The notes under the pieces: model-generated
What the model saw: the letters and a program-made list of their open reading frames with translations, nothing else
Told to the model about the DNA's origin: nothing
The model's database searches: none
NCBI GenBank assembly: GCA_022771265.1
Contig: JALFCG010000004.1
Span: forward strand, 1-64,000
Origin: Prevotella sp.
GTDB taxonomy: Bacteria; Bacteroidota; Bacteroidia; Bacteroidales; Bacteroidaceae
Direction of reading: 5' to 3'
Length of the DNA stretch: 64,000 nucleotides
Position numbers and translations under genes: made by a program
Shown: piece by piece, positions 1 to 64,000 of the stretch
Layout: every line of letters begins with the position of its first letter
Numbering within the stretch: position 1 is the first letter of the stretch

Positions 1-1800
1 CAGGAACATATCGAACGACAGTTTGCCGTAATACAAAATCTCATGCAGAAAGCTGAAGGAATTGTCAACTGCGGCGACGCAGGACAAGAGGGAGAACTCA
101 TTCAGCGATGGGTGATGCAGAAGGCAGGGGCTAAATGTCCGGTCAAAAGACTGTGGATATCGTCGATGACTGACGAAGCCATTGCTGAAGGATTTCAAAT
201 GCTGAAAGACCAAGACGATTACCAGTCGCTATACCTCGCCGGTGTCAGCAGGGCTATCGGAGACTGGTTGCTCGGAATGAATGCCACTCGTCTATACACA
301 CTAAAGTATGGACAGAACCATCAGGTGCTGAGCATCGGGCGTGTGCAGACTCCAACGCTTGCGCTCATTGTCAACCGACAGAAGGAGATCGAGCAGTTCA
401 AGCCCGAAGCCTACTGGATTCTGTCCACTACTTATCGGGACACACAGTTCCTATCGACAAAAGGCAAGTTCACAAAGAAAGAAGAGGGCGAGAAATTCCT
501 TCAGACAATAAGCGGTAAACCGTTCACTGTCACAGATGTACAGAAGAAAAACGGTACCGAACAACCTCCGCAGCTCTACGACCTCACTTCCCTGCAGGTT
601 GACTGCAACAAAAAATACTCAATGAGTGCAGAGCAGACACTCAACATCATTCAAGGGCTTTACGAAAGAAAGCTCACTACCTATCCGCGCGTTGACACTC
701 AGTACTTGAGTGACGACATTTACCCTAAATGTCCGCAAACTCTTCAGGGACTGATGGAGACTTACAGCCAGCTGCTTGCGCCATTGGGAGGGAAAACGCT
801 GAAAAAGTCTAAGCGGGTATTTGATTCATCTAAGGTCACCGACCACCATGCCATCATTCCTACAGGTGTTCCTGCCCGTAACCTTACCGACATGGAACGC
901 CATGTCTATGACCTGATAGCACGACGCTTCATCGCCGTGTTTTATCCAGACTGCAAGTTTGCAACGACTACTGTCATGGGACGAGTGGAGGACATTGACT
1001 TCAAGGCTACAGGAAAAACCATACTTGAAGAGGGATGGAGAGCCGTGTATAAGAAGGATGTAAAGGACTTTGTACAAACCACAGACAAAAAAGACAGCAA
1101 CGACAATAATGAAGAACGAACCCTGCCTGCTTTCGTAAAAGGAGAAAGTGGAGAACATGTGCCTTCGCTGACAGAAAAATGGACCACTCCGCCAAAGTTC
1201 TACACCGAAGCTACTCTACTTCGGGCAATGGAAACGGCTGGAAAGTTTGTTGAGGACGAGCAACTCAGAGCAGCGCTGAAGGAAAACGGCATCGGGAGAC
1301 CTTCCTCAAGGGCTGGAATCATCGAAACATTGTTTAAGCGACATTATATAAAACGCGAGAAGAAAAACCTTATCGCTACTCCTACTGGCATCGAACTCAT
1401 CGACACCATAAAGGAAGAACTGCTGAAAAGCTGCGAGCTTACAGGTATTTGGGAGAAAAAACTTCGTGACATCGAGGCAAGAAAATATGACCCCGCACAA
1501 TTCATTGACGAACTGAAGGAACAGATAAGGCAAATCGTCATCGATGTGCTGGCGGATAACAGTAATCGAAGAGTAACAACACTTTCAGATGCCGACATGA
1601 AGAAAAAAATGGCACCAAAGGTGGCACAAGCTCCTAAACAGAAAACTGGCCCGAAACCAGCCGCGACTGCAAACAATCAGGATTCCGTTGTGGGAACTGT
1701 CTGCCCTCTCTGCGGACAAGGACATCTTATCAAAGGAAAGACAGCCTATGGATGCAGCCGATGGAAAGAAGGTTGCAACTACAGGTTACCTTTTAAGTGA
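1..1800 (+). CDS. topB: DNA topoisomerase III (type IA), 5'-truncated by window edge
   Basis: Frame is open from base 1 (QEHIERQFAVIQNLMQKAEGIVNCGDAGQEGELIQRW). Topo IA motifs include VLSIGRVQTPTLALIVNRQ, LTTYPRVDTQYLSDD and GIGRPSSRAGIIETL. C-terminal Zn-finger CPLCGQGHL...YGCSRWKEGC. Confidence 0.93.
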   Translation, partial: QEHIERQFAVIQNLMQKAEGIVNCGDAGQEGELIQRWVMQKAGAKCPVKRLWISSMTDEAIAEGFQMLKDQDDYQSLYLAGVSRAIGDWLLGMNATRLYTLKYGQNHQVLSIGRVQTPTLALIVNRQKEIEQFKPEAYWILSTTYRDTQFLSTKGKFTKKEEGEKFLQTISGKPFTVTDVQKKNGTEQPPQLYDLTSLQVDCNKKYSMSAEQTLNIIQGLYERKLTTYPRVDTQYLSDDIYPKCPQTLQGLMETYSQLLAPLGGKTLKKSKRVFDSSKVTDHHAIIPTGVPARNLTDMERHVYDLIARRFIAVFYPDCKFATTTVMGRVEDIDFKATGKTILEEGWRAVYKKDVKDFVQTTDKKDSNDNNEERTLPAFVKGESGEHVPSLTEKWTTPPKFYTEATLLRAMETAGKFVEDEQLRAALKENGIGRPSSRAGIIETLFKRHYIKREKKNLIATPTGIELIDTIKEELLKSCELTGIWEKKLRDIEARKYDPAQFIDELKEQIRQIVIDVLADNSNRRVTTLSDADMKKKMAPKVAQAPKQKTGPKPAATANNQDSVVGTVCPLCGQGHLIKGKTAYGCSRWKEGCNYRLPFK

Positions 1801-1803
1801 AGA

Positions 1804-3807
1804 GTGAAGAATGGTTTTAACATATTGCTTTTGGTGCTGGTTTTTGCTCTTGCATCATGCGGAGTTGATGCCTATATGAAAAAAGGTGACCAGTTCTATG
1901 ACATCGGGGAATACTTCGATGCGGCTGAGCAATACAAAAAAGCATATTCCAGCACTCCAGCAAAGGAACGCGCCACGAGAGGAAAGAGGGCGGCGAGACT
2001 TGCCGAGTGCTGCAGACGAATCAACTTCACACAGAAAGCCATTGCTGCCTACAACAATGTCATCAGATACAACCAGGCCGACTCTCTTACTCATCTCAGA
2101 CTTGCACAGCAACTGATGAAAACCGGTAACTACCGACAGGCTCAAAAAGCATTTGCCATTGCCCTTGACAGCATTCCTCACTCACAACTCGCAAAGAACG
2201 GATTGACAGCTTCACAGAAGGCTCCCGAGTGGAAAAAACAAGGCTCTGCCTATACGGTGAAGCGGGAAAACTTGTTCAACTCAAGACGGGCAGACTTCTC
2301 GCCCATGATTGCGGGAGAGGACAACGACAGGCTCTATTTCACTTCCACGCGACCATCGACAAAAGGCGACGAACTGAGCGGAATAACCGGGACGAAGACT
2401 GCCGATATCTTCTTTTCACAAAAAGACGAACGCGGGAAATGGACAAAACCACAAACCATTGACACCGAACTAAATAGCGACTACGATGAAGGCGCTTGCT
2501 CATTCTCGCCTGATGGACGCACAATGTATCTCACTCAATGCAAGACCGATCCTGCTTATCCGCGTTATGCCACAATAGTCATTTCGCAACGCTCGGACGC
2601 TGAATGGGGAAAGCCTCAGCTGCTTGACATTTCAAACGACAGCCTCTCCAGCTTTGCCCATCCTGCAGCATCGCCCGACGGACAATGGCTTTATTTCGCT
2701 TCCGACATGCCAGGAGGTGAAGGAGGACTTGACATCTGGAGAATACGACTTGGACGCGATGGTATAGTAGGAGGTGTGGAAAACCTTGGCAAACCGATAA
2801 ATACCGAAGGCGACGAGATGTTCCCGACATTCCGACCCAACGGTGACCTTTACTTCTCGTCTAATGGACATCCAGGAATGGGAGGACTTGACATTTTTAT
2901 AGCTAAGCATGACAGAACAAGAGAATGTTGGCTTATAGAGCATCCGGGATTTCCTCTTAACTCCGAGGCTGACGATTTCGGAATGACATTTGAAGGACTG
3001 AAGAATCAAGGCTTCTTCTCGTCAAACCGTGGAGATGCACGCGGTTATGACCACATCTTCAGCTTCTACAATCCTGAGATTGTACAGACAGTGACTGGTT
3101 GGGTGTATGAGAAGGATGGCTACGAGCTTCCTGCAGCCATCGTCTATATGGTGGGTAACGATGGAACTAACCTCAAACTGAACGTAAAGGGCGATGGCTC
3201 GTTCACCCAACAGATAAAACCCAACGTTGACTATGTGTTGCTTGGCACTTGCAAAGGCTATCTCAACCACCAGCAGCAACTCAGGGTGGAGACTGCGACA
3301 GAGTCGAAAGACACTGTGCTGCAATTCCCGCTTGCATCTATTATGGCACCGGTGCTTATTGACAACATCTTCTACGATTTCGACAAGGCAACACTGCGTC
3401 CTGAGTCGATGGCATCGCTCGACGAACTCGTGAAACTGCTCAACGAGAATCCCAACGTCACCATAGAACTTTCTGCCCATTGCGATTATAAAGGCTCAGC
3501 CTCTTACAACAAGCAACTTTCGCAACGACGTGCGGAGAGCGTGGTAACCTATCTGATAGAAAAGGGTATAGCCCGCGAAAGACTTACTCCCGTGGGCTAT
3601 GGTAAGGAAAAACCAAAGACTATAAAAAAGAAGATAGCTGAACACTATGACTTCCTTAAGCCAGACGACGTGCTTTCAGAAGAGTTCATACACAACCTGA
3701 AACCTGATGAGCAAGAGATATGTAACCAACTCAACAGGCGAACGGAATTTCGTGTCCTACGCACTACCTACAACCTTTTCGACAACTCTGTGCGTCCGAA
3801 GAAGTAG
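1804..3807 (+). CDS. PorE-like T9SS accessory lipoprotein (TPR + PD40 propeller + CarboxypepD-reg + OmpA C-terminal domain)
   Basis: GTG start; lipobox-like LASCG; TPR region; repeated xxLYFTSxRP/GGLDIW PD40 motifs; OmpA motif IELSAHCDYKGSASYNKQLSQRRAESVVTYL. Confidence 0.8.
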   Translation: MKNGFNILLLVLVFALASCGVDAYMKKGDQFYDIGEYFDAAEQYKKAYSSTPAKERATRGKRAARLAECCRRINFTQKAIAAYNNVIRYNQADSLTHLRLAQQLMKTGNYRQAQKAFAIALDSIPHSQLAKNGLTASQKAPEWKKQGSAYTVKRENLFNSRRADFSPMIAGEDNDRLYFTSTRPSTKGDELSGITGTKTADIFFSQKDERGKWTKPQTIDTELNSDYDEGACSFSPDGRTMYLTQCKTDPAYPRYATIVISQRSDAEWGKPQLLDISNDSLSSFAHPAASPDGQWLYFASDMPGGEGGLDIWRIRLGRDGIVGGVENLGKPINTEGDEMFPTFRPNGDLYFSSNGHPGMGGLDIFIAKHDRTRECWLIEHPGFPLNSEADDFGMTFEGLKNQGFFSSNRGDARGYDHIFSFYNPEIVQTVTGWVYEKDGYELPAAIVYMVGNDGTNLKLNVKGDGSFTQQIKPNVDYVLLGTCKGYLNHQQQLRVETATESKDTVLQFPLASIMAPVLIDNIFYDFDKATLRPESMASLDELVKLLNENPNVTIELSAHCDYKGSASYNKQLSQRRAESVVTYLIEKGIARERLTPVGYGKEKPKTIKKKIAEHYDFLKPDDVLSEEFIHNLKPDEQEICNQLNRRTEFRVLRTTYNLFDNSVRPKK

Positions 3808-4151
3808 GCTGTGAAAATCAGTAACAACGTCGGAAGTGCAAGCATCACAATAAACATGTTGGTCAACAGGCGTGTAAAGTCAGTGGTAAGTATTATTGCC
3901 ATACCTGATGCCATAATGTCGTAGATGATGTTCCAACCCTTAAACAGGATAAAGAGGGCAATGCCTGCGGCGATGCAAGCCACGTTCCACCAAGTCATCT
4001 TTTTCTTCAGGTCTTTCATTGCCTTGGTCTCTGCTCGATGTGGCTCTGGCAGGATTGCCATCACTTGTTCCGCAAATCCGTCGTCGCTGATTTGCAGTTC
4101 TGCAGCTTCCTTGAAGAAGTTGTCGAGAAGGAGGTCTTTTTCGTCTTTCAT
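3768..4151 (-). CDS. Small membrane protein with a cytosolic N-terminus, downstream of an ECF sigma gene (DUF5056-like)
   Basis: 127 aa. Acidic N-terminus (MKDEKDLLLDNFFKEAAELQISDDGFAEQVMAILPE) followed by hydrophobic helices. Follows the sigma gene on the same strand. Confidence 0.6.
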   Translation of the reverse strand: MKDEKDLLLDNFFKEAAELQISDDGFAEQVMAILPEPHRAETKAMKDLKKKMTWWNVACIAAGIALFILFKGWNIIYDIMASGMAIILTTDFTRLLTNMFIVMLALPTLLLIFTAYFFGRTELSKRL

Positions 4152-4213
4152 TTTTGCTGTTCTTTAAGTGGGTATATGTAATTGGACCGTTTGGGAAGTT
4201 GAAAGTTATATGA

Positions 4214-4771
4214 TCAGTATCCGTTTTGCTTTAGAAAACTGACCATTTGGTCTTTACCACGTTTCAGATGGGACTTGACTGTTCCTTGTGGCATTCCTGT
4301 TATGTCAGCAATTTCATCAATAGGTCTGCCGTCGATGAGTTGCATGGTGATACAGGTTCGTTGAACTTCCGACAATTGTGAGAGTGCTTCATAAATGTCT
4401 TTTCTTATCATCGTATCGGAATAAGTGCTGTGTGACTGGCAACTGACTGATTCAAGGTCAACGGTAGGGTGGTGGGTACGGCAGTGGTCATAATAGGTAT
4501 TGTAGGCAATGCGCATGAGCCACGTGCTGAACGATGAAGTGCCGTGGAAGTCGCGAATGTGGGTATAGGCCTTAACGAAGGTGTCCTGTGCAAGGTCGTC
4601 GCTCAGCTGTGAGTCTCCCAGTGTTTGGGCAAGGAAAAATTTCCTTACCCTTGACTGGTGTTTTCTCACAAGCTGGTCGAAAGCCTTTTTGTCACCTGCT
4701 ATCGCCAAACGAGCCACGAGAGCTATGTCGTTGAATAATTCCATGCTGCCTGTTGTATTGAATGAAACCAC
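4214..4771 (-). CDS. ECF-type RNA polymerase sigma factor
   Basis: Sigma70 region 2 (DDLAQDTFVKAYTHIRDFHGTSSFSTWLMRIAYNTYYDHCR) and region 4 (LSEVQRTCITMQLIDGRPIDEIADITGMPQGTVKSHLKRG). Confidence 0.93.
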   Translation of the reverse strand: MVSFNTTGSMELFNDIALVARLAIAGDKKAFDQLVRKHQSRVRKFFLAQTLGDSQLSDDLAQDTFVKAYTHIRDFHGTSSFSTWLMRIAYNTYYDHCRTHHPTVDLESVSCQSHSTYSDTMIRKDIYEALSQLSEVQRTCITMQLIDGRPIDEIADITGMPQGTVKSHLKRGKDQMVSFLKQNGY

Positions 4772-4793
4772 TCCGTGAATATTCCTGACCTAT

Positions 4794-5606
4794 TTATTGT
4801 TCAGGATTGACAACGTCTGTTTCTTGGCTCTTTGTCTCTTTTGATGCAGTGTTGTCTGTGTTTTGCTCAATTGATATGGGTTTCTTGGCTGTACGTGCCA
4901 ACCATAGCTGTCCACCGCCGAAGCATGCAATCAGGAAGCCTATACCTCCAAAGAAATCATTGTCCCAGAATAAGATACAGCAAGCCATAAGTCCTACGCC
5001 GATGGCGAGATGCTTGATGCCTTTGGAGCGAAGTTCCTCATCGTATGTATATTCGTTGATGATTGTCTGTTGTGTAGATGTAGTGCCACGATGCTCTTCT
5101 TTTGGTTTCGATTCCCTATATACTACACGTTCAGTTCCAGGGATGGGTTGACCGTGCTTTATGGCAAGCTCTGCCAAGCGGATGCGGTCGCGGCGGTTGC
5201 GGTTGATGAAGTAGAATATCAGCAGCAGCAACGCTAACGGTGCTCCGATGAATATGATAAACACTATGGCGACAATATAATAACCGCTTGTTGCAATCTT
5301 GTCCAACACTCTTTCGGCAAACTGCTGGTCATCAGTCATTTGGAATGAGTACTGCTGTCGATAGGCAGAAGGCTGGCTGTCATCTTCCCATTCGTCGTTT
5401 GCTGCTGCCGCTGTAGTGTCGGAGTAAGCCACGGTCTCTTGTTGGGCAGCTGCTGCCGAGTCGGCTTTAGCCTGTTGTTTTGACTTGTCATCGACAACCG
5501 ATGTGCGTGGTGTGTGTCGATGGCTTTGTGCAGCTGTCGCTGCTGTTGCTGCGGATGTGCCTGTCAATAACATAGCCAACATCCAAATAATCATACTCTT
5601 TTTCAT
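4794..5606 (-). CDS. Signal-peptide-bearing membrane protein (DUF6249-like)
   Basis: N-terminal signal, central TM helix, RNRRDRIRLAELAIKHGQPIP segment and two C-terminal TMs. Confidence 0.55.
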   Translation of the reverse strand: MKKSMIIWMLAMLLTGTSAATAATAAQSHRHTPRTSVVDDKSKQQAKADSAAAAQQETVAYSDTTAAAANDEWEDDSQPSAYRQQYSFQMTDDQQFAERVLDKIATSGYYIVAIVFIIFIGAPLALLLLIFYFINRNRRDRIRLAELAIKHGQPIPGTERVVYRESKPKEEHRGTTSTQQTIINEYTYDEELRSKGIKHLAIGVGLMACCILFWDNDFFGGIGFLIACFGGGQLWLARTAKKPISIEQNTDNTASKETKSQETDVVNPEQ

Positions 5607-5698
5607 ATCTATTGTTTTTTTGTTCTTTGTCTGTTTGACGTGTCTTGGGCATGAAAAGTTGCAGGAACATCATCTTTTTTCAAAAAATAATAAGAAAA

Positions 5699-5736
5699 GT
5701 GAGCTTGAAGGAAATAAAAACGTCCCTCAAGCTCAC
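5699..5736 (-). terminator. Rho-independent terminator downstream of cydB
   Basis: Perfect 10-bp arms GTGAGCTTGA/TCAAGCTCAC, followed on the minus strand by TTTTCTT. Confidence 0.7.
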
Positions 5737-5758
5737 CAAAATATCATGATTTTATGAA

Positions 5759-6931
5759 TTAGTATGCCTCGTCAGTTGTCAGTTCTTCTTTGTCGAGCTT
5801 CTTCTTGTCAATCGAATACCAAGCATATACTATATAAGCAAGAACGAATGGTACGAGAATGCTGACCACTGACATTACCTGAAGAGTGAACTCGCTGCTG
5901 CAGCTGTTGGCAATAGTGAGTGAACTCTGAAGGTCTGCGTTTGAAGGATAGTAGGCTGTATTGTTCAAGCCAACTGACAGAAGCAGTGCAAGTACAGTGA
6001 GTACAGTGCCAATGCCTGCTGGCCATATTCCACAGATGTAAGTCTTGCTTACTATGGTGCGGATGATGCCATAAAGAACCAATGCCACACCGACAACAAG
6101 CACTATCGAGACATACCACAGGGTTATGAAGTTTTCGAGATACTTCATCGGTACTATAGAGATTATTCCAGTCGCAGGGTCGTAAGCATAGCCATCCTTA
6201 ACCAAGACATGAATCAGAAAAGCCACAAACAACACTACAAAAGGAACGGCTGTCCCAATCAGACGTACACTTCCGCGGCAACGGATGTTCTCGTCGTTCA
6301 CATTGTTTATCACGTAGAGAATGCCGAGTACACGCGCAAGGAAAAAGACAGCAAAGCCAAGAACAAGATTCCACGGGTCTAGCAGGGCATCAAGACCATG
6401 GCTTGCATTAGCCCAACTGCTGATGACAGGTTGGAGTTCGAAACCGTCAACCATATTCTCTTTGGCTACCAAGAAATTTGAGCCGTTGAAGAACGTTGCC
6501 ACAGCTCCGCCGAGCAACAGCGGACCGAGAATGCCGTTGGCTACGAGACACCATTGGAATGTGCGAGCGCCAAGCAGGTTACCCAACTTATTTTGGAATT
6601 CATAGCTGACAGCCTGTACCACAAAAGAGAACAGGATAATCATCCAAAGCCAATAGGCACCTCCAAAGCTGGTGCTGTAGAACAATGGGAAGGAGGCAAA
6701 GAAAGCACCACCGAAGGTTACGAGTGTGGTGAACGTGAATTCCCACTTTCTTCCCGTGGAATTGACTATCAAACGGCGTTCGTCATCGTTGGCACCTAAA
6801 GAGAAAATCATAGAGTTCGCTCCCTGCACAAACATCAGAAACACCAACAGGGCACCAAGTAGTGACACGAGGAACCACCAATATTGTTGTAAGCATTCGT
6901 ATGTCATAATAGTAAATTCAAAGTTCGACAT
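5759..6931 (-). CDS. cydB: Cytochrome bd ubiquinol oxidase subunit II
   Basis: Multi-TM protein with CydB-like sequence, directly downstream of cydA. Confidence 0.93.
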   Translation of the reverse strand: MSNFEFTIMTYECLQQYWWFLVSLLGALLVFLMFVQGANSMIFSLGANDDERRLIVNSTGRKWEFTFTTLVTFGGAFFASFPLFYSTSFGGAYWLWMIILFSFVVQAVSYEFQNKLGNLLGARTFQWCLVANGILGPLLLGGAVATFFNGSNFLVAKENMVDGFELQPVISSWANASHGLDALLDPWNLVLGFAVFFLARVLGILYVINNVNDENIRCRGSVRLIGTAVPFVVLFVAFLIHVLVKDGYAYDPATGIISIVPMKYLENFITLWYVSIVLVVGVALVLYGIIRTIVSKTYICGIWPAGIGTVLTVLALLLSVGLNNTAYYPSNADLQSSLTIANSCSSEFTLQVMSVVSILVPFVLAYIVYAWYSIDKKKLDKEELTTDEAY

Positions 6932-6941
6932 TTCTGTTTAA

Positions 6942-8528
6942 TTATTCTTCCGGACCTTTCTTTATTGCCTTGAGCATGATGTTTATCTCAACGGCGAGGA
7001 GTGTGGTGAAAAGGGCAAGGAAGATGAAGAATGTAAGAGCCACACTCCCGGAACCAACATTGCTTATGCCTACCCATGTTGGCATCATGTCCTGAATAGC
7101 CCATGGCTGTCGGCCAAATTCTGCAACGAGCCATCCTGATTCGCTACAGATGTAGCCTAACGGCACGAGTGCTATGGCAACGATGTAGAACCATTTGAAC
7201 TTCTCTTGTGTAAGGTCTGCCTTGTATGAAAGGAACAGGCTCAGGGCGAAGAACAGGACGAACAGTGTGCCAAGACCTACCATCACTCTGAAGGCATAGA
7301 AACACAGTGGGATGGATGGAACGAGCGAAGCTTTGTCGGTCACGTATCCATATCCGAAGTACTTCATGTTTGCATTTATTTGTTGCTTCAGGGAGTCAAG
7401 TGTTGCCTTGTTGTCGGCACTCGCTTCATTTCCTTTAAGCGTCGATTTCAGTTTACGGTAGTCCTTTAATGCTGAAATAGCAATTTTGCCTGATGCAATC
7501 TTCTCGTCAACAGATGGCTCAATTTCACCTTTTGAGTTTTTGTAGCCGCCGTTGAGAATGTCTTTCACTCCAGGTACAAAGCCGTTGATGTCTCGTGTTG
7601 CAAGGAATGAAAGAGCATAGGGAATGTCGATTTTCAGTGAAGGGGCTTCCTCGTTGGCATAGTCTGGTTGAGTAAATGGATTTACGAGGGCAATGGCTGT
7701 GAGGCCTTGGCTTTCGCCTCCATTGTAGAGAGCTTCCATGGCAGCCAATTTCATAGGTTGCTTTTGTGCCACGTTATAGGCAGAACCGTCACCTGTTTGC
7801 ATTGCAAGGAGTATTCCGATTATTCCTACAATCGATCCAACGCGGATGCTCTTTGTTGCCATCTGCTGCTCACGTCGTTTGAGCAGGTAGTAGCAACCGA
7901 CTGCCACAGTGAACAATGCACCGATAATCCAAGCGGAAGTAACAGTGTGACAAAACTTATTGACTGCAAATGGAGAGAGTGCCACTTCTGCAAACGATAC
8001 CATTTCATTTCTCATAGTGTCAGGATTGAATTCACATCCGACAGGATACTGCATCCATGAGTTGGCAACGAGAATCCACCAAGCTGAGAATGTAGCACCG
8101 AGACCTGTCAGCCATGTGGATGCGAGGTGAACTCCGCTTGACACCTTTTTCCAACCAAAGAACATGATTGCCACGAAAGTTGATTCCATGAAAAAGGCAA
8201 CGATGCCCTCAACGGCAAGAGGAGCTCCGAAGATGTCGCCAACAAACCAGGAATAGTTGCTCCAATTGGTTCCGAACTGGAATTCAAGGATAATGCCTGT
8301 CGCCACACCCATGGCAAAATTGATTCCGAAGAGTTTTTGCCAGAATATGGCAGTGCGCTTCCAGAAAGAGTTCTTTGTTCTGTAATAACAGGTTTCCATG
8401 ATTCCCATCACAAGTGCCAAACCCAATGTTAATGGCACAAACAACCAGTGATATATGGCGGTGAGTGCAAATTGCGCTCTCGCCCAATCGACGGCTGAGG
8501 GGTCAATGTTCAAAAATAAGTTTGTCAT
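6942..8528 (-). CDS. cydA: Cytochrome bd ubiquinol oxidase subunit I
   Basis: WARAQFALTAIYHWLFVPLTLGLALVMGIMET; FGINFAMGVATGIILEFQFGTNWSNYSWFVGDIFGAPLAVEGIVAFFMEST; GWLVAEFGRQPWAI. Confidence 0.97.
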   Translation of the reverse strand: MTNLFLNIDPSAVDWARAQFALTAIYHWLFVPLTLGLALVMGIMETCYYRTKNSFWKRTAIFWQKLFGINFAMGVATGIILEFQFGTNWSNYSWFVGDIFGAPLAVEGIVAFFMESTFVAIMFFGWKKVSSGVHLASTWLTGLGATFSAWWILVANSWMQYPVGCEFNPDTMRNEMVSFAEVALSPFAVNKFCHTVTSAWIIGALFTVAVGCYYLLKRREQQMATKSIRVGSIVGIIGILLAMQTGDGSAYNVAQKQPMKLAAMEALYNGGESQGLTAIALVNPFTQPDYANEEAPSLKIDIPYALSFLATRDINGFVPGVKDILNGGYKNSKGEIEPSVDEKIASGKIAISALKDYRKLKSTLKGNEASADNKATLDSLKQQINANMKYFGYGYVTDKASLVPSIPLCFYAFRVMVGLGTLFVLFFALSLFLSYKADLTQEKFKWFYIVAIALVPLGYICSESGWLVAEFGRQPWAIQDMMPTWVGISNVGSGSVALTFFIFLALFTTLLAVEINIMLKAIKKGPEE

Positions 8529-8552
8529 AATATAAAGTTTTAAGTTGTAACT

Positions 8553-11890
<3,338 letters not shown>

Positions 11891-11939
11891 TTAGATATGT
11901 TGTTAAAATAGTTAATCGTTGTTTCTTTGACTTTGTCGG

Positions 11940-11971
11940 CAAAGATACGAATAATTATTGAATCTGCCAAA
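11940..11971 (-). promoter_or_regulatory. Bacteroidota-type promoter (TTTG-N20-TATCTTTG) for the GH2 gene
   Basis: Minus strand reads TTTG, 20 nt, TATCTTTG. Confidence 0.65.
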
Positions 11972-12195
11972 ACTTTTGTCTTTTTTTTTATCTGTATCAA
12001 TCTTATCTCATAGATTGAATTATTAGTTAAACATGTTTTTCTTTTACAAGGTGTAAAATGATACTATTAAGTATGCGTTGTTGTTCGAATGCAGATGAAT
12101 GTCAAAAAAGAAAATATGCGAAAAAAAACCAACCTTCATTAAACCTTTCTCTTTAGTGTCCGTCAAACAATCAAAAATTAACAAAACGACAATAG

Positions 12196-15159
12196 ATGAA
12201 AAGATTATCTCTCACGCTCGTTTGTGCTTTAGTTGTAATGGTAGCTTGGGCACAACGTCAGATTACAGGAACTGCAGTGGAAAGCGACACACAAGAGCCT
12301 CTTCCAGCTGCCACAGTCAAACTTCTCAAGTCAGACAGTACACTCGTAAAGGGCGTACTGACCTCCACAAACGGAGGATTCAAGATTAAGGCTCCTTCCG
12401 ACGGGCGATATATCATTAAGGTCACCTGCGTCGGGTTTAAGAACTACACCAAGCGCATAACAGTAAGTGACGGTAAGGACATATCGCTGGGTAAGATAAA
12501 CATGAAGTCTGACGCCATCATGCTTCAAGGGGCTACCGTGACTGCCAACGTGGCAAAAGTACAGGCAAAGGGTGATACTCTTGAATATAATGCCGCAGCC
12601 TACCGCACTCCTGAAGGTTCTGCCATAGAGGAACTTGTTAAACGTTTGCCCGGAGTCACTGTAAGTGATGACGGAAAAATCACCCATAACGGCAAGGTAG
12701 TGACAAAGATTCTTGTCGATGGAAAGGAATTCATGACTGGCGACACCAAGACTGCCATGAAGAACTTGCCAACATATATCGTTGAGAAAGTAAGGGCCTA
12801 CGATGAAAAAAGCGACCTTGCCAGAGTGTCGGGCATCGACGATGGTGAGGAGGAAACCGTGCTTGACTTCAGCATCAAGAGGGGAATGAACAAGGGAATG
12901 TTCTCCAATATCGACCTTGCAGGAGGAACGCGCGACAGGTATGCTGCAAGAGGAATGGGAGCCCTATTTGAAGACAACACGAAAATCATGGTTTTCGCCA
13001 ATGCCAACAACACCAATGACCAGGGATTCCCTGGCGGCGGCGGTGGCGGACGATTTGGAAGAGCGCGTAACGGACTCAACGCATCTAAAATGCTCGGCGG
13101 AAACTTTGATTATGAGGAGAAGGACAAGCTGAAAGTCAACGGTAGCGTCAGATGGAATCATAGCGACGGTGACGTGGTGTCGAAAAATTCTTCGGAAAAC
13201 TTCGTCAGTGAAAAGTCGTCGTTCTCCAACAGTCTCAACCAGAGCTACAGCCGTAGTGACAGTTGGAATGCAAGGATGAGAGTGGAGTGGATTCCAGACT
13301 CTATGACCAACATACTCTTCCGTCCGAGATTCTCCTATTCAAAGAACGACGGCACTACAAACAACATCTCAGCCACATTCAACGACGATCCATATCTCCA
13401 CGTCACCAACCCTCTTACCGACGATGGTTTGACAGAGATGAACAGTCTTGGACTTGCGGTCAACAACCAAAAGAGCAGCAGCATCACCTATAGCGACTCA
13501 AAGAACGTCGGAGGAATGTTGCAGGTCAACCGCAAGCTCAGCAACAATGGGCGCAACATAACCCTTAAGGCTTCAGCCAACTACTCCGAGAGTACGAGCA
13601 ATAACCTGTCAACCACCAACGTACACCTTTACCAGATAAAGGATGCTTTGGGTAATGACTCCACTTACCAGACCAACCGTTATAACCTTACTCCCCAGAA
13701 GAACTGGGACTATACGACTGAGTTTACATACAGTGAGCCGATATTTAAGGCAACCTATCTTCAGTTCCGCTACAGTTTCCAGTACAAATACTCAAAGAGC
13801 GACCGCAAGACCTATGACTTCAGCAATCTCGGTGAAGATTTCTTTAGCGGTCTTACTCCAGAATACCGCCAGTGGGATAGTTATATCGGACGTCTTGTCA
13901 ATCCGCTTGAAAACTATTATGACGATGACCTCAGCCGTTACTCGGAGTACAAGAACTACATACACAACTTTGAACTTATGCTCCGTGTAATACGCAAGAG
14001 CTACAAACTCAATCTTGGAGTAAAGCTCGTGCCGCAGGAAACCAATTTCATACAGCACTATCAGGGTGTGAACACCGACACTGTCAGAAACGTCACAAAC
14101 ATCACTCCGACAGCCGATTTCAGATGGAATATCTCAAAGGTCAGCGAACTGCGTTTCAACTATCGCGGTAGCACCTCGCAGCCGAGCATGACCGACCTCC
14201 TCGACATCGTTGACGACAGCAACCCGCTCAGCATCACTATGGGTAACCCAGGATTGAAGCCCTCGTTCTCCAACAACCTCATGCTCTTCTACAACAACTA
14301 TATTCAAAAATACCAGCGCGCTATAATGGCAAACGTGTTCTTCAACACGACGAGCAATGCTGTCAGTCAGATGGTCACCTACGACCCGACAACAGGTGGT
14401 CGTACAAGCCGGCCTGAGAACATCAACGGAAATTGGAACATCTATTCCGGGTTTATGTTCAATACCGCTCTTGACACCTTGGGACTCTTCTATGTGAACA
14501 CCATGACCGACTTTGGTTACAACCACAGCGTCAGCTACTTGAATCTCAACCAGTCAGCCACGGCTCAGAAAAACGCCGTTAACACCATAACAATAGGCGA
14601 ACGGCTTGCAACAGGTCTCAGAAACTCATGGCTGGAGTTTGAACTTAACGGTTCGCTTAAATACACTCACGCACGCAACCAACTACAGCCAGAGTCAAAT
14701 CTCGACACATGGCAGTTTGCATACGGATTCAGTACAAACGTCCAGCTGCCATGGGGAGGAACGATAGCCACAGACTTGTCGATGAACAGTCGTCGCGGTT
14801 TCAACGATGCCTCTATGAACACTAACGAGCTCATTTGGAACGTGCAACTATCACAGAGCTTCCTTCGTGGCAAGGCGTTGACATTTACTCTCCAGTTCTA
14901 CGACCTGTTAAAGCAGCAGAGCAACATTTCGCGCACTATCAACTCAATGATGAGAAGTGACACTGAATACAATTCCATCAACAATTACATCATGCTCCAC
15001 GCCATTTATAAAATCAATCTCTTTGGAGGTAAGGAAGCACGAGAGCAGATGCGTTCATCTCGCGGACAGGGCGGTCCGGGAATGCCTCCTCCGGGAATGG
15101 GTAGAGGAGGAAACTTCGGAGGCGGACGTCCGATGAGAGGCGGATTCGGAGGATTCTAA
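12196..15159 (+). CDS. Outer-membrane beta-barrel protein (TonB-receptor-like, CarboxypepD-reg N-terminus) with Gly-rich tail
   Basis: ITGTAVESDTQEPLPAATVKLL; plug-like VKRLPGVTVSDDGKITHNGKVVTKILVDGKEF; long barrel; C-terminus GQGGPGMPPPGMGRGGNFGGGRPMRGGFGGF. Confidence 0.85.
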   Translation: MKRLSLTLVCALVVMVAWAQRQITGTAVESDTQEPLPAATVKLLKSDSTLVKGVLTSTNGGFKIKAPSDGRYIIKVTCVGFKNYTKRITVSDGKDISLGKINMKSDAIMLQGATVTANVAKVQAKGDTLEYNAAAYRTPEGSAIEELVKRLPGVTVSDDGKITHNGKVVTKILVDGKEFMTGDTKTAMKNLPTYIVEKVRAYDEKSDLARVSGIDDGEEETVLDFSIKRGMNKGMFSNIDLAGGTRDRYAARGMGALFEDNTKIMVFANANNTNDQGFPGGGGGGRFGRARNGLNASKMLGGNFDYEEKDKLKVNGSVRWNHSDGDVVSKNSSENFVSEKSSFSNSLNQSYSRSDSWNARMRVEWIPDSMTNILFRPRFSYSKNDGTTNNISATFNDDPYLHVTNPLTDDGLTEMNSLGLAVNNQKSSSITYSDSKNVGGMLQVNRKLSNNGRNITLKASANYSESTSNNLSTTNVHLYQIKDALGNDSTYQTNRYNLTPQKNWDYTTEFTYSEPIFKATYLQFRYSFQYKYSKSDRKTYDFSNLGEDFFSGLTPEYRQWDSYIGRLVNPLENYYDDDLSRYSEYKNYIHNFELMLRVIRKSYKLNLGVKLVPQETNFIQHYQGVNTDTVRNVTNITPTADFRWNISKVSELRFNYRGSTSQPSMTDLLDIVDDSNPLSITMGNPGLKPSFSNNLMLFYNNYIQKYQRAIMANVFFNTTSNAVSQMVTYDPTTGGRTSRPENINGNWNIYSGFMFNTALDTLGLFYVNTMTDFGYNHSVSYLNLNQSATAQKNAVNTITIGERLATGLRNSWLEFELNGSLKYTHARNQLQPESNLDTWQFAYGFSTNVQLPWGGTIATDLSMNSRRGFNDASMNTNELIWNVQLSQSFLRGKALTFTLQFYDLLKQQSNISRTINSMMRSDTEYNSINNYIMLHAIYKINLFGGKEAREQMRSSRGQGGPGMPPPGMGRGGNFGGGRPMRGGFGGF

Positions 15160-15179
15160 TTTTATTATGTTAATTCCTT

Positions 15180-15219
15180 GAAGGGTAGAAAACACGTGAT
15201 TGTTTCTGCCCTTCTTTTT
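15180..15219 (+). terminator. Rho-independent terminator
   Basis: GAAGGGTAGAAA / TTTCTGCCCTTC (one G-T pair) followed by TTTTT. Confidence 0.75.
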
Positions 15220-15384
15220 GTTAAATCAGTAATATGATGGTGTAGAAAGAGGAATAATTGATGATAAAAAGTAGAAAAAACGCCTAAAATTGTAGCAGAA
15301 GAAAAAAAAAAGACGTTTTCAAGCGATAATATCAATTTTATTGTGTAATTTTGCGGTCGAAAAAGAAATTCTATTCATTTTTAT

Positions 15385-16272
15385 ATGGTACGTAATATAT
15401 TCAAAGGGTTGGGCATAGCCCTTATAACCCCTTTCAACGAAGATGGTTCAGTGGACTATCCGACACTTGCTAAATTAGTGGAATACCAGTTAAAAAACGG
15501 TGCCGACTTCTTCTGTATCCTCGCTACAACAGGAGAGACACCTTGTCTGACGCCAGAAGAAAAAATAAAGGTCAAGGACACTGTCATTTCAACAGTTCAT
15601 GGACGTGTGCCTATACTTATGGGATGTGGAGGGTATAACACGGCTGCTGTAGTTGACGAGTTGAAGAATGGTGACTTCAAAGGTATTGACGGCATCCTGA
15701 GCATCTGTCCCTACTATAACAAGCCTTCTCAGGAAGGACTCTATCAGCACTTCAAGGCCATTTCGGCCGCAACAAAGCTGCCTATCGTGCTTTACAATGT
15801 TCCAGGTCGAACAGGCGTGAATATGACAGCTGCCACTACTGTTCGTCTTGCCAAGGACTGCAAGAACATTGTTGCCATCAAGGAGGCGAGTGGCAATCTT
15901 GAACAGGTTGACGAGATTATCAAGAACAAGCCGTCGTCGTTCGATGTAATAAGTGGTGACGACGCCCTGACGTTCCCTATGATTTCTTGTGGAGCAGTAG
16001 GAGTAATCAGTGTCATAGGTAATGCGCTTCCCCGTGAGTTCTCAAAGATGATTCGTTTGGAATTCAAGGGAGAGTATGAGGCAGCACGAAAGATTCACCA
16101 TCGCTTTACCGACCTTTTCAGCCTTCTTTTTGTTGATGGCAATCCGGCAGGAGTGAAGTGTGTTCTTAGCGAGATGGGTATGATAAAAAACATTCTCCGT
16201 CTGCCACTTGTTCCTACACGCATCACGACAATGCAACGCATAAGCGACATTCTTAAGGAGCTGAAAATATAA
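15385..16272 (+). CDS. dapA: 4-hydroxy-tetrahydrodipicolinate synthase
   Basis: GIALITPFNEDGSVDYPTLAKLVEYQL; TTGETPCLTPEE; LYNVPGRTGVNM; VAIKEASGNLEQ. Confidence 0.96.
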   Translation: MVRNIFKGLGIALITPFNEDGSVDYPTLAKLVEYQLKNGADFFCILATTGETPCLTPEEKIKVKDTVISTVHGRVPILMGCGGYNTAAVVDELKNGDFKGIDGILSICPYYNKPSQEGLYQHFKAISAATKLPIVLYNVPGRTGVNMTAATTVRLAKDCKNIVAIKEASGNLEQVDEIIKNKPSSFDVISGDDALTFPMISCGAVGVISVIGNALPREFSKMIRLEFKGEYEAARKIHHRFTDLFSLLFVDGNPAGVKCVLSEMGMIKNILRLPLVPTRITTMQRISDILKELKI

Positions 16273-16275
16273 ATT

Positions 16276-16302
16276 AAGAGTGAAGAATATTTCTTCACTC
16301 TT
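16276..16302. terminator. Bidirectional terminator hairpin between dapA and tex
   Basis: Perfect 12-bp arms AAGAGTGAAGAA / TTCTTCACTCTT with a 3-nt loop between convergent genes. Confidence 0.7.
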
Positions 16303-18430
16303 ATATTTTTTTCAGCGAAATCCTGTTTCTTTTTCTGTCAACATCCAATATCTTTACTCTCACATGCTCGTGTAGTTTCACCACTTCGTTAGGGTCACTG
16401 ACGTAGCGGTCGGCAAGTTGTGATATGTGGACAAGACCATCCTGATGGACACCGATATCGACAAAAGCGCCGAAGTTGGTGATGTTTGTCACTATTCCAG
16501 GCAATTCCATTCCTGCTCTAAGATCGTCAACGGTGGTTATTCCAGCAGCAAACTCAAATTCCTCTATTTGGCTGCGAGGGTCAAGACCAGGCTTGTCGAG
16601 TTCTTTCATAATGTCAGTCAATGTCGGCATTCCGACACTGTCGCTGATATACTTTTTCAAGTCTATCCTTGCCCTTATTCCAGAGTCTTTCATCAATTGT
16701 TTGACAGTGCAGCCATTGTCCCGTGCCATTTGTTCGACAATTTTGTATGATTCAGGATGTACCGCACTGTTGTCCAATGGGTTGTCGGACTCAGGAATGC
16801 GAAGGAAACCGGCACATTGCTCGTATGCTACCGGACCTAAACGTGGTACTTTCTTTAGCTGGCTTCGACTTGTGAACGCACCGTTCTGACGTCTGTATTC
16901 CACAATGTTTTTTGCAAGTGTAGGACCGAGACCGCTGACGTATGTGAGAAGGTGTTGGCTTGCTGTGTTTAGGTTCACGCCAACAGAGTTAACACAGCTT
17001 TCAACAGTCAAGTCAAGGCTCTTCTTGAGTTTCGACTGGTCAACGTCGTGCTGGTATTGTCCCACTCCGATGCTCTTAGGGTCAATTTTCACCAGTTCGG
17101 CAAGCGGGTCCATCAGTCTTCTGCCGATGCTCACCGCACCTCTGACAGTCACGTCCTTGTCAGGGAACTCCTCGCGTGCCGTCTTTGATGCGGAATAGAC
17201 AGACGCTCCGTCCTCGCTTACGACAAACTGTTTGACATTGTGCTTGAAATTCAATCCCTTGAGGAATGTGGATGTCTCTCGGCTTGCCGTTCCGTTGCCT
17301 ATGGCTATTGCTTCAATGCCATAGAGTTCTACCATGCGTTCAACGGAAGCTGCCGCCTGTTGTTGCTTTATCCCGTTGTGGTGGGGAAAGATTGCTTCAT
17401 AGTGCAGCAAGTTGCCTTGTGAGTCAAGACATACGACCTTGCATCCTGTCCTGAATCCCGGGTCAACGCCCATCACACGCTTTTGTCCAAGAGGAGCAGC
17501 CATAAGCAGTTGGCGTAGGTTTTCGGCAAATACTCTGATAGCCTCTTCCTCAGCCTTTTCCCTGCTTCTCGCCGCGAATTCGTTTTCTATCGACGGTTCT
17601 ATCAGACGTTTATAACTGTCGTCAACCGCTTCTTCAACAAGCTTTGCACATTGTCCTCCACCATGTATCCTGCTTCTTCTGAGCCTGAACAGGCAGTCGC
17701 CGTCGTCGGTTGTGATGCTGAGGCGAAGTATGCCTTCCGCCTCGCCTCGTCTCATGGCAAGCAAACGGTGGGAAGGGCAGCGTTTCAGAGGTTCCGACCA
17801 GTCAAAGTAGTCACTGTATTTTGCTGCCTCTTCCGTTTCTGCCTTGTCCTTTACTACCTTCGACGTTATCGTAGCCTCGCGTTCAAATGCTCTTCTGACA
17901 GTCTGCCGTGCCTTTTCGTCCTCGCTGACTATTTCGGCAATGATGTGTTGTGCTCCGCGAATGGCGTCTTCAGTTGTCTTTACGTCTCCTTTTACAAACC
18001 TTTTCGCTGCTTGTAGCGGATTGCTCTCCCTTCCCATCATGATGATGATGGCAAGAGGTTCGAGTCCCTGTTCGCGTGCCACCTGTGCCTTTGTCCTTCG
18101 TTTGGGCTTATATGGCAGATAGATGTCCTCGAGAGTCTCGGAATCTTCACATTCCGAGATGCGTTTCTGCAGTTCCGGGGTCATCTTGCCTTGTTCGGTA
18201 ATGGTTTTCACGATGGACTCCTTGCGCTTCTCGAGTTCGGTCAGTTTGTCGTTAAGGTTGCTGATAGCAGCAATCTGCACCTCGTCAAGAGCCCCTGTGC
18301 GTTCTTTTCTGTACCTCGCAATGAACGGAATCGTACATCCCTCGCCGAGCAGCTCAAGCGTGTTCCCGACCACTTGGACGGGAAGGTTGAGCTGTTCTGC
18401 GATTTTTTTTGTTATTTTGTTGTCTGTCAT
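16301..18430 (-). CDS. tex: Tex-family S1 RNA-binding transcription accessory protein
   Basis: IPFIARYRKERTGALDEVQI; GVDPGFRTGCKVVCLD; C-terminal S1 domain GIVTNITNFGAFVDIGVHQDGLVHISQLADRYV. Confidence 0.95.
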   Translation of the reverse strand: MTDNKITKKIAEQLNLPVQVVGNTLELLGEGCTIPFIARYRKERTGALDEVQIAAISNLNDKLTELEKRKESIVKTITEQGKMTPELQKRISECEDSETLEDIYLPYKPKRRTKAQVAREQGLEPLAIIIMMGRESNPLQAAKRFVKGDVKTTEDAIRGAQHIIAEIVSEDEKARQTVRRAFEREATITSKVVKDKAETEEAAKYSDYFDWSEPLKRCPSHRLLAMRRGEAEGILRLSITTDDGDCLFRLRRSRIHGGGQCAKLVEEAVDDSYKRLIEPSIENEFAARSREKAEEEAIRVFAENLRQLLMAAPLGQKRVMGVDPGFRTGCKVVCLDSQGNLLHYEAIFPHHNGIKQQQAAASVERMVELYGIEAIAIGNGTASRETSTFLKGLNFKHNVKQFVVSEDGASVYSASKTAREEFPDKDVTVRGAVSIGRRLMDPLAELVKIDPKSIGVGQYQHDVDQSKLKKSLDLTVESCVNSVGVNLNTASQHLLTYVSGLGPTLAKNIVEYRRQNGAFTSRSQLKKVPRLGPVAYEQCAGFLRIPESDNPLDNSAVHPESYKIVEQMARDNGCTVKQLMKDSGIRARIDLKKYISDSVGMPTLTDIMKELDKPGLDPRSQIEEFEFAAGITTVDDLRAGMELPGIVTNITNFGAFVDIGVHQDGLVHISQLADRYVSDPNEVVKLHEHVRVKILDVDRKRNRISLKKI

Positions 18431-18437
18431 GATGTCT

Positions 18438-20582
18438 TTACTTCAGTCCCCTGTTCTTCAACAATGGTTCCGTGCTTGGTTTCTTTCCGCGGAAGTTGAC
18501 ATACATGTCCATTGCATCATCGATGCCTCCAGGGGTTAAGATGAACTTGCGGAACTTTCCTGCTACTTCTTGATTGAAAATGTCGCCAGTCTCTTTATAA
18601 GCCTCAAAGGCATCAGCCTCAAGCACCTCAGCCCACATGTAGCTATAGTAGCCGGCAGTGTAGCCGCCACCCATGGTGTGGTTGAAGTATGTGGTGCGAT
18701 AGCGGGAAGGTATTTGTTTGAGCAGTCCGCGGTCAACGAGTGTCTTGCGCTCAAACTGCATTACGTCCATGTCGTCAGGCACTTCCGTCAGTACGTGATA
18801 GTCCATGTCAAGCAGTGAGGCGGCCACATATTCTACAGTAGCGAATCCCTGACCGTATTTCCCGCTCTTTTCCAGTTTGTCAACAAGTGATTGTGGCATC
18901 ACCTCTCCTGTCTTGTAATGCTTGGCATATACTTTCAGCACTTCAGGCGCAAAAGCCCAGTGCTCGTTAACCTGCGACGGCAGCTCCACGAAGTCGCGTG
19001 GTACGCCGCTGACACCTTGGTAGTGAACGTCTTTGAAGAACTGGTGAAGGGCATGCCCAAACTCGTGGAACATCGTACTTGCTTCATCAGCGCTGAGAAG
19101 TGCAGGTTCCCCGGCTGCTGGCTTGGTGAAGTTACAAACGATAGTCACAACTGGTGTTACTTTCTTGCCGTTCTCGTATTTCTGGCTGCGATAGGTACCA
19201 CACCATGCACCTCCGCGTTTCGATGCTCTTGGGAAGAAGTCCATGAAGAGTATGGCAAGATGCTTGCCGTCGCGGTCTTTGCATTCAAATGCCTGTGCAT
19301 CAGGATGGGGCAGAGGAACGTTGGATATTGGCTTCAAGGTAATGCCGTAGAGTTTGTTGGCGCAGTAGAACAGTCCGTCACGCACGTTTTCTAACTTAAG
19401 GTAAGGACGAAGCTCGTTTTCGTCGAAGCTGTATTTTGCCCGTTTCGCACGGTCTGCATAATATCTCCAGTCCCATCCTTCGGCTTCGAAATCAAGACCG
19501 TCCTTTGCCATTTCCGCCTGAATGTCGGCAAGTTCTTCCTTTGCTTTCGCCAATGCCGGCTTCCATACTTCCCCAAGCAGTTCATATACCGCGTCAGACG
19601 TCTTTGCCATGCGGGTGTCGAGAGCCATTGAGGCATAGTCCTTGAATCCCATGAGCTTCGCTTTCTCAAGACGTGCCTTTACCAATTGGCGTACCACGTC
19701 GCGGTTGTCGTTGGCATTGCCGTTGGCTCCGCGGTTAGTATAAGCCTTGAACATACGCTCGCGCAGTTCTCTCTTGTCAGAATATTGAAGGAAAGGCATG
19801 ACACTTGGGTTGTGCAGTGTGAACACCCATTTGCCCTCCATTCCTGCCTCTGTGGCAGTCTCGGCGGCGTTGGCTATGAGGTTTTGTGGAAGTCCTGAGA
19901 GGTCTTCCTTCTTGTCAATCACGAGCTTGTATGCGTTAGTTTCGGCAAGCATGTTCTGTCCGAACGTTATTTGCAACATTGATATCTCCGCATTAAGCTT
20001 TCTCAACTGCTCTTGCTTCTCGGGGTCGAGGTTTGCTCCGCTGCGTACGAAGTCCTTGTAAGTCTCCTCAAGAAGTTTCTTCTGTTCTTTGTCGAGGTTC
20101 ATCGTTGACTGGTGGTCATAAACGTATTTCACTCTCTTGAACAGTGCCGCGTTCATTGTGATGTCATCGCTGTGTGCCGACATCAGTGGCGATATCTCGC
20201 GGTTTATGGCCTGCAGCTCGGCATTGGTGTTGGCGCTGTTTAGTCCGTAGAACACGCTTGACACCTTATTTAATAATTGTCCCGAGCGGTCAAGGGCGGC
20301 AATGGTGTTCTCGAAGTCAGCCTGCCGCTTGTTTTTTACGATAGCGTCGATTTCCTTTTTCTGCTCCTCCATCCCCTTGATGAAGGCAGGCTTGTAGTGT
20401 TCCGCCTTTATCTGCTCAAAGGGTGGGATTCCGTATGGAGTTGAATACTTTGTAAAGAAGGGATTGCCTCCCTTTGCCATTGCGCTTCCGCAAACTATTG
20501 CCGCTGCGCATGCTGTGATAATTGTTCTTTTCATAGGTATGTATAATTTTTTGCAAAGATAAACATAATGTTTGAATGCCAC
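18438..20582 (-). CDS. M3 family (Dcp-like) metallopeptidase with signal peptide
   Basis: Zn motif TMFHEFGHALH; GFATVEYVAASLLDMDYH; N-terminal signal KRTIITACAAAIVCGSAMA. The start is more likely at the internal MKRTIITACAA. Confidence 0.92.
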   Translation of the reverse strand: MAFKHYVYLCKKLYIPMKRTIITACAAAIVCGSAMAKGGNPFFTKYSTPYGIPPFEQIKAEHYKPAFIKGMEEQKKEIDAIVKNKRQADFENTIAALDRSGQLLNKVSSVFYGLNSANTNAELQAINREISPLMSAHSDDITMNAALFKRVKYVYDHQSTMNLDKEQKKLLEETYKDFVRSGANLDPEKQEQLRKLNAEISMLQITFGQNMLAETNAYKLVIDKKEDLSGLPQNLIANAAETATEAGMEGKWVFTLHNPSVMPFLQYSDKRELRERMFKAYTNRGANGNANDNRDVVRQLVKARLEKAKLMGFKDYASMALDTRMAKTSDAVYELLGEVWKPALAKAKEELADIQAEMAKDGLDFEAEGWDWRYYADRAKRAKYSFDENELRPYLKLENVRDGLFYCANKLYGITLKPISNVPLPHPDAQAFECKDRDGKHLAILFMDFFPRASKRGGAWCGTYRSQKYENGKKVTPVVTIVCNFTKPAAGEPALLSADEASTMFHEFGHALHQFFKDVHYQGVSGVPRDFVELPSQVNEHWAFAPEVLKVYAKHYKTGEVMPQSLVDKLEKSGKYGQGFATVEYVAASLLDMDYHVLTEVPDDMDVMQFERKTLVDRGLLKQIPSRYRTTYFNHTMGGGYTAGYYSYMWAEVLEADAFEAYKETGDIFNQEVAGKFRKFILTPGGIDDAMDMYVNFRGKKPSTEPLLKNRGLK

Positions 20583-20585
20583 AAA
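20554..20585 (-). promoter_or_regulatory. Promoter TTTG-N20-TATCTTTG for the M3 peptidase gene
   Basis: Exact -33/-7 consensus on the minus strand. Confidence 0.65.
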
Positions 20586-20620
20586 CTTTTATGGGAAAAT
20601 GACAGAAAAATGGTGAAATA

Positions 20621-20652
20621 TTTGGCTGTCAGTGAAAAATGTTGTAACTTTG
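20621..20652 (+). promoter_or_regulatory. Promoter TTTG-N20-TAACTTTG upstream of the cobalamin riboswitch
   Basis: Exact -33/-7 consensus, just 5' of the riboswitch. Confidence 0.7.
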
Positions 20653-20654
20653 CA

Positions 20655-20825
20655 GCCGTGATTGGTTCACCACAGGTGATTAAATGGGAACAGGTTGAGA
20701 ATCCCTGACAGTCCCGCTGCTGTGAATGGCCTTTATAGGGTTGGAACAAATAATGTCACTGACAAACAACGTTCGGGAAGACGTTCCAACATGGCTAAAG
20801 TCAGAAGACCTGCCGTCGCATGATT
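20655..20825 (+). ncRNA. Cobalamin (AdoCbl) riboswitch
   Basis: Core GGTGATTAAATGGGAACAGGTTGAGAATCCCTGACAGTCCCGCTGCTGTGA and B12-box-like GTCAGAAGACCTGCCGTCG, directly upstream of B12 uptake genes. Confidence 0.92.
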
Positions 20826-20881
20826 ATTTCATTCGCCTTTCGAGGAAAAGGGGATGGAGAAACAATTTTTGGATATTAGTA

Positions 20882-22888
20882 TTGAAAAAGTGCATTAGAC
20901 AGGCAGCTTTGGCTGTCGCAATGTGTTGTGTAAGTGGTATGGAGGCACAGGACTCACTACGCACGCAGAATATCGAAGAGGTTGTGGTGACGGCTGACAG
21001 AAGCCGAAGAGCCAACGTCTTCGAGACAACTCCAGTGCAGTCGCTCAGCGGCGACGACATAAGGACGATGGGACTGCAGAACCTTGCCGATGCGGTGAAG
21101 AAATTTGCAGGAACAGCGGTGAAGGACTACGGGGGCATTGGAGGTATGAAGACTGTGTCGGTGAGAAATCTTGGCGCACAGCATACTGCCGTGAGCTACG
21201 ACGGGGTGACAATGAGCAACACCCAGGCAGGACAGATAGACATAGGAAGGCTATCACTGGACAACGTCGGACTGCTCTCCATGGCAGTAGGGCAGGGGAG
21301 CGACATGATGCAGTCGGCAAGACACTATGCCTCGGCAGCCATACTGTCGATAGAGACTGAACAGCCATCGCTGCAAAAAGGCGAGAGACAGCTTCGCTTT
21401 GGATTGACAGGAGGGTCGTGGGGACAGGTAAATCCTAAGCTGCGCTACTGGCAAGGATTGGGAAAAGGAACTACAGCAACCCTCGACGCAGACTTTATGA
21501 GAGCCGACGGAAACTATCCCTTCACACTGAAAAACGGAACGGAGGTGACAGAACAACGCCGAAACAACTCCGACATTAGCCAGTGGCACGTTGAGGGAAA
21601 CATACTGCAACAGTGGTCGGACAGCAGCCGGCTGGCTGTGAAGGCATACTTCTACCGGTCGGAACGAGGACTCCCAGGCAGCGTCATTCTCTATAACGAC
21701 AAGTCTGAAGAACGCCTCTGGGACGAGAACTTCTTCGCCCAGACAACCTACGAAAAGGCACTCGGCAAACAGTGGCGACTTGCCCTGAGAGGAAAATACA
21801 CCCACTCGTGGAACCGATATGAGGACACCGACGTGAAATATGCCGATGGAAAAACTGTGCAGACAAACCGCCAGGACGAATACTATGCCTCGGCAACTCT
21901 CGGATGGCAGCCGCTGAAATGGTTGGAAATGGCTGTGGCAGAGGACGTGGCATTCAACAAACTGCACACTACGGTGAACGGCAGCCCCAATCCGCTCCGC
22001 TTCACGTCGCTCTCGGCATTGGCGGCAAAGGCACGCTGGGGCAGGCTGACAGTGGAAGCCAACCTCGTGGCAACATTTGCCAAGGAAACACTCACCGAGA
22101 GCGAGATATACGCCATAAGAACGCCCGATGACCGCAAGAAACTCTCGCCATCGATCTCACTCAATTTCCGTGTGTTGCCCGAAGAGGCGCTGTATGTCAG
22201 GGCATTGGTGAAGCAGACCTTCCGAATGCCTACGTTCAACGACCTCTACTACCTGCAGATAGGCAACACCTCGCTGCGACCGGAGAATGCCAACGAGTAT
22301 GGCTTGGGAGTGACGTGGAACTCACGCCGATGGGGCATATTGAAATATGTCACGCTGACCGTTGATGGCTATTATAATAATGTGACCGACAAAATCGTGG
22401 CTTTCCCTTCCACCTACGTATGGAAGATGGTCAACTTCGGCAAGGTGGAGGCAAAGGGACTGGACGCGACCATCGGCACTGAACTGGAAATGGCAAAGGA
22501 CTTCGGACTTGCCGCCTCGGCAACGCTAACCCTACAAGACGCCAAGGACAAGACCGAAGGCAGTGCCACCTACGGTTCGCAACTGCCATATACACCGAAG
22601 ACCAGCGGCGGACTGTCTGCCATGCTTTCCACACCGTGGATCAACATTGGCTATTCTGCCACAGGACAAGGCAAACGCTACTCGCTGGCGCAGAACACCC
22701 GGCAATATCAGCTCGATGCATATATGGAACACTCGCTGAGCCTGTCACGCCAACTGAACATCAAGAGGGTAGGGGAACTGACACTCCAGCTCACGGTCAA
22801 CAACCTTACCAACAAGCAGTACGAGATAATTAAGTATTATCCGATGCCGGGGAGAAGCGTGACGGCAACCGCTGTTATAAAGATTTGA
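20882..22888 (+). CDS. btuB: TonB-dependent vitamin B12 (corrinoid) outer-membrane receptor; probable TTG start
   Basis: IEEVVVTADRSRR TonB-box-like segment; TMGLQNLADAVKKFAGTAVKDYGGIGGMKTVSVRNLGAQHTAVSYDGV plug; C-terminal beta strand. Start moved from ORF-track 20726, which lies inside the riboswitch. Confidence 0.9.
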   Translation: MKKCIRQAALAVAMCCVSGMEAQDSLRTQNIEEVVVTADRSRRANVFETTPVQSLSGDDIRTMGLQNLADAVKKFAGTAVKDYGGIGGMKTVSVRNLGAQHTAVSYDGVTMSNTQAGQIDIGRLSLDNVGLLSMAVGQGSDMMQSARHYASAAILSIETEQPSLQKGERQLRFGLTGGSWGQVNPKLRYWQGLGKGTTATLDADFMRADGNYPFTLKNGTEVTEQRRNNSDISQWHVEGNILQQWSDSSRLAVKAYFYRSERGLPGSVILYNDKSEERLWDENFFAQTTYEKALGKQWRLALRGKYTHSWNRYEDTDVKYADGKTVQTNRQDEYYASATLGWQPLKWLEMAVAEDVAFNKLHTTVNGSPNPLRFTSLSALAAKARWGRLTVEANLVATFAKETLTESEIYAIRTPDDRKKLSPSISLNFRVLPEEALYVRALVKQTFRMPTFNDLYYLQIGNTSLRPENANEYGLGVTWNSRRWGILKYVTLTVDGYYNNVTDKIVAFPSTYVWKMVNFGKVEAKGLDATIGTELEMAKDFGLAASATLTLQDAKDKTEGSATYGSQLPYTPKTSGGLSAMLSTPWINIGYSATGQGKRYSLAQNTRQYQLDAYMEHSLSLSRQLNIKRVGELTLQLTVNNLTNKQYEIIKYYPMPGRSVTATAVIKI

Positions 22889-22922
22889 AAATTGAAAGAT
22901 TTAAAATTTAAATATTAACGAC

Positions 22923-24041
22923 ATGAAATTTAGAAGTATTTATCTTTCCGCATTGTGCGGACTCGCTGTTTCGGCAGCAATGACATCTTGTAGTGACGAC
23001 GATGAGTATGACCCGTTTGAGTATGGGTCGAAGATAGCATTGCCACAACATCGCGGCTATGTCCTCAACGAGGGTTCGTATAAACTCAACAACGCCTGCA
23101 TCTCCTTCTTCGACGTAGTTGCCGACACCACAACATCAAAGGAGTATGACCTGTATTTCGTGCAGAACGGTAAGCAGCTCGGCGACACAGGTCAGGACAT
23201 CATCGAGTATGACGACAATATCTACGTGGTCGTCTATGGCTCCAACTACATCGCCAAACTCAACAAGGCTGGCGTGGAACAGTGCCGACACACCTTCGCC
23301 GAAAATCATGGCCAGCCTCGCTATGCAGCGGCTGTCGATGGCATGATTTATGTAACAACCGTTGGTGGCTATGTAGTAAGACTCAATGCCAACGACCTCT
23401 CGCTCAATGCCGACTGCATCGTGGGCAAGGCTGCTGAGCAAATCGACGAGGAATACGGAATCCTCTATGTGGCAATAGGCAATGCCTACGACGGTACATC
23501 AAAAAGCAACAAGATTGCCATCATCGACACCAAGAACTTCAACGACAGCAACGTAAAGACTGTTGACGTGATGGAAAACACGCAGATTGTGGTGGCTAAC
23601 GATAACTATGTCGCAGTGCAGGGCTATGGTGCCGGCGGCTGGACAAACACACCTCTGTGGATTTACAACATCAAGAGCGGCAAGGCTGTTGACACCGGCG
23701 AGTTTGCAACATACGTAGCTGAGGTTGAAGGAACCGACAAGTTCTTCTGCGTTTATTCAAAGAGTGACAACTGGATTGATTATTCGATGTACTATTCACT
23801 CTATGACCCTGTAACGATGAAGAAAGAGGATATCACTTCAAAGATCGTTGCTGCGGACCCAAGCCTTTCATCGAGTATCGTTTACGGAATTTCGGAAGGT
23901 GAAAATGGCTCGTTCTATATCATGACGACAAAACATAGCTCAGGCAATGGTACGATATATCATTTCAACAGCGATTTCAAACTTGTCGGCAAGTTCACCT
24001 CTTGGGGACAGAACCCAAAGAAGGTCGTGCTGGTTGACTAA
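22923..24041 (+). CDS. DUF5074/YncE-type surface lipoprotein beta-propeller, BtuG-like
   Basis: Lipobox MTSCSDDDE; repeated propeller blades (YVTTVGGYVVRLNANDLS...); position immediately after btuB. Confidence 0.75.
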   Translation: MKFRSIYLSALCGLAVSAAMTSCSDDDEYDPFEYGSKIALPQHRGYVLNEGSYKLNNACISFFDVVADTTTSKEYDLYFVQNGKQLGDTGQDIIEYDDNIYVVVYGSNYIAKLNKAGVEQCRHTFAENHGQPRYAAAVDGMIYVTTVGGYVVRLNANDLSLNADCIVGKAAEQIDEEYGILYVAIGNAYDGTSKSNKIAIIDTKNFNDSNVKTVDVMENTQIVVANDNYVAVQGYGAGGWTNTPLWIYNIKSGKAVDTGEFATYVAEVEGTDKFFCVYSKSDNWIDYSMYYSLYDPVTMKKEDITSKIVAADPSLSSSIVYGISEGENGSFYIMTTKHSSGNGTIYHFNSDFKLVGKFTSWGQNPKKVVLVD

Positions 24042-24049
24042 TAAGTAAG

Positions 24050-25162
24050 ATGACAAAAAAACAATACCTGATATTAGTTTTGGCGATTGTCGCCCTCGTG
24101 TCATGCAACTCCGGAAAAACAACGGGGATGCAGGCAGGGGGCGACACGCTCCGTCTTAGCCACTCACGGCTGCTGACCATCGTCAGCTACGACAAATACA
24201 AGGTGGTTGACATTGCCGACCCATGGAAGGAAGGGCGTAGGCTTCATCGCTATGTCCTCGTCAGCGACTCTTCAGCTGCGCATCTTCCAGAGGGCACTGT
24301 CATCAATGTTCCAGTAAGACGTGCCATGGTGTTTACAACCGTCCATGCCTCGCTCTTGGCTGACCTTGGAGCCATTGGACGCATTAAGGGAATGGCTGAC
24401 GTGGAATATGTGAAAAGAAATGACATAAAGACTCTCCTGAACAGCGGAAGCATAGTGAATGTGGGCAATGGTATGTCGCCAGACATAGAGAAAATCATCG
24501 ACATGGAACCCGATGCCGTGCTCGTCTCACCCTTCGAGAACAGTGGAGGCTATGGCAAGCTCGATGAACTTCACATTCCTCTTGTAGAGTGTGCCGACTA
24601 TATGGAGCCGTCGCCCCTTGCCCGTGCCGAGTGGATGCGTTTCTATGGCATGCTCGTAGGTAAGGAAGACGTGGCTGACAGTCTTTTCATTCAGGTGGAG
24701 AAAGCGTATGACAGCATTAAGGCAAGAGCAAGCAACAGTAAAGTCAAACCACGAGTGATGATGGATTTACCTTCAAGTAATGTGTGGTATGTGCCTGGCG
24801 GACAAAGTACTATCGGGCAGATGATTGCCGACGCAGGAGGCGACTATTGCTTTGCCGACATCAAAAAGGGAGGAAGCTCGGCAATGGCTGTTGAGGCTGT
24901 CGTGGACAAGTGTGAGAATGCCGACCTGTGGCTCTTCCGTTATGGAGGTCCAAGGAAAACCGTTGCCTCCATGGCATCGGAGAACAAGGCTTTCACCCAC
25001 ATCAAGGCGTTCAAGGACAAGAACCTTTGGGGTTGCTCCACCGAGCGCACCGCTTTCTACGAGGAGACACCTTTCCGTCCCGACGTGCTTCTCGGAGAGT
25101 TTCTGCACATATTCCATCCCGAACATGATGCTGAAATGAAATATTTTGAAAAAATCAATTGA
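24050..25162 (+). CDS. btuF: Periplasmic corrinoid-binding ABC transporter protein (BtuF/TroA-like)
   Basis: Lipobox LVSCNSG; IVNVGNGMSPDIEKIIDMEPDAVLVSPFENSGGYGKL; helical-backbone binding-protein pattern. Confidence 0.82.
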   Translation: MTKKQYLILVLAIVALVSCNSGKTTGMQAGGDTLRLSHSRLLTIVSYDKYKVVDIADPWKEGRRLHRYVLVSDSSAAHLPEGTVINVPVRRAMVFTTVHASLLADLGAIGRIKGMADVEYVKRNDIKTLLNSGSIVNVGNGMSPDIEKIIDMEPDAVLVSPFENSGGYGKLDELHIPLVECADYMEPSPLARAEWMRFYGMLVGKEDVADSLFIQVEKAYDSIKARASNSKVKPRVMMDLPSSNVWYVPGGQSTIGQMIADAGGDYCFADIKKGGSSAMAVEAVVDKCENADLWLFRYGGPRKTVASMASENKAFTHIKAFKDKNLWGCSTERTAFYEETPFRPDVLLGEFLHIFHPEHDAEMKYFEKIN

Positions 25163-25164
25163 CT

Positions 25165-26166
25165 ATGAAATACGGTCTGATGTTCTCTCTTGCCATTGTG
25201 GTGCTCTTCTTTGTCAACCTTGTATATGGTTCTGTTGACATTCCACTCGACACCGTCGTTGACATACTTCTTGGCAAGGAGACCGACAAGGCTTCGTGGC
25301 GTTTCATCGTCTTGGAGTCGCGTCTGCCGCAGGCAGTAACAGCCATTCTCTCAGGCATGGCACTATCGGTGAGTGGACTCATGCTTCAGACCGCATTCCG
25401 CAATCCCCTTGCCGACCCCTCCATCTTCGGTATCAGCAGTGGAGCCGGTCTTGGGGCCGCTTTGGTGATGTTGCTCTTTGGTGGCAGCGTCTCGGCGGGA
25501 GCTTTGTCGCTGACTGGGTTCGCTGCAGTGTTTCTCGGTGCGTTCGTAGGTGCCATGACAGTTATGGCGATAGTCCTTGCCTTCTCAGTATTTGTGAGAA
25601 ACAGCGTCATGTTGCTCATCATTGGCATCATGATAGGCTATATTTCCTCTTCTGCAATCAGTCTTCTCAACTTCTTTGCCACCGAAGAGGGAGTAAAGTC
25701 CTACCTCGTGTGGGGCATGGGCAGTTTCGGAGGTGTTTCTTTTAGTCAGCTCCCGATCTTCAGCACTGTCACACTTATAGGTCTTGCCTGTTCCCTGCTT
25801 CTTGTCAAGCCTCTCAACATCATATTGCTTGGCAAGAGCTATGCGGAGAATCTTGGTGTCAACACTGCCATGGTGCGTAATTTGCTGCTGGTTGTCACCG
25901 GACTTCTTACTGCCGTCGTCACCTCCTTCTGCGGACCTGTGTCGTTCATTGGCCTTGCCGTTCCCCACCTTGCCCGAATGGTTGTCCGCACGAGTCAGCA
26001 TGGAGTCCTCATGCCTGTAACGATGCTTTCAGGAGCTGCCATAGCACTTCTCTGCAACGTCGTCTGCACGCTTCCTTCCTCCGGCGGCATCATCCCTCTC
26101 AATGCCGTAACCCCAATTCTCGGTGCTCCCGTGGTCATATATGTTATTTTGAGAATGAAGAAGTAG
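25165..26166 (+). CDS. btuC: FecCD/BtuC-type ABC permease
   Basis: SRLPQAVTAILSGMALSVSGLMLQTAFRNPLADPSIFGISSGAGLGAAL; FCGPVSFIGLAVPHLARM. ATG at 25165 follows the btuF stop; the track start at 25159 is TTG. Confidence 0.9.
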   Translation: MKYGLMFSLAIVVLFFVNLVYGSVDIPLDTVVDILLGKETDKASWRFIVLESRLPQAVTAILSGMALSVSGLMLQTAFRNPLADPSIFGISSGAGLGAALVMLLFGGSVSAGALSLTGFAAVFLGAFVGAMTVMAIVLAFSVFVRNSVMLLIIGIMIGYISSSAISLLNFFATEEGVKSYLVWGMGSFGGVSFSQLPIFSTVTLIGLACSLLLVKPLNIILLGKSYAENLGVNTAMVRNLLLVVTGLLTAVVTSFCGPVSFIGLAVPHLARMVVRTSQHGVLMPVTMLSGAAIALLCNVVCTLPSSGGIIPLNAVTPILGAPVVIYVILRMKK

Positions 26167-26275
26167 GGCTTGCCATAACCTTATGCTTCGCCGACTGTCA
26201 ACTTACGATGGTCGACTGTCATAACTATGACTCTACATTCACCCTACACGTTTTTGTAATCCCCCAATCTTATTG

Positions 26276-26453
26276 AAACTGAACAGGGCAATCAGTTGCA
26301 AACTGAATAGGGTAATCAGTTGCAAACTGAATAGGGCAATCAGTTGCAAACTGAATAGGGCAATCAGTTGCAAACTGAATAGGGCAATCAGTTGCAAACT
26401 GAATAGGGCAATCAGTTGCAAACTGAATAGGGCAATCAGATGCAAACTGTGTA
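26276..26453. repeat. 24-bp tandem repeat (minisatellite), 7 full copies plus a partial eighth
   Basis: Unit AAACTGAATAGGGCAATCAGTTGC. Copies begin at 26276, 26300, 26324, 26348, 26372, 26396 and 26420. Each junction forms TCAGTT-GCA-AACTGA. Confidence 0.97.
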
Positions 26454-26491
26454 GAGTGTAGAGTTATAGCGACATCCGTCTATATTGCAGT

Positions 26492-27391
26492 TCATATACG
26501 AAGAGTCTTGATTTTTGGCAGAATGGTGAGCATTGCCACTGCGAGAAGTATGAGGAAAGTTCCGCCGATACTCATCATGCTCCACGAGTCGCCAAGTATC
26601 AGGATGCCGACCACCATTGCCGTCAGCGGTTCAAATGCGCCGAGAATGGCAACTATGGTGCTGTCAACAAGACGGAGCGACATGGTGACGCAGATGTTGC
26701 TAAGAGCGGTGGGGATCAACCCGAGCAATATGAGGTTTGTCCAGCATGCCGAATCCGTCACGGTCTCAATGGTTCCTTCCTTCAGGGTGGCGTATGCGGC
26801 AAGTATAAGCATTCCGATGAAAAACACATAGAACGTGAGCTTTAGACTTGGTATGCGCTTGAGGCGTAGTCTTGGGACGAAAATGAGATACAAGGCGTAG
26901 GACAAGCCCGAGAGCAATCCCCAGAAAAGTCCTAACGCCGAGAATGTTCCATCTTCAGTGAATACGCCTGTCATCATCATCACTCCCAGTGTCGCAAAGA
27001 GACAGCTTGAAGTGAGTTTCAACGAAAAGCGGTCGCCAAGAAATATCAAACCGATGATGGCGCACCAGATAGGGTCGGTATAAACCAACGCCGTGGCAAT
27101 GCCCGATGACAGGTAGTGGTAGCATTCAAGCGTAGCCAAGGCTGTGCCTATGTAGAATAATGACAATATGGCTATTCGCCATAATTCGGAAAGCGACACT
27201 CTTAAGTCAGTCTTTTTCAGTAGCAACATTCCGAGCATAGCCAGTGAACCGAAGAGAAAACGATATACCAGTATGCTGACATTGCCCATGCCCGCTGCAA
27301 TGACTGGAATGGAAAAAAGGGGTATCAAGCCAAAGGAGATGCCTGATACTATGCCATTGATTAATCCAAGGGTTTGTTTGTCCATGCTCAT
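26492..27391 (-). CDS. EamA/DMT-family transporter
   Basis: Ten-TM pattern in two halves; EamA-like GIATALVYTDPIWCAIIGLIFLGDR and LGAFEPLTAMVVGILILGDSW. Confidence 0.88.
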   Translation of the reverse strand: MSMDKQTLGLINGIVSGISFGLIPLFSIPVIAAGMGNVSILVYRFLFGSLAMLGMLLLKKTDLRVSLSELWRIAILSLFYIGTALATLECYHYLSSGIATALVYTDPIWCAIIGLIFLGDRFSLKLTSSCLFATLGVMMMTGVFTEDGTFSALGLFWGLLSGLSYALYLIFVPRLRLKRIPSLKLTFYVFFIGMLILAAYATLKEGTIETVTDSACWTNLILLGLIPTALSNICVTMSLRLVDSTIVAILGAFEPLTAMVVGILILGDSWSMMSIGGTFLILLAVAMLTILPKIKTLRI

Positions 27392-27439
27392 TACGACTTG
27401 TTCTCTACTTCCATTGCTATGTGTCTATTTTTTATTTTG

Positions 27440-27471
27440 CAAAAGTAGGAATAAAAAACGACACTACCAAA
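27440..27471 (-). promoter_or_regulatory. Promoter TTTG-N20-TACTTTTG for the EamA gene
   Basis: Exact -33/-7 consensus on the minus strand. Confidence 0.6.
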
Positions 27472-27522
27472 CTTTTCATCATTTTTATCTATACTTATCT
27501 CAGAAAGCAGCGTATATTCACG

Positions 27523-28398
27523 CTATTTTGACTCCCCCGGATTCGTCTTTTGGATTGTAACTACATTTAGTCTGCCTTGAAATGTCATTCCTTTCACTTT
27601 CACCTTGGCATTGTCATTGTCGGCAGACACTATGAGTTCGCATCTGCCATCTTCGTGTTTTACCATGATGGCTTCAGCATTCTTTGTCACTTTATCCCTA
27701 ATGTCAACAGAAGGGTAGGTGACCTCTGTAACAGAGTTTGCAATAGCTTTGCTCTTAGGCACGAATACGTTGACGAAAGGATGAGCGTAGTATGGCATAC
27801 ATCTCTGTAAGGGGAAATACAGTTCCCTCGTGTATGACTTCCAGGGTCTGGAGACCATGAATAGTTTGCGAATGACCGTGGTTGATATCCTGCGGCATCT
27901 TCGAATGTAGTATTCCGAGCATGTATGTCTTGAGCACGCTGATAGCGGCACGTCTGTATTTTTTGCCTTATATCCCTTTGCTGCATCAAGAGCCAGTCCT
28001 GCTATTTCCCCGTTTATGCTTCCTATGATGCAACCAGTCTGTGAGAGGTTTGCCCATTCGTATGGTTTGTTGTCTAATGAGAGGTTCTGAAGATACATTT
28101 CCCTCTCGTCCTCCTGTCTGGGATTTAGTTCCTCCAATTTCGGACGACGATATTTTGTGACGTGGCTTCGAGCCCCATTAATTTGCAATGTAGGCACTTC
28201 TGCACTGTCGCCACCGCAGTGGTGGTAGAAGTCCCCCTTCATAAACTGTTGTGTGGCATGAGTGCGCCAATGCATCTGCAGTCTGTCGCTAAGCTATGTT
28301 TCACCCAGTTGCACGTATTTATCTACCCTTGAATCCTGACCAAACACTGGTATGGAAGCAAGGAGTGTCATGATTATATGTAAGAATGTTTTTCTCAT
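27523..28398 (-). pseudogene. Decayed secreted protein gene (in-frame amber stop plus probable frameshifts)
   Basis: Minus frame from ATG 28398 reads MRKTFLHIIMTLLASIPVFGQDSRVDKYVQLGET*LSDRLQMHWRTHATQQF... in the same frame as ORF 27523..28275. The stop is TAG at 28296-28294. The coherent reading then seems to pass through another frame (LKTYMLGILHSKMPQDINHGHSQTIHGLQTLEV...) and back. Confidence 0.75.
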
Positions 28399-28452
28399 TG
28401 TCAATATTTATTAGTGTTATTACTAAAATAAATGTTTCGCATTAATTATTTG

Positions 28453-30804
28453 TTATCTTATAACAACAGGACCAATAAGTCCGGAAGGCAACAATGGAGA
28501 GTCTTTGGTGAAGAATTTGAAGCACCCCACTGTCTTCCTGTTTTTTGATGGTCTGACTGTTCCCTGGCGCAACCATTCGGGAATGGCATTCATATACCTG
28601 CCTGCCACAGGCTTTCCTGGAGCATAGTCGTATATCAATAGCTCTGACCATTCTATGTCATCAGGTTCCTTCTCGTCGCCTATCATCCTGTTAGGCCACA
28701 GATTTGTCACGTCCACCTCTATGATATTGTCGCCCTCTTTAATTGCCGACTTTATGTCAAGCAGAAAAGGGGCTTTCCACATTACGGGGAATTGTTTTCC
28801 GTTAACTCTTACGGTTGCCATGTTTTTAATATCGCCAAGGTCAAGAATTACACTTTGTTGCTTCAAATGCTTGCGTGAGAGCGAAAAGTGGCGCTTATAG
28901 GTTGCCGTTCCGGAGAAATACCTTATTTCGTCGTTGTCCGACTTTGTCCATTCAAACAGTTGATGCTTCTCCAAGTGGACGGTGTTTGGGAAGGTAATGT
29001 CCCATTCACTGTCAAGTTGCATTATTGTTTCTTTTCCTGCATTGTCTGTCAGCAAGGCAGAGAGGGAGTCGTTCACCTCAGTAGATCTCTCTTCGTTTGA
29101 AAGAATCAAGAATCTCGACCCCAAGCCTTCTATTCTCAACAGGGAGTCGGACTCTGACAGAATGCTGACCTCAAGATTGTAAGGATTCCATATTTCCGCA
29201 CGACGCCCTTTGGAAAGGCTCTTGACATCTATTGTTTCCGCAACCAACGTCTCAGTGGGATTGCAAACGAATATTATATCGGTATCGCCGTCAATGCGCC
29301 TATAAGTTTTCATGACCTTCATGGAAGGCAGTTGCTGTTGGGCAGGCAATCCTCTCTGCAAGAGCGACTGACAGCGTGCCATATAGTCGAAAAGCGACTT
29401 TGCGCCACCAGCCTTCCACCATGTCTGGGTGGGCACAAACTGTGTTCCCCAGATACTGAACGACATGCCAGGCTCAACATTCTGCCACGGATTGCAAGCT
29501 CCTGCGTGGAGCATCATCTTGTTTACTCCTGTGCAGAAAGCACGGTCGCATATAGGTTTTAGAGACTGAGGGCTGTCTTGCCAGGCAAACAAAGGCCAAC
29601 AGGTGAATGCTTCTGCTATGAGAAGAGGTTTCTTGTGAATGTCGAGCACTCTGAAAGGTTTTTGGCCTCCAGTGCCATAAGGCTCTATCAGCAACTGCAT
29701 TCCCGGAGCACTCTGTTCAGCCAACTGTTCCATGTAGCCGTAATAGTTTTCGGCAAAAAGGGATGTGAGCACATCAACAAAATCGTCCTTAAACCGTTTG
29801 CTTGCTTCGTTGCTTTCAATAATCCGCTTGCCCGCGATACAAGGCAGCCATAGCTTTACATCATATCCCTTACGTTGCATAAACTCGTATGGCAACACCT
29901 CGCTCCAATCCTGCCCTCCTGCCTCGTAACTGTCTATCTCCAACCGGCAGAAAGTCTTTCCTGCATGATGACCTGCAAGATTTATCAGCATCATAGGGTA
30001 GCCTTCCCAAAACCGTTTCACGGCTTTCTTGCTTAGTTTGTCACATTCAAGTCCTCTCCCAGATGCCGCCGCCTGCGCCTCATTGGTTTTTCCGTTTGTG
30101 GTGTGTCCAAAACGCATCAGCGTCCAAGAACCTTCCGTGATTCTCTTTCTAATCTCTCTTGGCATGGATTTTATCAGTTTTCTTGGCACCACGAGCGTGT
30201 CAGCCCATCTGCCTTTATCCATTTCCGGCAGATATGATGTAATGTCTATAATATCCTGCTTGCTGACAATGCTATCGTTTGCTACTGCAAGAATGCAAAT
30301 ATCCCTATAGAAATTATACTTCGCGTCAATCTCCGCACGCGGTATGCAAACGACCTTCTTTCCTGCAGGAAAAGCAGTCTCTGAAACAACCACTTTCTGC
30401 ATGGAATATTCCGGGGTGACATCTGTATATGCACTTGACGACCATCCGGGACAATTATGTGTGCCGAAGGACAGACCCAATCGTTCACACTCGTCCATTG
30501 CCCATCTCATCATCTGTTTCCATTTCTCGCTGCCAATGGCGCATGTGGAATCTCCCACTCGTATCTGCTGGTCGCCTCCTATTTGGAAATTCTGAACTCC
30601 AGACAGACCGGCTTCCTTAAAGGCTTCCATATCTTTTGTTATGGCTTCCTTGTTTACCAAGCCGTCCATCCACTGCCATATTATCCACGAGCGGTGTTCG
30701 TCTTTTGGATTAAGGAAATCATGATACAGTTCGCCTTGTGCAAATGTATTTGTCGCATAAGCAAAAACCAAAGCGACAATAAGAGTGGCATAGTTAAATT
30801 TCAT
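28453..30804 (-). CDS. GH106-like glycosyl hydrolase (alpha-L-rhamnosidase-type), secreted
   Basis: RSWIIWQWMDGLVNKEAITKDMEAFKEAGLSGVQNFQIGG; FGTHNCPGWSSSAYTDVTPEYSMQKVVVSE; C-terminal jelly-roll YKRHFSLSRKHLKQQSVILDLGDIKNMATVRVNGK. Confidence 0.8.
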   Translation of the reverse strand: MKFNYATLIVALVFAYATNTFAQGELYHDFLNPKDEHRSWIIWQWMDGLVNKEAITKDMEAFKEAGLSGVQNFQIGGDQQIRVGDSTCAIGSEKWKQMMRWAMDECERLGLSFGTHNCPGWSSSAYTDVTPEYSMQKVVVSETAFPAGKKVVCIPRAEIDAKYNFYRDICILAVANDSIVSKQDIIDITSYLPEMDKGRWADTLVVPRKLIKSMPREIRKRITEGSWTLMRFGHTTNGKTNEAQAAASGRGLECDKLSKKAVKRFWEGYPMMLINLAGHHAGKTFCRLEIDSYEAGGQDWSEVLPYEFMQRKGYDVKLWLPCIAGKRIIESNEASKRFKDDFVDVLTSLFAENYYGYMEQLAEQSAPGMQLLIEPYGTGGQKPFRVLDIHKKPLLIAEAFTCWPLFAWQDSPQSLKPICDRAFCTGVNKMMLHAGACNPWQNVEPGMSFSIWGTQFVPTQTWWKAGGAKSLFDYMARCQSLLQRGLPAQQQLPSMKVMKTYRRIDGDTDIIFVCNPTETLVAETIDVKSLSKGRRAEIWNPYNLEVSILSESDSLLRIEGLGSRFLILSNEERSTEVNDSLSALLTDNAGKETIMQLDSEWDITFPNTVHLEKHQLFEWTKSDNDEIRYFSGTATYKRHFSLSRKHLKQQSVILDLGDIKNMATVRVNGKQFPVMWKAPFLLDIKSAIKEGDNIIEVDVTNLWPNRMIGDEKEPDDIEWSELLIYDYAPGKPVAGRYMNAIPEWLRQGTVRPSKNRKTVGCFKFFTKDSPLLPSGLIGPVVIR

Positions 30805-30831
30805 AATATATTTTGTTTCATTTTATTTCTG

Positions 30832-30863
30832 CAAAGATATAACATTCCCACGACAAACCCAAA
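30832..30863 (-). promoter_or_regulatory. Promoter TTTG-N20-TATCTTTG for the GH106-like gene
   Basis: Exact -33/-7 consensus on the minus strand. Confidence 0.6.
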
Positions 30864-30894
30864 CGTTTTTCGGAAAAAGTGGAATATATGTTTT

Positions 30895-31053
30895 TTATTT
30901 TTGACACTTACCCCACTTGCTTTTATAAAACTTGTACACAGACTCTCCTGCTAACCCATTGTGGACAGTTATGCTTCTCATATTCTCCCCGGCAAATACT
31001 TTAACGGAGAAAAGAATATATAATAATGCCGATATAACAGTGATAATTCTCAT
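30895..31053 (-). pseudogene. Truncated N-terminus of a probable hybrid two-component (HTCS-like) regulator
   Basis: MRIITVISALLYILFSVKVFAGENMRSITVHNGLAGESVYKFYKSKWGKCQK*: signal peptide plus the first reg_prop-like 'NGLAGxSVYKxYKxxxG' segment, then a stop. Confidence 0.5.
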
Positions 31054-31348
31054 TATATTATAATACTTTGTTATAATACGAATAACGGTAATAAATCCAC
31101 CATATAACAAATAACAAAAAGCATTAAAAAGTTTGAGAAATGCAGATCGCCTTGCCTGTAATTGTTTCTCTTAAGCATTAGTCGGTTTTAGTATATTTCC
31201 AACATCTATTTGTCCAAATAATATGTTTACCATAAAAATTCTTAGTCTGTATAAATTAGATGGATATTTGATATTTTACTGTATATCAGCGTTTTAATGT
31301 TATAGTAGTCAGTTTGGAATAGAAAGGAGATAGTCCAACTCGTTTTTC

Positions 31349-31379
31349 TTTGATTCAATAAATATTATATGTATCTTTG
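31349..31379 (+). promoter_or_regulatory. Promoter TTTG-N19-TATCTTTG upstream of the broken ECF sigma gene
   Basis: Consensus match; 19-nt spacer. Confidence 0.55.
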
Positions 31380-31434
31380 CACCATAATCCTAATAAAAAC
31401 AAGATTATTAAAATACATAAAACCTATTAATAAT

Positions 31435-31928
31435 ATGGAGAAGAATAACGCTATCATCGAAGATGCATACAAGGAGTACAAGGCTATGCTCCTGTTTTAT
31501 GTATCAAATCTCATCAATGACTCTGATGAAGCGCCTGATATAGTACAAAATATTTTTGTACGTCTGATATCATTACTTCAGATACCATAAAGAGTCTGTG
31601 CTTTAAGATAGCAAAAAAACTTGTTATCGACTACGTTCGTCGGAATAATAAACGGCAACGTATTTATGCAGATGTGCAGGTAAGTGAGTTGAAGAATAAA
31701 AGTATTACACCGGAAAATGAAGCAATCTTTCACGACCTTGCAGAAAAAGAACGTAGCATAATGCTTAATATGTCTCCAGCTACAGCACGCGTCTATGAGA
31801 TGTCGCAGATTAAGTGTATGACAATAGAGGAGATAGCCCAGACATTGCATATAAGCCGTCGCACTGTCGAATCCCATCAATTCAAGGGAAGGAAAATAGT
31901 AAGGGATATAATTCGTGCAATAATATAG
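31435..31928 (+). pseudogene. Frameshifted ECF sigma factor gene
   Basis: Frame 1: MEKNNAIIEDAYKEYKAMLLFYVSNLINDSDEAPDIVQNIFVRL. Another frame continues SDTIKSLCFKIAKKLVIDYVRRNNKRQ...CMTIEEIAQTLHISRRTVESHQFKGRKIVRDII. Shift at about 31560-31580. Confidence 0.8.
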
Positions 31929-32063
31929 TGACATAATGGCAGACCTGATGATGACAAGTTATCGATAAATGGCATGTGGCATGCAATTTGTTGTGGCATT
32001 TGTGGAACGTGAAAACGTTTTTTACCGATAATAGTATATAAATACAATTAAACATAATCAGTT

Positions 32064-34118
32064 ATGCAAAAAGGAAACATTGGGGTTACTACAGAGAACA
32101 TTTTCCCCGTAATAAAAAAGTTCTTGTATTCTGACCATGAGATTTTCCTGCGTGAGATGGTGTCGAACGCTGTGGATGCTACGCAGAAGATGAAGACTCT
32201 CGCCGACAAGGGCGACTTCAAGGGCGAACTTGGAGACCTTACCGTGAGAGTGAACCTCGACGAGAAGGCTGGCACATTGACCATCAGTGACCGTGGTATC
32301 GGAATGACTGAGGAGGAAATCGATAAATACATCAACCAAATTGCTTTTTCAGGCGTCAATGACTTCTTGGAGAAATACAAGGACAATGCCAACAACATCA
32401 TCGGACACTTTGGACTCGGATTCTACTCATCGTTTATGGTGAGCAAGAAGGTGGAGATTGTCACAAAGAGCTATCGAGACGGAGCAAAGGCCGTGAAATG
32501 GAGTTGCGACGGCAGTCCTGCATACGAGATTGACGACGCTGAAAGGGAAAGCCGAGGTACTGACATCGTGCTGTACATCGACGACGACTGCAAGGAGTTC
32601 CTGGAGAAGGCTACGATAGAGGGTCTGCTCAACAAGTACTGCAAGTTCATGCCAGTGCCTGTCGCCTTCGGCAAGAAGACCGAATGGAAGGACGGCAAGA
32701 ATGTAGAAACGGATGAAGACAACATTATCAACAGTGTGGAACCGCTTTGGGCAAAGACTCCGAGCACGCTTAAGGACGAAGACTACAAGTCGTTCTACCG
32801 CACTCTTTATCCAATGCACGACGAGCCAATGTTCTGGATTCACCTTAATGTTGACTATCCTTTCAACCTCACGGGTATTCTGTACTTCCCACGCATAAAG
32901 TCGAACATCGAACTTCAACGCAACAAAATCCAGCTATACTGCAACCAGGTGTTCGTGACCGATCAGGTTGAGGGCATAGTGCCAGAATTCCTGACGTTGC
33001 TCCACGGTGTCATTGACTCGCCTGACATTCCGCTTAACGTGAGCCGTTCTTACTTGCAAAGTGACCGCGACGTAAAGAAAATCTCCACTTACATAACGAA
33101 GAAGGTGAGCGACCGTCTGCAGGGACTTTTCAAGGACGACCGCAAGGCTTTTGAGGAGAAGTGGGATGACCTCAAACTGTTCATCAACTACGGTATGCTG
33201 AGCGAGGAGTCTTTCTACGACCGCGCGAAGGATTTTGCCCTTTTCAAGGATGTTGACGGGAAATATTTCACTTACGAGGAGTACAAGACCTTGATAAAGG
33301 ACCAACAGACCGACAAGGAAGGGAACCTCGTTTACCTCTATGCCACCGATGCCGAGGAACAGTATTCGTATATAGAGGCAGCAAAGGCAAAGGGCTACAG
33401 TGTGTTGTTGTTTGACGGACAACTTGACACTCCGACGGTGTCGATGTTTGAACAGAAATTCGAGAAGAGCCGTTTCACCCGTGTTGACGGTGATGTGATT
33501 GACCGTCTTATCCAGAAGTCGGACGAGAAAAAAGAGGCGCTTGCCCCTGAGCGTCGCGAAAGCATTACTTCCGTATTCCAGAGTCAGCTGCCGAAAATGG
33601 AGAAGTCGGAAATATATGTTGATGTGGAAGCAATGGGTGAGCAGCAGCAACCTGTAGTGATAACCCAAAGTGAGTACATGCGTCGCATGAAGGATATGAG
33701 CCGCTACCAGCAGGGAATGGGTTTTTACGCCCAGATGCCCGACAGCTACAGTCTCGTGTTGAACAGCGACCATCCGCTGGTTAAGAAGGTCCTTGCCGAC
33801 TGCGAGGCAAAGACTGCCGATGCGCTGAAGCCTGTTGCCGGAGAGATTAAGGGTCTTGAAGCCCGTCTTGCCGCACTTCACCAGAGCCAGGACAAGAAAA
33901 AGCCTGATGAAATCACTGAAGAGGAGAAAAACGACGTGCGCGACACTCAGAAAGCTCTCGAAGACGAAAAGAAGAAGAAAAAGGACATCCTTTCAGATTA
34001 CGCCAAGGGAAATCCTGTCGTTCACCAGCTCATCGACCTCGCTTTGCTGCAGAATGGCATGTTGAAGGGCGCTGCTCTCGATGCCTTCCTAAAACGTTCG
34101 GTAGAGATGATAAAGTGA
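32064..34118 (+). CDS. htpG: Molecular chaperone HtpG (HSP90)
   Basis: YSDHEIFLREMVSNAVDATQKMK; ISDRGIGMTEEEIDKYINQIAFSG; GHFGLGFYSSFMVSKKVEI; NVSRSYLQSD. Confidence 0.97.
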   Translation: MQKGNIGVTTENIFPVIKKFLYSDHEIFLREMVSNAVDATQKMKTLADKGDFKGELGDLTVRVNLDEKAGTLTISDRGIGMTEEEIDKYINQIAFSGVNDFLEKYKDNANNIIGHFGLGFYSSFMVSKKVEIVTKSYRDGAKAVKWSCDGSPAYEIDDAERESRGTDIVLYIDDDCKEFLEKATIEGLLNKYCKFMPVPVAFGKKTEWKDGKNVETDEDNIINSVEPLWAKTPSTLKDEDYKSFYRTLYPMHDEPMFWIHLNVDYPFNLTGILYFPRIKSNIELQRNKIQLYCNQVFVTDQVEGIVPEFLTLLHGVIDSPDIPLNVSRSYLQSDRDVKKISTYITKKVSDRLQGLFKDDRKAFEEKWDDLKLFINYGMLSEESFYDRAKDFALFKDVDGKYFTYEEYKTLIKDQQTDKEGNLVYLYATDAEEQYSYIEAAKAKGYSVLLFDGQLDTPTVSMFEQKFEKSRFTRVDGDVIDRLIQKSDEKKEALAPERRESITSVFQSQLPKMEKSEIYVDVEAMGEQQQPVVITQSEYMRRMKDMSRYQQGMGFYAQMPDSYSLVLNSDHPLVKKVLADCEAKTADALKPVAGEIKGLEARLAALHQSQDKKKPDEITEEEKNDVRDTQKALEDEKKKKKDILSDYAKGNPVVHQLIDLALLQNGMLKGAALDAFLKRSVEMIK

Positions 34119-34187
34119 GCATTAAAGGTGGTTTTTTGATGGAATACTTACTTTTTTGCGCATTTTCAGAAAAAAGTGACGAAAAAG

Positions 34188-34219
34188 TTTGGTAGTTCGG
34201 AAAAAAGTGCGTACCTTTG
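34188..34219 (+). promoter_or_regulatory. Promoter TTTG-N20-TACCTTTG for the tRNA-Arg pair
   Basis: Exact -33/-7 consensus about 30 nt upstream of the first tRNA. Confidence 0.7.
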
Positions 34220-34249
34220 CACCGCATTTAAGAAATGAGGGACAAAAGA

Positions 34250-34323
34250 GGTTCCGTAGCTCAACTGAATAGAGCATCTGACTACGGATCAGAAGGTTGT
34301 GGGTTTGAATCCCGCCGGAATCA
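34250..34323 (+). tRNA. tRNA-Arg (anticodon ACG), copy 1
   Basis: 74 nt. Stems GGTTCCG/CGGAATC, GCTC/GAGC, TCTGA-CTACGGA-TCAGA, GTGGG-TTTGAAT-CCCGC. CCA not encoded. Confidence 0.95.
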
Positions 34324-34362
34324 CTTGAAGTCCAAAAATATAAACATATTTCAATGCGGATT

Positions 34363-34436
34363 GGTTCCGTAGCTCAACTGAATAGAGCATCTGACTACGG
34401 ATCAGAAGGTTGTGGGTTTGAATCCCGCCGGAATCA
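34363..34436 (+). tRNA. tRNA-Arg (anticodon ACG), copy 2, identical to copy 1
   Basis: Identical 74-nt cloverleaf, 39 nt after copy 1. Confidence 0.95.
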
Positions 34437-34443
34437 CAAAAAG

Positions 34444-34476
34444 AAGAGCAGTGTCGAAAGACTACTGCTCTTTTTT
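34444..34476 (+). terminator. Rho-independent terminator for the tRNA operon
   Basis: AAGAGCAGT-GTC-GAAA-GAC-(T)-ACTGCTCTT followed by a T-run. Confidence 0.8.
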
Positions 34477-34530
34477 GTTTTCCTATGTTATGAAAAAATC
34501 GGATGCGGGCATGAAGCCCGCTAATCCGGT

Positions 34531-34989
34531 TTAATTGTGTGAGGCAAACCGTTGCTCTGCCAGCCGCTCATACTTGGTGCCAGGACGTCCGTAGTTGGCG
34601 AAGGGATGGATGCTGATGCCGCCTCTTGGAGTGAATAGTCCCGTCACTTCGATGTATTTCGGTTGCATTAGGCGTATTAGGTCTTTCATGATGATGTTGA
34701 CACAATCCTCATGAAAGTCGCCGTGGTTGCGGAAACTGAACAGATAGAGCTTGAGGCTCTTGCTTTCCACCATCTTAATGTCAGGAATGTAGCTGATGAC
34801 TATTTCCGCGAAGTCCGGTTGCCCTGTAATGGGACATAGCGAAGTGAACTCAGGGCAGTTGAATTTGACCCAGTAGTCGTTTTCAGGATGCTTGTTGGTG
34901 AAGGTCTCCAGCACTTCCGGAGCATAGTCCATGGCATAATCGGTCTTCTTTCCTAATGATTTCAGACCTTCGTCTTGTCTTGTAGTCAT
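34531..34989 (-). CDS. queF: NADPH-dependent 7-cyano-7-deazaguanine reductase
   Basis: [74 protein letters not shown]. Confidence 0.95.
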
Positions 34990-34995
34990 AATTAT

Positions 34996-35691
34996 TCAGT
35001 CTTGAAATTCCTTTATTTTGAAAATGTTATAATCGACATCATTGTCGAAGGTGTCTATCTGCTCGTGCTTTTTTGTCGCACGCACCACACGTATGGTAAC
35101 GGGAAGTACAAGAATCTCATAGAGTGTTTTCAAGATTACTTGTGAAAGCATCAGCACCGGCAACTCGTCGTTAGGCACTATGCCCCAAAAGGCAATGGGG
35201 AAGAAAATCAGCGAGTCGGCGGTTTCACCGAAGATGGTACTCATTATTGCCCTCATCGAGAAGTGTTTTCCTCCTGAGGAAATCTTCATACGGCTCATCA
35301 CGTAGGCGTTGATGAACGACCCTACGATGAACGCGAGGAAAGAGGCGAACACGATGCGTGGGGCAATGCCGAAGATGGCGTGGAAACCAGCGTCGTTGGT
35401 CCAGTAGTCAGCACCTGGCAATGCGTCGCACAAGGCTCCAAAAGCGACAAAGATGAAGTTCATGGCAAAGCCATACCAGATGAGAAGTCGCGTTTTGGAA
35501 TATCCCCAAACCTCGCAGACGCAGTCGTTGATGATGTAAGAAACCGGGAAGACGATGAGTCCTCCAGTGATACTGATTGGACCAAATGCCATTTGCTTTG
35601 TTTCCAATACGTTAGCCGTGATGAGGCAAACGCAGAAAAGCATGCCGAAAAGCATAAACAGCACACTTACTTGTGATTTTGTTTTTTGCAT
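34996..35691 (-). CDS. Queuosine precursor transporter (YhhQ/VUT family)
   Basis: TANVLETKQMAFGPISITGGLIVFPVSYIINDCVCEVWGYSKTRLLIW; adjacent to queF. Confidence 0.9.
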   Translation of the reverse strand: MQKTKSQVSVLFMLFGMLFCVCLITANVLETKQMAFGPISITGGLIVFPVSYIINDCVCEVWGYSKTRLLIWYGFAMNFIFVAFGALCDALPGADYWTNDAGFHAIFGIAPRIVFASFLAFIVGSFINAYVMSRMKISSGGKHFSMRAIMSTIFGETADSLIFFPIAFWGIVPNDELPVLMLSQVILKTLYEILVLPVTIRVVRATKKHEQIDTFDNDVDYNIFKIKEFQD

Positions 35692-35694
35692 AAA

Positions 35695-35728
35695 ATTGTT
35701 TTTTAGAGGAGGTTAGACAATGACTCCT
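35695..35728 (-). ncRNA. Candidate preQ1-I riboswitch (H-type pseudoknot)
   Basis: Minus strand AGGAG-UC-AUUG-UCUAA-C-CUCCU-CUAAAAAA-CAAU. P1 = AGGAG/CUCCU, P2 = AUUG/CAAU, with A-rich L3, ending 3 nt before the ATG of the queuosine-precursor transporter. Confidence 0.8.
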
Positions 35729-35739
35729 GTTCAAAATGT

Positions 35740-36699
35740 TTATATGTTAATTAAAAGATAAGTCATATACAGGACGAATATTGAAGTTAGTACGGCTCCT
35801 TCCCATCGGGTTACGGTGAGCTTGGTGTAAGAGAAGAGCCATAGAAGGAATATTGATGTTCCCATGACGATGATGTCAACAGGTGTGATGCCGTGAAGCT
35901 CCATCGGGCATATTGCCGCCGTTGTACCGAGAATGGCAAGTATGTTGAACACGTTGCTTCCTATGACATTGCCGATGGCAATGGCAGAGTTGCCCTTTTT
36001 TGCCGCCACAACACTTGTCGCCAATTCAGGAAGTGACGTGCCTCCGGCAACAATTGTCAGACCGATGACACCTTGGCTTATGCCGAGTGACGCTGCGACG
36101 CTCGATGCGGAATCGACGAAAATGTTGCTGCCGAAGATGAGCATCGCCAGTCCTGCAATGAATAGTAATACGTTTTTGATTGCACTATCCTTTGTTGCCT
36201 GGCGCTTGTCTTCTGTCGTACTTTTAGCCACTTTTGCTTCCATCAGTGTCTGGCGCATGAACAATGCGAAAAACAACAGTAGGACAAAGCCCTTTGTCCT
36301 GCCCAGCACACATCCCTCAAAGGAAAGCGGCGTATTGCCAAAGCAGCACATCAGGAACAGCACAGAGGCAATGATTGCCCAAATCATGTCCTTGCCTACC
36401 GTAGTTCGGGTAACACTGATTGGCGCGACCATGGCGGTGACACCGACAATAAGAAGCACGTTGAAGATGTTGCTGCCCACGACGTTACCCACTGCCATGT
36501 CGGGTGTGCCCTTGATTGCCGACATGAAGCTTACGAAGAATTCCGGGGCTGAGGTGCCGGCAGCCACAATGGTAAGTCCGATGATAATCTCTGGGATATT
36601 CATTCTACGGGCAAGGGCTGAGGCTCCTGCCGTAAGGCGGTCGGCACCGTAGATTACTAATGCGACACCTGCTATTATCAGTATGCTGTCAAAAATCAT
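35740..36699 (-). CDS. Calcium/sodium antiporter (CaCA family, YrbG-like)
   Basis: Duplicated alpha-repeats: GLTIVAAGTSAPEFFVSFMSAIKGTPDMAVGNVVGSNIFNVLLIVG and GLTIVAGGTSLPELATSVVAAKKGNSAIAIGNVIGSNVFNILAILG. Confidence 0.94.
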   Translation of the reverse strand: MIFDSILIIAGVALVIYGADRLTAGASALARRMNIPEIIIGLTIVAAGTSAPEFFVSFMSAIKGTPDMAVGNVVGSNIFNVLLIVGVTAMVAPISVTRTTVGKDMIWAIIASVLFLMCCFGNTPLSFEGCVLGRTKGFVLLLFFALFMRQTLMEAKVAKSTTEDKRQATKDSAIKNVLLFIAGLAMLIFGSNIFVDSASSVAASLGISQGVIGLTIVAGGTSLPELATSVVAAKKGNSAIAIGNVIGSNVFNILAILGTTAAICPMELHGITPVDIIVMGTSIFLLWLFSYTKLTVTRWEGAVLTSIFVLYMTYLLINI

Positions 36700-37265
36700 T
36701 GTTTGATTAATTCCAATATCGTTTGTGGATAAAATTCTTTTTCAAGGGCATGTACTTTTGTGGCGATGTCGTCGGGAGTGTCATCGGGTGAGACTGCCGT
36801 CTTTTCCTGACGTATGATGTCGCCTCCGTCGCACACGTCGGTGACATAGTGGATGGTAATTCCTGTTTCGCTTTCTCCTGCCTCCTTGACGGCTTCGTGG
36901 ACATGATTGCCGTACATCCCCTTTCCTCCGAATTTCGGCAGCAGGGAGGGATGGATGTTCACGATGCGTCGGTTGAAATGGGATATGAGATAGGAAGGAA
37001 TCATTAGAAGGAAGCCAGCAAGGACAATGAAGTCAACATGATGGTCGCGGAGCATCCTGACGGTACGTTGTTCGTCGGCAAAGTCCGTCTTTGTCCATAC
37101 TAAAGATTCCACACCGAGTCGTTCGGCACGTTTAAGTGCATAAGCGTCAGCCTTGTTGCTTACGAGCAGTGCAACCTCTGCCTTGTCGTTACCTTCGAGA
37201 AAACGTGTGATGTTCTCAAAGTTCGACCCGTTGCCTGATACGAATACTGCTATTTTTTTTGTCAT
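36696..37265 (-). CDS. purN: Phosphoribosylglycinamide formyltransferase
   Basis: IAVFVSGNGSNFENI; VDFIVLAGFLLMIPSYLI; NIHPSLLPKFGGKGMYGNHVHEAV. Confidence 0.95.
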   Translation of the reverse strand: MTKKIAVFVSGNGSNFENITRFLEGNDKAEVALLVSNKADAYALKRAERLGVESLVWTKTDFADEQRTVRMLRDHHVDFIVLAGFLLMIPSYLISHFNRRIVNIHPSLLPKFGGKGMYGNHVHEAVKEAGESETGITIHYVTDVCDGGDIIRQEKTAVSPDDTPDDIATKVHALEKEFYPQTILELIKQ

Positions 37266-37270
37266 TGCGA

Positions 37271-37690
37271 TTAATCAAATTCTTCATCAAAGTCGTCATC
37301 AAACTCAAATCCCTCAAAGGAAGGCTCAATGAAGGCGTCGAGAGAGCGGCGTTCTTTCTTTGTGGGCCGTCCGGTGCCCCTTGCCCTGTCGATGAATCCG
37401 CTGATGCGGTTCATTTCGAGCAGCTCGTACTGGTCAGGTGTAGTGACGTTTTCGTAAATTTCCGGAAGCAGTTTGGCTCCGACTCTCATTTCTATTGCCT
37501 TCAGGACTTTGAAGGAGTAGGTGACTGGCGGTTTCCTTACGGCCACCACCTCACCAACCTTCACTGTCCGTGAAGGTTTCACGTTGACGTTGTTGATGGT
37601 GACACGTCCGTTTTTGCAGGCATCTGCAGCTATTGAGCGCGTTTTGAATATGCGTGCCGCCCACAGCCATTTGTCTATTCTTGCTTCCAT
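37271..37690 (-). CDS. S4-domain RNA-binding protein (HslR-like)
   Basis: ARIDKWLWAARIFKTRSIAADACKNGRVTINNVNVKPSRTVKVGE. Confidence 0.88.
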   Translation of the reverse strand: MEARIDKWLWAARIFKTRSIAADACKNGRVTINNVNVKPSRTVKVGEVVAVRKPPVTYSFKVLKAIEMRVGAKLLPEIYENVTTPDQYELLEMNRISGFIDRARGTGRPTKKERRSLDAFIEPSFEGFEFDDDFDEEFD

Positions 37691-37713
37691 ATATGTGTTT
37701 TTTAGTTGACGGG

Positions 37714-38283
37714 TTAACTTTTCTTGTTAAACGCGTTCATTGTGAAGTCAACCCCACAGAGCACGAAACTCTTTATGATTTCACATGCTGTCTCGATTTT
37801 TGGCTGAAGAGTCTTCATCTCTTCCTCGTTGTATCGTCCGAGAACCCATTGAATCTGCATTCCCCTCTGGAATTCGTTTCCTATGCCAACTCTCAGTCTG
37901 CAGTATTTTTCGGTTCCGAGAACCGACTGTATGTTGCCGAGTCCGTTGTGTCCTGCATTGCTTCCAGAGGCTTTGAGCCGCAATGTGCCGAGCGGCAGAG
38001 CGAGGTCGTCAACGATGACTAAGAGTCGGCTGATGTCGATGTTCTCCTTGTTCATCCAGTATCTGACAGCATTCCCGCTAAGGTTCATGTATGTGCTTGG
38101 CTTGAGCATATAAACCTTTCTTCCCTTGATGGAAGTCTCGGCTACGAATCCGTATCTTCTGTCCTCGTAAACAATATTGGACGCCTTTGCAAAGGCGTCC
38201 AATACCATGAATCCTGTATTATGTCTGGTCATGTCGTATTCATCTCCGACATTCCCCAGTCCAACAATCAAGAACTTGTCCAT
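37714..38283 (-). CDS. pth: Peptidyl-tRNA hydrolase
   Basis: [73 protein letters not shown]. Start reset to the ATG overlapping the rplY stop (TAATG). Confidence 0.95.
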
Positions 38284-38879
38284 TACTGAGCGGCAGCTGC
38301 AGCAGCTGAACGAGATGCACGTGTAGCCTTCACAGAGCATACTACCACATCAGCCGGAGTAGAGAGTGTAAGACCTTCGAAGCTCAACTCGCCTACCTTG
38401 ATGCTCTTGCCGAGCTGGAGATTGGTAACGTCGATGTCGAGGTACTCAGGAATAGACTTGTAAGGAGCTGTGACGTTGATTTTGCGGATAGAGAGGTTGA
38501 TACGTCCACCGTCGCGAACACCCTGTGCAAGACCGTTGAGCTTAACCGGAATACCGATGGTGATAGGCTTCACCTCATTGATTTCATAGAAGTCAATGTG
38601 GAGCAGCGCGTCTGTTACGGGGTGGAACTGCAGTTCCTTCATCACAGCCTTGTGCTCTACGCCGTCGATGTTGATGTTTACAACATAGATGTGTGGAGTG
38701 TAAACAATCTTGCGGAGCTCGCTCATTGGGCAAACGAACGACATTGCGACTGGAGCACCGTTCTCGTCTTTCTGCTCTCCATAGATGTTACATGGGATAA
38801 GTCCCTCCTTGCGCGCGATTTTTGAGGCTTTCTTGCCAAGGTCGTTGCGCTTCTGACCAGTTACGTTAATTTCTTTCAT
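38283..38879 (-). CDS. rplY: 50S ribosomal protein L25/Ctc
   Basis: [26 protein letters not shown]25 TL5 C-terminal domain. Confidence 0.93.
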
Positions 38880-39039
38880 TGTTAAAAATGTGTTACTCTA
38901 AATTAAGTGTTTTAACTGTTGCTTAATTCACCATCACACGAAAAAAATCTCGATGTGCCTGAAAAAGCGGTGCAAAGGTACGGTTTTTTGTTGAATCTTG
39001 CAAGTAAAATCAAAAAAAATGCAATATTTCCGCCTAATA

Positions 39040-39071
39040 TTTGCATTTTATAGGAAAAATGCCTAATTTTG
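39040..39071 (+). promoter_or_regulatory. Promoter TTTG-N20-TAATTTTG for the nusB operon
   Basis: Exact -33/-7 consensus. Confidence 0.65.
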
Positions 39072-39101
39072 CAGCACGAAAAAGAAAGATACATAAGAAT
39101 T

Positions 39102-40067
39102 ATGATTAATCGTGAATTGATAAGGGTAAAGATAGTGCAGCTCACATACGCATACTATCAGAACGGTAACAATAATATTGACGCGGCAGAGAAGGAACTC
39201 GTCTTTAGCCTTTCAAAGGCATACGACCTTTATAACTATATGCTGTCACTCATGGTAGCGGTTACCAAAGAAGCCCGTGACTACTGCAATGTTATGGAGA
39301 GGAAGGCTCGAAGGGAAAGGACAGAGAGTCCCTCTACAAGGTTTGCCGACAACAGGTTTATTCTCCAGTTGGAGAACAACCGAATGCTCAACGAGTTTAT
39401 TGAAAACAAGAAAATGTCATGGGATAGCCATGTGGAATACGTCAAGAAACTGTTCCAGAGAATAAAGGATGCACAGTTCTTCAAGGACTATCTTGACAAC
39501 AAAGACGACTCTTACGAGCTTGACAAGGACGTGTGGAGGAAGATATACAAGGCGTTCATCATGGACAACGACGAGCTTGACGAAATCCTTGAGGACGAGA
39601 GCCTCTATTGGAACGACGACAAGGACATTGTCGATACATTTGTAATAAAGACAATAAAGCGCTTTGAAGAGAAAAACGGTGTCAAGCAGCCGTTGCTTCC
39701 GGAATATGACAGCGAGGAAGACCGCGACTTCGCAAGGAAGTTGTTCAGGGCTTCCATACTTAAGGCTGACGAGTTCCAGAGATACATGAACGAGGCTTCA
39801 AGAAACTGGGACTTCAGCCGCTTGGCCTACATGGACGTGGTCATCATGCAGATTGCCATAGCCGAGATGATGACATTCCCGAACATCCCGGTCAGCGTGA
39901 CGATAAACGAGTTCGTTGAACTTGCCAAGCTGTACAGCACTCCACGAAGCGGTAGCTATGTGAACGGAATGTTGGACTCCATCGCGCATAGTCTCATCGA
40001 CAGTGGAAGAATGCTGAAAAGCATGGCTTCGCATGAGGAAATCACAGAAGCGGGAAACGAACAATAG
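39102..40067 (+). CDS. nusB: Transcription antitermination factor NusB (extended N-terminus)
   Basis: C-terminal NusB signature: RLAYMDVVIMQIAIAEMMTFPNIPVSVTINEFVELAKLYSTPRSGSYVNGMLDSI. Confidence 0.88.
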   Translation: MINRELIRVKIVQLTYAYYQNGNNNIDAAEKELVFSLSKAYDLYNYMLSLMVAVTKEARDYCNVMERKARRERTESPSTRFADNRFILQLENNRMLNEFIENKKMSWDSHVEYVKKLFQRIKDAQFFKDYLDNKDDSYELDKDVWRKIYKAFIMDNDELDEILEDESLYWNDDKDIVDTFVIKTIKRFEEKNGVKQPLLPEYDSEEDRDFARKLFRASILKADEFQRYMNEASRNWDFSRLAYMDVVIMQIAIAEMMTFPNIPVSVTINEFVELAKLYSTPRSGSYVNGMLDSIAHSLIDSGRMLKSMASHEEITEAGNEQ

Positions 40068-40111
40068 GAATTAAAGGCAAAACACATTATTATAAATAAA
40101 TAAGTAGAAAA

Positions 40112-40438
40112 ATGACAACAGTATTTTTAGCAGCCCAGGCAGCTGGCGCAGGTGGAAGTGGAATGAGCATGTTGCTGATGATGGTGGCTTTGTTTGCCAT
40201 CATGTGGTTCTTTATGATACGTCCACAGCAAAAGAAACAGAAAGAGATACAGAAATTCCAGAACTCTCTGGCAGAGGGGATGCCTGTGGTTACAGGCGGT
40301 GGCATATATGGCACGGTAAAGAAGGTTGACATCGCTTCCGGCATCATCGAAGTGGAGATAGCCAAGGGCGTGACCATACGCGTTGACAAGGGATATGTCT
40401 TCAAGGACGCGACAGCCAACCAGGCCGTTGCAAAATAA
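40112..40438 (+). CDS. yajC: Preprotein translocase subunit YajC
   Basis: MWFFMIRPQQKKQKEIQKFQNSLAEGMPVVTGGGIYGTV. Confidence 0.95.
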   Translation: MTTVFLAAQAAGAGGSGMSMLLMMVALFAIMWFFMIRPQQKKQKEIQKFQNSLAEGMPVVTGGGIYGTVKKVDIASGIIEVEIAKGVTIRVDKGYVFKDATANQAVAK

Positions 40439-40444
40439 TCTTAG

Positions 40445-41428
40445 ATGAGCATACGGCGCACACTTTACAAAAGAGTCAAGGTACTCCTCTTTAGTTCTAT
40501 TAACGGGGAGTTGGTGGTTTTTTTGTTCTTCCTCGCCCTCTCTGGAGTGTTCTGGCTCTTGATGACACTCAACGAGACCTATGAAAAGGAATTCAAAGTG
40601 CCGGTGAGAATTGTAAACGTTCCGGAGAATGTCGTACTCACATCGTCAGAATATGATTCCGTGAGGGTGACACTCAAAGACAAGGGACTGATACTCGTGG
40701 CATACATGTATGGCGACGAGATAAAGCCCATAAACCTGAACTTCAAGACGTATGTCAAGGATTCGACAGGGCACTGCCTCATATCTGTGGCGGAAATCAA
40801 CAGGCTCATTTACCAGCAGTTGTCGGCATCCACAAAAATCGTACAAACGAAGAACGACAGGGTAGAGTTGTTCTACAATTACGGGCAGTCGAAAAAAGTG
40901 CCGGTGAAATGGAGCGGCAAGGTCGTCCCTGAGCATCTTTATTTCATCTCCAATGTGGATTATTATCCCGACAGTGTCACCGTATATGCTTCACAGCCGC
41001 TTTTGGACAGTGTCAGCGTGGCGTTGACGATGCCATTGGATGTTGCAAACTTCCGAGACACTCTGTCGGTCAATTGCAACCTGAGGAGGACAAGGGGCAT
41101 CAAATTCGTACCTGACAACGTCAGAATACGGTTTATGACCGACGTGTTGACAGAGGAAAGCATCGATGACATACCTGTAACCGGCATCAACGTCCCTAAA
41201 GGCAAGGTTCTCAGGACATTTCCTTCAAAGGTCAGCGTGAGATTCGTCACTGGAGTAAGCCAGTTCCGGTATCTGTCCAAGGATGACTTCGTTGTTGTCG
41301 CCGACTATGAGGAGATAATGTCTGACCCGTCGGAAAAATGCCGTATTTACCTGCGTTCCGTACCCAATGCAGTCAGTCGCGCCTCATTGAACGTCACGGC
41401 TGTGGATTACCTTATCGAAGACGAATGA
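40445..41428 (+). CDS. YbbR-like domain protein (CdaR family)
   Basis: Single N-terminal TM and YbbR-type repeats (VSVALTMPLDVANFRDTL...; DDIPVTGINVPKGKVLRTFPSKVSVRFVTG). Confidence 0.75.
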   Translation: MSIRRTLYKRVKVLLFSSINGELVVFLFFLALSGVFWLLMTLNETYEKEFKVPVRIVNVPENVVLTSSEYDSVRVTLKDKGLILVAYMYGDEIKPINLNFKTYVKDSTGHCLISVAEINRLIYQQLSASTKIVQTKNDRVELFYNYGQSKKVPVKWSGKVVPEHLYFISNVDYYPDSVTVYASQPLLDSVSVALTMPLDVANFRDTLSVNCNLRRTRGIKFVPDNVRIRFMTDVLTEESIDDIPVTGINVPKGKVLRTFPSKVSVRFVTGVSQFRYLSKDDFVVVADYEEIMSDPSEKCRIYLRSVPNAVSRASLNVTAVDYLIEDE

Positions 41429-42027
41429 GAAGGAAACGAATAGCAATAACAGGAGGAATAGGAAGCGGAAAGAGCTACGTCTGCTCTATGCTTAAGGGCA
41501 AGGGCGTTGACGTGTACGACTGTGATTCGGCAGCCAAGCGCATAATACGCAGCTCTGATGCAGTAAGGAGGGAGTTGACAAAACTTGTAGGTGCTGATGC
41601 CTATTTTCAGGATGGCAGCTTAAACAAGCAGGCGGTGGCGGAATTTCTGCTTGCCTCTGAGGACAACAAGCGGGCGATTAACAATATCGTGCATCCTGCC
41701 GTGGCGGATGATTTCCTTGGCTCCGGCTATGAGTGGATGGAATGTGCCATCCTTTACGAGTCGGGATTTGACAAACTGGTTGATACGGTCGTGGTGGTCA
41801 CAGCTCCGGAGGAGATAAGGATAGGGCGCATAATGAGACGTGACTCACTCTCTCGTGAAGACGCACAAAGCTGGATTCAGCTGCAAATGCCGCAAGACGA
41901 AGTGAAAAGGAGGGCCGACTTTGAGATTGTGAACGACGGAACACTTGATGTTGACCGTCAAATAGAAGAAATATTATATAATATCAAAACAAAACATGTT
42001 ACAGACAATATTAGCGATTTCCGGTAA
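41425..42027 (+). CDS. coaE: Dephospho-CoA kinase
   Basis: RIAITGGIGSGKSYVCSMLKGKGVDVYDCDSAAKRI; start ATG overlaps the upstream stop (ATGA). Confidence 0.94.
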   Translation: MRRKRIAITGGIGSGKSYVCSMLKGKGVDVYDCDSAAKRIIRSSDAVRRELTKLVGADAYFQDGSLNKQAVAEFLLASEDNKRAINNIVHPAVADDFLGSGYEWMECAILYESGFDKLVDTVVVVTAPEEIRIGRIMRRDSLSREDAQSWIQLQMPQDEVKRRADFEIVNDGTLDVDRQIEEILYNIKTKHVTDNISDFR

Positions 42028-42439
42028 ACCCGGCCTTTACAAATTGGTTTCAAGAGCCAAAAACAGCTTGATAGTTGAGATACTTGACGAAACACACCGT
42101 CGCATGCCTGCTTTTGCGGCTGACCGTATAACGTCGCTTGCAGATATCGCCATGTACACTGACGGTGAAGACGTGCCTCTGAGCAAGGTGTTGACCAACA
42201 TGAAGGAACTGGAAGAAGGCAAGAACGCTTCAGTCAATTTCAAGAAGGCTAACGGTGATGAACTGCGCGAGTATTTCGCAAAGGTGTTGCCAAACTTCGA
42301 CCGCGAGCGTGTCCACAACAGTGACATAAAGAAACTTATCCAGTGGTATGACATACTGATAAACAACGGGGTTACAGACTTTGAGAATGAACTCCAGCCG
42401 ACACCGGGGATGAACGTTGACGATCGTAAGGAAGCGTGA
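41996..42439 (+). CDS. DUF5606-type conserved protein
   Basis: MLQTILAISGKPGLYKLVSRAKNSLIVEILDETHRRMPAF; overlaps coaE by 32 nt. Confidence 0.75.
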   Translation: MLQTILAISGKPGLYKLVSRAKNSLIVEILDETHRRMPAFAADRITSLADIAMYTDGEDVPLSKVLTNMKELEEGKNASVNFKKANGDELREYFAKVLPNFDRERVHNSDIKKLIQWYDILINNGVTDFENELQPTPGMNVDDRKEA

Positions 42440-45400
42440 GCGGAAAGTTCGGATATACTCCTGAAGAGTTCTTCGGAATGATAGGCGATGCCGTAGATGG
42501 AATTGACGTTTCATCGGCGGCATCGCTTAGGTTTTTCTACGCTTCACTTGACAAGGTAATGCGCCTTGCAGTGACTCAGCGTGTTGAAGACTATGACATC
42601 GCGTTCGCGGCAGGACTGTTTGCCAAGACTGACTATCTCGTGAAGCAACTAAGGATTGACAGGACCGTAGCGCGACATTTCAACGAGTCGCGTGACAGAA
42701 TACGACGAATTGACACCGGCGGAAAGGACAGCGCCACGGAAGGAGAGGACCTGACGAAACTGTGGGCTTACGACCTCAAGGCTGTGGCAGGCTTCATCAG
42801 TGCCATCTACGACGACGCTCCCGTCCCCAAGAACCTTTCGCGCCATTTCCCTCTCTCGCCCATGCAGCGCGAGCACAGGAAGCTCATGGCAACGAAAATG
42901 CGCGTGGCGGTTGACCGTGTCGAGGGGAACGTCATAATGGCTACCGTAGAGTCAAACGGCGACTATATAAAAATAAGGTGCAGCGAAGTCCAGAAATACA
43001 TCCTGCCCTTGGTGGGCGGCGGTTGCCAACTGAATCTTGTCGCCCCACGCAAGTCAACAACCGACGACGATGAGGTAGAGGCGGAGCACATCATACTTCA
43101 TCCCGACCTGCTTGTCAACATCACGTCAGTGGCAGCTTGCTTTGAGGATTATGCCACCGATGCCAAACTGTTTCTTTTCAACAAGATAAGCCGACCTGCC
43201 AGCTCGTCGGCAATCGTCCTGGGTAATTTCGCGGGCAAGATGCTTGACGATGCCATCCATCACCGTTCCCTTACCTACAAGGACAGCATACTGCGGTTTT
43301 GCAGGGACAACGCTCTTTCCATGGCTTCTTGTGCTTCCCGGCTTGGCGAAGGGTTCCATGCCCAGGCTCAGGAGCAGATGAAGCACATAGGCAACATAAT
43401 TGACCACGTGATGCCTCAGGAAGTAAGGGGATTCGACCCCCACGAGGTAATGCTCGAACCGTCGTTCTTCTGCGAGATGCTTGGAATACAAGGGCGTATG
43501 GACATGCTGCAGCTCGACTTCAAGGTGCTTGTGGAACAGAAGGCGGGCAAGGGACTGCCAGGCTTTGGCAACCGCCCCGGCGAGCAACCGCGGCAAAAGA
43601 CCAAGCACTACGTGCAGCTCCTGCTCTATATGGCAGTGCTCCACTATAACTTCAACATCCCCTATTCGGAAATCTATTCTTTCCTCCTGTACTCAAAATA
43701 CGACCGAAGCCTCTTGCAGCTTGGCTCTGCACCGGAATTGCTGCGCAAGGCTTTGGAAATACGCAACCAGATAGCGTGGCTTGAGTATCGTCTTGCTGAC
43801 GGCGGCTTTTCCATCTACGACAATCTCTCACCCGACAGCATTAGGGTAGAGGAGATGCAACGCCCGTTTTTCGAGCGGTACATACGCCGACAACTTGACG
43901 AGACGCTCTTGCCGATACATTCGTCGGCTCAGGTGGAGAAAGCCTATTTCTACCGATTCATGACGTTCATCCAACGGGAAGGAATACTTGCCCGCACTGG
44001 GACAAAGACACGCGACGACAACGGTTTCGCACAGATATGGCTTTCCACGACAAGGGAAAAAGCCGAGGCAGGAAATATCTACTATGGACTGGAACTCGAC
44101 AGGTTGAGTTTTGAGTTTGACGACCTTGGGGCTGTCGAGTTTATCACTCTGACGTTTCCCAAGGCTGACTCCATGGAGAGCGGGGCGGGGATATCCAACT
44201 TCAGAATAGGCGACTCTGTCATCGTATATCCTTATCCTGACAAATCACAGCCTTACGCATGCAGGGCTATGGTCTATAAGGCGAACATTACCGACATCAC
44301 GCTTGAAGGCATAAGGCTCGGACTTCGCAATCCGCAGACCGACAGGCACGTGTTTGAGGACAACGACCATTGGCTTTGGGCTGTTGAACACGACGGAGGC
44401 GATGCCTCGTCAGCAGGGCTCTCCAATGGTCTCTACACGATGCTCACGGCACCGGTAAAAAGACGGCAACTCCTTCTTTCCCAGCGTAATCTGGAATTTG
44501 ACGAAACCATTGGTTTAAGTGGCGACTATGGCGCGTTCAACGAACTCGTCACCAGGGCTATGCAGGCTCGCGACCTTTTCCTCGTCATCGGGCCGCCTGG
44601 CACCGGGAAGACTTCCTTTGCCATGCTCAACATACTTCGTGAAGAACTGTCGCACGATGGGGCTTCCGTACTCCTGCTGTCATATACCAACCGTGCAGTT
44701 GACGAGATGTGCAGCAAACTTGTAGAGGGAGGCATTGATTTCATACGCATCGGCAACCGTGTGGCTTGTGAACCGCAATATCGAAGCTATATGCTCGACG
44801 AGAAAGTGAAAAACTGCACCATGCTGGAAGAAATGACATCGGTCATAACACAGGCAAGAGTGGTTTGCGCTACCGTTTCAACAGTCAACGCCCATCCCGA
44901 GCTGCTTGCCATGCGTCATTTTTCGATGGCAATAGTTGACGAGGCTTCGCAGATTCTTGAGCCGTATATAGTAGGACCGCTTTGCTCCACAGCATCCGAT
45001 GGAGTGGAATCGATAGCGCGTTTCGTGCTCATCGGCGACCACAAGCAACTGCCTGCCGTGGTGTTGCAGGGCATCACGGAGTCAAGGGTCAACGATGCGC
45101 TGCTCAACAGTCTCGACATACGCGACTGCCGTCATTCGCTTTTCCAACGCCTAATCCGCCGATATGCCGACGACCCCCGCGTCACTTACATGTTGACCCG
45201 CCAAGGCCGCATGCACCGCGACATTGCCCTTTTCCCGAGTAATGCCTTCTATTCCGGACGCTTGCAGCCAGTGCCTCTTGAACATCAGCTACGACAGTTG
45301 AAGCCATCGACTTGCGCTATCCCCGATGAAGGGCTTGGTCGCTATGTCGGGCTGCTTTCGTCGCACAGGGTGGCTTTCATCGACGTCCGTCCGACCCAAA

Positions 45401-45846
45401 CGTCAGCGTCCGATAAGGTCAACATTGCCGAAGCTGAGGTCATCGCCCGCCTTTCCGTAGCTGCTTACAGGCTTCATTCCGCCACTTTCTCTCCAGGCAG
45501 CACTCTTGGCATCATTGTGCCGTACCGCAACCAGATAGTGTCAATACGCAATGCCATCGACCGTTATGGCATCGGCGAGCTCCACGGAATCACCATCGAC
45601 ACCGTCGAGCGTTTTCAAGGCAGCCAGCGCGACATAATCATCTACGGATTCACCGTCCAGCACCGTTATCAGCTTGACTTCCTCACTGCCAACGATTTTG
45701 AGGAGGACGGCACCGTCATCGACCCCAAGCTCAATGTGGCAATGACAAGGGCGCGTGAAAACCTTGTGCTCGTAGGCAACAAGCCGCTGCTGATGCTTGA
45801 CCCCGTGTTCCGCGGAATGGTCGAATCGATGGAAGTGGAACAATAA
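42436..45846 (+). CDS. Dna2-like protein: PD-(D/E)XK/Cas4-type nuclease domain fused to an SF1B (Upf1-like) helicase
   Basis: Nuclease-like FCEMLGIQGRMDMLQLDFKVLVEQKAGKG. Helicase motifs GPPGTGKTS, AIVDEASQILEP, LIGDHKQLPAVV, DTVERFQGSQRDIIIYGFT, NVAMTRARENLVLVGN. Confidence 0.85.
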   Translation: MSGKFGYTPEEFFGMIGDAVDGIDVSSAASLRFFYASLDKVMRLAVTQRVEDYDIAFAAGLFAKTDYLVKQLRIDRTVARHFNESRDRIRRIDTGGKDSATEGEDLTKLWAYDLKAVAGFISAIYDDAPVPKNLSRHFPLSPMQREHRKLMATKMRVAVDRVEGNVIMATVESNGDYIKIRCSEVQKYILPLVGGGCQLNLVAPRKSTTDDDEVEAEHIILHPDLLVNITSVAACFEDYATDAKLFLFNKISRPASSSAIVLGNFAGKMLDDAIHHRSLTYKDSILRFCRDNALSMASCASRLGEGFHAQAQEQMKHIGNIIDHVMPQEVRGFDPHEVMLEPSFFCEMLGIQGRMDMLQLDFKVLVEQKAGKGLPGFGNRPGEQPRQKTKHYVQLLLYMAVLHYNFNIPYSEIYSFLLYSKYDRSLLQLGSAPELLRKALEIRNQIAWLEYRLADGGFSIYDNLSPDSIRVEEMQRPFFERYIRRQLDETLLPIHSSAQVEKAYFYRFMTFIQREGILARTGTKTRDDNGFAQIWLSTTREKAEAGNIYYGLELDRLSFEFDDLGAVEFITLTFPKADSMESGAGISNFRIGDSVIVYPYPDKSQPYACRAMVYKANITDITLEGIRLGLRNPQTDRHVFEDNDHWLWAVEHDGGDASSAGLSNGLYTMLTAPVKRRQLLLSQRNLEFDETIGLSGDYGAFNELVTRAMQARDLFLVIGPPGTGKTSFAMLNILREELSHDGASVLLLSYTNRAVDEMCSKLVEGGIDFIRIGNRVACEPQYRSYMLDEKVKNCTMLEEMTSVITQARVVCATVSTVNAHPELLAMRHFSMAIVDEASQILEPYIVGPLCSTASDGVESIARFVLIGDHKQLPAVVLQGITESRVNDALLNSLDIRDCRHSLFQRLIRRYADDPRVTYMLTRQGRMHRDIALFPSNAFYSGRLQPVPLEHQLRQLKPSTCAIPDEGLGRYVGLLSSHRVAFIDVRPTQTSASDKVNIAEAEVIARLSVAAYRLHSATFSPGSTLGIIVPYRNQIVSIRNAIDRYGIGELHGITIDTVERFQGSQRDIIIYGFTVQHRYQLDFLTANDFEEDGTVIDPKLNVAMTRARENLVLVGNKPLLMLDPVFRGMVESMEVEQ

Positions 45847-45865
45847 GGCATATAGAATCATGTGG

Positions 45866-46153
45866 GGTAACCGGGGTAACCGCGGTAACCGGGTAACTGC
45901 CAAAGGTGAATTTTGCTGCCTCCCGATGAAAAAAAATGTTCACCCCGATGAAGCAGATTTGACTTTTTGACGCAAGGTTACCGGTTACCTCGGTTACCCC
46001 GGTTACCCCACGTGTTTTTGTGTGTGAATGGAGGGTGGTATATATATAGGGTTAATTTATTAATATTAATATATTAATATTAATAAATTACTTTTCTAAC
46101 TGCATTTACGAACACGGGAGGTAACCGGAGTAACCGGGGTAACCGTGGTAACC
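45866..46153. repeat. Three four-copy clusters of GGTAACC heptamers in +/-/+ arrangement, plus a central AT palindrome
   Basis: Cluster 1 45866-45898, cluster 2 (as GGTTACC) 45976-46007, cluster 3 46120-46153. Spacing is mostly 9 bp. Clusters 1 and 2 form a long inverted repeat. Confidence 0.95.
46053..46090. repeat. Perfect 38-bp AT-only palindrome
   Basis: TAATTTATTAATATTAATATATTAATATTAATAAATTA equals its own reverse complement. Confidence 0.97.
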
Positions 46154-46214
46154 ATGCGATATGGACATGGTAATTACGAAATTCTGGACAAAAACAAAAA
46201 AAATGCGGATAATG

Positions 46215-46246
46215 TTTCGTGGTTTGAATAATTTGTTGTAACTTTG
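46215..46246 (+). promoter_or_regulatory. Promoter TTTC-N20-TAACTTTG for pgk
   Basis: -7 consensus exact; -33 has one mismatch. Confidence 0.55.
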
Positions 46247-46309
46247 CGCTCGCTAAGGAACAATTAGTAAGAACAGGGTTAAATAATAAACTTTTAATAG
46301 AAAACAGTT

Positions 46310-47578
46310 ATGAATATTGAACAATTTAACTTTGCCGGTAAGAAGGCAATTGTCCGTGTGGACTTCAACGTGCCACTGAACGAGAATGGTATTGTAACCG
46401 ACGAGACACGCATCAAGGGTGCTCTGCCAACACTTAAGAAGGTGCTTGCCGATGGTGGCGCACTCATCATGATGAGTCACATGGGTAAGCCAAAGGGCAA
46501 GGTAAAGAAGGAACTGTCACTCTCACAGATTGTAAAGAACGTAAGCGCAAACCTCGGTGTGGAGGTGAAGTTTGCTGCAGACTGCGCTAATGCCGACGCT
46601 GAAGTTGCCGCACTGAAGCCAGGCGAGGCACTGCTGCTCGAGAACCTCCGCTTCTATCCAGAGGAAGAAGGCAAGCCTGTAGGCGTGGAGAAGGGTACTC
46701 CTGAGTACGACGAGGCAAAGAAGGAGATGAAAGACCGTCAGAAGGACTTCGCGAAGAAGCTCGCTTCTTACGCTGACTGCTATGTTATGGACGCATTCGG
46801 TACCGCTCACCGCAAGCATGCCTCTACAGCCGTCATCGCCGACTACTTCGACGCCGACAACAAGATGTTGGGCTATCTGATGGAGAAGGAAGTGACTGCC
46901 GTTGACAACGTGCTCAACAACATCAAGCGCCCGTTCGTCGCTATCATGGGCGGCTCGAAGGTTTCTACCAAGATCGGTATCATCGAGAATCTCCTTGGCA
47001 AGGTTGACAAGCTCATTCTCTGCGGTGGTATGACCTATACGTTCTCAAAGGCTCACGGTGGTGAGATTGGCGACTCTATCGTGGAGCTCGACAAGTTGGA
47101 CGTGGCTCTTGGAGTGGAGAAGATGGCTGCTGAGAAGGGAGTTGAGCTCGTGCTCGGTAATGATTCCGTATGCTGCACAGGCTACGACTTCAAGACTTTC
47201 TCCGTGAAGGAAGGCGCAAAGATTCAGGTGTTCCCGTCAAATGCCATCGAGGCAGGTTGGGATGGTCTCGACGCTGGTCCTGAAAGCCGTGAGAAGTTTG
47301 CTGCAGCTATCGAAGGTGCAAAGACAATCCTTTGGAACGGTCCTGCAGGATGCTTCGAGTGCGAGGAGTTCACAGCTGGCTCACGTGCCGTAGGTGAGGC
47401 TATCGCCAAGGCTACAGCCGAGGGTGCATTCTCGCTCATCGGCGGTGGTGACTCAGTGGCTTGTGTAAACAAGTTCGGTCTCGCCGACAAGGTTTCCTAC
47501 ATCTCTACCGGTGGTGGCGCACTGCTCGAGGCTATCGAGGGCAAGGTTCTTCCTGGCATCGCCGCTATCAAGGGATAA
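46310..47578 (+). CDS. pgk: Phosphoglycerate kinase
   Basis: [90 protein letters not shown]. Confidence 0.98.
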
Positions 47579-47584
47579 TATACT

Positions 47585-47715
47585 TTGAACGTTGAACTTT
47601 TTTAGGTTGAACGTTGGTTTTTTGGGGACGTTGGATTGCTGCTGCTTTACTTGTCAAGTGGCAATTCAACGTTCTTCTTTTTCAACTTTCAACCGACATT
47701 TTTCAACTTTCAACG
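47585..47715. repeat. Heptad TTGAANN / NNTTCAA intergenic repeat cluster
   Basis: TTGAACG-TTGAACT (47585-47598), TTGAACG (47607), TTCAACT-TTCAACC (47681-47694), TTCAACT-TTCAACG (47702-47715). Confidence 0.85.
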
Positions 47716-47742
47716 CCGTAAAGTGTTTTTTTTATGGTTTTC

Positions 47743-47774
47743 TTTCGTTATGTCATTTTTTTTGCTTACTTTTG
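47743..47774 (+). promoter_or_regulatory. Promoter TTTC-N20-TACTTTTG for serS
   Basis: -7 consensus exact; -33 has one mismatch. Confidence 0.5.
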
Positions 47775-47813
47775 CACCATTATTTCGGAATATAAACAAA
47801 AAGAGACATAATT

Positions 47814-49130
47814 ATGCTTACACTGAAACTCATTACTGAGGAAACTGACCGCGTGATACGTGGCCTTGAGAAGAAACACTTTGCTGGTGCAAAGGAAGCC
47901 ATCGACAATGTTCTTGCCATTGACAAGCGCCGACGCGAGTCGCAACAACAACTCGACAAGGTGAGGCAAGAGGCAAAGCAGATGGCAGCCAAAATAGGCT
48001 CGCTGATGAAGGAGGGGAAGAAAGAGGAAGCTGAAGAGACAAAGAAGCATGTCGCTGACCTTAAACAGCAGGACAAGACCCTGCAGGAGCAAATGGCAAA
48101 TGCGGAAAGCGAGCTCACAACGCTGCTCTGCCAAATACCTAACATTCCTTACGACGAAGTGCCTGAAGGTGCAGCTGCAGAGGACAACCACGTGGTGAAG
48201 AGCAACCTGAAGGAATGTGACGGAAACGACACCGTCGGCAATTGGAACGTAAACCCGGAAAACAAGGACGCCAAGCTGCCTCACTGGGAGCTGGCAAAGA
48301 AATATAACCTCATCGACTTTGACCTCGGAGTGAAGATAACTGGAGCAGGATTCCCTGTATATATAGGTATGGGAGCACGCCTGCAGCGGGCACTCATCAA
48401 CTTCTTCCTCGACGAGGCTCGCGCCTCCGGATATACTGAGGTGATGCCCCCGACAGTGGTCAACCAAGCCTCGGGCTATGGCACAGGCCAGCTGCCTGAC
48501 AAAGAGGGACAGATGTACCACTGCGAGGTTGACGACCTCTACCTTATTCCTACCGCCGAGGTGCCTGTGACGAACATCTATCGCGATGTCATCCTCGACG
48601 AGAAGGAACTGCCGATAAAGAACTGTGCCTACACGCAGTGTTTCCGTCGTGAGGCAGGCAGCTACGGCAAGGACGTGCGTGGCTTGAACCGCCTGCACGA
48701 GTTCTCAAAGATTGAAATCGTACGCATCGACAAGCCCGAGCACTCCAAGGAGTCGCACAAGGAGATGCTTGCCCATGTAGAGGGACTGCTCAAGAAACTG
48801 GAGCTGCCTTACCGCATCCTGTTGCTCTGCGGTGGCGACCAGTCGTTCACTTCCGCCATTTGCTACGACTTTGAAGTCTATTCTGAGGCACAGGGGCGCT
48901 GGCTTGAAGTTTCGTCGGTCAGCAACTTCGACACCTATCAGGCAAACCGCCTGAAGTGCCGCTATCGCCATGCCGAGGACAAGAAAATTGAGCTTTGCCA
49001 CACCCTCAATGGCTCAGCCCTCGCACTTCCGCGCATCGTTGCCGCCATTCTCGAAGACAACCAGACGCCGGAAGGCATCCGTGTGCCAAAAGCCCTCGTT
49101 CCTTACATGGGATGCGACTTGATAAATTGA
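47814..49130 (+). CDS. serS: Seryl-tRNA synthetase
   Basis: Coiled-coil N-terminus; TEVMPPTVVNQASGYGTGQLP; CFRREAGSYGKDVRGLNRLHEFSKIE; ALPRIVAAILEDNQTPEGIRVPKALVPYMG. Confidence 0.97.
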   Translation: MLTLKLITEETDRVIRGLEKKHFAGAKEAIDNVLAIDKRRRESQQQLDKVRQEAKQMAAKIGSLMKEGKKEEAEETKKHVADLKQQDKTLQEQMANAESELTTLLCQIPNIPYDEVPEGAAAEDNHVVKSNLKECDGNDTVGNWNVNPENKDAKLPHWELAKKYNLIDFDLGVKITGAGFPVYIGMGARLQRALINFFLDEARASGYTEVMPPTVVNQASGYGTGQLPDKEGQMYHCEVDDLYLIPTAEVPVTNIYRDVILDEKELPIKNCAYTQCFRREAGSYGKDVRGLNRLHEFSKIEIVRIDKPEHSKESHKEMLAHVEGLLKKLELPYRILLLCGGDQSFTSAICYDFEVYSEAQGRWLEVSSVSNFDTYQANRLKCRYRHAEDKKIELCHTLNGSALALPRIVAAILEDNQTPEGIRVPKALVPYMGCDLIN

Positions 49131-49154
49131 ACATTGAAGGTTGAATATTGAATA
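49127..49154. repeat. Four in-phase TTGAANN heptads
   Basis: TTGAACA-TTGAAGG-TTGAATA-TTGAATA, starting inside the serS stop region. Confidence 0.9.
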
Positions 49155-49163
49155 TCGTACGAA

Positions 49164-51524
49164 ATGAATAGAATAGTAAGAAAACACCAGTTCTCGGAGA
49201 AGGTATTCCTTTTCGAGGTTGAGGCACCACTGATTGCCAAGAGCCGAAAGGCAGGAAACTTTGTCATCATTAGAGTGGGGAACAAGGGAGAGCGTATGCC
49301 GCTTACCATTGCCGATGCCGACATAGAGAAGGGCACAATAACCATAGTGGTACAGCGTGTGGGACTTTCCTCACAGAAACTATGCTCGCTCAACGAAGGC
49401 GACTATATCACTGACGTCGTGGGACCATTGGGAAATCCGACACATATAGAGAATTTCGGTACAGTCATCTGTGCAGGAGGTGGAGTGGGAGTAGCACCGA
49501 TGCTGCCCATCATCAGAGCACTGAAAGCTGCCGGAAACCGTGTACTCTCCGTAATAGCAGGCCGCTCGCGCGACTTGATTATTCTTGAGGACGAGGTGCG
49601 CGAGAGCAGCGACGAGCTTATTATCATGACCGACGACGGCTCTTACGGGGAAAAGGGCGTTGTCACCGTGGGTATAGAGAAATTCATCCAGCAGGAACAT
49701 ATCGACAAGGTGTTCGCCATCGGCCCTCCTGTCATGATGAAGTTCAGCTGCCTGCTCACACAGAAGTACAACATCCCAACCGACGTTTCCCTCAACACCA
49801 TCATGGTGGACGGAACGGGTATGTGTGGAGCATGCCGACTCACCATCGGAGGCAAGACAAAGTTCGTGTGCATCGACGGACCGGAATTCGACGGAGCTCT
49901 TGTCGATTGGGATGAGATGTTCAAGCGAATGGGAACATTCAAGCGCGAGGAACAAGAGGAAATGGAACACTATACCGACCATCTCTCCGGAGTGACCGAC
50001 AAGCAAGAACCGGAAAAAGAACCGACTGCCGACACTGCCGCAGAAACCAAACGGACTGATACAGAGGAAGAGTCGATAGAGACTCTTACCGATCGCAATG
50101 CCGACTGGCGCAAGGAGGTGCGTGCCGCTATGAAGCCAAAGGAGCGCACTGCCATAAAGCGTGTGCAGATGCCGGAGCTCGACCCTGTATATCGTGCCAC
50201 AACAAGAACTGAGGAGGTGAACAAGGGACTGACGCTCGAAATGGCAATGACGGAGGCGAAGCGTTGTCTCGACTGTGCAAAGCCTACATGTGTGGAAGGC
50301 TGTCCGGTGAACATCAACATACCATCGTTTATCAAGAACATTGAACGTGGAAACATTCTCGGTGCTGCCAAGGTACTGAAGCAGACATCGGCCCTGCCTG
50401 CTGTCTGCGGTCGCGTGTGTCCACAGGAGAAGCAGTGTGAGAGCCGATGCATACACCTGAAGATGAACGAGCCTGCAGTGGCTATTGGCTATCTGGAACG
50501 TTTCGCAGCCGACTACGAGCGCGAGAGCGGACAGATGTCGTTGCCTGAGATAGCTCCTGCCAACGGAATAAAGGTTGCCGTGGTGGGTTCAGGTCCTTCA
50601 GGATTGAGCTTTGCAGGCGACATGGTGAAGCTGGGATACGAAGTCCATGTGTTCGAGGCTCTGCACGAGATTGGCGGAGTGTTGAAATACGGTATTCCTG
50701 AGTTCCGTCTGCCCAACCGGATAGTGGATGTGGAGATAGAGAACCTGAAGAAGATGGGCGTACACTTCCAGACCGACTGTATCGTTGGCAAGACAGTGTC
50801 AGTAGAACAGCTTGAGAACAGCGGTTTCAAGGGAATATTCGTCGGTTCAGGAGCTGGTCTGCCAAACTTCATGAACATCCCTGGAGAAAATGCTATTAAC
50901 ATATTGTCGTCAAACGAGTATCTGACCCGCGTGAACCTGATGGATGCTGCTGACCCATTGTCAGACACTCCTATCAACCTTGGCAAGAAAGTCATAGTGG
51001 TAGGTGGTGGAAACACTGCAATGGACTCTTGCCGAACGGCAAAGCGCCTTGGTGCAGATGTCACTCTCGTATATCGTCGTTCGGAAGAAGAAATGCCGGC
51101 ACGTCTTGAAGAGGTGAAACACGCCAAGGAGGAGGGCATCAACTTCCTCTGTCTGCACAACCCCATCGAGTACAAGGCTGACGAGAAGGGTGCCGTTTGT
51201 CAGGCTGTGCTGCAGGTGATGGAGCTCGGTGAGCCTGACGCATCGGGTCGCCGCAGTCCTGTGCCTGTCGAGGGAAAGACGGTTACTGTGGATGTTGACC
51301 AGGTGATAGTTGCCGTTGGCGTATCGCCAAACCCACTTGTACCGAAGTCTATCGAGGGTCTTGAACTTGGCCGCAAGAACACAATAGCCGTGAACGAACA
51401 AATGCAGAGCTCGCGCCCGACAGTGTTTGCCGGTGGTGACATTGTACGTGGAGGAGCCACCGTCATCCTTGCCATGGGCGACGGCCGCCGTGCAGCAGCT
51501 GCAATGAACGAGAAACTGAAATGA
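49164..51524 (+). CDS. Fused FNR-like (DHOD-B/SudB/NfnA-type) and glutamate synthase small-subunit-like (SudA/NfnB-type) oxidoreductase
   Basis: N-half: MVDGTGMCGACRLTIGGKTKFVCIDGPEFDG. C-half: CLDCAKPTCVEGCPVNINIP...CGRVCPQEKQCESRC and VAVVGSGPSGLSFAGDMVKLGYEVHVFEALHEIGGVLKYGIPEFRLP. Confidence 0.92.
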   Translation: MNRIVRKHQFSEKVFLFEVEAPLIAKSRKAGNFVIIRVGNKGERMPLTIADADIEKGTITIVVQRVGLSSQKLCSLNEGDYITDVVGPLGNPTHIENFGTVICAGGGVGVAPMLPIIRALKAAGNRVLSVIAGRSRDLIILEDEVRESSDELIIMTDDGSYGEKGVVTVGIEKFIQQEHIDKVFAIGPPVMMKFSCLLTQKYNIPTDVSLNTIMVDGTGMCGACRLTIGGKTKFVCIDGPEFDGALVDWDEMFKRMGTFKREEQEEMEHYTDHLSGVTDKQEPEKEPTADTAAETKRTDTEEESIETLTDRNADWRKEVRAAMKPKERTAIKRVQMPELDPVYRATTRTEEVNKGLTLEMAMTEAKRCLDCAKPTCVEGCPVNINIPSFIKNIERGNILGAAKVLKQTSALPAVCGRVCPQEKQCESRCIHLKMNEPAVAIGYLERFAADYERESGQMSLPEIAPANGIKVAVVGSGPSGLSFAGDMVKLGYEVHVFEALHEIGGVLKYGIPEFRLPNRIVDVEIENLKKMGVHFQTDCIVGKTVSVEQLENSGFKGIFVGSGAGLPNFMNIPGENAINILSSNEYLTRVNLMDAADPLSDTPINLGKKVIVVGGGNTAMDSCRTAKRLGADVTLVYRRSEEEMPARLEEVKHAKEEGINFLCLHNPIEYKADEKGAVCQAVLQVMELGEPDASGRRSPVPVEGKTVTVDVDQVIVAVGVSPNPLVPKSIEGLELGRKNTIAVNEQMQSSRPTVFAGGDIVRGGATVILAMGDGRRAAAAMNEKLK

Positions 51525-51889
51525 ACGGACTATATACAATAATGTTGCTCATACTAAGCAATGTCTTTATGACACTTGCTTGGTATGGGCATCTGAAGCT
51601 ACAGGAGACAGGTGCTTCAGCGAAGTGGCCGCTCATCGGGGTGATAGCCTTTTCGTGGGGCATCGCCTTCTTTGAGTATTGTTGTCAGGTTCCAGCCAAC
51701 CGCCTTGGTTTTCAAGGCAATGGCGGACCGTTTAACCTCGTGCAGCTCAAGGTGATACAGGAGTGTGTCAGCCTCGCTGTATTCGCCGTTATCGCCAACA
51801 TACTGTTTCAGGGACAGAACCTGCACTGGAACCACATATTGGCATTCTTCCTGATTATCTGTGCCGTATATCTTGTGTTTATGAAATGA
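51521..51889 (+). CDS. DMT-family small membrane protein (DUF486)
   Basis: LSNVFMTLAWYGHLKL; FEYCCQVPANRLGFQGNGGPFNLVQLKVIQE. Confidence 0.88.
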   Translation: MNGLYTIMLLILSNVFMTLAWYGHLKLQETGASAKWPLIGVIAFSWGIAFFEYCCQVPANRLGFQGNGGPFNLVQLKVIQECVSLAVFAVIANILFQGQNLHWNHILAFFLIICAVYLVFMK

Positions 51890-52632
51890 CAGAAGTGGAG
51901 CGGCGTTTGACGAAAGCCTTCAAGAAGGCAATGGGTCGATTCCGGATTATTGAGGATGGCGACCATATTCTTGTCGGTCTCTCAGGTGGTAAGGACTCAC
52001 TGCTGCTGCTTGAGCTCCTGGCAAAGCGAAGCCGGATAATAAAACCGCAATTCACCGTTGAGGCTGTTCATGTGAGAATGGCAAACGTGCGCTATGAGAC
52101 CTCAACAGACTATCTCTCACGCTTCTGCGAGAATCTTGGCGTAAGGCTACACGTTGTTACCACATCATTTGACGAGACCATACCAACACATAAGCCCAAG
52201 TGCTTCCTTTGCTCATGGCATCGTAGGAAACAGATGTTCAACCTCGCGCAAGAACTTGGCTGCAACAAGATAGCCCTTGGACACCACAACGACGACATAA
52301 TACACACGGCACTGATGAACACCTTCTTCCAAGGCCAATTTTCCACAATGCCTGTCGTATTGAAGATGCGCAAGATGCCGTTGACCATTATCCGGCCTTT
52401 ATGTTTTTGTGAAGAAAGGGATATCAAGGAATATGCAGAACAGAGCAATTATGAAAAACAAGTAAAAATCTGTCCATACGAGAATGACTCCCATCGTGCA
52501 GAGATACGAGAGCTTTACAAAACCATTGAGGGGATGGCTCCTGAGGTAAGGTATTCTATTTGGAATGCCTTGGAGTCGGAAGACAAACTTGTCTCTCCAC
52601 CCGAAGGTCTCGGAGGGAGAGACAAGACATAA
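51886..52632 (+). CDS. ttcA: tRNA 2-thiocytidine biosynthesis protein TtcA-like
   Basis: ILVGLSGGKDSLLLLELL; CFLCSWHRRKQMFNLAQELGCNKIALGHHNDDIIHTALMN; start overlaps the DUF486 stop (ATGA). Confidence 0.9.
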   Translation: MTEVERRLTKAFKKAMGRFRIIEDGDHILVGLSGGKDSLLLLELLAKRSRIIKPQFTVEAVHVRMANVRYETSTDYLSRFCENLGVRLHVVTTSFDETIPTHKPKCFLCSWHRRKQMFNLAQELGCNKIALGHHNDDIIHTALMNTFFQGQFSTMPVVLKMRKMPLTIIRPLCFCEERDIKEYAEQSNYEKQVKICPYENDSHRAEIRELYKTIEGMAPEVRYSIWNALESEDKLVSPPEGLGGRDKT

Positions 52633-53118
52633 TCATTCGTCGTCGTCTTCAACCGGAATGTTGTCGATAGGCAACTGTCGGCTTATGACTGAGTTAAATG
52701 CTATGATAGTCTCGCTTCTTGCAAGACCAAGAGGTTGCAACTTGTCGTGAATGATGTTGAGCAGATGATGGTTATTGACTGCGTAAATCTTTATGAAAAG
52801 GTCGAAGTCGCCTGTCGTATAGTGACATTCCACTACTTCAGGTATCTCATAGAGTTTCTTGACCACAGTGTCAAACTTTTCAGGATTACGAAGGTTAAGA
52901 CCTATGTAAGCGCAGGTTTCATATCCAATTTTCTCTGGGTCGAGAACGAATTGTGACCCTTTAAGTATTCCCATACTTGTCAGTTTCTGAATACGCTGGT
53001 GTATTGCAGCTCCACTGACATTACATGCTCTTGCCACTTCAAGAAAAGGTACTCTTGCATCAGCAGCAATCATTCTCAGGATTTGCTTGTCGAGCTTGTC
53101 AATTTTCTGTATTGCCAT
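52633..53118 (-). CDS. Lrp/AsnC-family transcriptional regulator
   Basis: KIDKLDKQILRMIAADARVPFLEVARACNVSGAAIHQRIQKLTSMGILKGSQFVLDPEKIGY. Confidence 0.94.
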   Translation of the reverse strand: MAIQKIDKLDKQILRMIAADARVPFLEVARACNVSGAAIHQRIQKLTSMGILKGSQFVLDPEKIGYETCAYIGLNLRNPEKFDTVVKKLYEIPEVVECHYTTGDFDLFIKIYAVNNHHLLNIIHDKLQPLGLARSETIIAFNSVISRQLPIDNIPVEDDDE

Positions 53119-53206
53119 TTTATAATTTTCTTATTGGCGACAAAGTTAATGATTTTTCTTGAAAAAACAATGATTTTATAATTAATTTTTTTGTTTTTGC
53201 GAAAAA

Positions 53207-54496
53207 TCAACACTTGTGGGTCATGATATTCAGCACCATATCGTCAGTTGCACGCATTGCGTCGGCACCGATACTTGTCAAGTTATGGATGCTTTTATCA
53301 ACATCGTCGTCAATGATTCCTTCTGCACTGCTTACGCATTTGCCTTCCATTGACAGAAGGGCTGAGAGTATGGCTGTACTTACACCGGAGGAAATCTTGA
53401 GTGCACAGCTTGGTTTCGCGCCGTCACAAATCATTCCTGTAAGGTTGGCTATCATGTTCTTAACAGCATTGCAGACGCGCTGGTAGTCGCCGCCCATAAG
53501 ATATGTAATGCCGCAACTGCTGCCTATGGATGCCACAACACAACCACAAAGAGCTGATAGCTTGCCCAAGCTCTGCTTAATGTATATGGCTGTGAGATGG
53601 CTGAGCGTGAGGGCGCGTATGAGTTCTTCCTCAGTGTTCTCGTTCTCCTTGGCATAGACAGCCACTGGATTAGTGGCGCAGATGCCTTGATTGCCGCTGC
53701 CACTGTTGCTCATGACAGGAATAAGAGCTCCACCCATTCGTGCATCGCAAGCTGAAGCCGTGCGTGCAATGATATGTGAGAAAATGCTTTTACCGAAAAT
53801 ACCTTGAGCTAACGGGCGGTCGATGGTTTTTCCCAGGTTGTGGCCATAGTTGCCGAGTATTGCCTTTCGGGCAGCATTCATGTTGTATTCCTTTGTCTTG
53901 AGGATGAAACGAATCTCGTCGAGTGGGGCTGTAGTCGCGAAATCATACACCATTCTCAGATTAAGCTGTATGTCATCTTCAACATCAGTGCCTTCTGATG
54001 TGTGCTGCTTGTCCAGTATGACTTCTTTGGGAGAGCTGATGTATATGAAATTGGTGTGACTGCCTGCAATGATGGCTGACGAGGTGTTTCCTTCTTCGTC
54101 ACTGCATATTATCTCAACATATAGCTTTTCGGTTATTCCTTCTTTTAGGGCAATGTCGATACATTCCTTTTCAATGTATTGTTTTCCTTCTTCAAGTGAT
54201 TGCGGGGTGAGGTCGCGCAGCACTTCAAGCTGGTATTCCGACTTGCCTATGAGAGCGCCGAGGGCAATGGCAATAGGCAATCCAATCATCCCTGTTCCTG
54301 GAATTCCTACACCCATCGCGTTCTTGAGAATGTTAGCACTAAGAAGAGCTTTGATTTTTTTCGGACGACATCCGAGTGCCTCTGCTGCACGTGCTGTGGC
54401 AAGAGCCACTGCCATCGGTTCGGTGCAACCGATGGCAGGGACTACTTCTTTGTTGAGGAGAGCTATTATGCTCTCACGTATAGTGTTTTCCTGCAT
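53207..54496 (-). CDS. UPF0597/L-cysteine desulfidase family (L-serine dehydratase alpha-like)
   Basis: LLNKEVVPAIGCTEPMAVALATARAAEALG; NSGSGNQGICATNPVAVYA; GMICDGAKPSCALKISSGVSTAILSALLSMEG. Confidence 0.9.
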   Translation of the reverse strand: MQENTIRESIIALLNKEVVPAIGCTEPMAVALATARAAEALGCRPKKIKALLSANILKNAMGVGIPGTGMIGLPIAIALGALIGKSEYQLEVLRDLTPQSLEEGKQYIEKECIDIALKEGITEKLYVEIICSDEEGNTSSAIIAGSHTNFIYISSPKEVILDKQHTSEGTDVEDDIQLNLRMVYDFATTAPLDEIRFILKTKEYNMNAARKAILGNYGHNLGKTIDRPLAQGIFGKSIFSHIIARTASACDARMGGALIPVMSNSGSGNQGICATNPVAVYAKENENTEEELIRALTLSHLTAIYIKQSLGKLSALCGCVVASIGSSCGITYLMGGDYQRVCNAVKNMIANLTGMICDGAKPSCALKISSGVSTAILSALLSMEGKCVSSAEGIIDDDVDKSIHNLTSIGADAMRATDDMVLNIMTHKC

Positions 54497-54499
54497 AGA

Positions 54500-56530
54500 T
54501 TATTTCTTGTAATTATCCAGTCCTTTTTGGAGAAAATCAATATATTTCTGTATGTCTTCGTCGTATGAACGGCTGCCGTTGAGTGGCTTTCCTTCATTGT
54601 CAATAAGTACATAGAATGGCTGGGTATTTGCACCGAACTTTACTCGCTGCAGATAACTCCACTTGTCACCTACGGTGCGCAGTGTACGCTTTTGACCGTT
54701 TTCTGTCACTTCTATTGGTTGAGCCAAAGGTGTCTTGTCGTCAACATACAGTGAAATGAGCACATATTTTTCGTTGAGTACTTGTGCCACTTGTGGGTCA
54801 GTCCAAACGGCTGCTTCCATCTTTCGGCAGTTGACACATCCAAAACCTGTGAAATCAATCATAACTGGGCGACCTTGTGATGCTGCCATCGCCATGCCTT
54901 CCTCAAAGTCGTGCGACTTTGGCTCTACGGAAGCCTTGTGAAGATTGAAGTCCTGGGTATTGATGGGAGGGGCGAAGGCGCTGATTGCCTTAAGCGGTGC
55001 TCCCCAAAGACCTGGTATCATGTAGATTGCGAATGCCATTGAAATCATTCCCAAGAAGAACTGCGGAACATTGGTGCGATTTTCAGGGTTGTCGTGTGGG
55101 AACTTAAGCCATCCGAACAGATAGATGGCAAGAAGACCGAAGATGACAATCCAGAGGCAGAGGAACACCTCACGGTCAAGAATATGCCAACCGTATGCTA
55201 AATCGGCAACCGAGAGGAACTTCAAGGCGAATGCGAGCTCGATGAATCCAAGCACAACCTTTACAACGTTCATCCATCCGCCTGACTTCGGTGCTGACTT
55301 CAGAAGGCTCGGGAACATTGCGAAGAGAGTGAAAGGAATGGCAAGGGCTATTGCGAATCCGAGCATTCCAATGGTCGGTGCAAGTATGCTGCCCTGTGTC
55401 GATACTGCCACAAGCAGGAAGCCGATGATTGGACCTGTGCAGGAGAAAGACACGAGAGTGAGTGTAAACGCCATAAGGAAGATGCTGAGCATTCCGCTGG
55501 TGTTTTCTGACTTCTCGTCAATCTTGTTGCTCCATGAAGAAGGCAGCGTAATCTCGAAAGCTCCGAAGAACGATGCTGCAAAGACTACGAGAAGAAGGCA
55601 GAAGAAGATGTTGAAAATAGCATTTGTGGAAAGTGCGTTGAGCGCGCTTGCACCGAAGAGCATTGTCACTACAAGTCCTAACACAACATAGATGACTACT
55701 ATCGAGATGCCGTAAGTCACTGCCTCGCGGATAGCCTTGGAACGTTCCTTGTTACGCTTGAGGAAGAAGCTGACAGTCATTGGGATAATCGGCCATACGC
55801 ATGGAGTCAGGAGAGCGAGGAATCCACCGGCAAATCCTGCAAGGAAGATGTAGAACAGCGAACTGTCAATAGGGTTGTCCTCATAAGCCTTAAGCTCGTT
55901 GATGACCGGACGATAAAGGTCTGACTCTGCAGTCTCGCCGGCAACCAGGCTGTCGGTTGTTGCAGGAGCTACGGCTGTGGTGTCGGATGTGGTTTCTTCA
56001 GCCACTTCCTTTGCCTCTTTCTCTTGTGTTGAAGCTGCATCTTCTGTCTTTTCCTTTTCCTTGACAGCGGCTACTGCGGGGCTTTTCCCCTTGGCAGTGA
56101 ATGTGACTTCTGTAGGTGGCATGCATGTCTCATCGTTGCATGCTCCATATTCAAGGTAGCAATTGATACTATAATTAGGTTTGGTAAACTTGATTTTTTG
56201 AACAAATGTTACGCTTCCCTCAAAAAATCTCAGTTTCATTCCGAACATATTGTCAAACTGTGAAATCTCGTTTCCCTTAGGAGTAAGTTTTCCAACAATT
56301 TCAACTCCCTCCATGTTTACGGGGTTGAAAGTGGCTGAGATTGGTCCGTCGTTGCCAAGGTTTGTAGAATATACATGCCAACCGGCGTCGATTTTTCCGC
56401 TGAACACGATTTGAGCTTCTTCGCCTTTCAGCATTTCCAATTTTGAAGTGAACTTCACAGGGTCAACCATTTGTGCAAAAGCAGTAATGGTGAGTCCTAA
56501 CAAAAGTAGGATTGATAAAGCTTTTTTCAT
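54500..56530 (-). CDS. Thiol:disulfide interchange protein DsbD-type
   Basis: N-terminal DsbD-alpha domain, 8-TM core (FAGGFLALLTPCVWPIIPMTVSFFLKR), C-terminal thioredoxin domain FTGFGCVNCRKMEAAVWTDPQV. Confidence 0.93.
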   Translation of the reverse strand: MKKALSILLLLGLTITAFAQMVDPVKFTSKLEMLKGEEAQIVFSGKIDAGWHVYSTNLGNDGPISATFNPVNMEGVEIVGKLTPKGNEISQFDNMFGMKLRFFEGSVTFVQKIKFTKPNYSINCYLEYGACNDETCMPPTEVTFTAKGKSPAVAAVKEKEKTEDAASTQEKEAKEVAEETTSDTTAVAPATTDSLVAGETAESDLYRPVINELKAYEDNPIDSSLFYIFLAGFAGGFLALLTPCVWPIIPMTVSFFLKRNKERSKAIREAVTYGISIVVIYVVLGLVVTMLFGASALNALSTNAIFNIFFCLLLVVFAASFFGAFEITLPSSWSNKIDEKSENTSGMLSIFLMAFTLTLVSFSCTGPIIGFLLVAVSTQGSILAPTIGMLGFAIALAIPFTLFAMFPSLLKSAPKSGGWMNVVKVVLGFIELAFALKFLSVADLAYGWHILDREVFLCLWIVIFGLLAIYLFGWLKFPHDNPENRTNVPQFFLGMISMAFAIYMIPGLWGAPLKAISAFAPPINTQDFNLHKASVEPKSHDFEEGMAMAASQGRPVMIDFTGFGCVNCRKMEAAVWTDPQVAQVLNEKYVLISLYVDDKTPLAQPIEVTENGQKRTLRTVGDKWSYLQRVKFGANTQPFYVLIDNEGKPLNGSRSYDEDIQKYIDFLQKGLDNYKK

Positions 56531-56598
56531 TTTTTATATTTTAAGTTTTTTATTTTTTCTTGGAGGATTAGATTCTTTGAGACACACTTGATAACAGT

Positions 56599-56641
56599 AT
56601 TGCCTTTCCTTAGTTTATTAATAAAACAAAGGAAAGGCAAT
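56599..56641. other. Long intergenic stem-loop between dsbD and xth
   Basis: Perfect 13-bp arms ATTGCCTTTCCTT / AAGGAAAGGCAAT, 17-nt AT-rich loop, no T-run directly after. Confidence 0.75.
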
Positions 56642-56696
56642 ATAGGGTATAAATTCTTGCAAAAATTAACTCTTTTAACTGTTTTTGTGCAAAGTG

Positions 56697-57458
56697 TCAA
56701 AAATCTGACAAATCAAGTTCCACAGGGCAATGGTCACTGCCAAAAATTTCCGTGTGAATCTTGGCATCTACTATCATTTTGTCAATTCTGTTAGATGTTA
56801 CAAAATAGTCGATGCGCCAACCAGTGTTTTTCTCACGGGCTCTGAAACGGTAAGACCACCATGAGTACGTCACCTGCTCTGGATAAAGATGCCGGAACGT
56901 GTCGGTGAATCCGCTTTCAAGCCAATGCGAGAATTTTCCTCGTTCCTCGTCGGTGAAACCGGGGTTGCGCCTGTTGGTCTTTGGATTCTTCAGGTCAATT
57001 TCCTGGTGAGCTACATTAAGGTCACCGCAAACGATTACAGGCTTTTTCTCGTCGAGCGCCTTTATGTATGAAAGGAAGTCGTCTTCCCATTGCATGCGAT
57101 AGTCCAGTCGCTTCAACTCGTCTTGCGCATTAGGCACATAAACGGTGACCAGGAAGAATTTGTCCATCTCAAGGGTTATAACCCTGCCTTCGTGGTCGTG
57201 AAGGTCAATGCCTATTCCATAAGTGACGGCAAGTGGCTTGTGGCGTGTGAATATTGCTGTTCCGGAATAACCCTTTTTGTCTGCATAGTTCCAGAATGAT
57301 TCGTAACCGTCGTAAGCAAGGTCCAATTGTCCTGCTTGCATTTTTGTTTCCTGAAGACAAAAGAAATCAGCGTCGAGCTGTTTGAACACTTCACTGAAAC
57401 CCTTACCTTCACAAGCTCTCAGTCCGTTGACATTCCATGAAACAAAGCGCATACCCAT
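56697..57458 (-). CDS. xth: Exodeoxyribonuclease III
   Basis: [72 protein letters not shown]. Confidence 0.95.
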
Positions 57459-57463
57459 AAAAG

Positions 57464-57934
57464 TTAGAATTTTGCCATTTTGATTGCTACTACGGCACAT
57501 TCGTCTCCCTTGTTGCCGAGTCTTCCCCCGCTACGGTCCTTTGCCTGTTGCTCGTTTTCGCAAGTAAGCAGACCGTAAACAATGGGAGTGTGGCTGGTGG
57601 CGTTAAGCCGTGCTATTCCAGCGGTTACCCCTTCGCAGATATAGTCAAAATGCGGTGTTTCTCCACGAATGACACATCCAAGGATAATCACGGCGTCGAA
57701 ACCGTCGTTCAGCGTCATCTGGTGTGCTCCATAGATGAGTTCGAAACTGCCTGGAACGGTTTTCACGTGGATATTCTCCGGGATTGCTCCATGTTTCTCA
57801 AGGGTGCTAACGCATCCGTCGAGCAATGCTCCGGTGATTTCGCTGTTCCATTCAGAAACAACGATACCGAAGCACATGTTGCTCGCATCGGGCACGTTGG
57901 CCAGATTATAGTCCGAAAGGTTTTTTGTAGCCAT
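57464..57934 (-). CDS. ribH: 6,7-dimethyl-8-ribityllumazine synthase
   Basis: [73 protein letters not shown]. Confidence 0.97.
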
Positions 57935-57935
57935 T

Positions 57936-58607
57936 TTACTTTGTAACTCTTTCGATATACTTGTCTATTGACTGGTACTGCATTGAATTGAAGTACTTTG
58001 TCTTAACCTTTTGGTAAAGCTTCAGAGCCTCTTCTGCCTTGCCTTGGCTTTCGAGAATCTCTCCTGCCTGAACGAGGAACGTTGGAGAAAGGCTGTTGTT
58101 GTCAGCTTTGTCCGCAGCGTTGGTCAAGTGCTTTACAGCCTTGTCAAGCTGGTTGAGATGTGCATAGGCATTGCCTAAAGCGCCTTCTGCAGCAGGGCTG
58201 ATCATGAAGTCACCCTTGGAGTCAAACTTCTCAATGTACTGTGCAGCCTCATTCCATTTGCCGAGGTTGGCATAGCAAAGTCCTGCATAGAGGTTGGCGA
58301 GGTTTCCTGCATCAGTGCTTCCGTATTCACTTGCTACAGAAAGGAGTCCTGGGAATCCTGCCTTGTCTCCGTTAAGAGCCTTCTCAAACTGCTCTTCTCC
58401 GAAGAGTTGCTGTCCCTTTGCGAGGATGGTGCTTGCCTTGTCCTCACGTGGAGCTGACACATAAGTGTTGTAAACGATGATGCCTGCAATAATTACCACT
58501 ACTGCCAAGACACCGTAAATGATTGCCTTCTTGTTCTTTGCGAAGAAAGCTTCCTGAGTGCTGAGTGTTTCTTCCACTACACTCTTTTGGTCTTTGATAT
58601 TTGCCAT
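57936..58607 (-). CDS. Membrane-anchored tetratricopeptide repeat protein
   Basis: TM segment [23 protein letters not shown] followed by TPR helices. Confidence 0.8.
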
Positions 58608-58695
58608 TATTTTATATTTTATTTTTGTTTTCAAGCAAAATTTGCTGCAAAATTACCAATTTTCTTGCAGATATTGAAATTTATTCCCGACTTTT

Positions 58696-58727
58696 TTTGT
58701 TTTTAAGTGAGAAAACTTGTAACTTTG
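58696..58727 (+). promoter_or_regulatory. Promoter TTTG-N20-TAACTTTG for recF
   Basis: Exact -33/-7 consensus about 30 nt before the recF ATG. Confidence 0.7.
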
Positions 58728-58753
58728 CACTAAAAAGGCAGTATTTTTTGCTT

Positions 58754-59881
58754 ATGATACTCAAAACGCTCACAATTGTCAACTTTAAGAATATTGGTAT
58801 GGCGACAGTTGAATGGTCGCCAAAGATGAATTGTCTCGTGGGACAGAATGGGGTAGGGAAGACGAATATTCTCGATGCCATATACTATCTCTCGTTTTGC
58901 AGAAGTGTTTCCAATCCTATTGATTCGCAATTAATAAAGCATGATGAGCCTTATTTCATGATTGAGGGACGATACGAAACGGAAGAAGGGGAACAAGAGG
59001 TCGTTTCATGTGCATTGAAGAAAGGTGTGAAGAAACGGTTCAAGCGCAATGACAAGGAATACAGGAAACTTGCCGACCACATAGGGCTTATCCCTATCGT
59101 GTTCGTCTCGCCGGCGGACACATGGCTCATCGAAGGACAGAGCGAGGACAGAAGGAGGTTTATGGACATGGTAATATCGCAGTATGACAGGCTCTATATG
59201 GACGCGTTGGTCAGATACGCAAAAGCCTTGCAGCAGAGAAATACGATGCTGAAAGCGGAAATGGAGCCAGACCCTGCGTTAATGGACATTCTTGAAGAGC
59301 AGATGGCTTCTGAGGGCGAAAGGATTTATTCCGCACGACGCGCATTCCTTGAAGAGTTTACGCCGGTGTTCCGGACATACCTCAACGAGATAGCCTCATC
59401 GAAAGACAATGTGGCAATCGAATATGTTTCCCATTGCCAGCGAGGACCTCTTTTGGAGGTTATTCGTCGTGACCGCATGAAGGACCGTGTGGTCGGCTAT
59501 TCGCTTCACGGTGTTCATCGTGACGACCTTAATTTCACCATCAATGGCCGACAATTAAAGAAGGAAGGAAGCCAGGGGCAGAACAAGACGTTTTCCATTG
59601 CCCTGAAGTTGGCTCAGTTTGAGTTTCTCAAACGTACAGCTTCGCATACTACTCCAATACTTTTGCTCGATGACATCTTTGACAAACTTGACGCTGAAAG
59701 AGTGGCTCGCATTGTTGACATTGTCCTTGGTGACAATTTCGGACAGACGTTCATCACCGACACTGACCGCAGCCACCTTGAGGACATCTTGCACAACTAT
59801 TGCTACGACTATCGGATTTTCAATGTCGCTGATGGCGAAATATCCATCCACAACTCATCAAACCATTGTAGCCATGTTTAA
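58754..59881 (+). CDS. recF: DNA replication/repair protein RecF
   Basis: MNCLVGQNGVGKTNILDAIYYLSFCRS; RDDLNFTINGRQLKKEGSQGQNKTFSIALKLAQF; ILLLDDIFDKLDAERV. Confidence 0.96.
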   Translation: MILKTLTIVNFKNIGMATVEWSPKMNCLVGQNGVGKTNILDAIYYLSFCRSVSNPIDSQLIKHDEPYFMIEGRYETEEGEQEVVSCALKKGVKKRFKRNDKEYRKLADHIGLIPIVFVSPADTWLIEGQSEDRRRFMDMVISQYDRLYMDALVRYAKALQQRNTMLKAEMEPDPALMDILEEQMASEGERIYSARRAFLEEFTPVFRTYLNEIASSKDNVAIEYVSHCQRGPLLEVIRRDRMKDRVVGYSLHGVHRDDLNFTINGRQLKKEGSQGQNKTFSIALKLAQFEFLKRTASHTTPILLLDDIFDKLDAERVARIVDIVLGDNFGQTFITDTDRSHLEDILHNYCYDYRIFNVADGEISIHNSSNHCSHV

Positions 59882-60164
59882 GAGAGATGTGAAATCGATA
59901 AAAGACCTGGTAATGCAAAACCTCCGGGTTAACGGTTTAGAGACCCCGCTGCTTCAGAAACGTGTGGTTGACGCATGGCCAGAGGTGGCTGGAGAAACGA
60001 TAGCCAGGCACACATTGAACGTATTTGTGGAAAACCAAACCCTTGTTGTCAGGTTGTCAAGTGCCGCTCTCAGGCAGGAACTCTCAATGAAACGCGATTA
60101 TTATGTGGCATTGCTGAACCATCATGTAGGCGCCCAGGTCATATATCACGTGAGGTTCAGCTAA
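59874..60164 (+). CDS. DUF721 (DciA-like) protein
   Basis: 96 aa: SIKDLVMQNLRVNGLETPLLQKRVVDAWPEVAGETIARHTLNVFVENQTLVVRLSSAALRQELSMKRDYYVALLNHHVG; overlaps the recF 3' end. Confidence 0.85.
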   Translation: MFKRDVKSIKDLVMQNLRVNGLETPLLQKRVVDAWPEVAGETIARHTLNVFVENQTLVVRLSSAALRQELSMKRDYYVALLNHHVGAQVIYHVRFS

Positions 60165-60175
60165 TACGTTTCGTG

Positions 60176-60712
60176 CTATATGACAATGTCCATTGCCACG
60201 TCAGTTGGACTGGCTGGAATAATCTCGAACTTCTGGAAGTCAAAACATACACCTATTTTATATATATGCGTAGGAAGTTTTGACAGGAAGCGGTCGTAGT
60301 AGCCTTTTCCTCTGCCAAGCCTGTTGCCGCGTTGGTCGAAAGCCATTCCGGGAATCACTGCTACGTCAATTTTGTCGTAGTCGGTAAATGGTAATCCTGA
60401 AGGTTCCATTATGTCAAAATAGCCGATGGAAAGGTCGGCATCGCCACGGTATGTGCGCAGCTCCATTGTCGTTTCGCCTGTCACTTTCGGAAGCAATATT
60501 GTTTTCCCCTCAATCAATGTGTCCTTGAGAAGCTGGCGGGTGTCAACCTCGTCAGGTAATGACGAGTAGAGCATTACGGTCTGTGCGTTTCTGAAATGCG
60601 TGTTGGCCTTTAGCTTGTTGACAACATCAAGAGAGAGCTCTTCCAATTGCTTTTTGCAGAACTCTCCCTTGCGTTGTCTGACAATTTTTCTCAACTCCGA
60701 CTTGTCGTGCAT
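60176..60712 (-). CDS. 5-formyltetrahydrofolate cyclo-ligase
   Basis: KSELRKIVRQRKGEF; AVIPGMAFDQRGNRLGRGKGYYDRFL. Confidence 0.93.
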   Translation of the reverse strand: MHDKSELRKIVRQRKGEFCKKQLEELSLDVVNKLKANTHFRNAQTVMLYSSLPDEVDTRQLLKDTLIEGKTILLPKVTGETTMELRTYRGDADLSIGYFDIMEPSGLPFTDYDKIDVAVIPGMAFDQRGNRLGRGKGYYDRFLSKLPTHIYKIGVCFDFQKFEIIPASPTDVAMDIVI

Positions 60713-62415
60713 ACAAAGTTTGTTTCAAAGTGTGTACCATTGTGGTCATATGGAATCATTGCCCTTGCCACTTTCCCTTTGGTACTTTTCGTTTCTGTGT
60801 TTTTGGGGAAGGCCTTGCCTTGCCTCAGTATTTCGAGGGCCTTTTCCACTGTCGGGTCGTCAATGTTGAGATACATGGTCCATGCCTCTTCATCGAGAAT
60901 GTTGTAAATTACTCGGCTGACGACATATCTCTCAAGCAACGCGTATGACTTCTTTATCATAAGGTTGCGTCGCTTCAGTCCGTTCTTGTCGGCGTAGGTC
61001 ACGAACTTTTCAACGATGTTGTTCTTCTTGAGGAAGGATGTGATAGCCTTGTAGTCTCCAAGTGCATTTAGGCGCTGGCGGTTTTCGTCGGTATATTCAA
61101 ATGCGAACTGGAGTATAAGTCCTGACATTGCCGCTTCCTTGTAATAAGAAGTTATTCCCAACGTGTCTTCTGGTACGAAGATGTCAGGCGTGATGCCACC
61201 ACCGCCATATACTACCCTGCCGTTGTTGGTATGGAATTTCTTTCCGGAGTGTTTAATGCTGTCCTGCGAGAAGTATTCTCCGTTTTGGTAACGGTTGAGA
61301 AGGTCTTCTTCGTAATCCTTGTCGGCACCGGAGGAGTATGGCTTCTGTATGCAGCGTCCGGATGGCGTGTAATATCTTGCAGTAGTCAATCGTATCATGG
61401 AGCCGTCCTTGAACGAAAGAGGTTTTTGTACCAGTCCCTTTCCGAATGACCTTCTTCCGATAATTGTTCCCCTGTCGTTATCCTGTATGGCACCGGAAAC
61501 GATTTCCGACGACGATGCCGACGCTTCGTCGATGAGCACTATCAAAGGTATATGCTGATAGCTGCCCTTTCCGTCGCTGATGAAGTCCTGTCGTGGCGAC
61601 CGCCGTCCTTCCATATACACGATCAGTCGGTTTTTCGGCAGGAACTCGTTTGCTATCTGCACTGCCGACGCCATGTATCCTCCGAGATTTCCCCTAAGGT
61701 CAATCACAAGGTTCTGGAGATTGTTCTGTGATAGCTGTGCGAGTGAAATCAGTAGTTCCGGGTAAGTGTTTTCCGCGAACTTCTTTATTTTGATATATCC
61801 AGTATTGTTGTTGAGCATATAAGTGGCAGAAATGCTCTTCTGAGGTATTTCACCCCTTGTCACAGTGACATATCTGACTTTTTTTGCCTTGTATCCAAGC
61901 AGGCCGAGTTTTACTTTTGTGTCCTTTGGACCTTTGAGGCGTCTCATGGATTCGGTTGTTGTGACAATTTTTCCGACAAACGGCTTGTCGTCGATGCTCA
62001 CAATCTTGTCTCCGGCAATGACTCCAGCCCTTTCAGCGGGACCGTTACCTATCACATTCTGCACGTGGATGGTGTCCTGTCGTATTGTGAATTCAATGCC
62101 GACTCCTGAAAAAGAGCTGCTGAGGTCGTCGTTTGCGCTCTGCACGTCCTTTGCGTTGATATAAACGGAATGAGGGTCAAGTTCAGAAAGAATCTGAGGC
62201 ATTGCCTTTTCCACGAGGTCGTTCATGTTCACCGTGTCCACATATTGGTCGTCAATAATGTGTAGCAGGTTGTTCAGCTTGTTGCCGCTGGTGTTTATTA
62301 TGTTCAGTCTGTTGCCTGAGAAATGATTGGCGTAAAAAGTGCCGATAAGTATTCCTATGACCACGCATATGGCCATAAACAAGGGCATGAGCCTGTTAGT
62401 CTTGTTCCGATACAT
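60691..62415 (-). CDS. S41 family C-terminal processing peptidase (PDZ)
   Basis: PDZ GPAERAGVIAGDKIVSIDDKPF; LVIDLRGNLGGYM; VLIDEASASSSEIVSGAIQDNDRGTIIGRRSFGKGLVQ. Confidence 0.94.
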   Translation of the reverse strand: MYRNKTNRLMPLFMAICVVIGILIGTFYANHFSGNRLNIINTSGNKLNNLLHIIDDQYVDTVNMNDLVEKAMPQILSELDPHSVYINAKDVQSANDDLSSSFSGVGIEFTIRQDTIHVQNVIGNGPAERAGVIAGDKIVSIDDKPFVGKIVTTTESMRRLKGPKDTKVKLGLLGYKAKKVRYVTVTRGEIPQKSISATYMLNNNTGYIKIKKFAENTYPELLISLAQLSQNNLQNLVIDLRGNLGGYMASAVQIANEFLPKNRLIVYMEGRRSPRQDFISDGKGSYQHIPLIVLIDEASASSSEIVSGAIQDNDRGTIIGRRSFGKGLVQKPLSFKDGSMIRLTTARYYTPSGRCIQKPYSSGADKDYEEDLLNRYQNGEYFSQDSIKHSGKKFHTNNGRVVYGGGGITPDIFVPEDTLGITSYYKEAAMSGLILQFAFEYTDENRQRLNALGDYKAITSFLKKNNIVEKFVTYADKNGLKRRNLMIKKSYALLERYVVSRVIYNILDEEAWTMYLNIDDPTVEKALEILRQGKAFPKNTETKSTKGKVARAMIPYDHNGTHFETNFVCTTSRS

Positions 62416-62836
62416 AGTTGTCTGGATTTAAGAATTCTACTTTCACATTTGCCTGTCGAAGCAACTTGATGCCGTCGTCGAGGCGGTATTCACGTGAGTA
62501 AACCACGCGTTTTATTCCTGCCTGTATGATGAGTTTTGAGCATTCTATGCAAGGAGCGTCAGTGACGTAAAGCGTCGCTCCGTCGCTGTTGTTGGAACTT
62601 CGTGCGAGTTTAGTTATGGCGTTTGCCTCGGCGTGCAGCACATATGGCAGCGTGACATTGTTTTCCTCACACACGTTCTCGAACCCGCTGGGTGTGCCAT
62701 TGAATCCGTCGCTGATGATCATTTGGTCTTTTACGACGAGAGCTCCCACTTGTCTTCTTTTGCAATAGCTGTTTTCCGCCCATATTTTTGCCATGCGCAG
62801 ATATCGCATGTCAAGCTTAAGTTGCTTCTCTTCCAT
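62396..62836 (-). CDS. dCMP deaminase / ComEB-type cytidine deaminase
   Basis: HAEANAITKLA and PCIECSKLIIQAGIKRVVY Zn-deaminase motifs. Confidence 0.93.
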   Translation of the reverse strand: MEEKQLKLDMRYLRMAKIWAENSYCKRRQVGALVVKDQMIISDGFNGTPSGFENVCEENNVTLPYVLHAEANAITKLARSSNNSDGATLYVTDAPCIECSKLIIQAGIKRVVYSREYRLDDGIKLLRQANVKVEFLNPDNYVSEQD

Positions 62837-62857
62837 AGTTGCATTACAATTGGTTTA

Positions 62858-64000
62858 TTACATTTTGATACCGTTCCTCTTGAGCAGTGCCTTAATGGTC
62901 GGTTCTTTTTTCCTGAATCGCTTGTATAGAATCATCGGATGCTCAGTGCCACCCTTCGAGAGGATATTGTCACGGAACGACTGTGCCACTTCCTGGTTGA
63001 ATATTCCCTTTAGCTTAAACATTGAAAAAGCGTCAGCGTCAAGTACTTCTGCCCATTTGTAACTGTAGTATCCTGCAGAATATCCCCCTGCCATGATGTG
63101 GCTGAACTGTACTGTCATGCAAGTATTCAGTCGTCTTGCGTTGTTTGGCTTTAGCTCAGCGTTCCTGGCAGCCTGAATCTCGAGTTCTCTTATGTCTTCA
63201 TTCTCGCCGATGGGTTTTGTCCTTGTGTAGAATCCCATGTCGATGAGTCCGAACTTGACCTGTCGAAGGCAAGAGAGTGCTACATTGAAGTTCCGGCTTC
63301 TTGTCACCTTCTTTATCAGTTCGTCCGGAATCACTTCTCCCGTCTTGTAGTGGAAGGCGAAAGTCTGCAGGAAGTCTTTTTCCACTGCATAATTCTCCAT
63401 AAACTGCGAAGGTAGTTCCACGAAGTCCCACCATACATTAGTTCCGCTGAGACTTTCAAACCTTGAGTTGGCGAAGATGCCATGTAGCGAGTGCCCGAAC
63501 TCATGCAGGAATGTCTCCACTTCGCCCAGGGTGAGCAGTGCCGGTTTGTCGTCAGTCGGCTTTGTGAAGTTCATGACAAGGCTGACATGTGGTCTGACGT
63601 TCTTGCCCTTCGAGTCAATCCATTGTCCCTGGTATTCGGTCATCCATGCTCCCGACTGCTTTCCTTTTCTTGGATGGAAGTCAGCATATAGAACGGCGAG
63701 ATAGGAACCGTCCTTGTCAAACACTTCGTATGCCTTTACGTCAGGATGGTAAACTGGGATGTTGGAGTTTTCCTTGAACGTTATTCCGTAAAGTCTTGTA
63801 GCGAGGCCAAATACTCCCTTTATGACGTTGTTTAGTTCAAAGTACGGGCGTAACATTTCAGCGTCAATCTTGTATTTTTTCAGTTTCAGCTTGTGAGCCC
63901 AGAAGGGAGTATCCCACGGTTCTATGCGTGTAGTCATTTCCTCTCTTTTACAGTGTCTCATTGCCATGTCGGCAATGTTGGTTTTCTCTTTTTCCGCCGT
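62858..64000 (-). CDS. M3 family (Dcp-like) metallopeptidase, N-terminus beyond window
   Basis: Frame is open to base 64000. Zn motif TFLHEFGHSLHG; FIELPSQ-like FVELPSQFMENYAVE; AGGYSAGYYSYKWAEVLDADAF. Confidence 0.92.
   Translation of the reverse strand, partial: TAEKEKTNIADMAMRHCKREEMTTRIEPWDTPFWAHKLKLKKYKIDAEMLRPYFELNNVIKGVFGLATRLYGITFKENSNIPVYHPDVKAYEVFDKDGSYLAVLYADFHPRKGKQSGAWMTEYQGQWIDSKGKNVRPHVSLVMNFTKPTDDKPALLTLGEVETFLHEFGHSLHGIFANSRFESLSGTNVWWDFVELPSQFMENYAVEKDFLQTFAFHYKTGEVIPDELIKKVTRSRNFNVALSCLRQVKFGLIDMGFYTRTKPIGENEDIRELEIQAARNAELKPNNARRLNTCMTVQFSHIMAGGYSAGYYSYKWAEVLDADAFSMFKLKGIFNQEVAQSFRDNILSKGGTEHPMILYKRFRKKEPTIKALLKRNGIKM

Follow-up and report, generated by a model that had tools for sequence, protein, structure and literature searches.

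An aptamer of 34 nt, very likely a class I, type II preQ1 riboswitch that controls the translation of a queuosine precursor transporter gene (yhhQ) and, by coupling, probably that of queF, was identified in a 64-kb stretch of Prevotella DNA (hereafter the window, meaning the whole stretch analysed). It is a real and conserved riboswitch, of a class that is itself already known, located at 35695..35728 on the minus strand. The assignment draws on its sequence, on the covariation of homologous leaders and on its place as the top match of a covariance model of relatives.

The element before yhhQ and its gene context

On the minus strand, positions 35728-35695 read AGGAGUCAUUGUCUAACCUCCUCUAAAAAACAAU, followed by UUU and then the AUG of yhhQ. 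The layout, AGGAG-UC-AUUG-UCUAAC-CUCCU-CUAAAAAA-CAAU, is that of an H-type pseudoknot. P1 has 5 bp, formed by AGGAG (35724..35728) and CUCCU (35707..35711) with a G-C top pair (G5-C18), as in stems of class I, type II, and is followed by L1, UC (35722..35723). P2, which joins the loop to the 3′ tail, is formed by AUUG (35718..35721; usually CUUG in relatives) and CAAU (35695..35698), the latter ending 3 nt 5′ of the AUG. L3, CUAAAAAA (35699..35706), is A-rich and ends in A ahead of the P2 3′ strand. L2 and the next base (UCUAA and C17, 35712..35717) include, at 35712, the specificity cytosine C17, predicted to pair with the ligand from its role in the class (PMC11625349). All these features lie on the minus strand, and the initial annotation had described them exactly to the base, including the coordinates, both stems, U6, the C before the P1 3′ strand, the 8-nt L3 and the 48 nt that separate the antiporter stop (35740) from the yhhQ AUG (35691).

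Class I aptamers are typed as II when AC, and as I when UC, precedes the P1 3′ strand, and as III when AAGG is buried (PMC11625349). Since AC, not UC, stands directly 5′ of the P1 3′ strand (UCUA-AC-CUCCU), the window element was filed, from its sequence, as class I, type II. Types I and III share the general pseudoknot and the ligand with it. However, type I, which binds two preQ1 (PMC11625349), was excluded by the AC, and type III, near-exclusive to Pseudomonadota (PMC11625349), was excluded by the P2 3′ strand, which is CAAU without AAGG. The queC leader of Bacillus subtilis and the aptamer of Thermoanaerobacter tengcongensis (type II) share with the window element the H-type pseudoknot, the 5-bp P1, U6, the AC, the A-rich L3 and the short P2. 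The lengths of the elements equal those of the 34-nt B. subtilis aptamer, and L1 of T. tengcongensis is likewise UC. On the other hand, the B. subtilis aptamer acts on transcription via a terminator (PMC11625349), whereas no terminator was seen here, and that of T. tengcongensis buries part of the Shine-Dalgarno sequence (PMC11625349), whereas the window element has no such sequence and abuts the start-codon region.

Annotation of the neighbouring proteins with NCBIfam models agreed with the genes initially named. The yhhQ product (34996..35691, minus strand, 231 aa), a QPTR-family (COG1738) queuosine precursor transporter, matched TIGR00697 with 115.6 bits (cut-off 50.95); the type II QueF, a preQ1 synthase (34531..34989, minus strand, 152 aa), matched TIGR03139 QueF-II with 176.6 bits (cut-off 86.9); and the upstream calcium/sodium (CaCA) antiporter (35740..36699, minus strand) matched TIGR00367. 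With 6 nt between them, yhhQ and queF are probably co-transcribed, and yhhQ would be the first gene regulated by the aptamer. The element is internal to a same-strand gene run, in which the antiporter gene is itself no regulatory part but a possible source of read-through transcription.

An inverted repeat (GCGGGC..GCCCGC) with a T run, directly 3′ of queF (window ~34497-34530, minus strand), likely terminates the yhhQ-queF transcript. Two tRNA-Arg(ACG) genes, scored equally by Rfam (34250-34324 and 34363-34437, plus strand), are convergent with queF; as both are tRNA-Arg(ACG), the pair was ruled out as queuosine-modified species. A cobalamin riboswitch (RF00174, 80.4 bits) was also found in the window at 20646-20832 on the plus strand.

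Conservation and covariation of the leaders

The transporter was present in 34 of 60 related genomes, and reading of the leader DNA revealed the same architecture 5′ of the start codon at nearly all of these loci, for example AGGGG-UA-CUUG-CUAAAC-CCCCU-UUAACAAAA-CAAG, CGAG-UG-CUUG-..AC-CUCG or CGUG-UA-CUUG-..AC-CACG; in L025 and L028, P2 is CUAG/CUAG. In an alignment of 20 leaders (A2), which omits those with L2 inserts or without a full P2, standard pairs occupied 94.4% of cells, double-sided changes were seen at 5 of the 9 pairs, and covariation scored 0.363, compared with 0.081 for shuffles and no more than 0.133 when partners were slid. In a second alignment (A4), of 99 matches aligned by a P1-only model and containing model matches only, 99.7% of the P2 cells were paired and the score was 0.303 (0.064 shuffled), the loci in both alignments being related to each other. 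Two P2 pairs in A4 carried double-sided changes; the P1 top pair was G-C in all relatives, and three other P1 pairs covaried. U6 and the last four A of L3 were invariant (99/99), the A and C before the P1 3′ strand were found in 98/99, and the second L1 base was G or A in nearly all relatives.

P1 and P2 thus covary in homologous Bacteroidales leaders, whose alignment the initial annotation had proposed as a check. Together with the constant place before yhhQ and the further copies at queC and queD, this bears out its reading of the element as preQ1-I.

An orthologous element precedes the majority of yhhQ genes in Prevotellaceae and many of those in other Bacteroidales. A strict test before yhhQ was passed by 62 of 80 named genomes (mostly Prevotella, Segatella, Hoylesella and Leyella). 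An IUPAC pattern of the canonical form matched 114 of 200 genomes of the genus, against ~16 for the same pattern read backward as a control, and 127 of 392 genomes of the order, some of the latter being background. Nearly all of the 82 aptamers listed in relatives end 2-9 nt 5′ of the start codon. The genes behind them are only yhhQ, queC (L034, L102, L103, L114, L115 and L118) or queD (L035), with one aptamer (L119) reaching the contig end.

Bacteroidota are among the phyla with type I, and the distribution of type II is similar (PMC11625349). The presence of preQ1-I in this phylum is therefore not new, and the earlier remark that its occurrence in a Prevotella-like genome is worth recording has to be tempered accordingly, while our literature search found no paper describing Prevotella members or their control mode.

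Departures from the canonical leader were also seen. Canonical aptamers in L095, L096 and L098 are located ~80-170 nt 5′ of queC, too distant to lie against its start codon; these leaders may use another expression platform or contain a leader ORF. In L015, L017, L175 and L189, the upstream gene stops directly before a yhhQ without riboswitch, which suggests riboswitch loss. Before yhhQ in L019 (1462-1505, plus strand), L171 and L197, the leader retains P1 and the A-rich L3, with UCGAUG or UCGGCG as the loop and P2 limited to about two pairs at most, possibly as a variant or decaying form. Hairpins that differ in sequence between genomes are inserted in L2 before yhhQ in L011, L016, L020, L022 and L023, and in the named L142, L144, L148, L164 and L181; in L134, the hairpin before yhhQ is apparently inserted in L3, not L2. 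A motif scan of viral contigs returned no convincing phage copy among the matches listed.

Some relatives carry the aptamer in tandem before yhhQ. Three consecutive copies, few nt apart, were identified in L006 (2180-2285, minus strand) and in L151 (NZ_AUFQ01000001.1, 1895-1999, plus strand), and doublets in L121 (326-405, plus strand, ~18 nt between copies) and L122 (353-413, plus strand, 1 nt between copies). At these loci, the last copy alone abuts the start codon. Such doublets and triplets are absent from a 2022 survey of tandem riboswitches, in which preQ1-I is listed with the classes for which no tandem was found (PMC9481103).

Chance, Rfam scores and divergence of the window copy

A chance resemblance in an A-rich spacer was weighed using a strict descriptor that required 5 and 4 Watson-Crick pairs in P1 and P2, respectively, a U following P1, AC ahead of the P1 3′ strand and AAAA at the end of L3. 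The descriptor matched once in the real 64-kb window, at the yhhQ leader site, whereas 3547 dinucleotide-preserving shuffles of the window together yielded 6 matches, 1 of them with a nearby ATG. This gives a chance expectation of ~0.0003 per window for the motif before an ATG, a figure that serves as a guide only, the descriptor having been composed after the site was seen, so that the comparative evidence carries the case. Single-strand folding alone gave no signal (z = 0.19), which together with the sub-threshold RF00522 score speaks for chance; however, the z is uninformative, as a small pseudoknot is not representable by the folding program, and the orthologous, covarying leaders contradict a fortuitous match, the probability of which is almost negligible.

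RF00522 did not match the window at the gathering threshold. In a 91-nt stretch searched permissively, the element scored 12.0 bits, under the 39-bit gathering cut-off; the architecture is shared, and cmscan aligned the P1 3′ side and AAAAAAC of the window to the model. The best genome-wide RF00522 matches fall elsewhere, at chance level. Likewise, the loci of 20 relatives, most with a textbook element, had no match at gathering, and a permissive search of 13 relatives' loci found only three aptamers (25.8, 23.4 and 20.7 bits). The 39-bit cut-off thus misses the Bacteroidales preQ1-I clade, and since canonical relatives (20.7-25.8 bits) fail too, the low score is weak as counter-evidence. A poor RF00522 score jointly with missing P1/P2 covariation had been named at the outset as grounds for giving up the reading; the score is indeed poor (12 bits, cut-off 39) but the covariation is strong, and the reading therefore stands.

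The leaders of 18 relatives, with the window and its nearest relative (L002) left out, served to build a covariance model (R1). With R1, the element was the best site of the 64-kb window (23.6 bits, E 0.0019) and of the 2.98-Mb genome (E ~0.09), with the next site at 16.6 bits. No second riboswitch was found in this genome by R1, and the genome's own queC has no aptamer upstream. Ranked among its orthologues, the window copy is the lowest but one at 23.6 bits, most relatives scoring 39-59. The yhhQ leaders of Prevotella, Hoylesella, Segatella and Leyella share the orthologous position and the pseudoknot, but they carry CUUG/CAAG and an L1 of UA or UG, whereas the window has AUUG/CAAU and UC. 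L002 has the same C in L1 and, with AUUG/CAAC as its P2, one A-C mismatch at the same first pair; given this mismatch and the divergence of the window copy, the sub-lineage of the two could be relaxing.

The low rank, the divergent L1 and first P2 pair, and the mismatch in L002 would all fit a relic, in which an ancestral preQ1-I leader has decayed and the window copy no longer binds. However, the first P2 pair of the window has changed on both sides (C-G to A-U) and is thus compensated, the pocket positions (G5-C18, U6, C17 and the A-rich L3) are all intact, and the T. tengcongensis aptamer binds with just two canonical P2 pairs (PMC11625349). We consider a relic quite unlikely and judge the window copy, from its bases, to be functional but divergent.

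Ligand, mode of control and significance

The pocket signature of the window RNA is the same as in class I, the known members of which are, to our knowledge, all read as preQ1 sensors, and the RNA very probably senses preQ1, which is a vitamin-like compound. Both tgt and queC are encoded in this genome, and preQ1 is thus a relevant metabolite, probably made and used. Another 7-deazaguanine (preQ0 or queuine) as the ligand would suit the downstream QueF, which consumes preQ0, and QPTR transporters vary in substrate (PMC11130926), but in view of the shared pocket signature we hold this to be very unlikely.

Bacteroidetes mRNAs have no Shine-Dalgarno sequences, and initiation relies on low structure and on adenines 5′ of the AUG (PMC6847099). 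As the initial annotation had noted, no Shine-Dalgarno sequence is visible. The only site from a terminator scan was a weak one within yhhQ, which is no more than shuffles gave, with none in the stretch separating aptamer and gene; a sigma-70 promoter scan gave nothing above shuffles. Of 62 named relatives, 39 have a Bacteroidetes -7 box (TAnnTTTG) in the 60 nt upstream, in most cases at 9-19 nt from P1. With the box this near, the aptamer makes up nearly the whole leader and leaves no room for a terminator before the gene. The position near the AUG, the lack of a terminator and the SD-free initiation thus make translational repression the best supported mode, as had been proposed for a yhhQ-queF segment internal to the gene run.

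The same internal place would permit processing or polarity effects, and a real aptamer might then act mainly via mRNA decay or via transcription of the queF-distal portion, rather than by blocking yhhQ initiation. We regard this as unlikely, since no terminator-like site is found between the aptamer and the gene, and the distance from the aptamer to the AUG (3 nt here, 2-9 nt in nearly all relatives) is the one expected for translational control.

Under translational repression, at low preQ1 P1 may form while the 3′ tail would stay single-stranded, leaving the A-rich stretch ahead of the AUG accessible to the 30S subunit. As preQ1 builds up, C17 would pair with it, and U6 and A30 would close the pocket; the A-rich L3 would dock into P1 and the CAAU tail would pair with AUUG as P2. 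The mRNA from ~-4 to -37 would then be compacted into a pseudoknot against the start codon, initiation would be blocked, and the preQ1 import and synthesis of the cell would stop. The switch would accordingly be OFF with preQ1, by occlusion of a start region that has no Shine-Dalgarno sequence.

The class being known, what adds modest interest is that Rfam is blind to this clade, that the setting is SD-free and that relatives carry tandem copies. Throughout Bacteroidales, preQ1-I riboswitches escape annotation based on Rfam, and we lean towards the view that they represent a large branch of preQ1-I below the Rfam threshold, with SD-free translational control by folding of an A-rich start region, and with tandems and L2 hairpins. 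For this gut Prevotellaceae lineage, the finding adds a regulated operon for the uptake of queuosine precursors. Since translation in these bacteria does without Shine-Dalgarno sequences, their aptamers offer a clean test of how a riboswitch can shut off translation by start-region structure alone.
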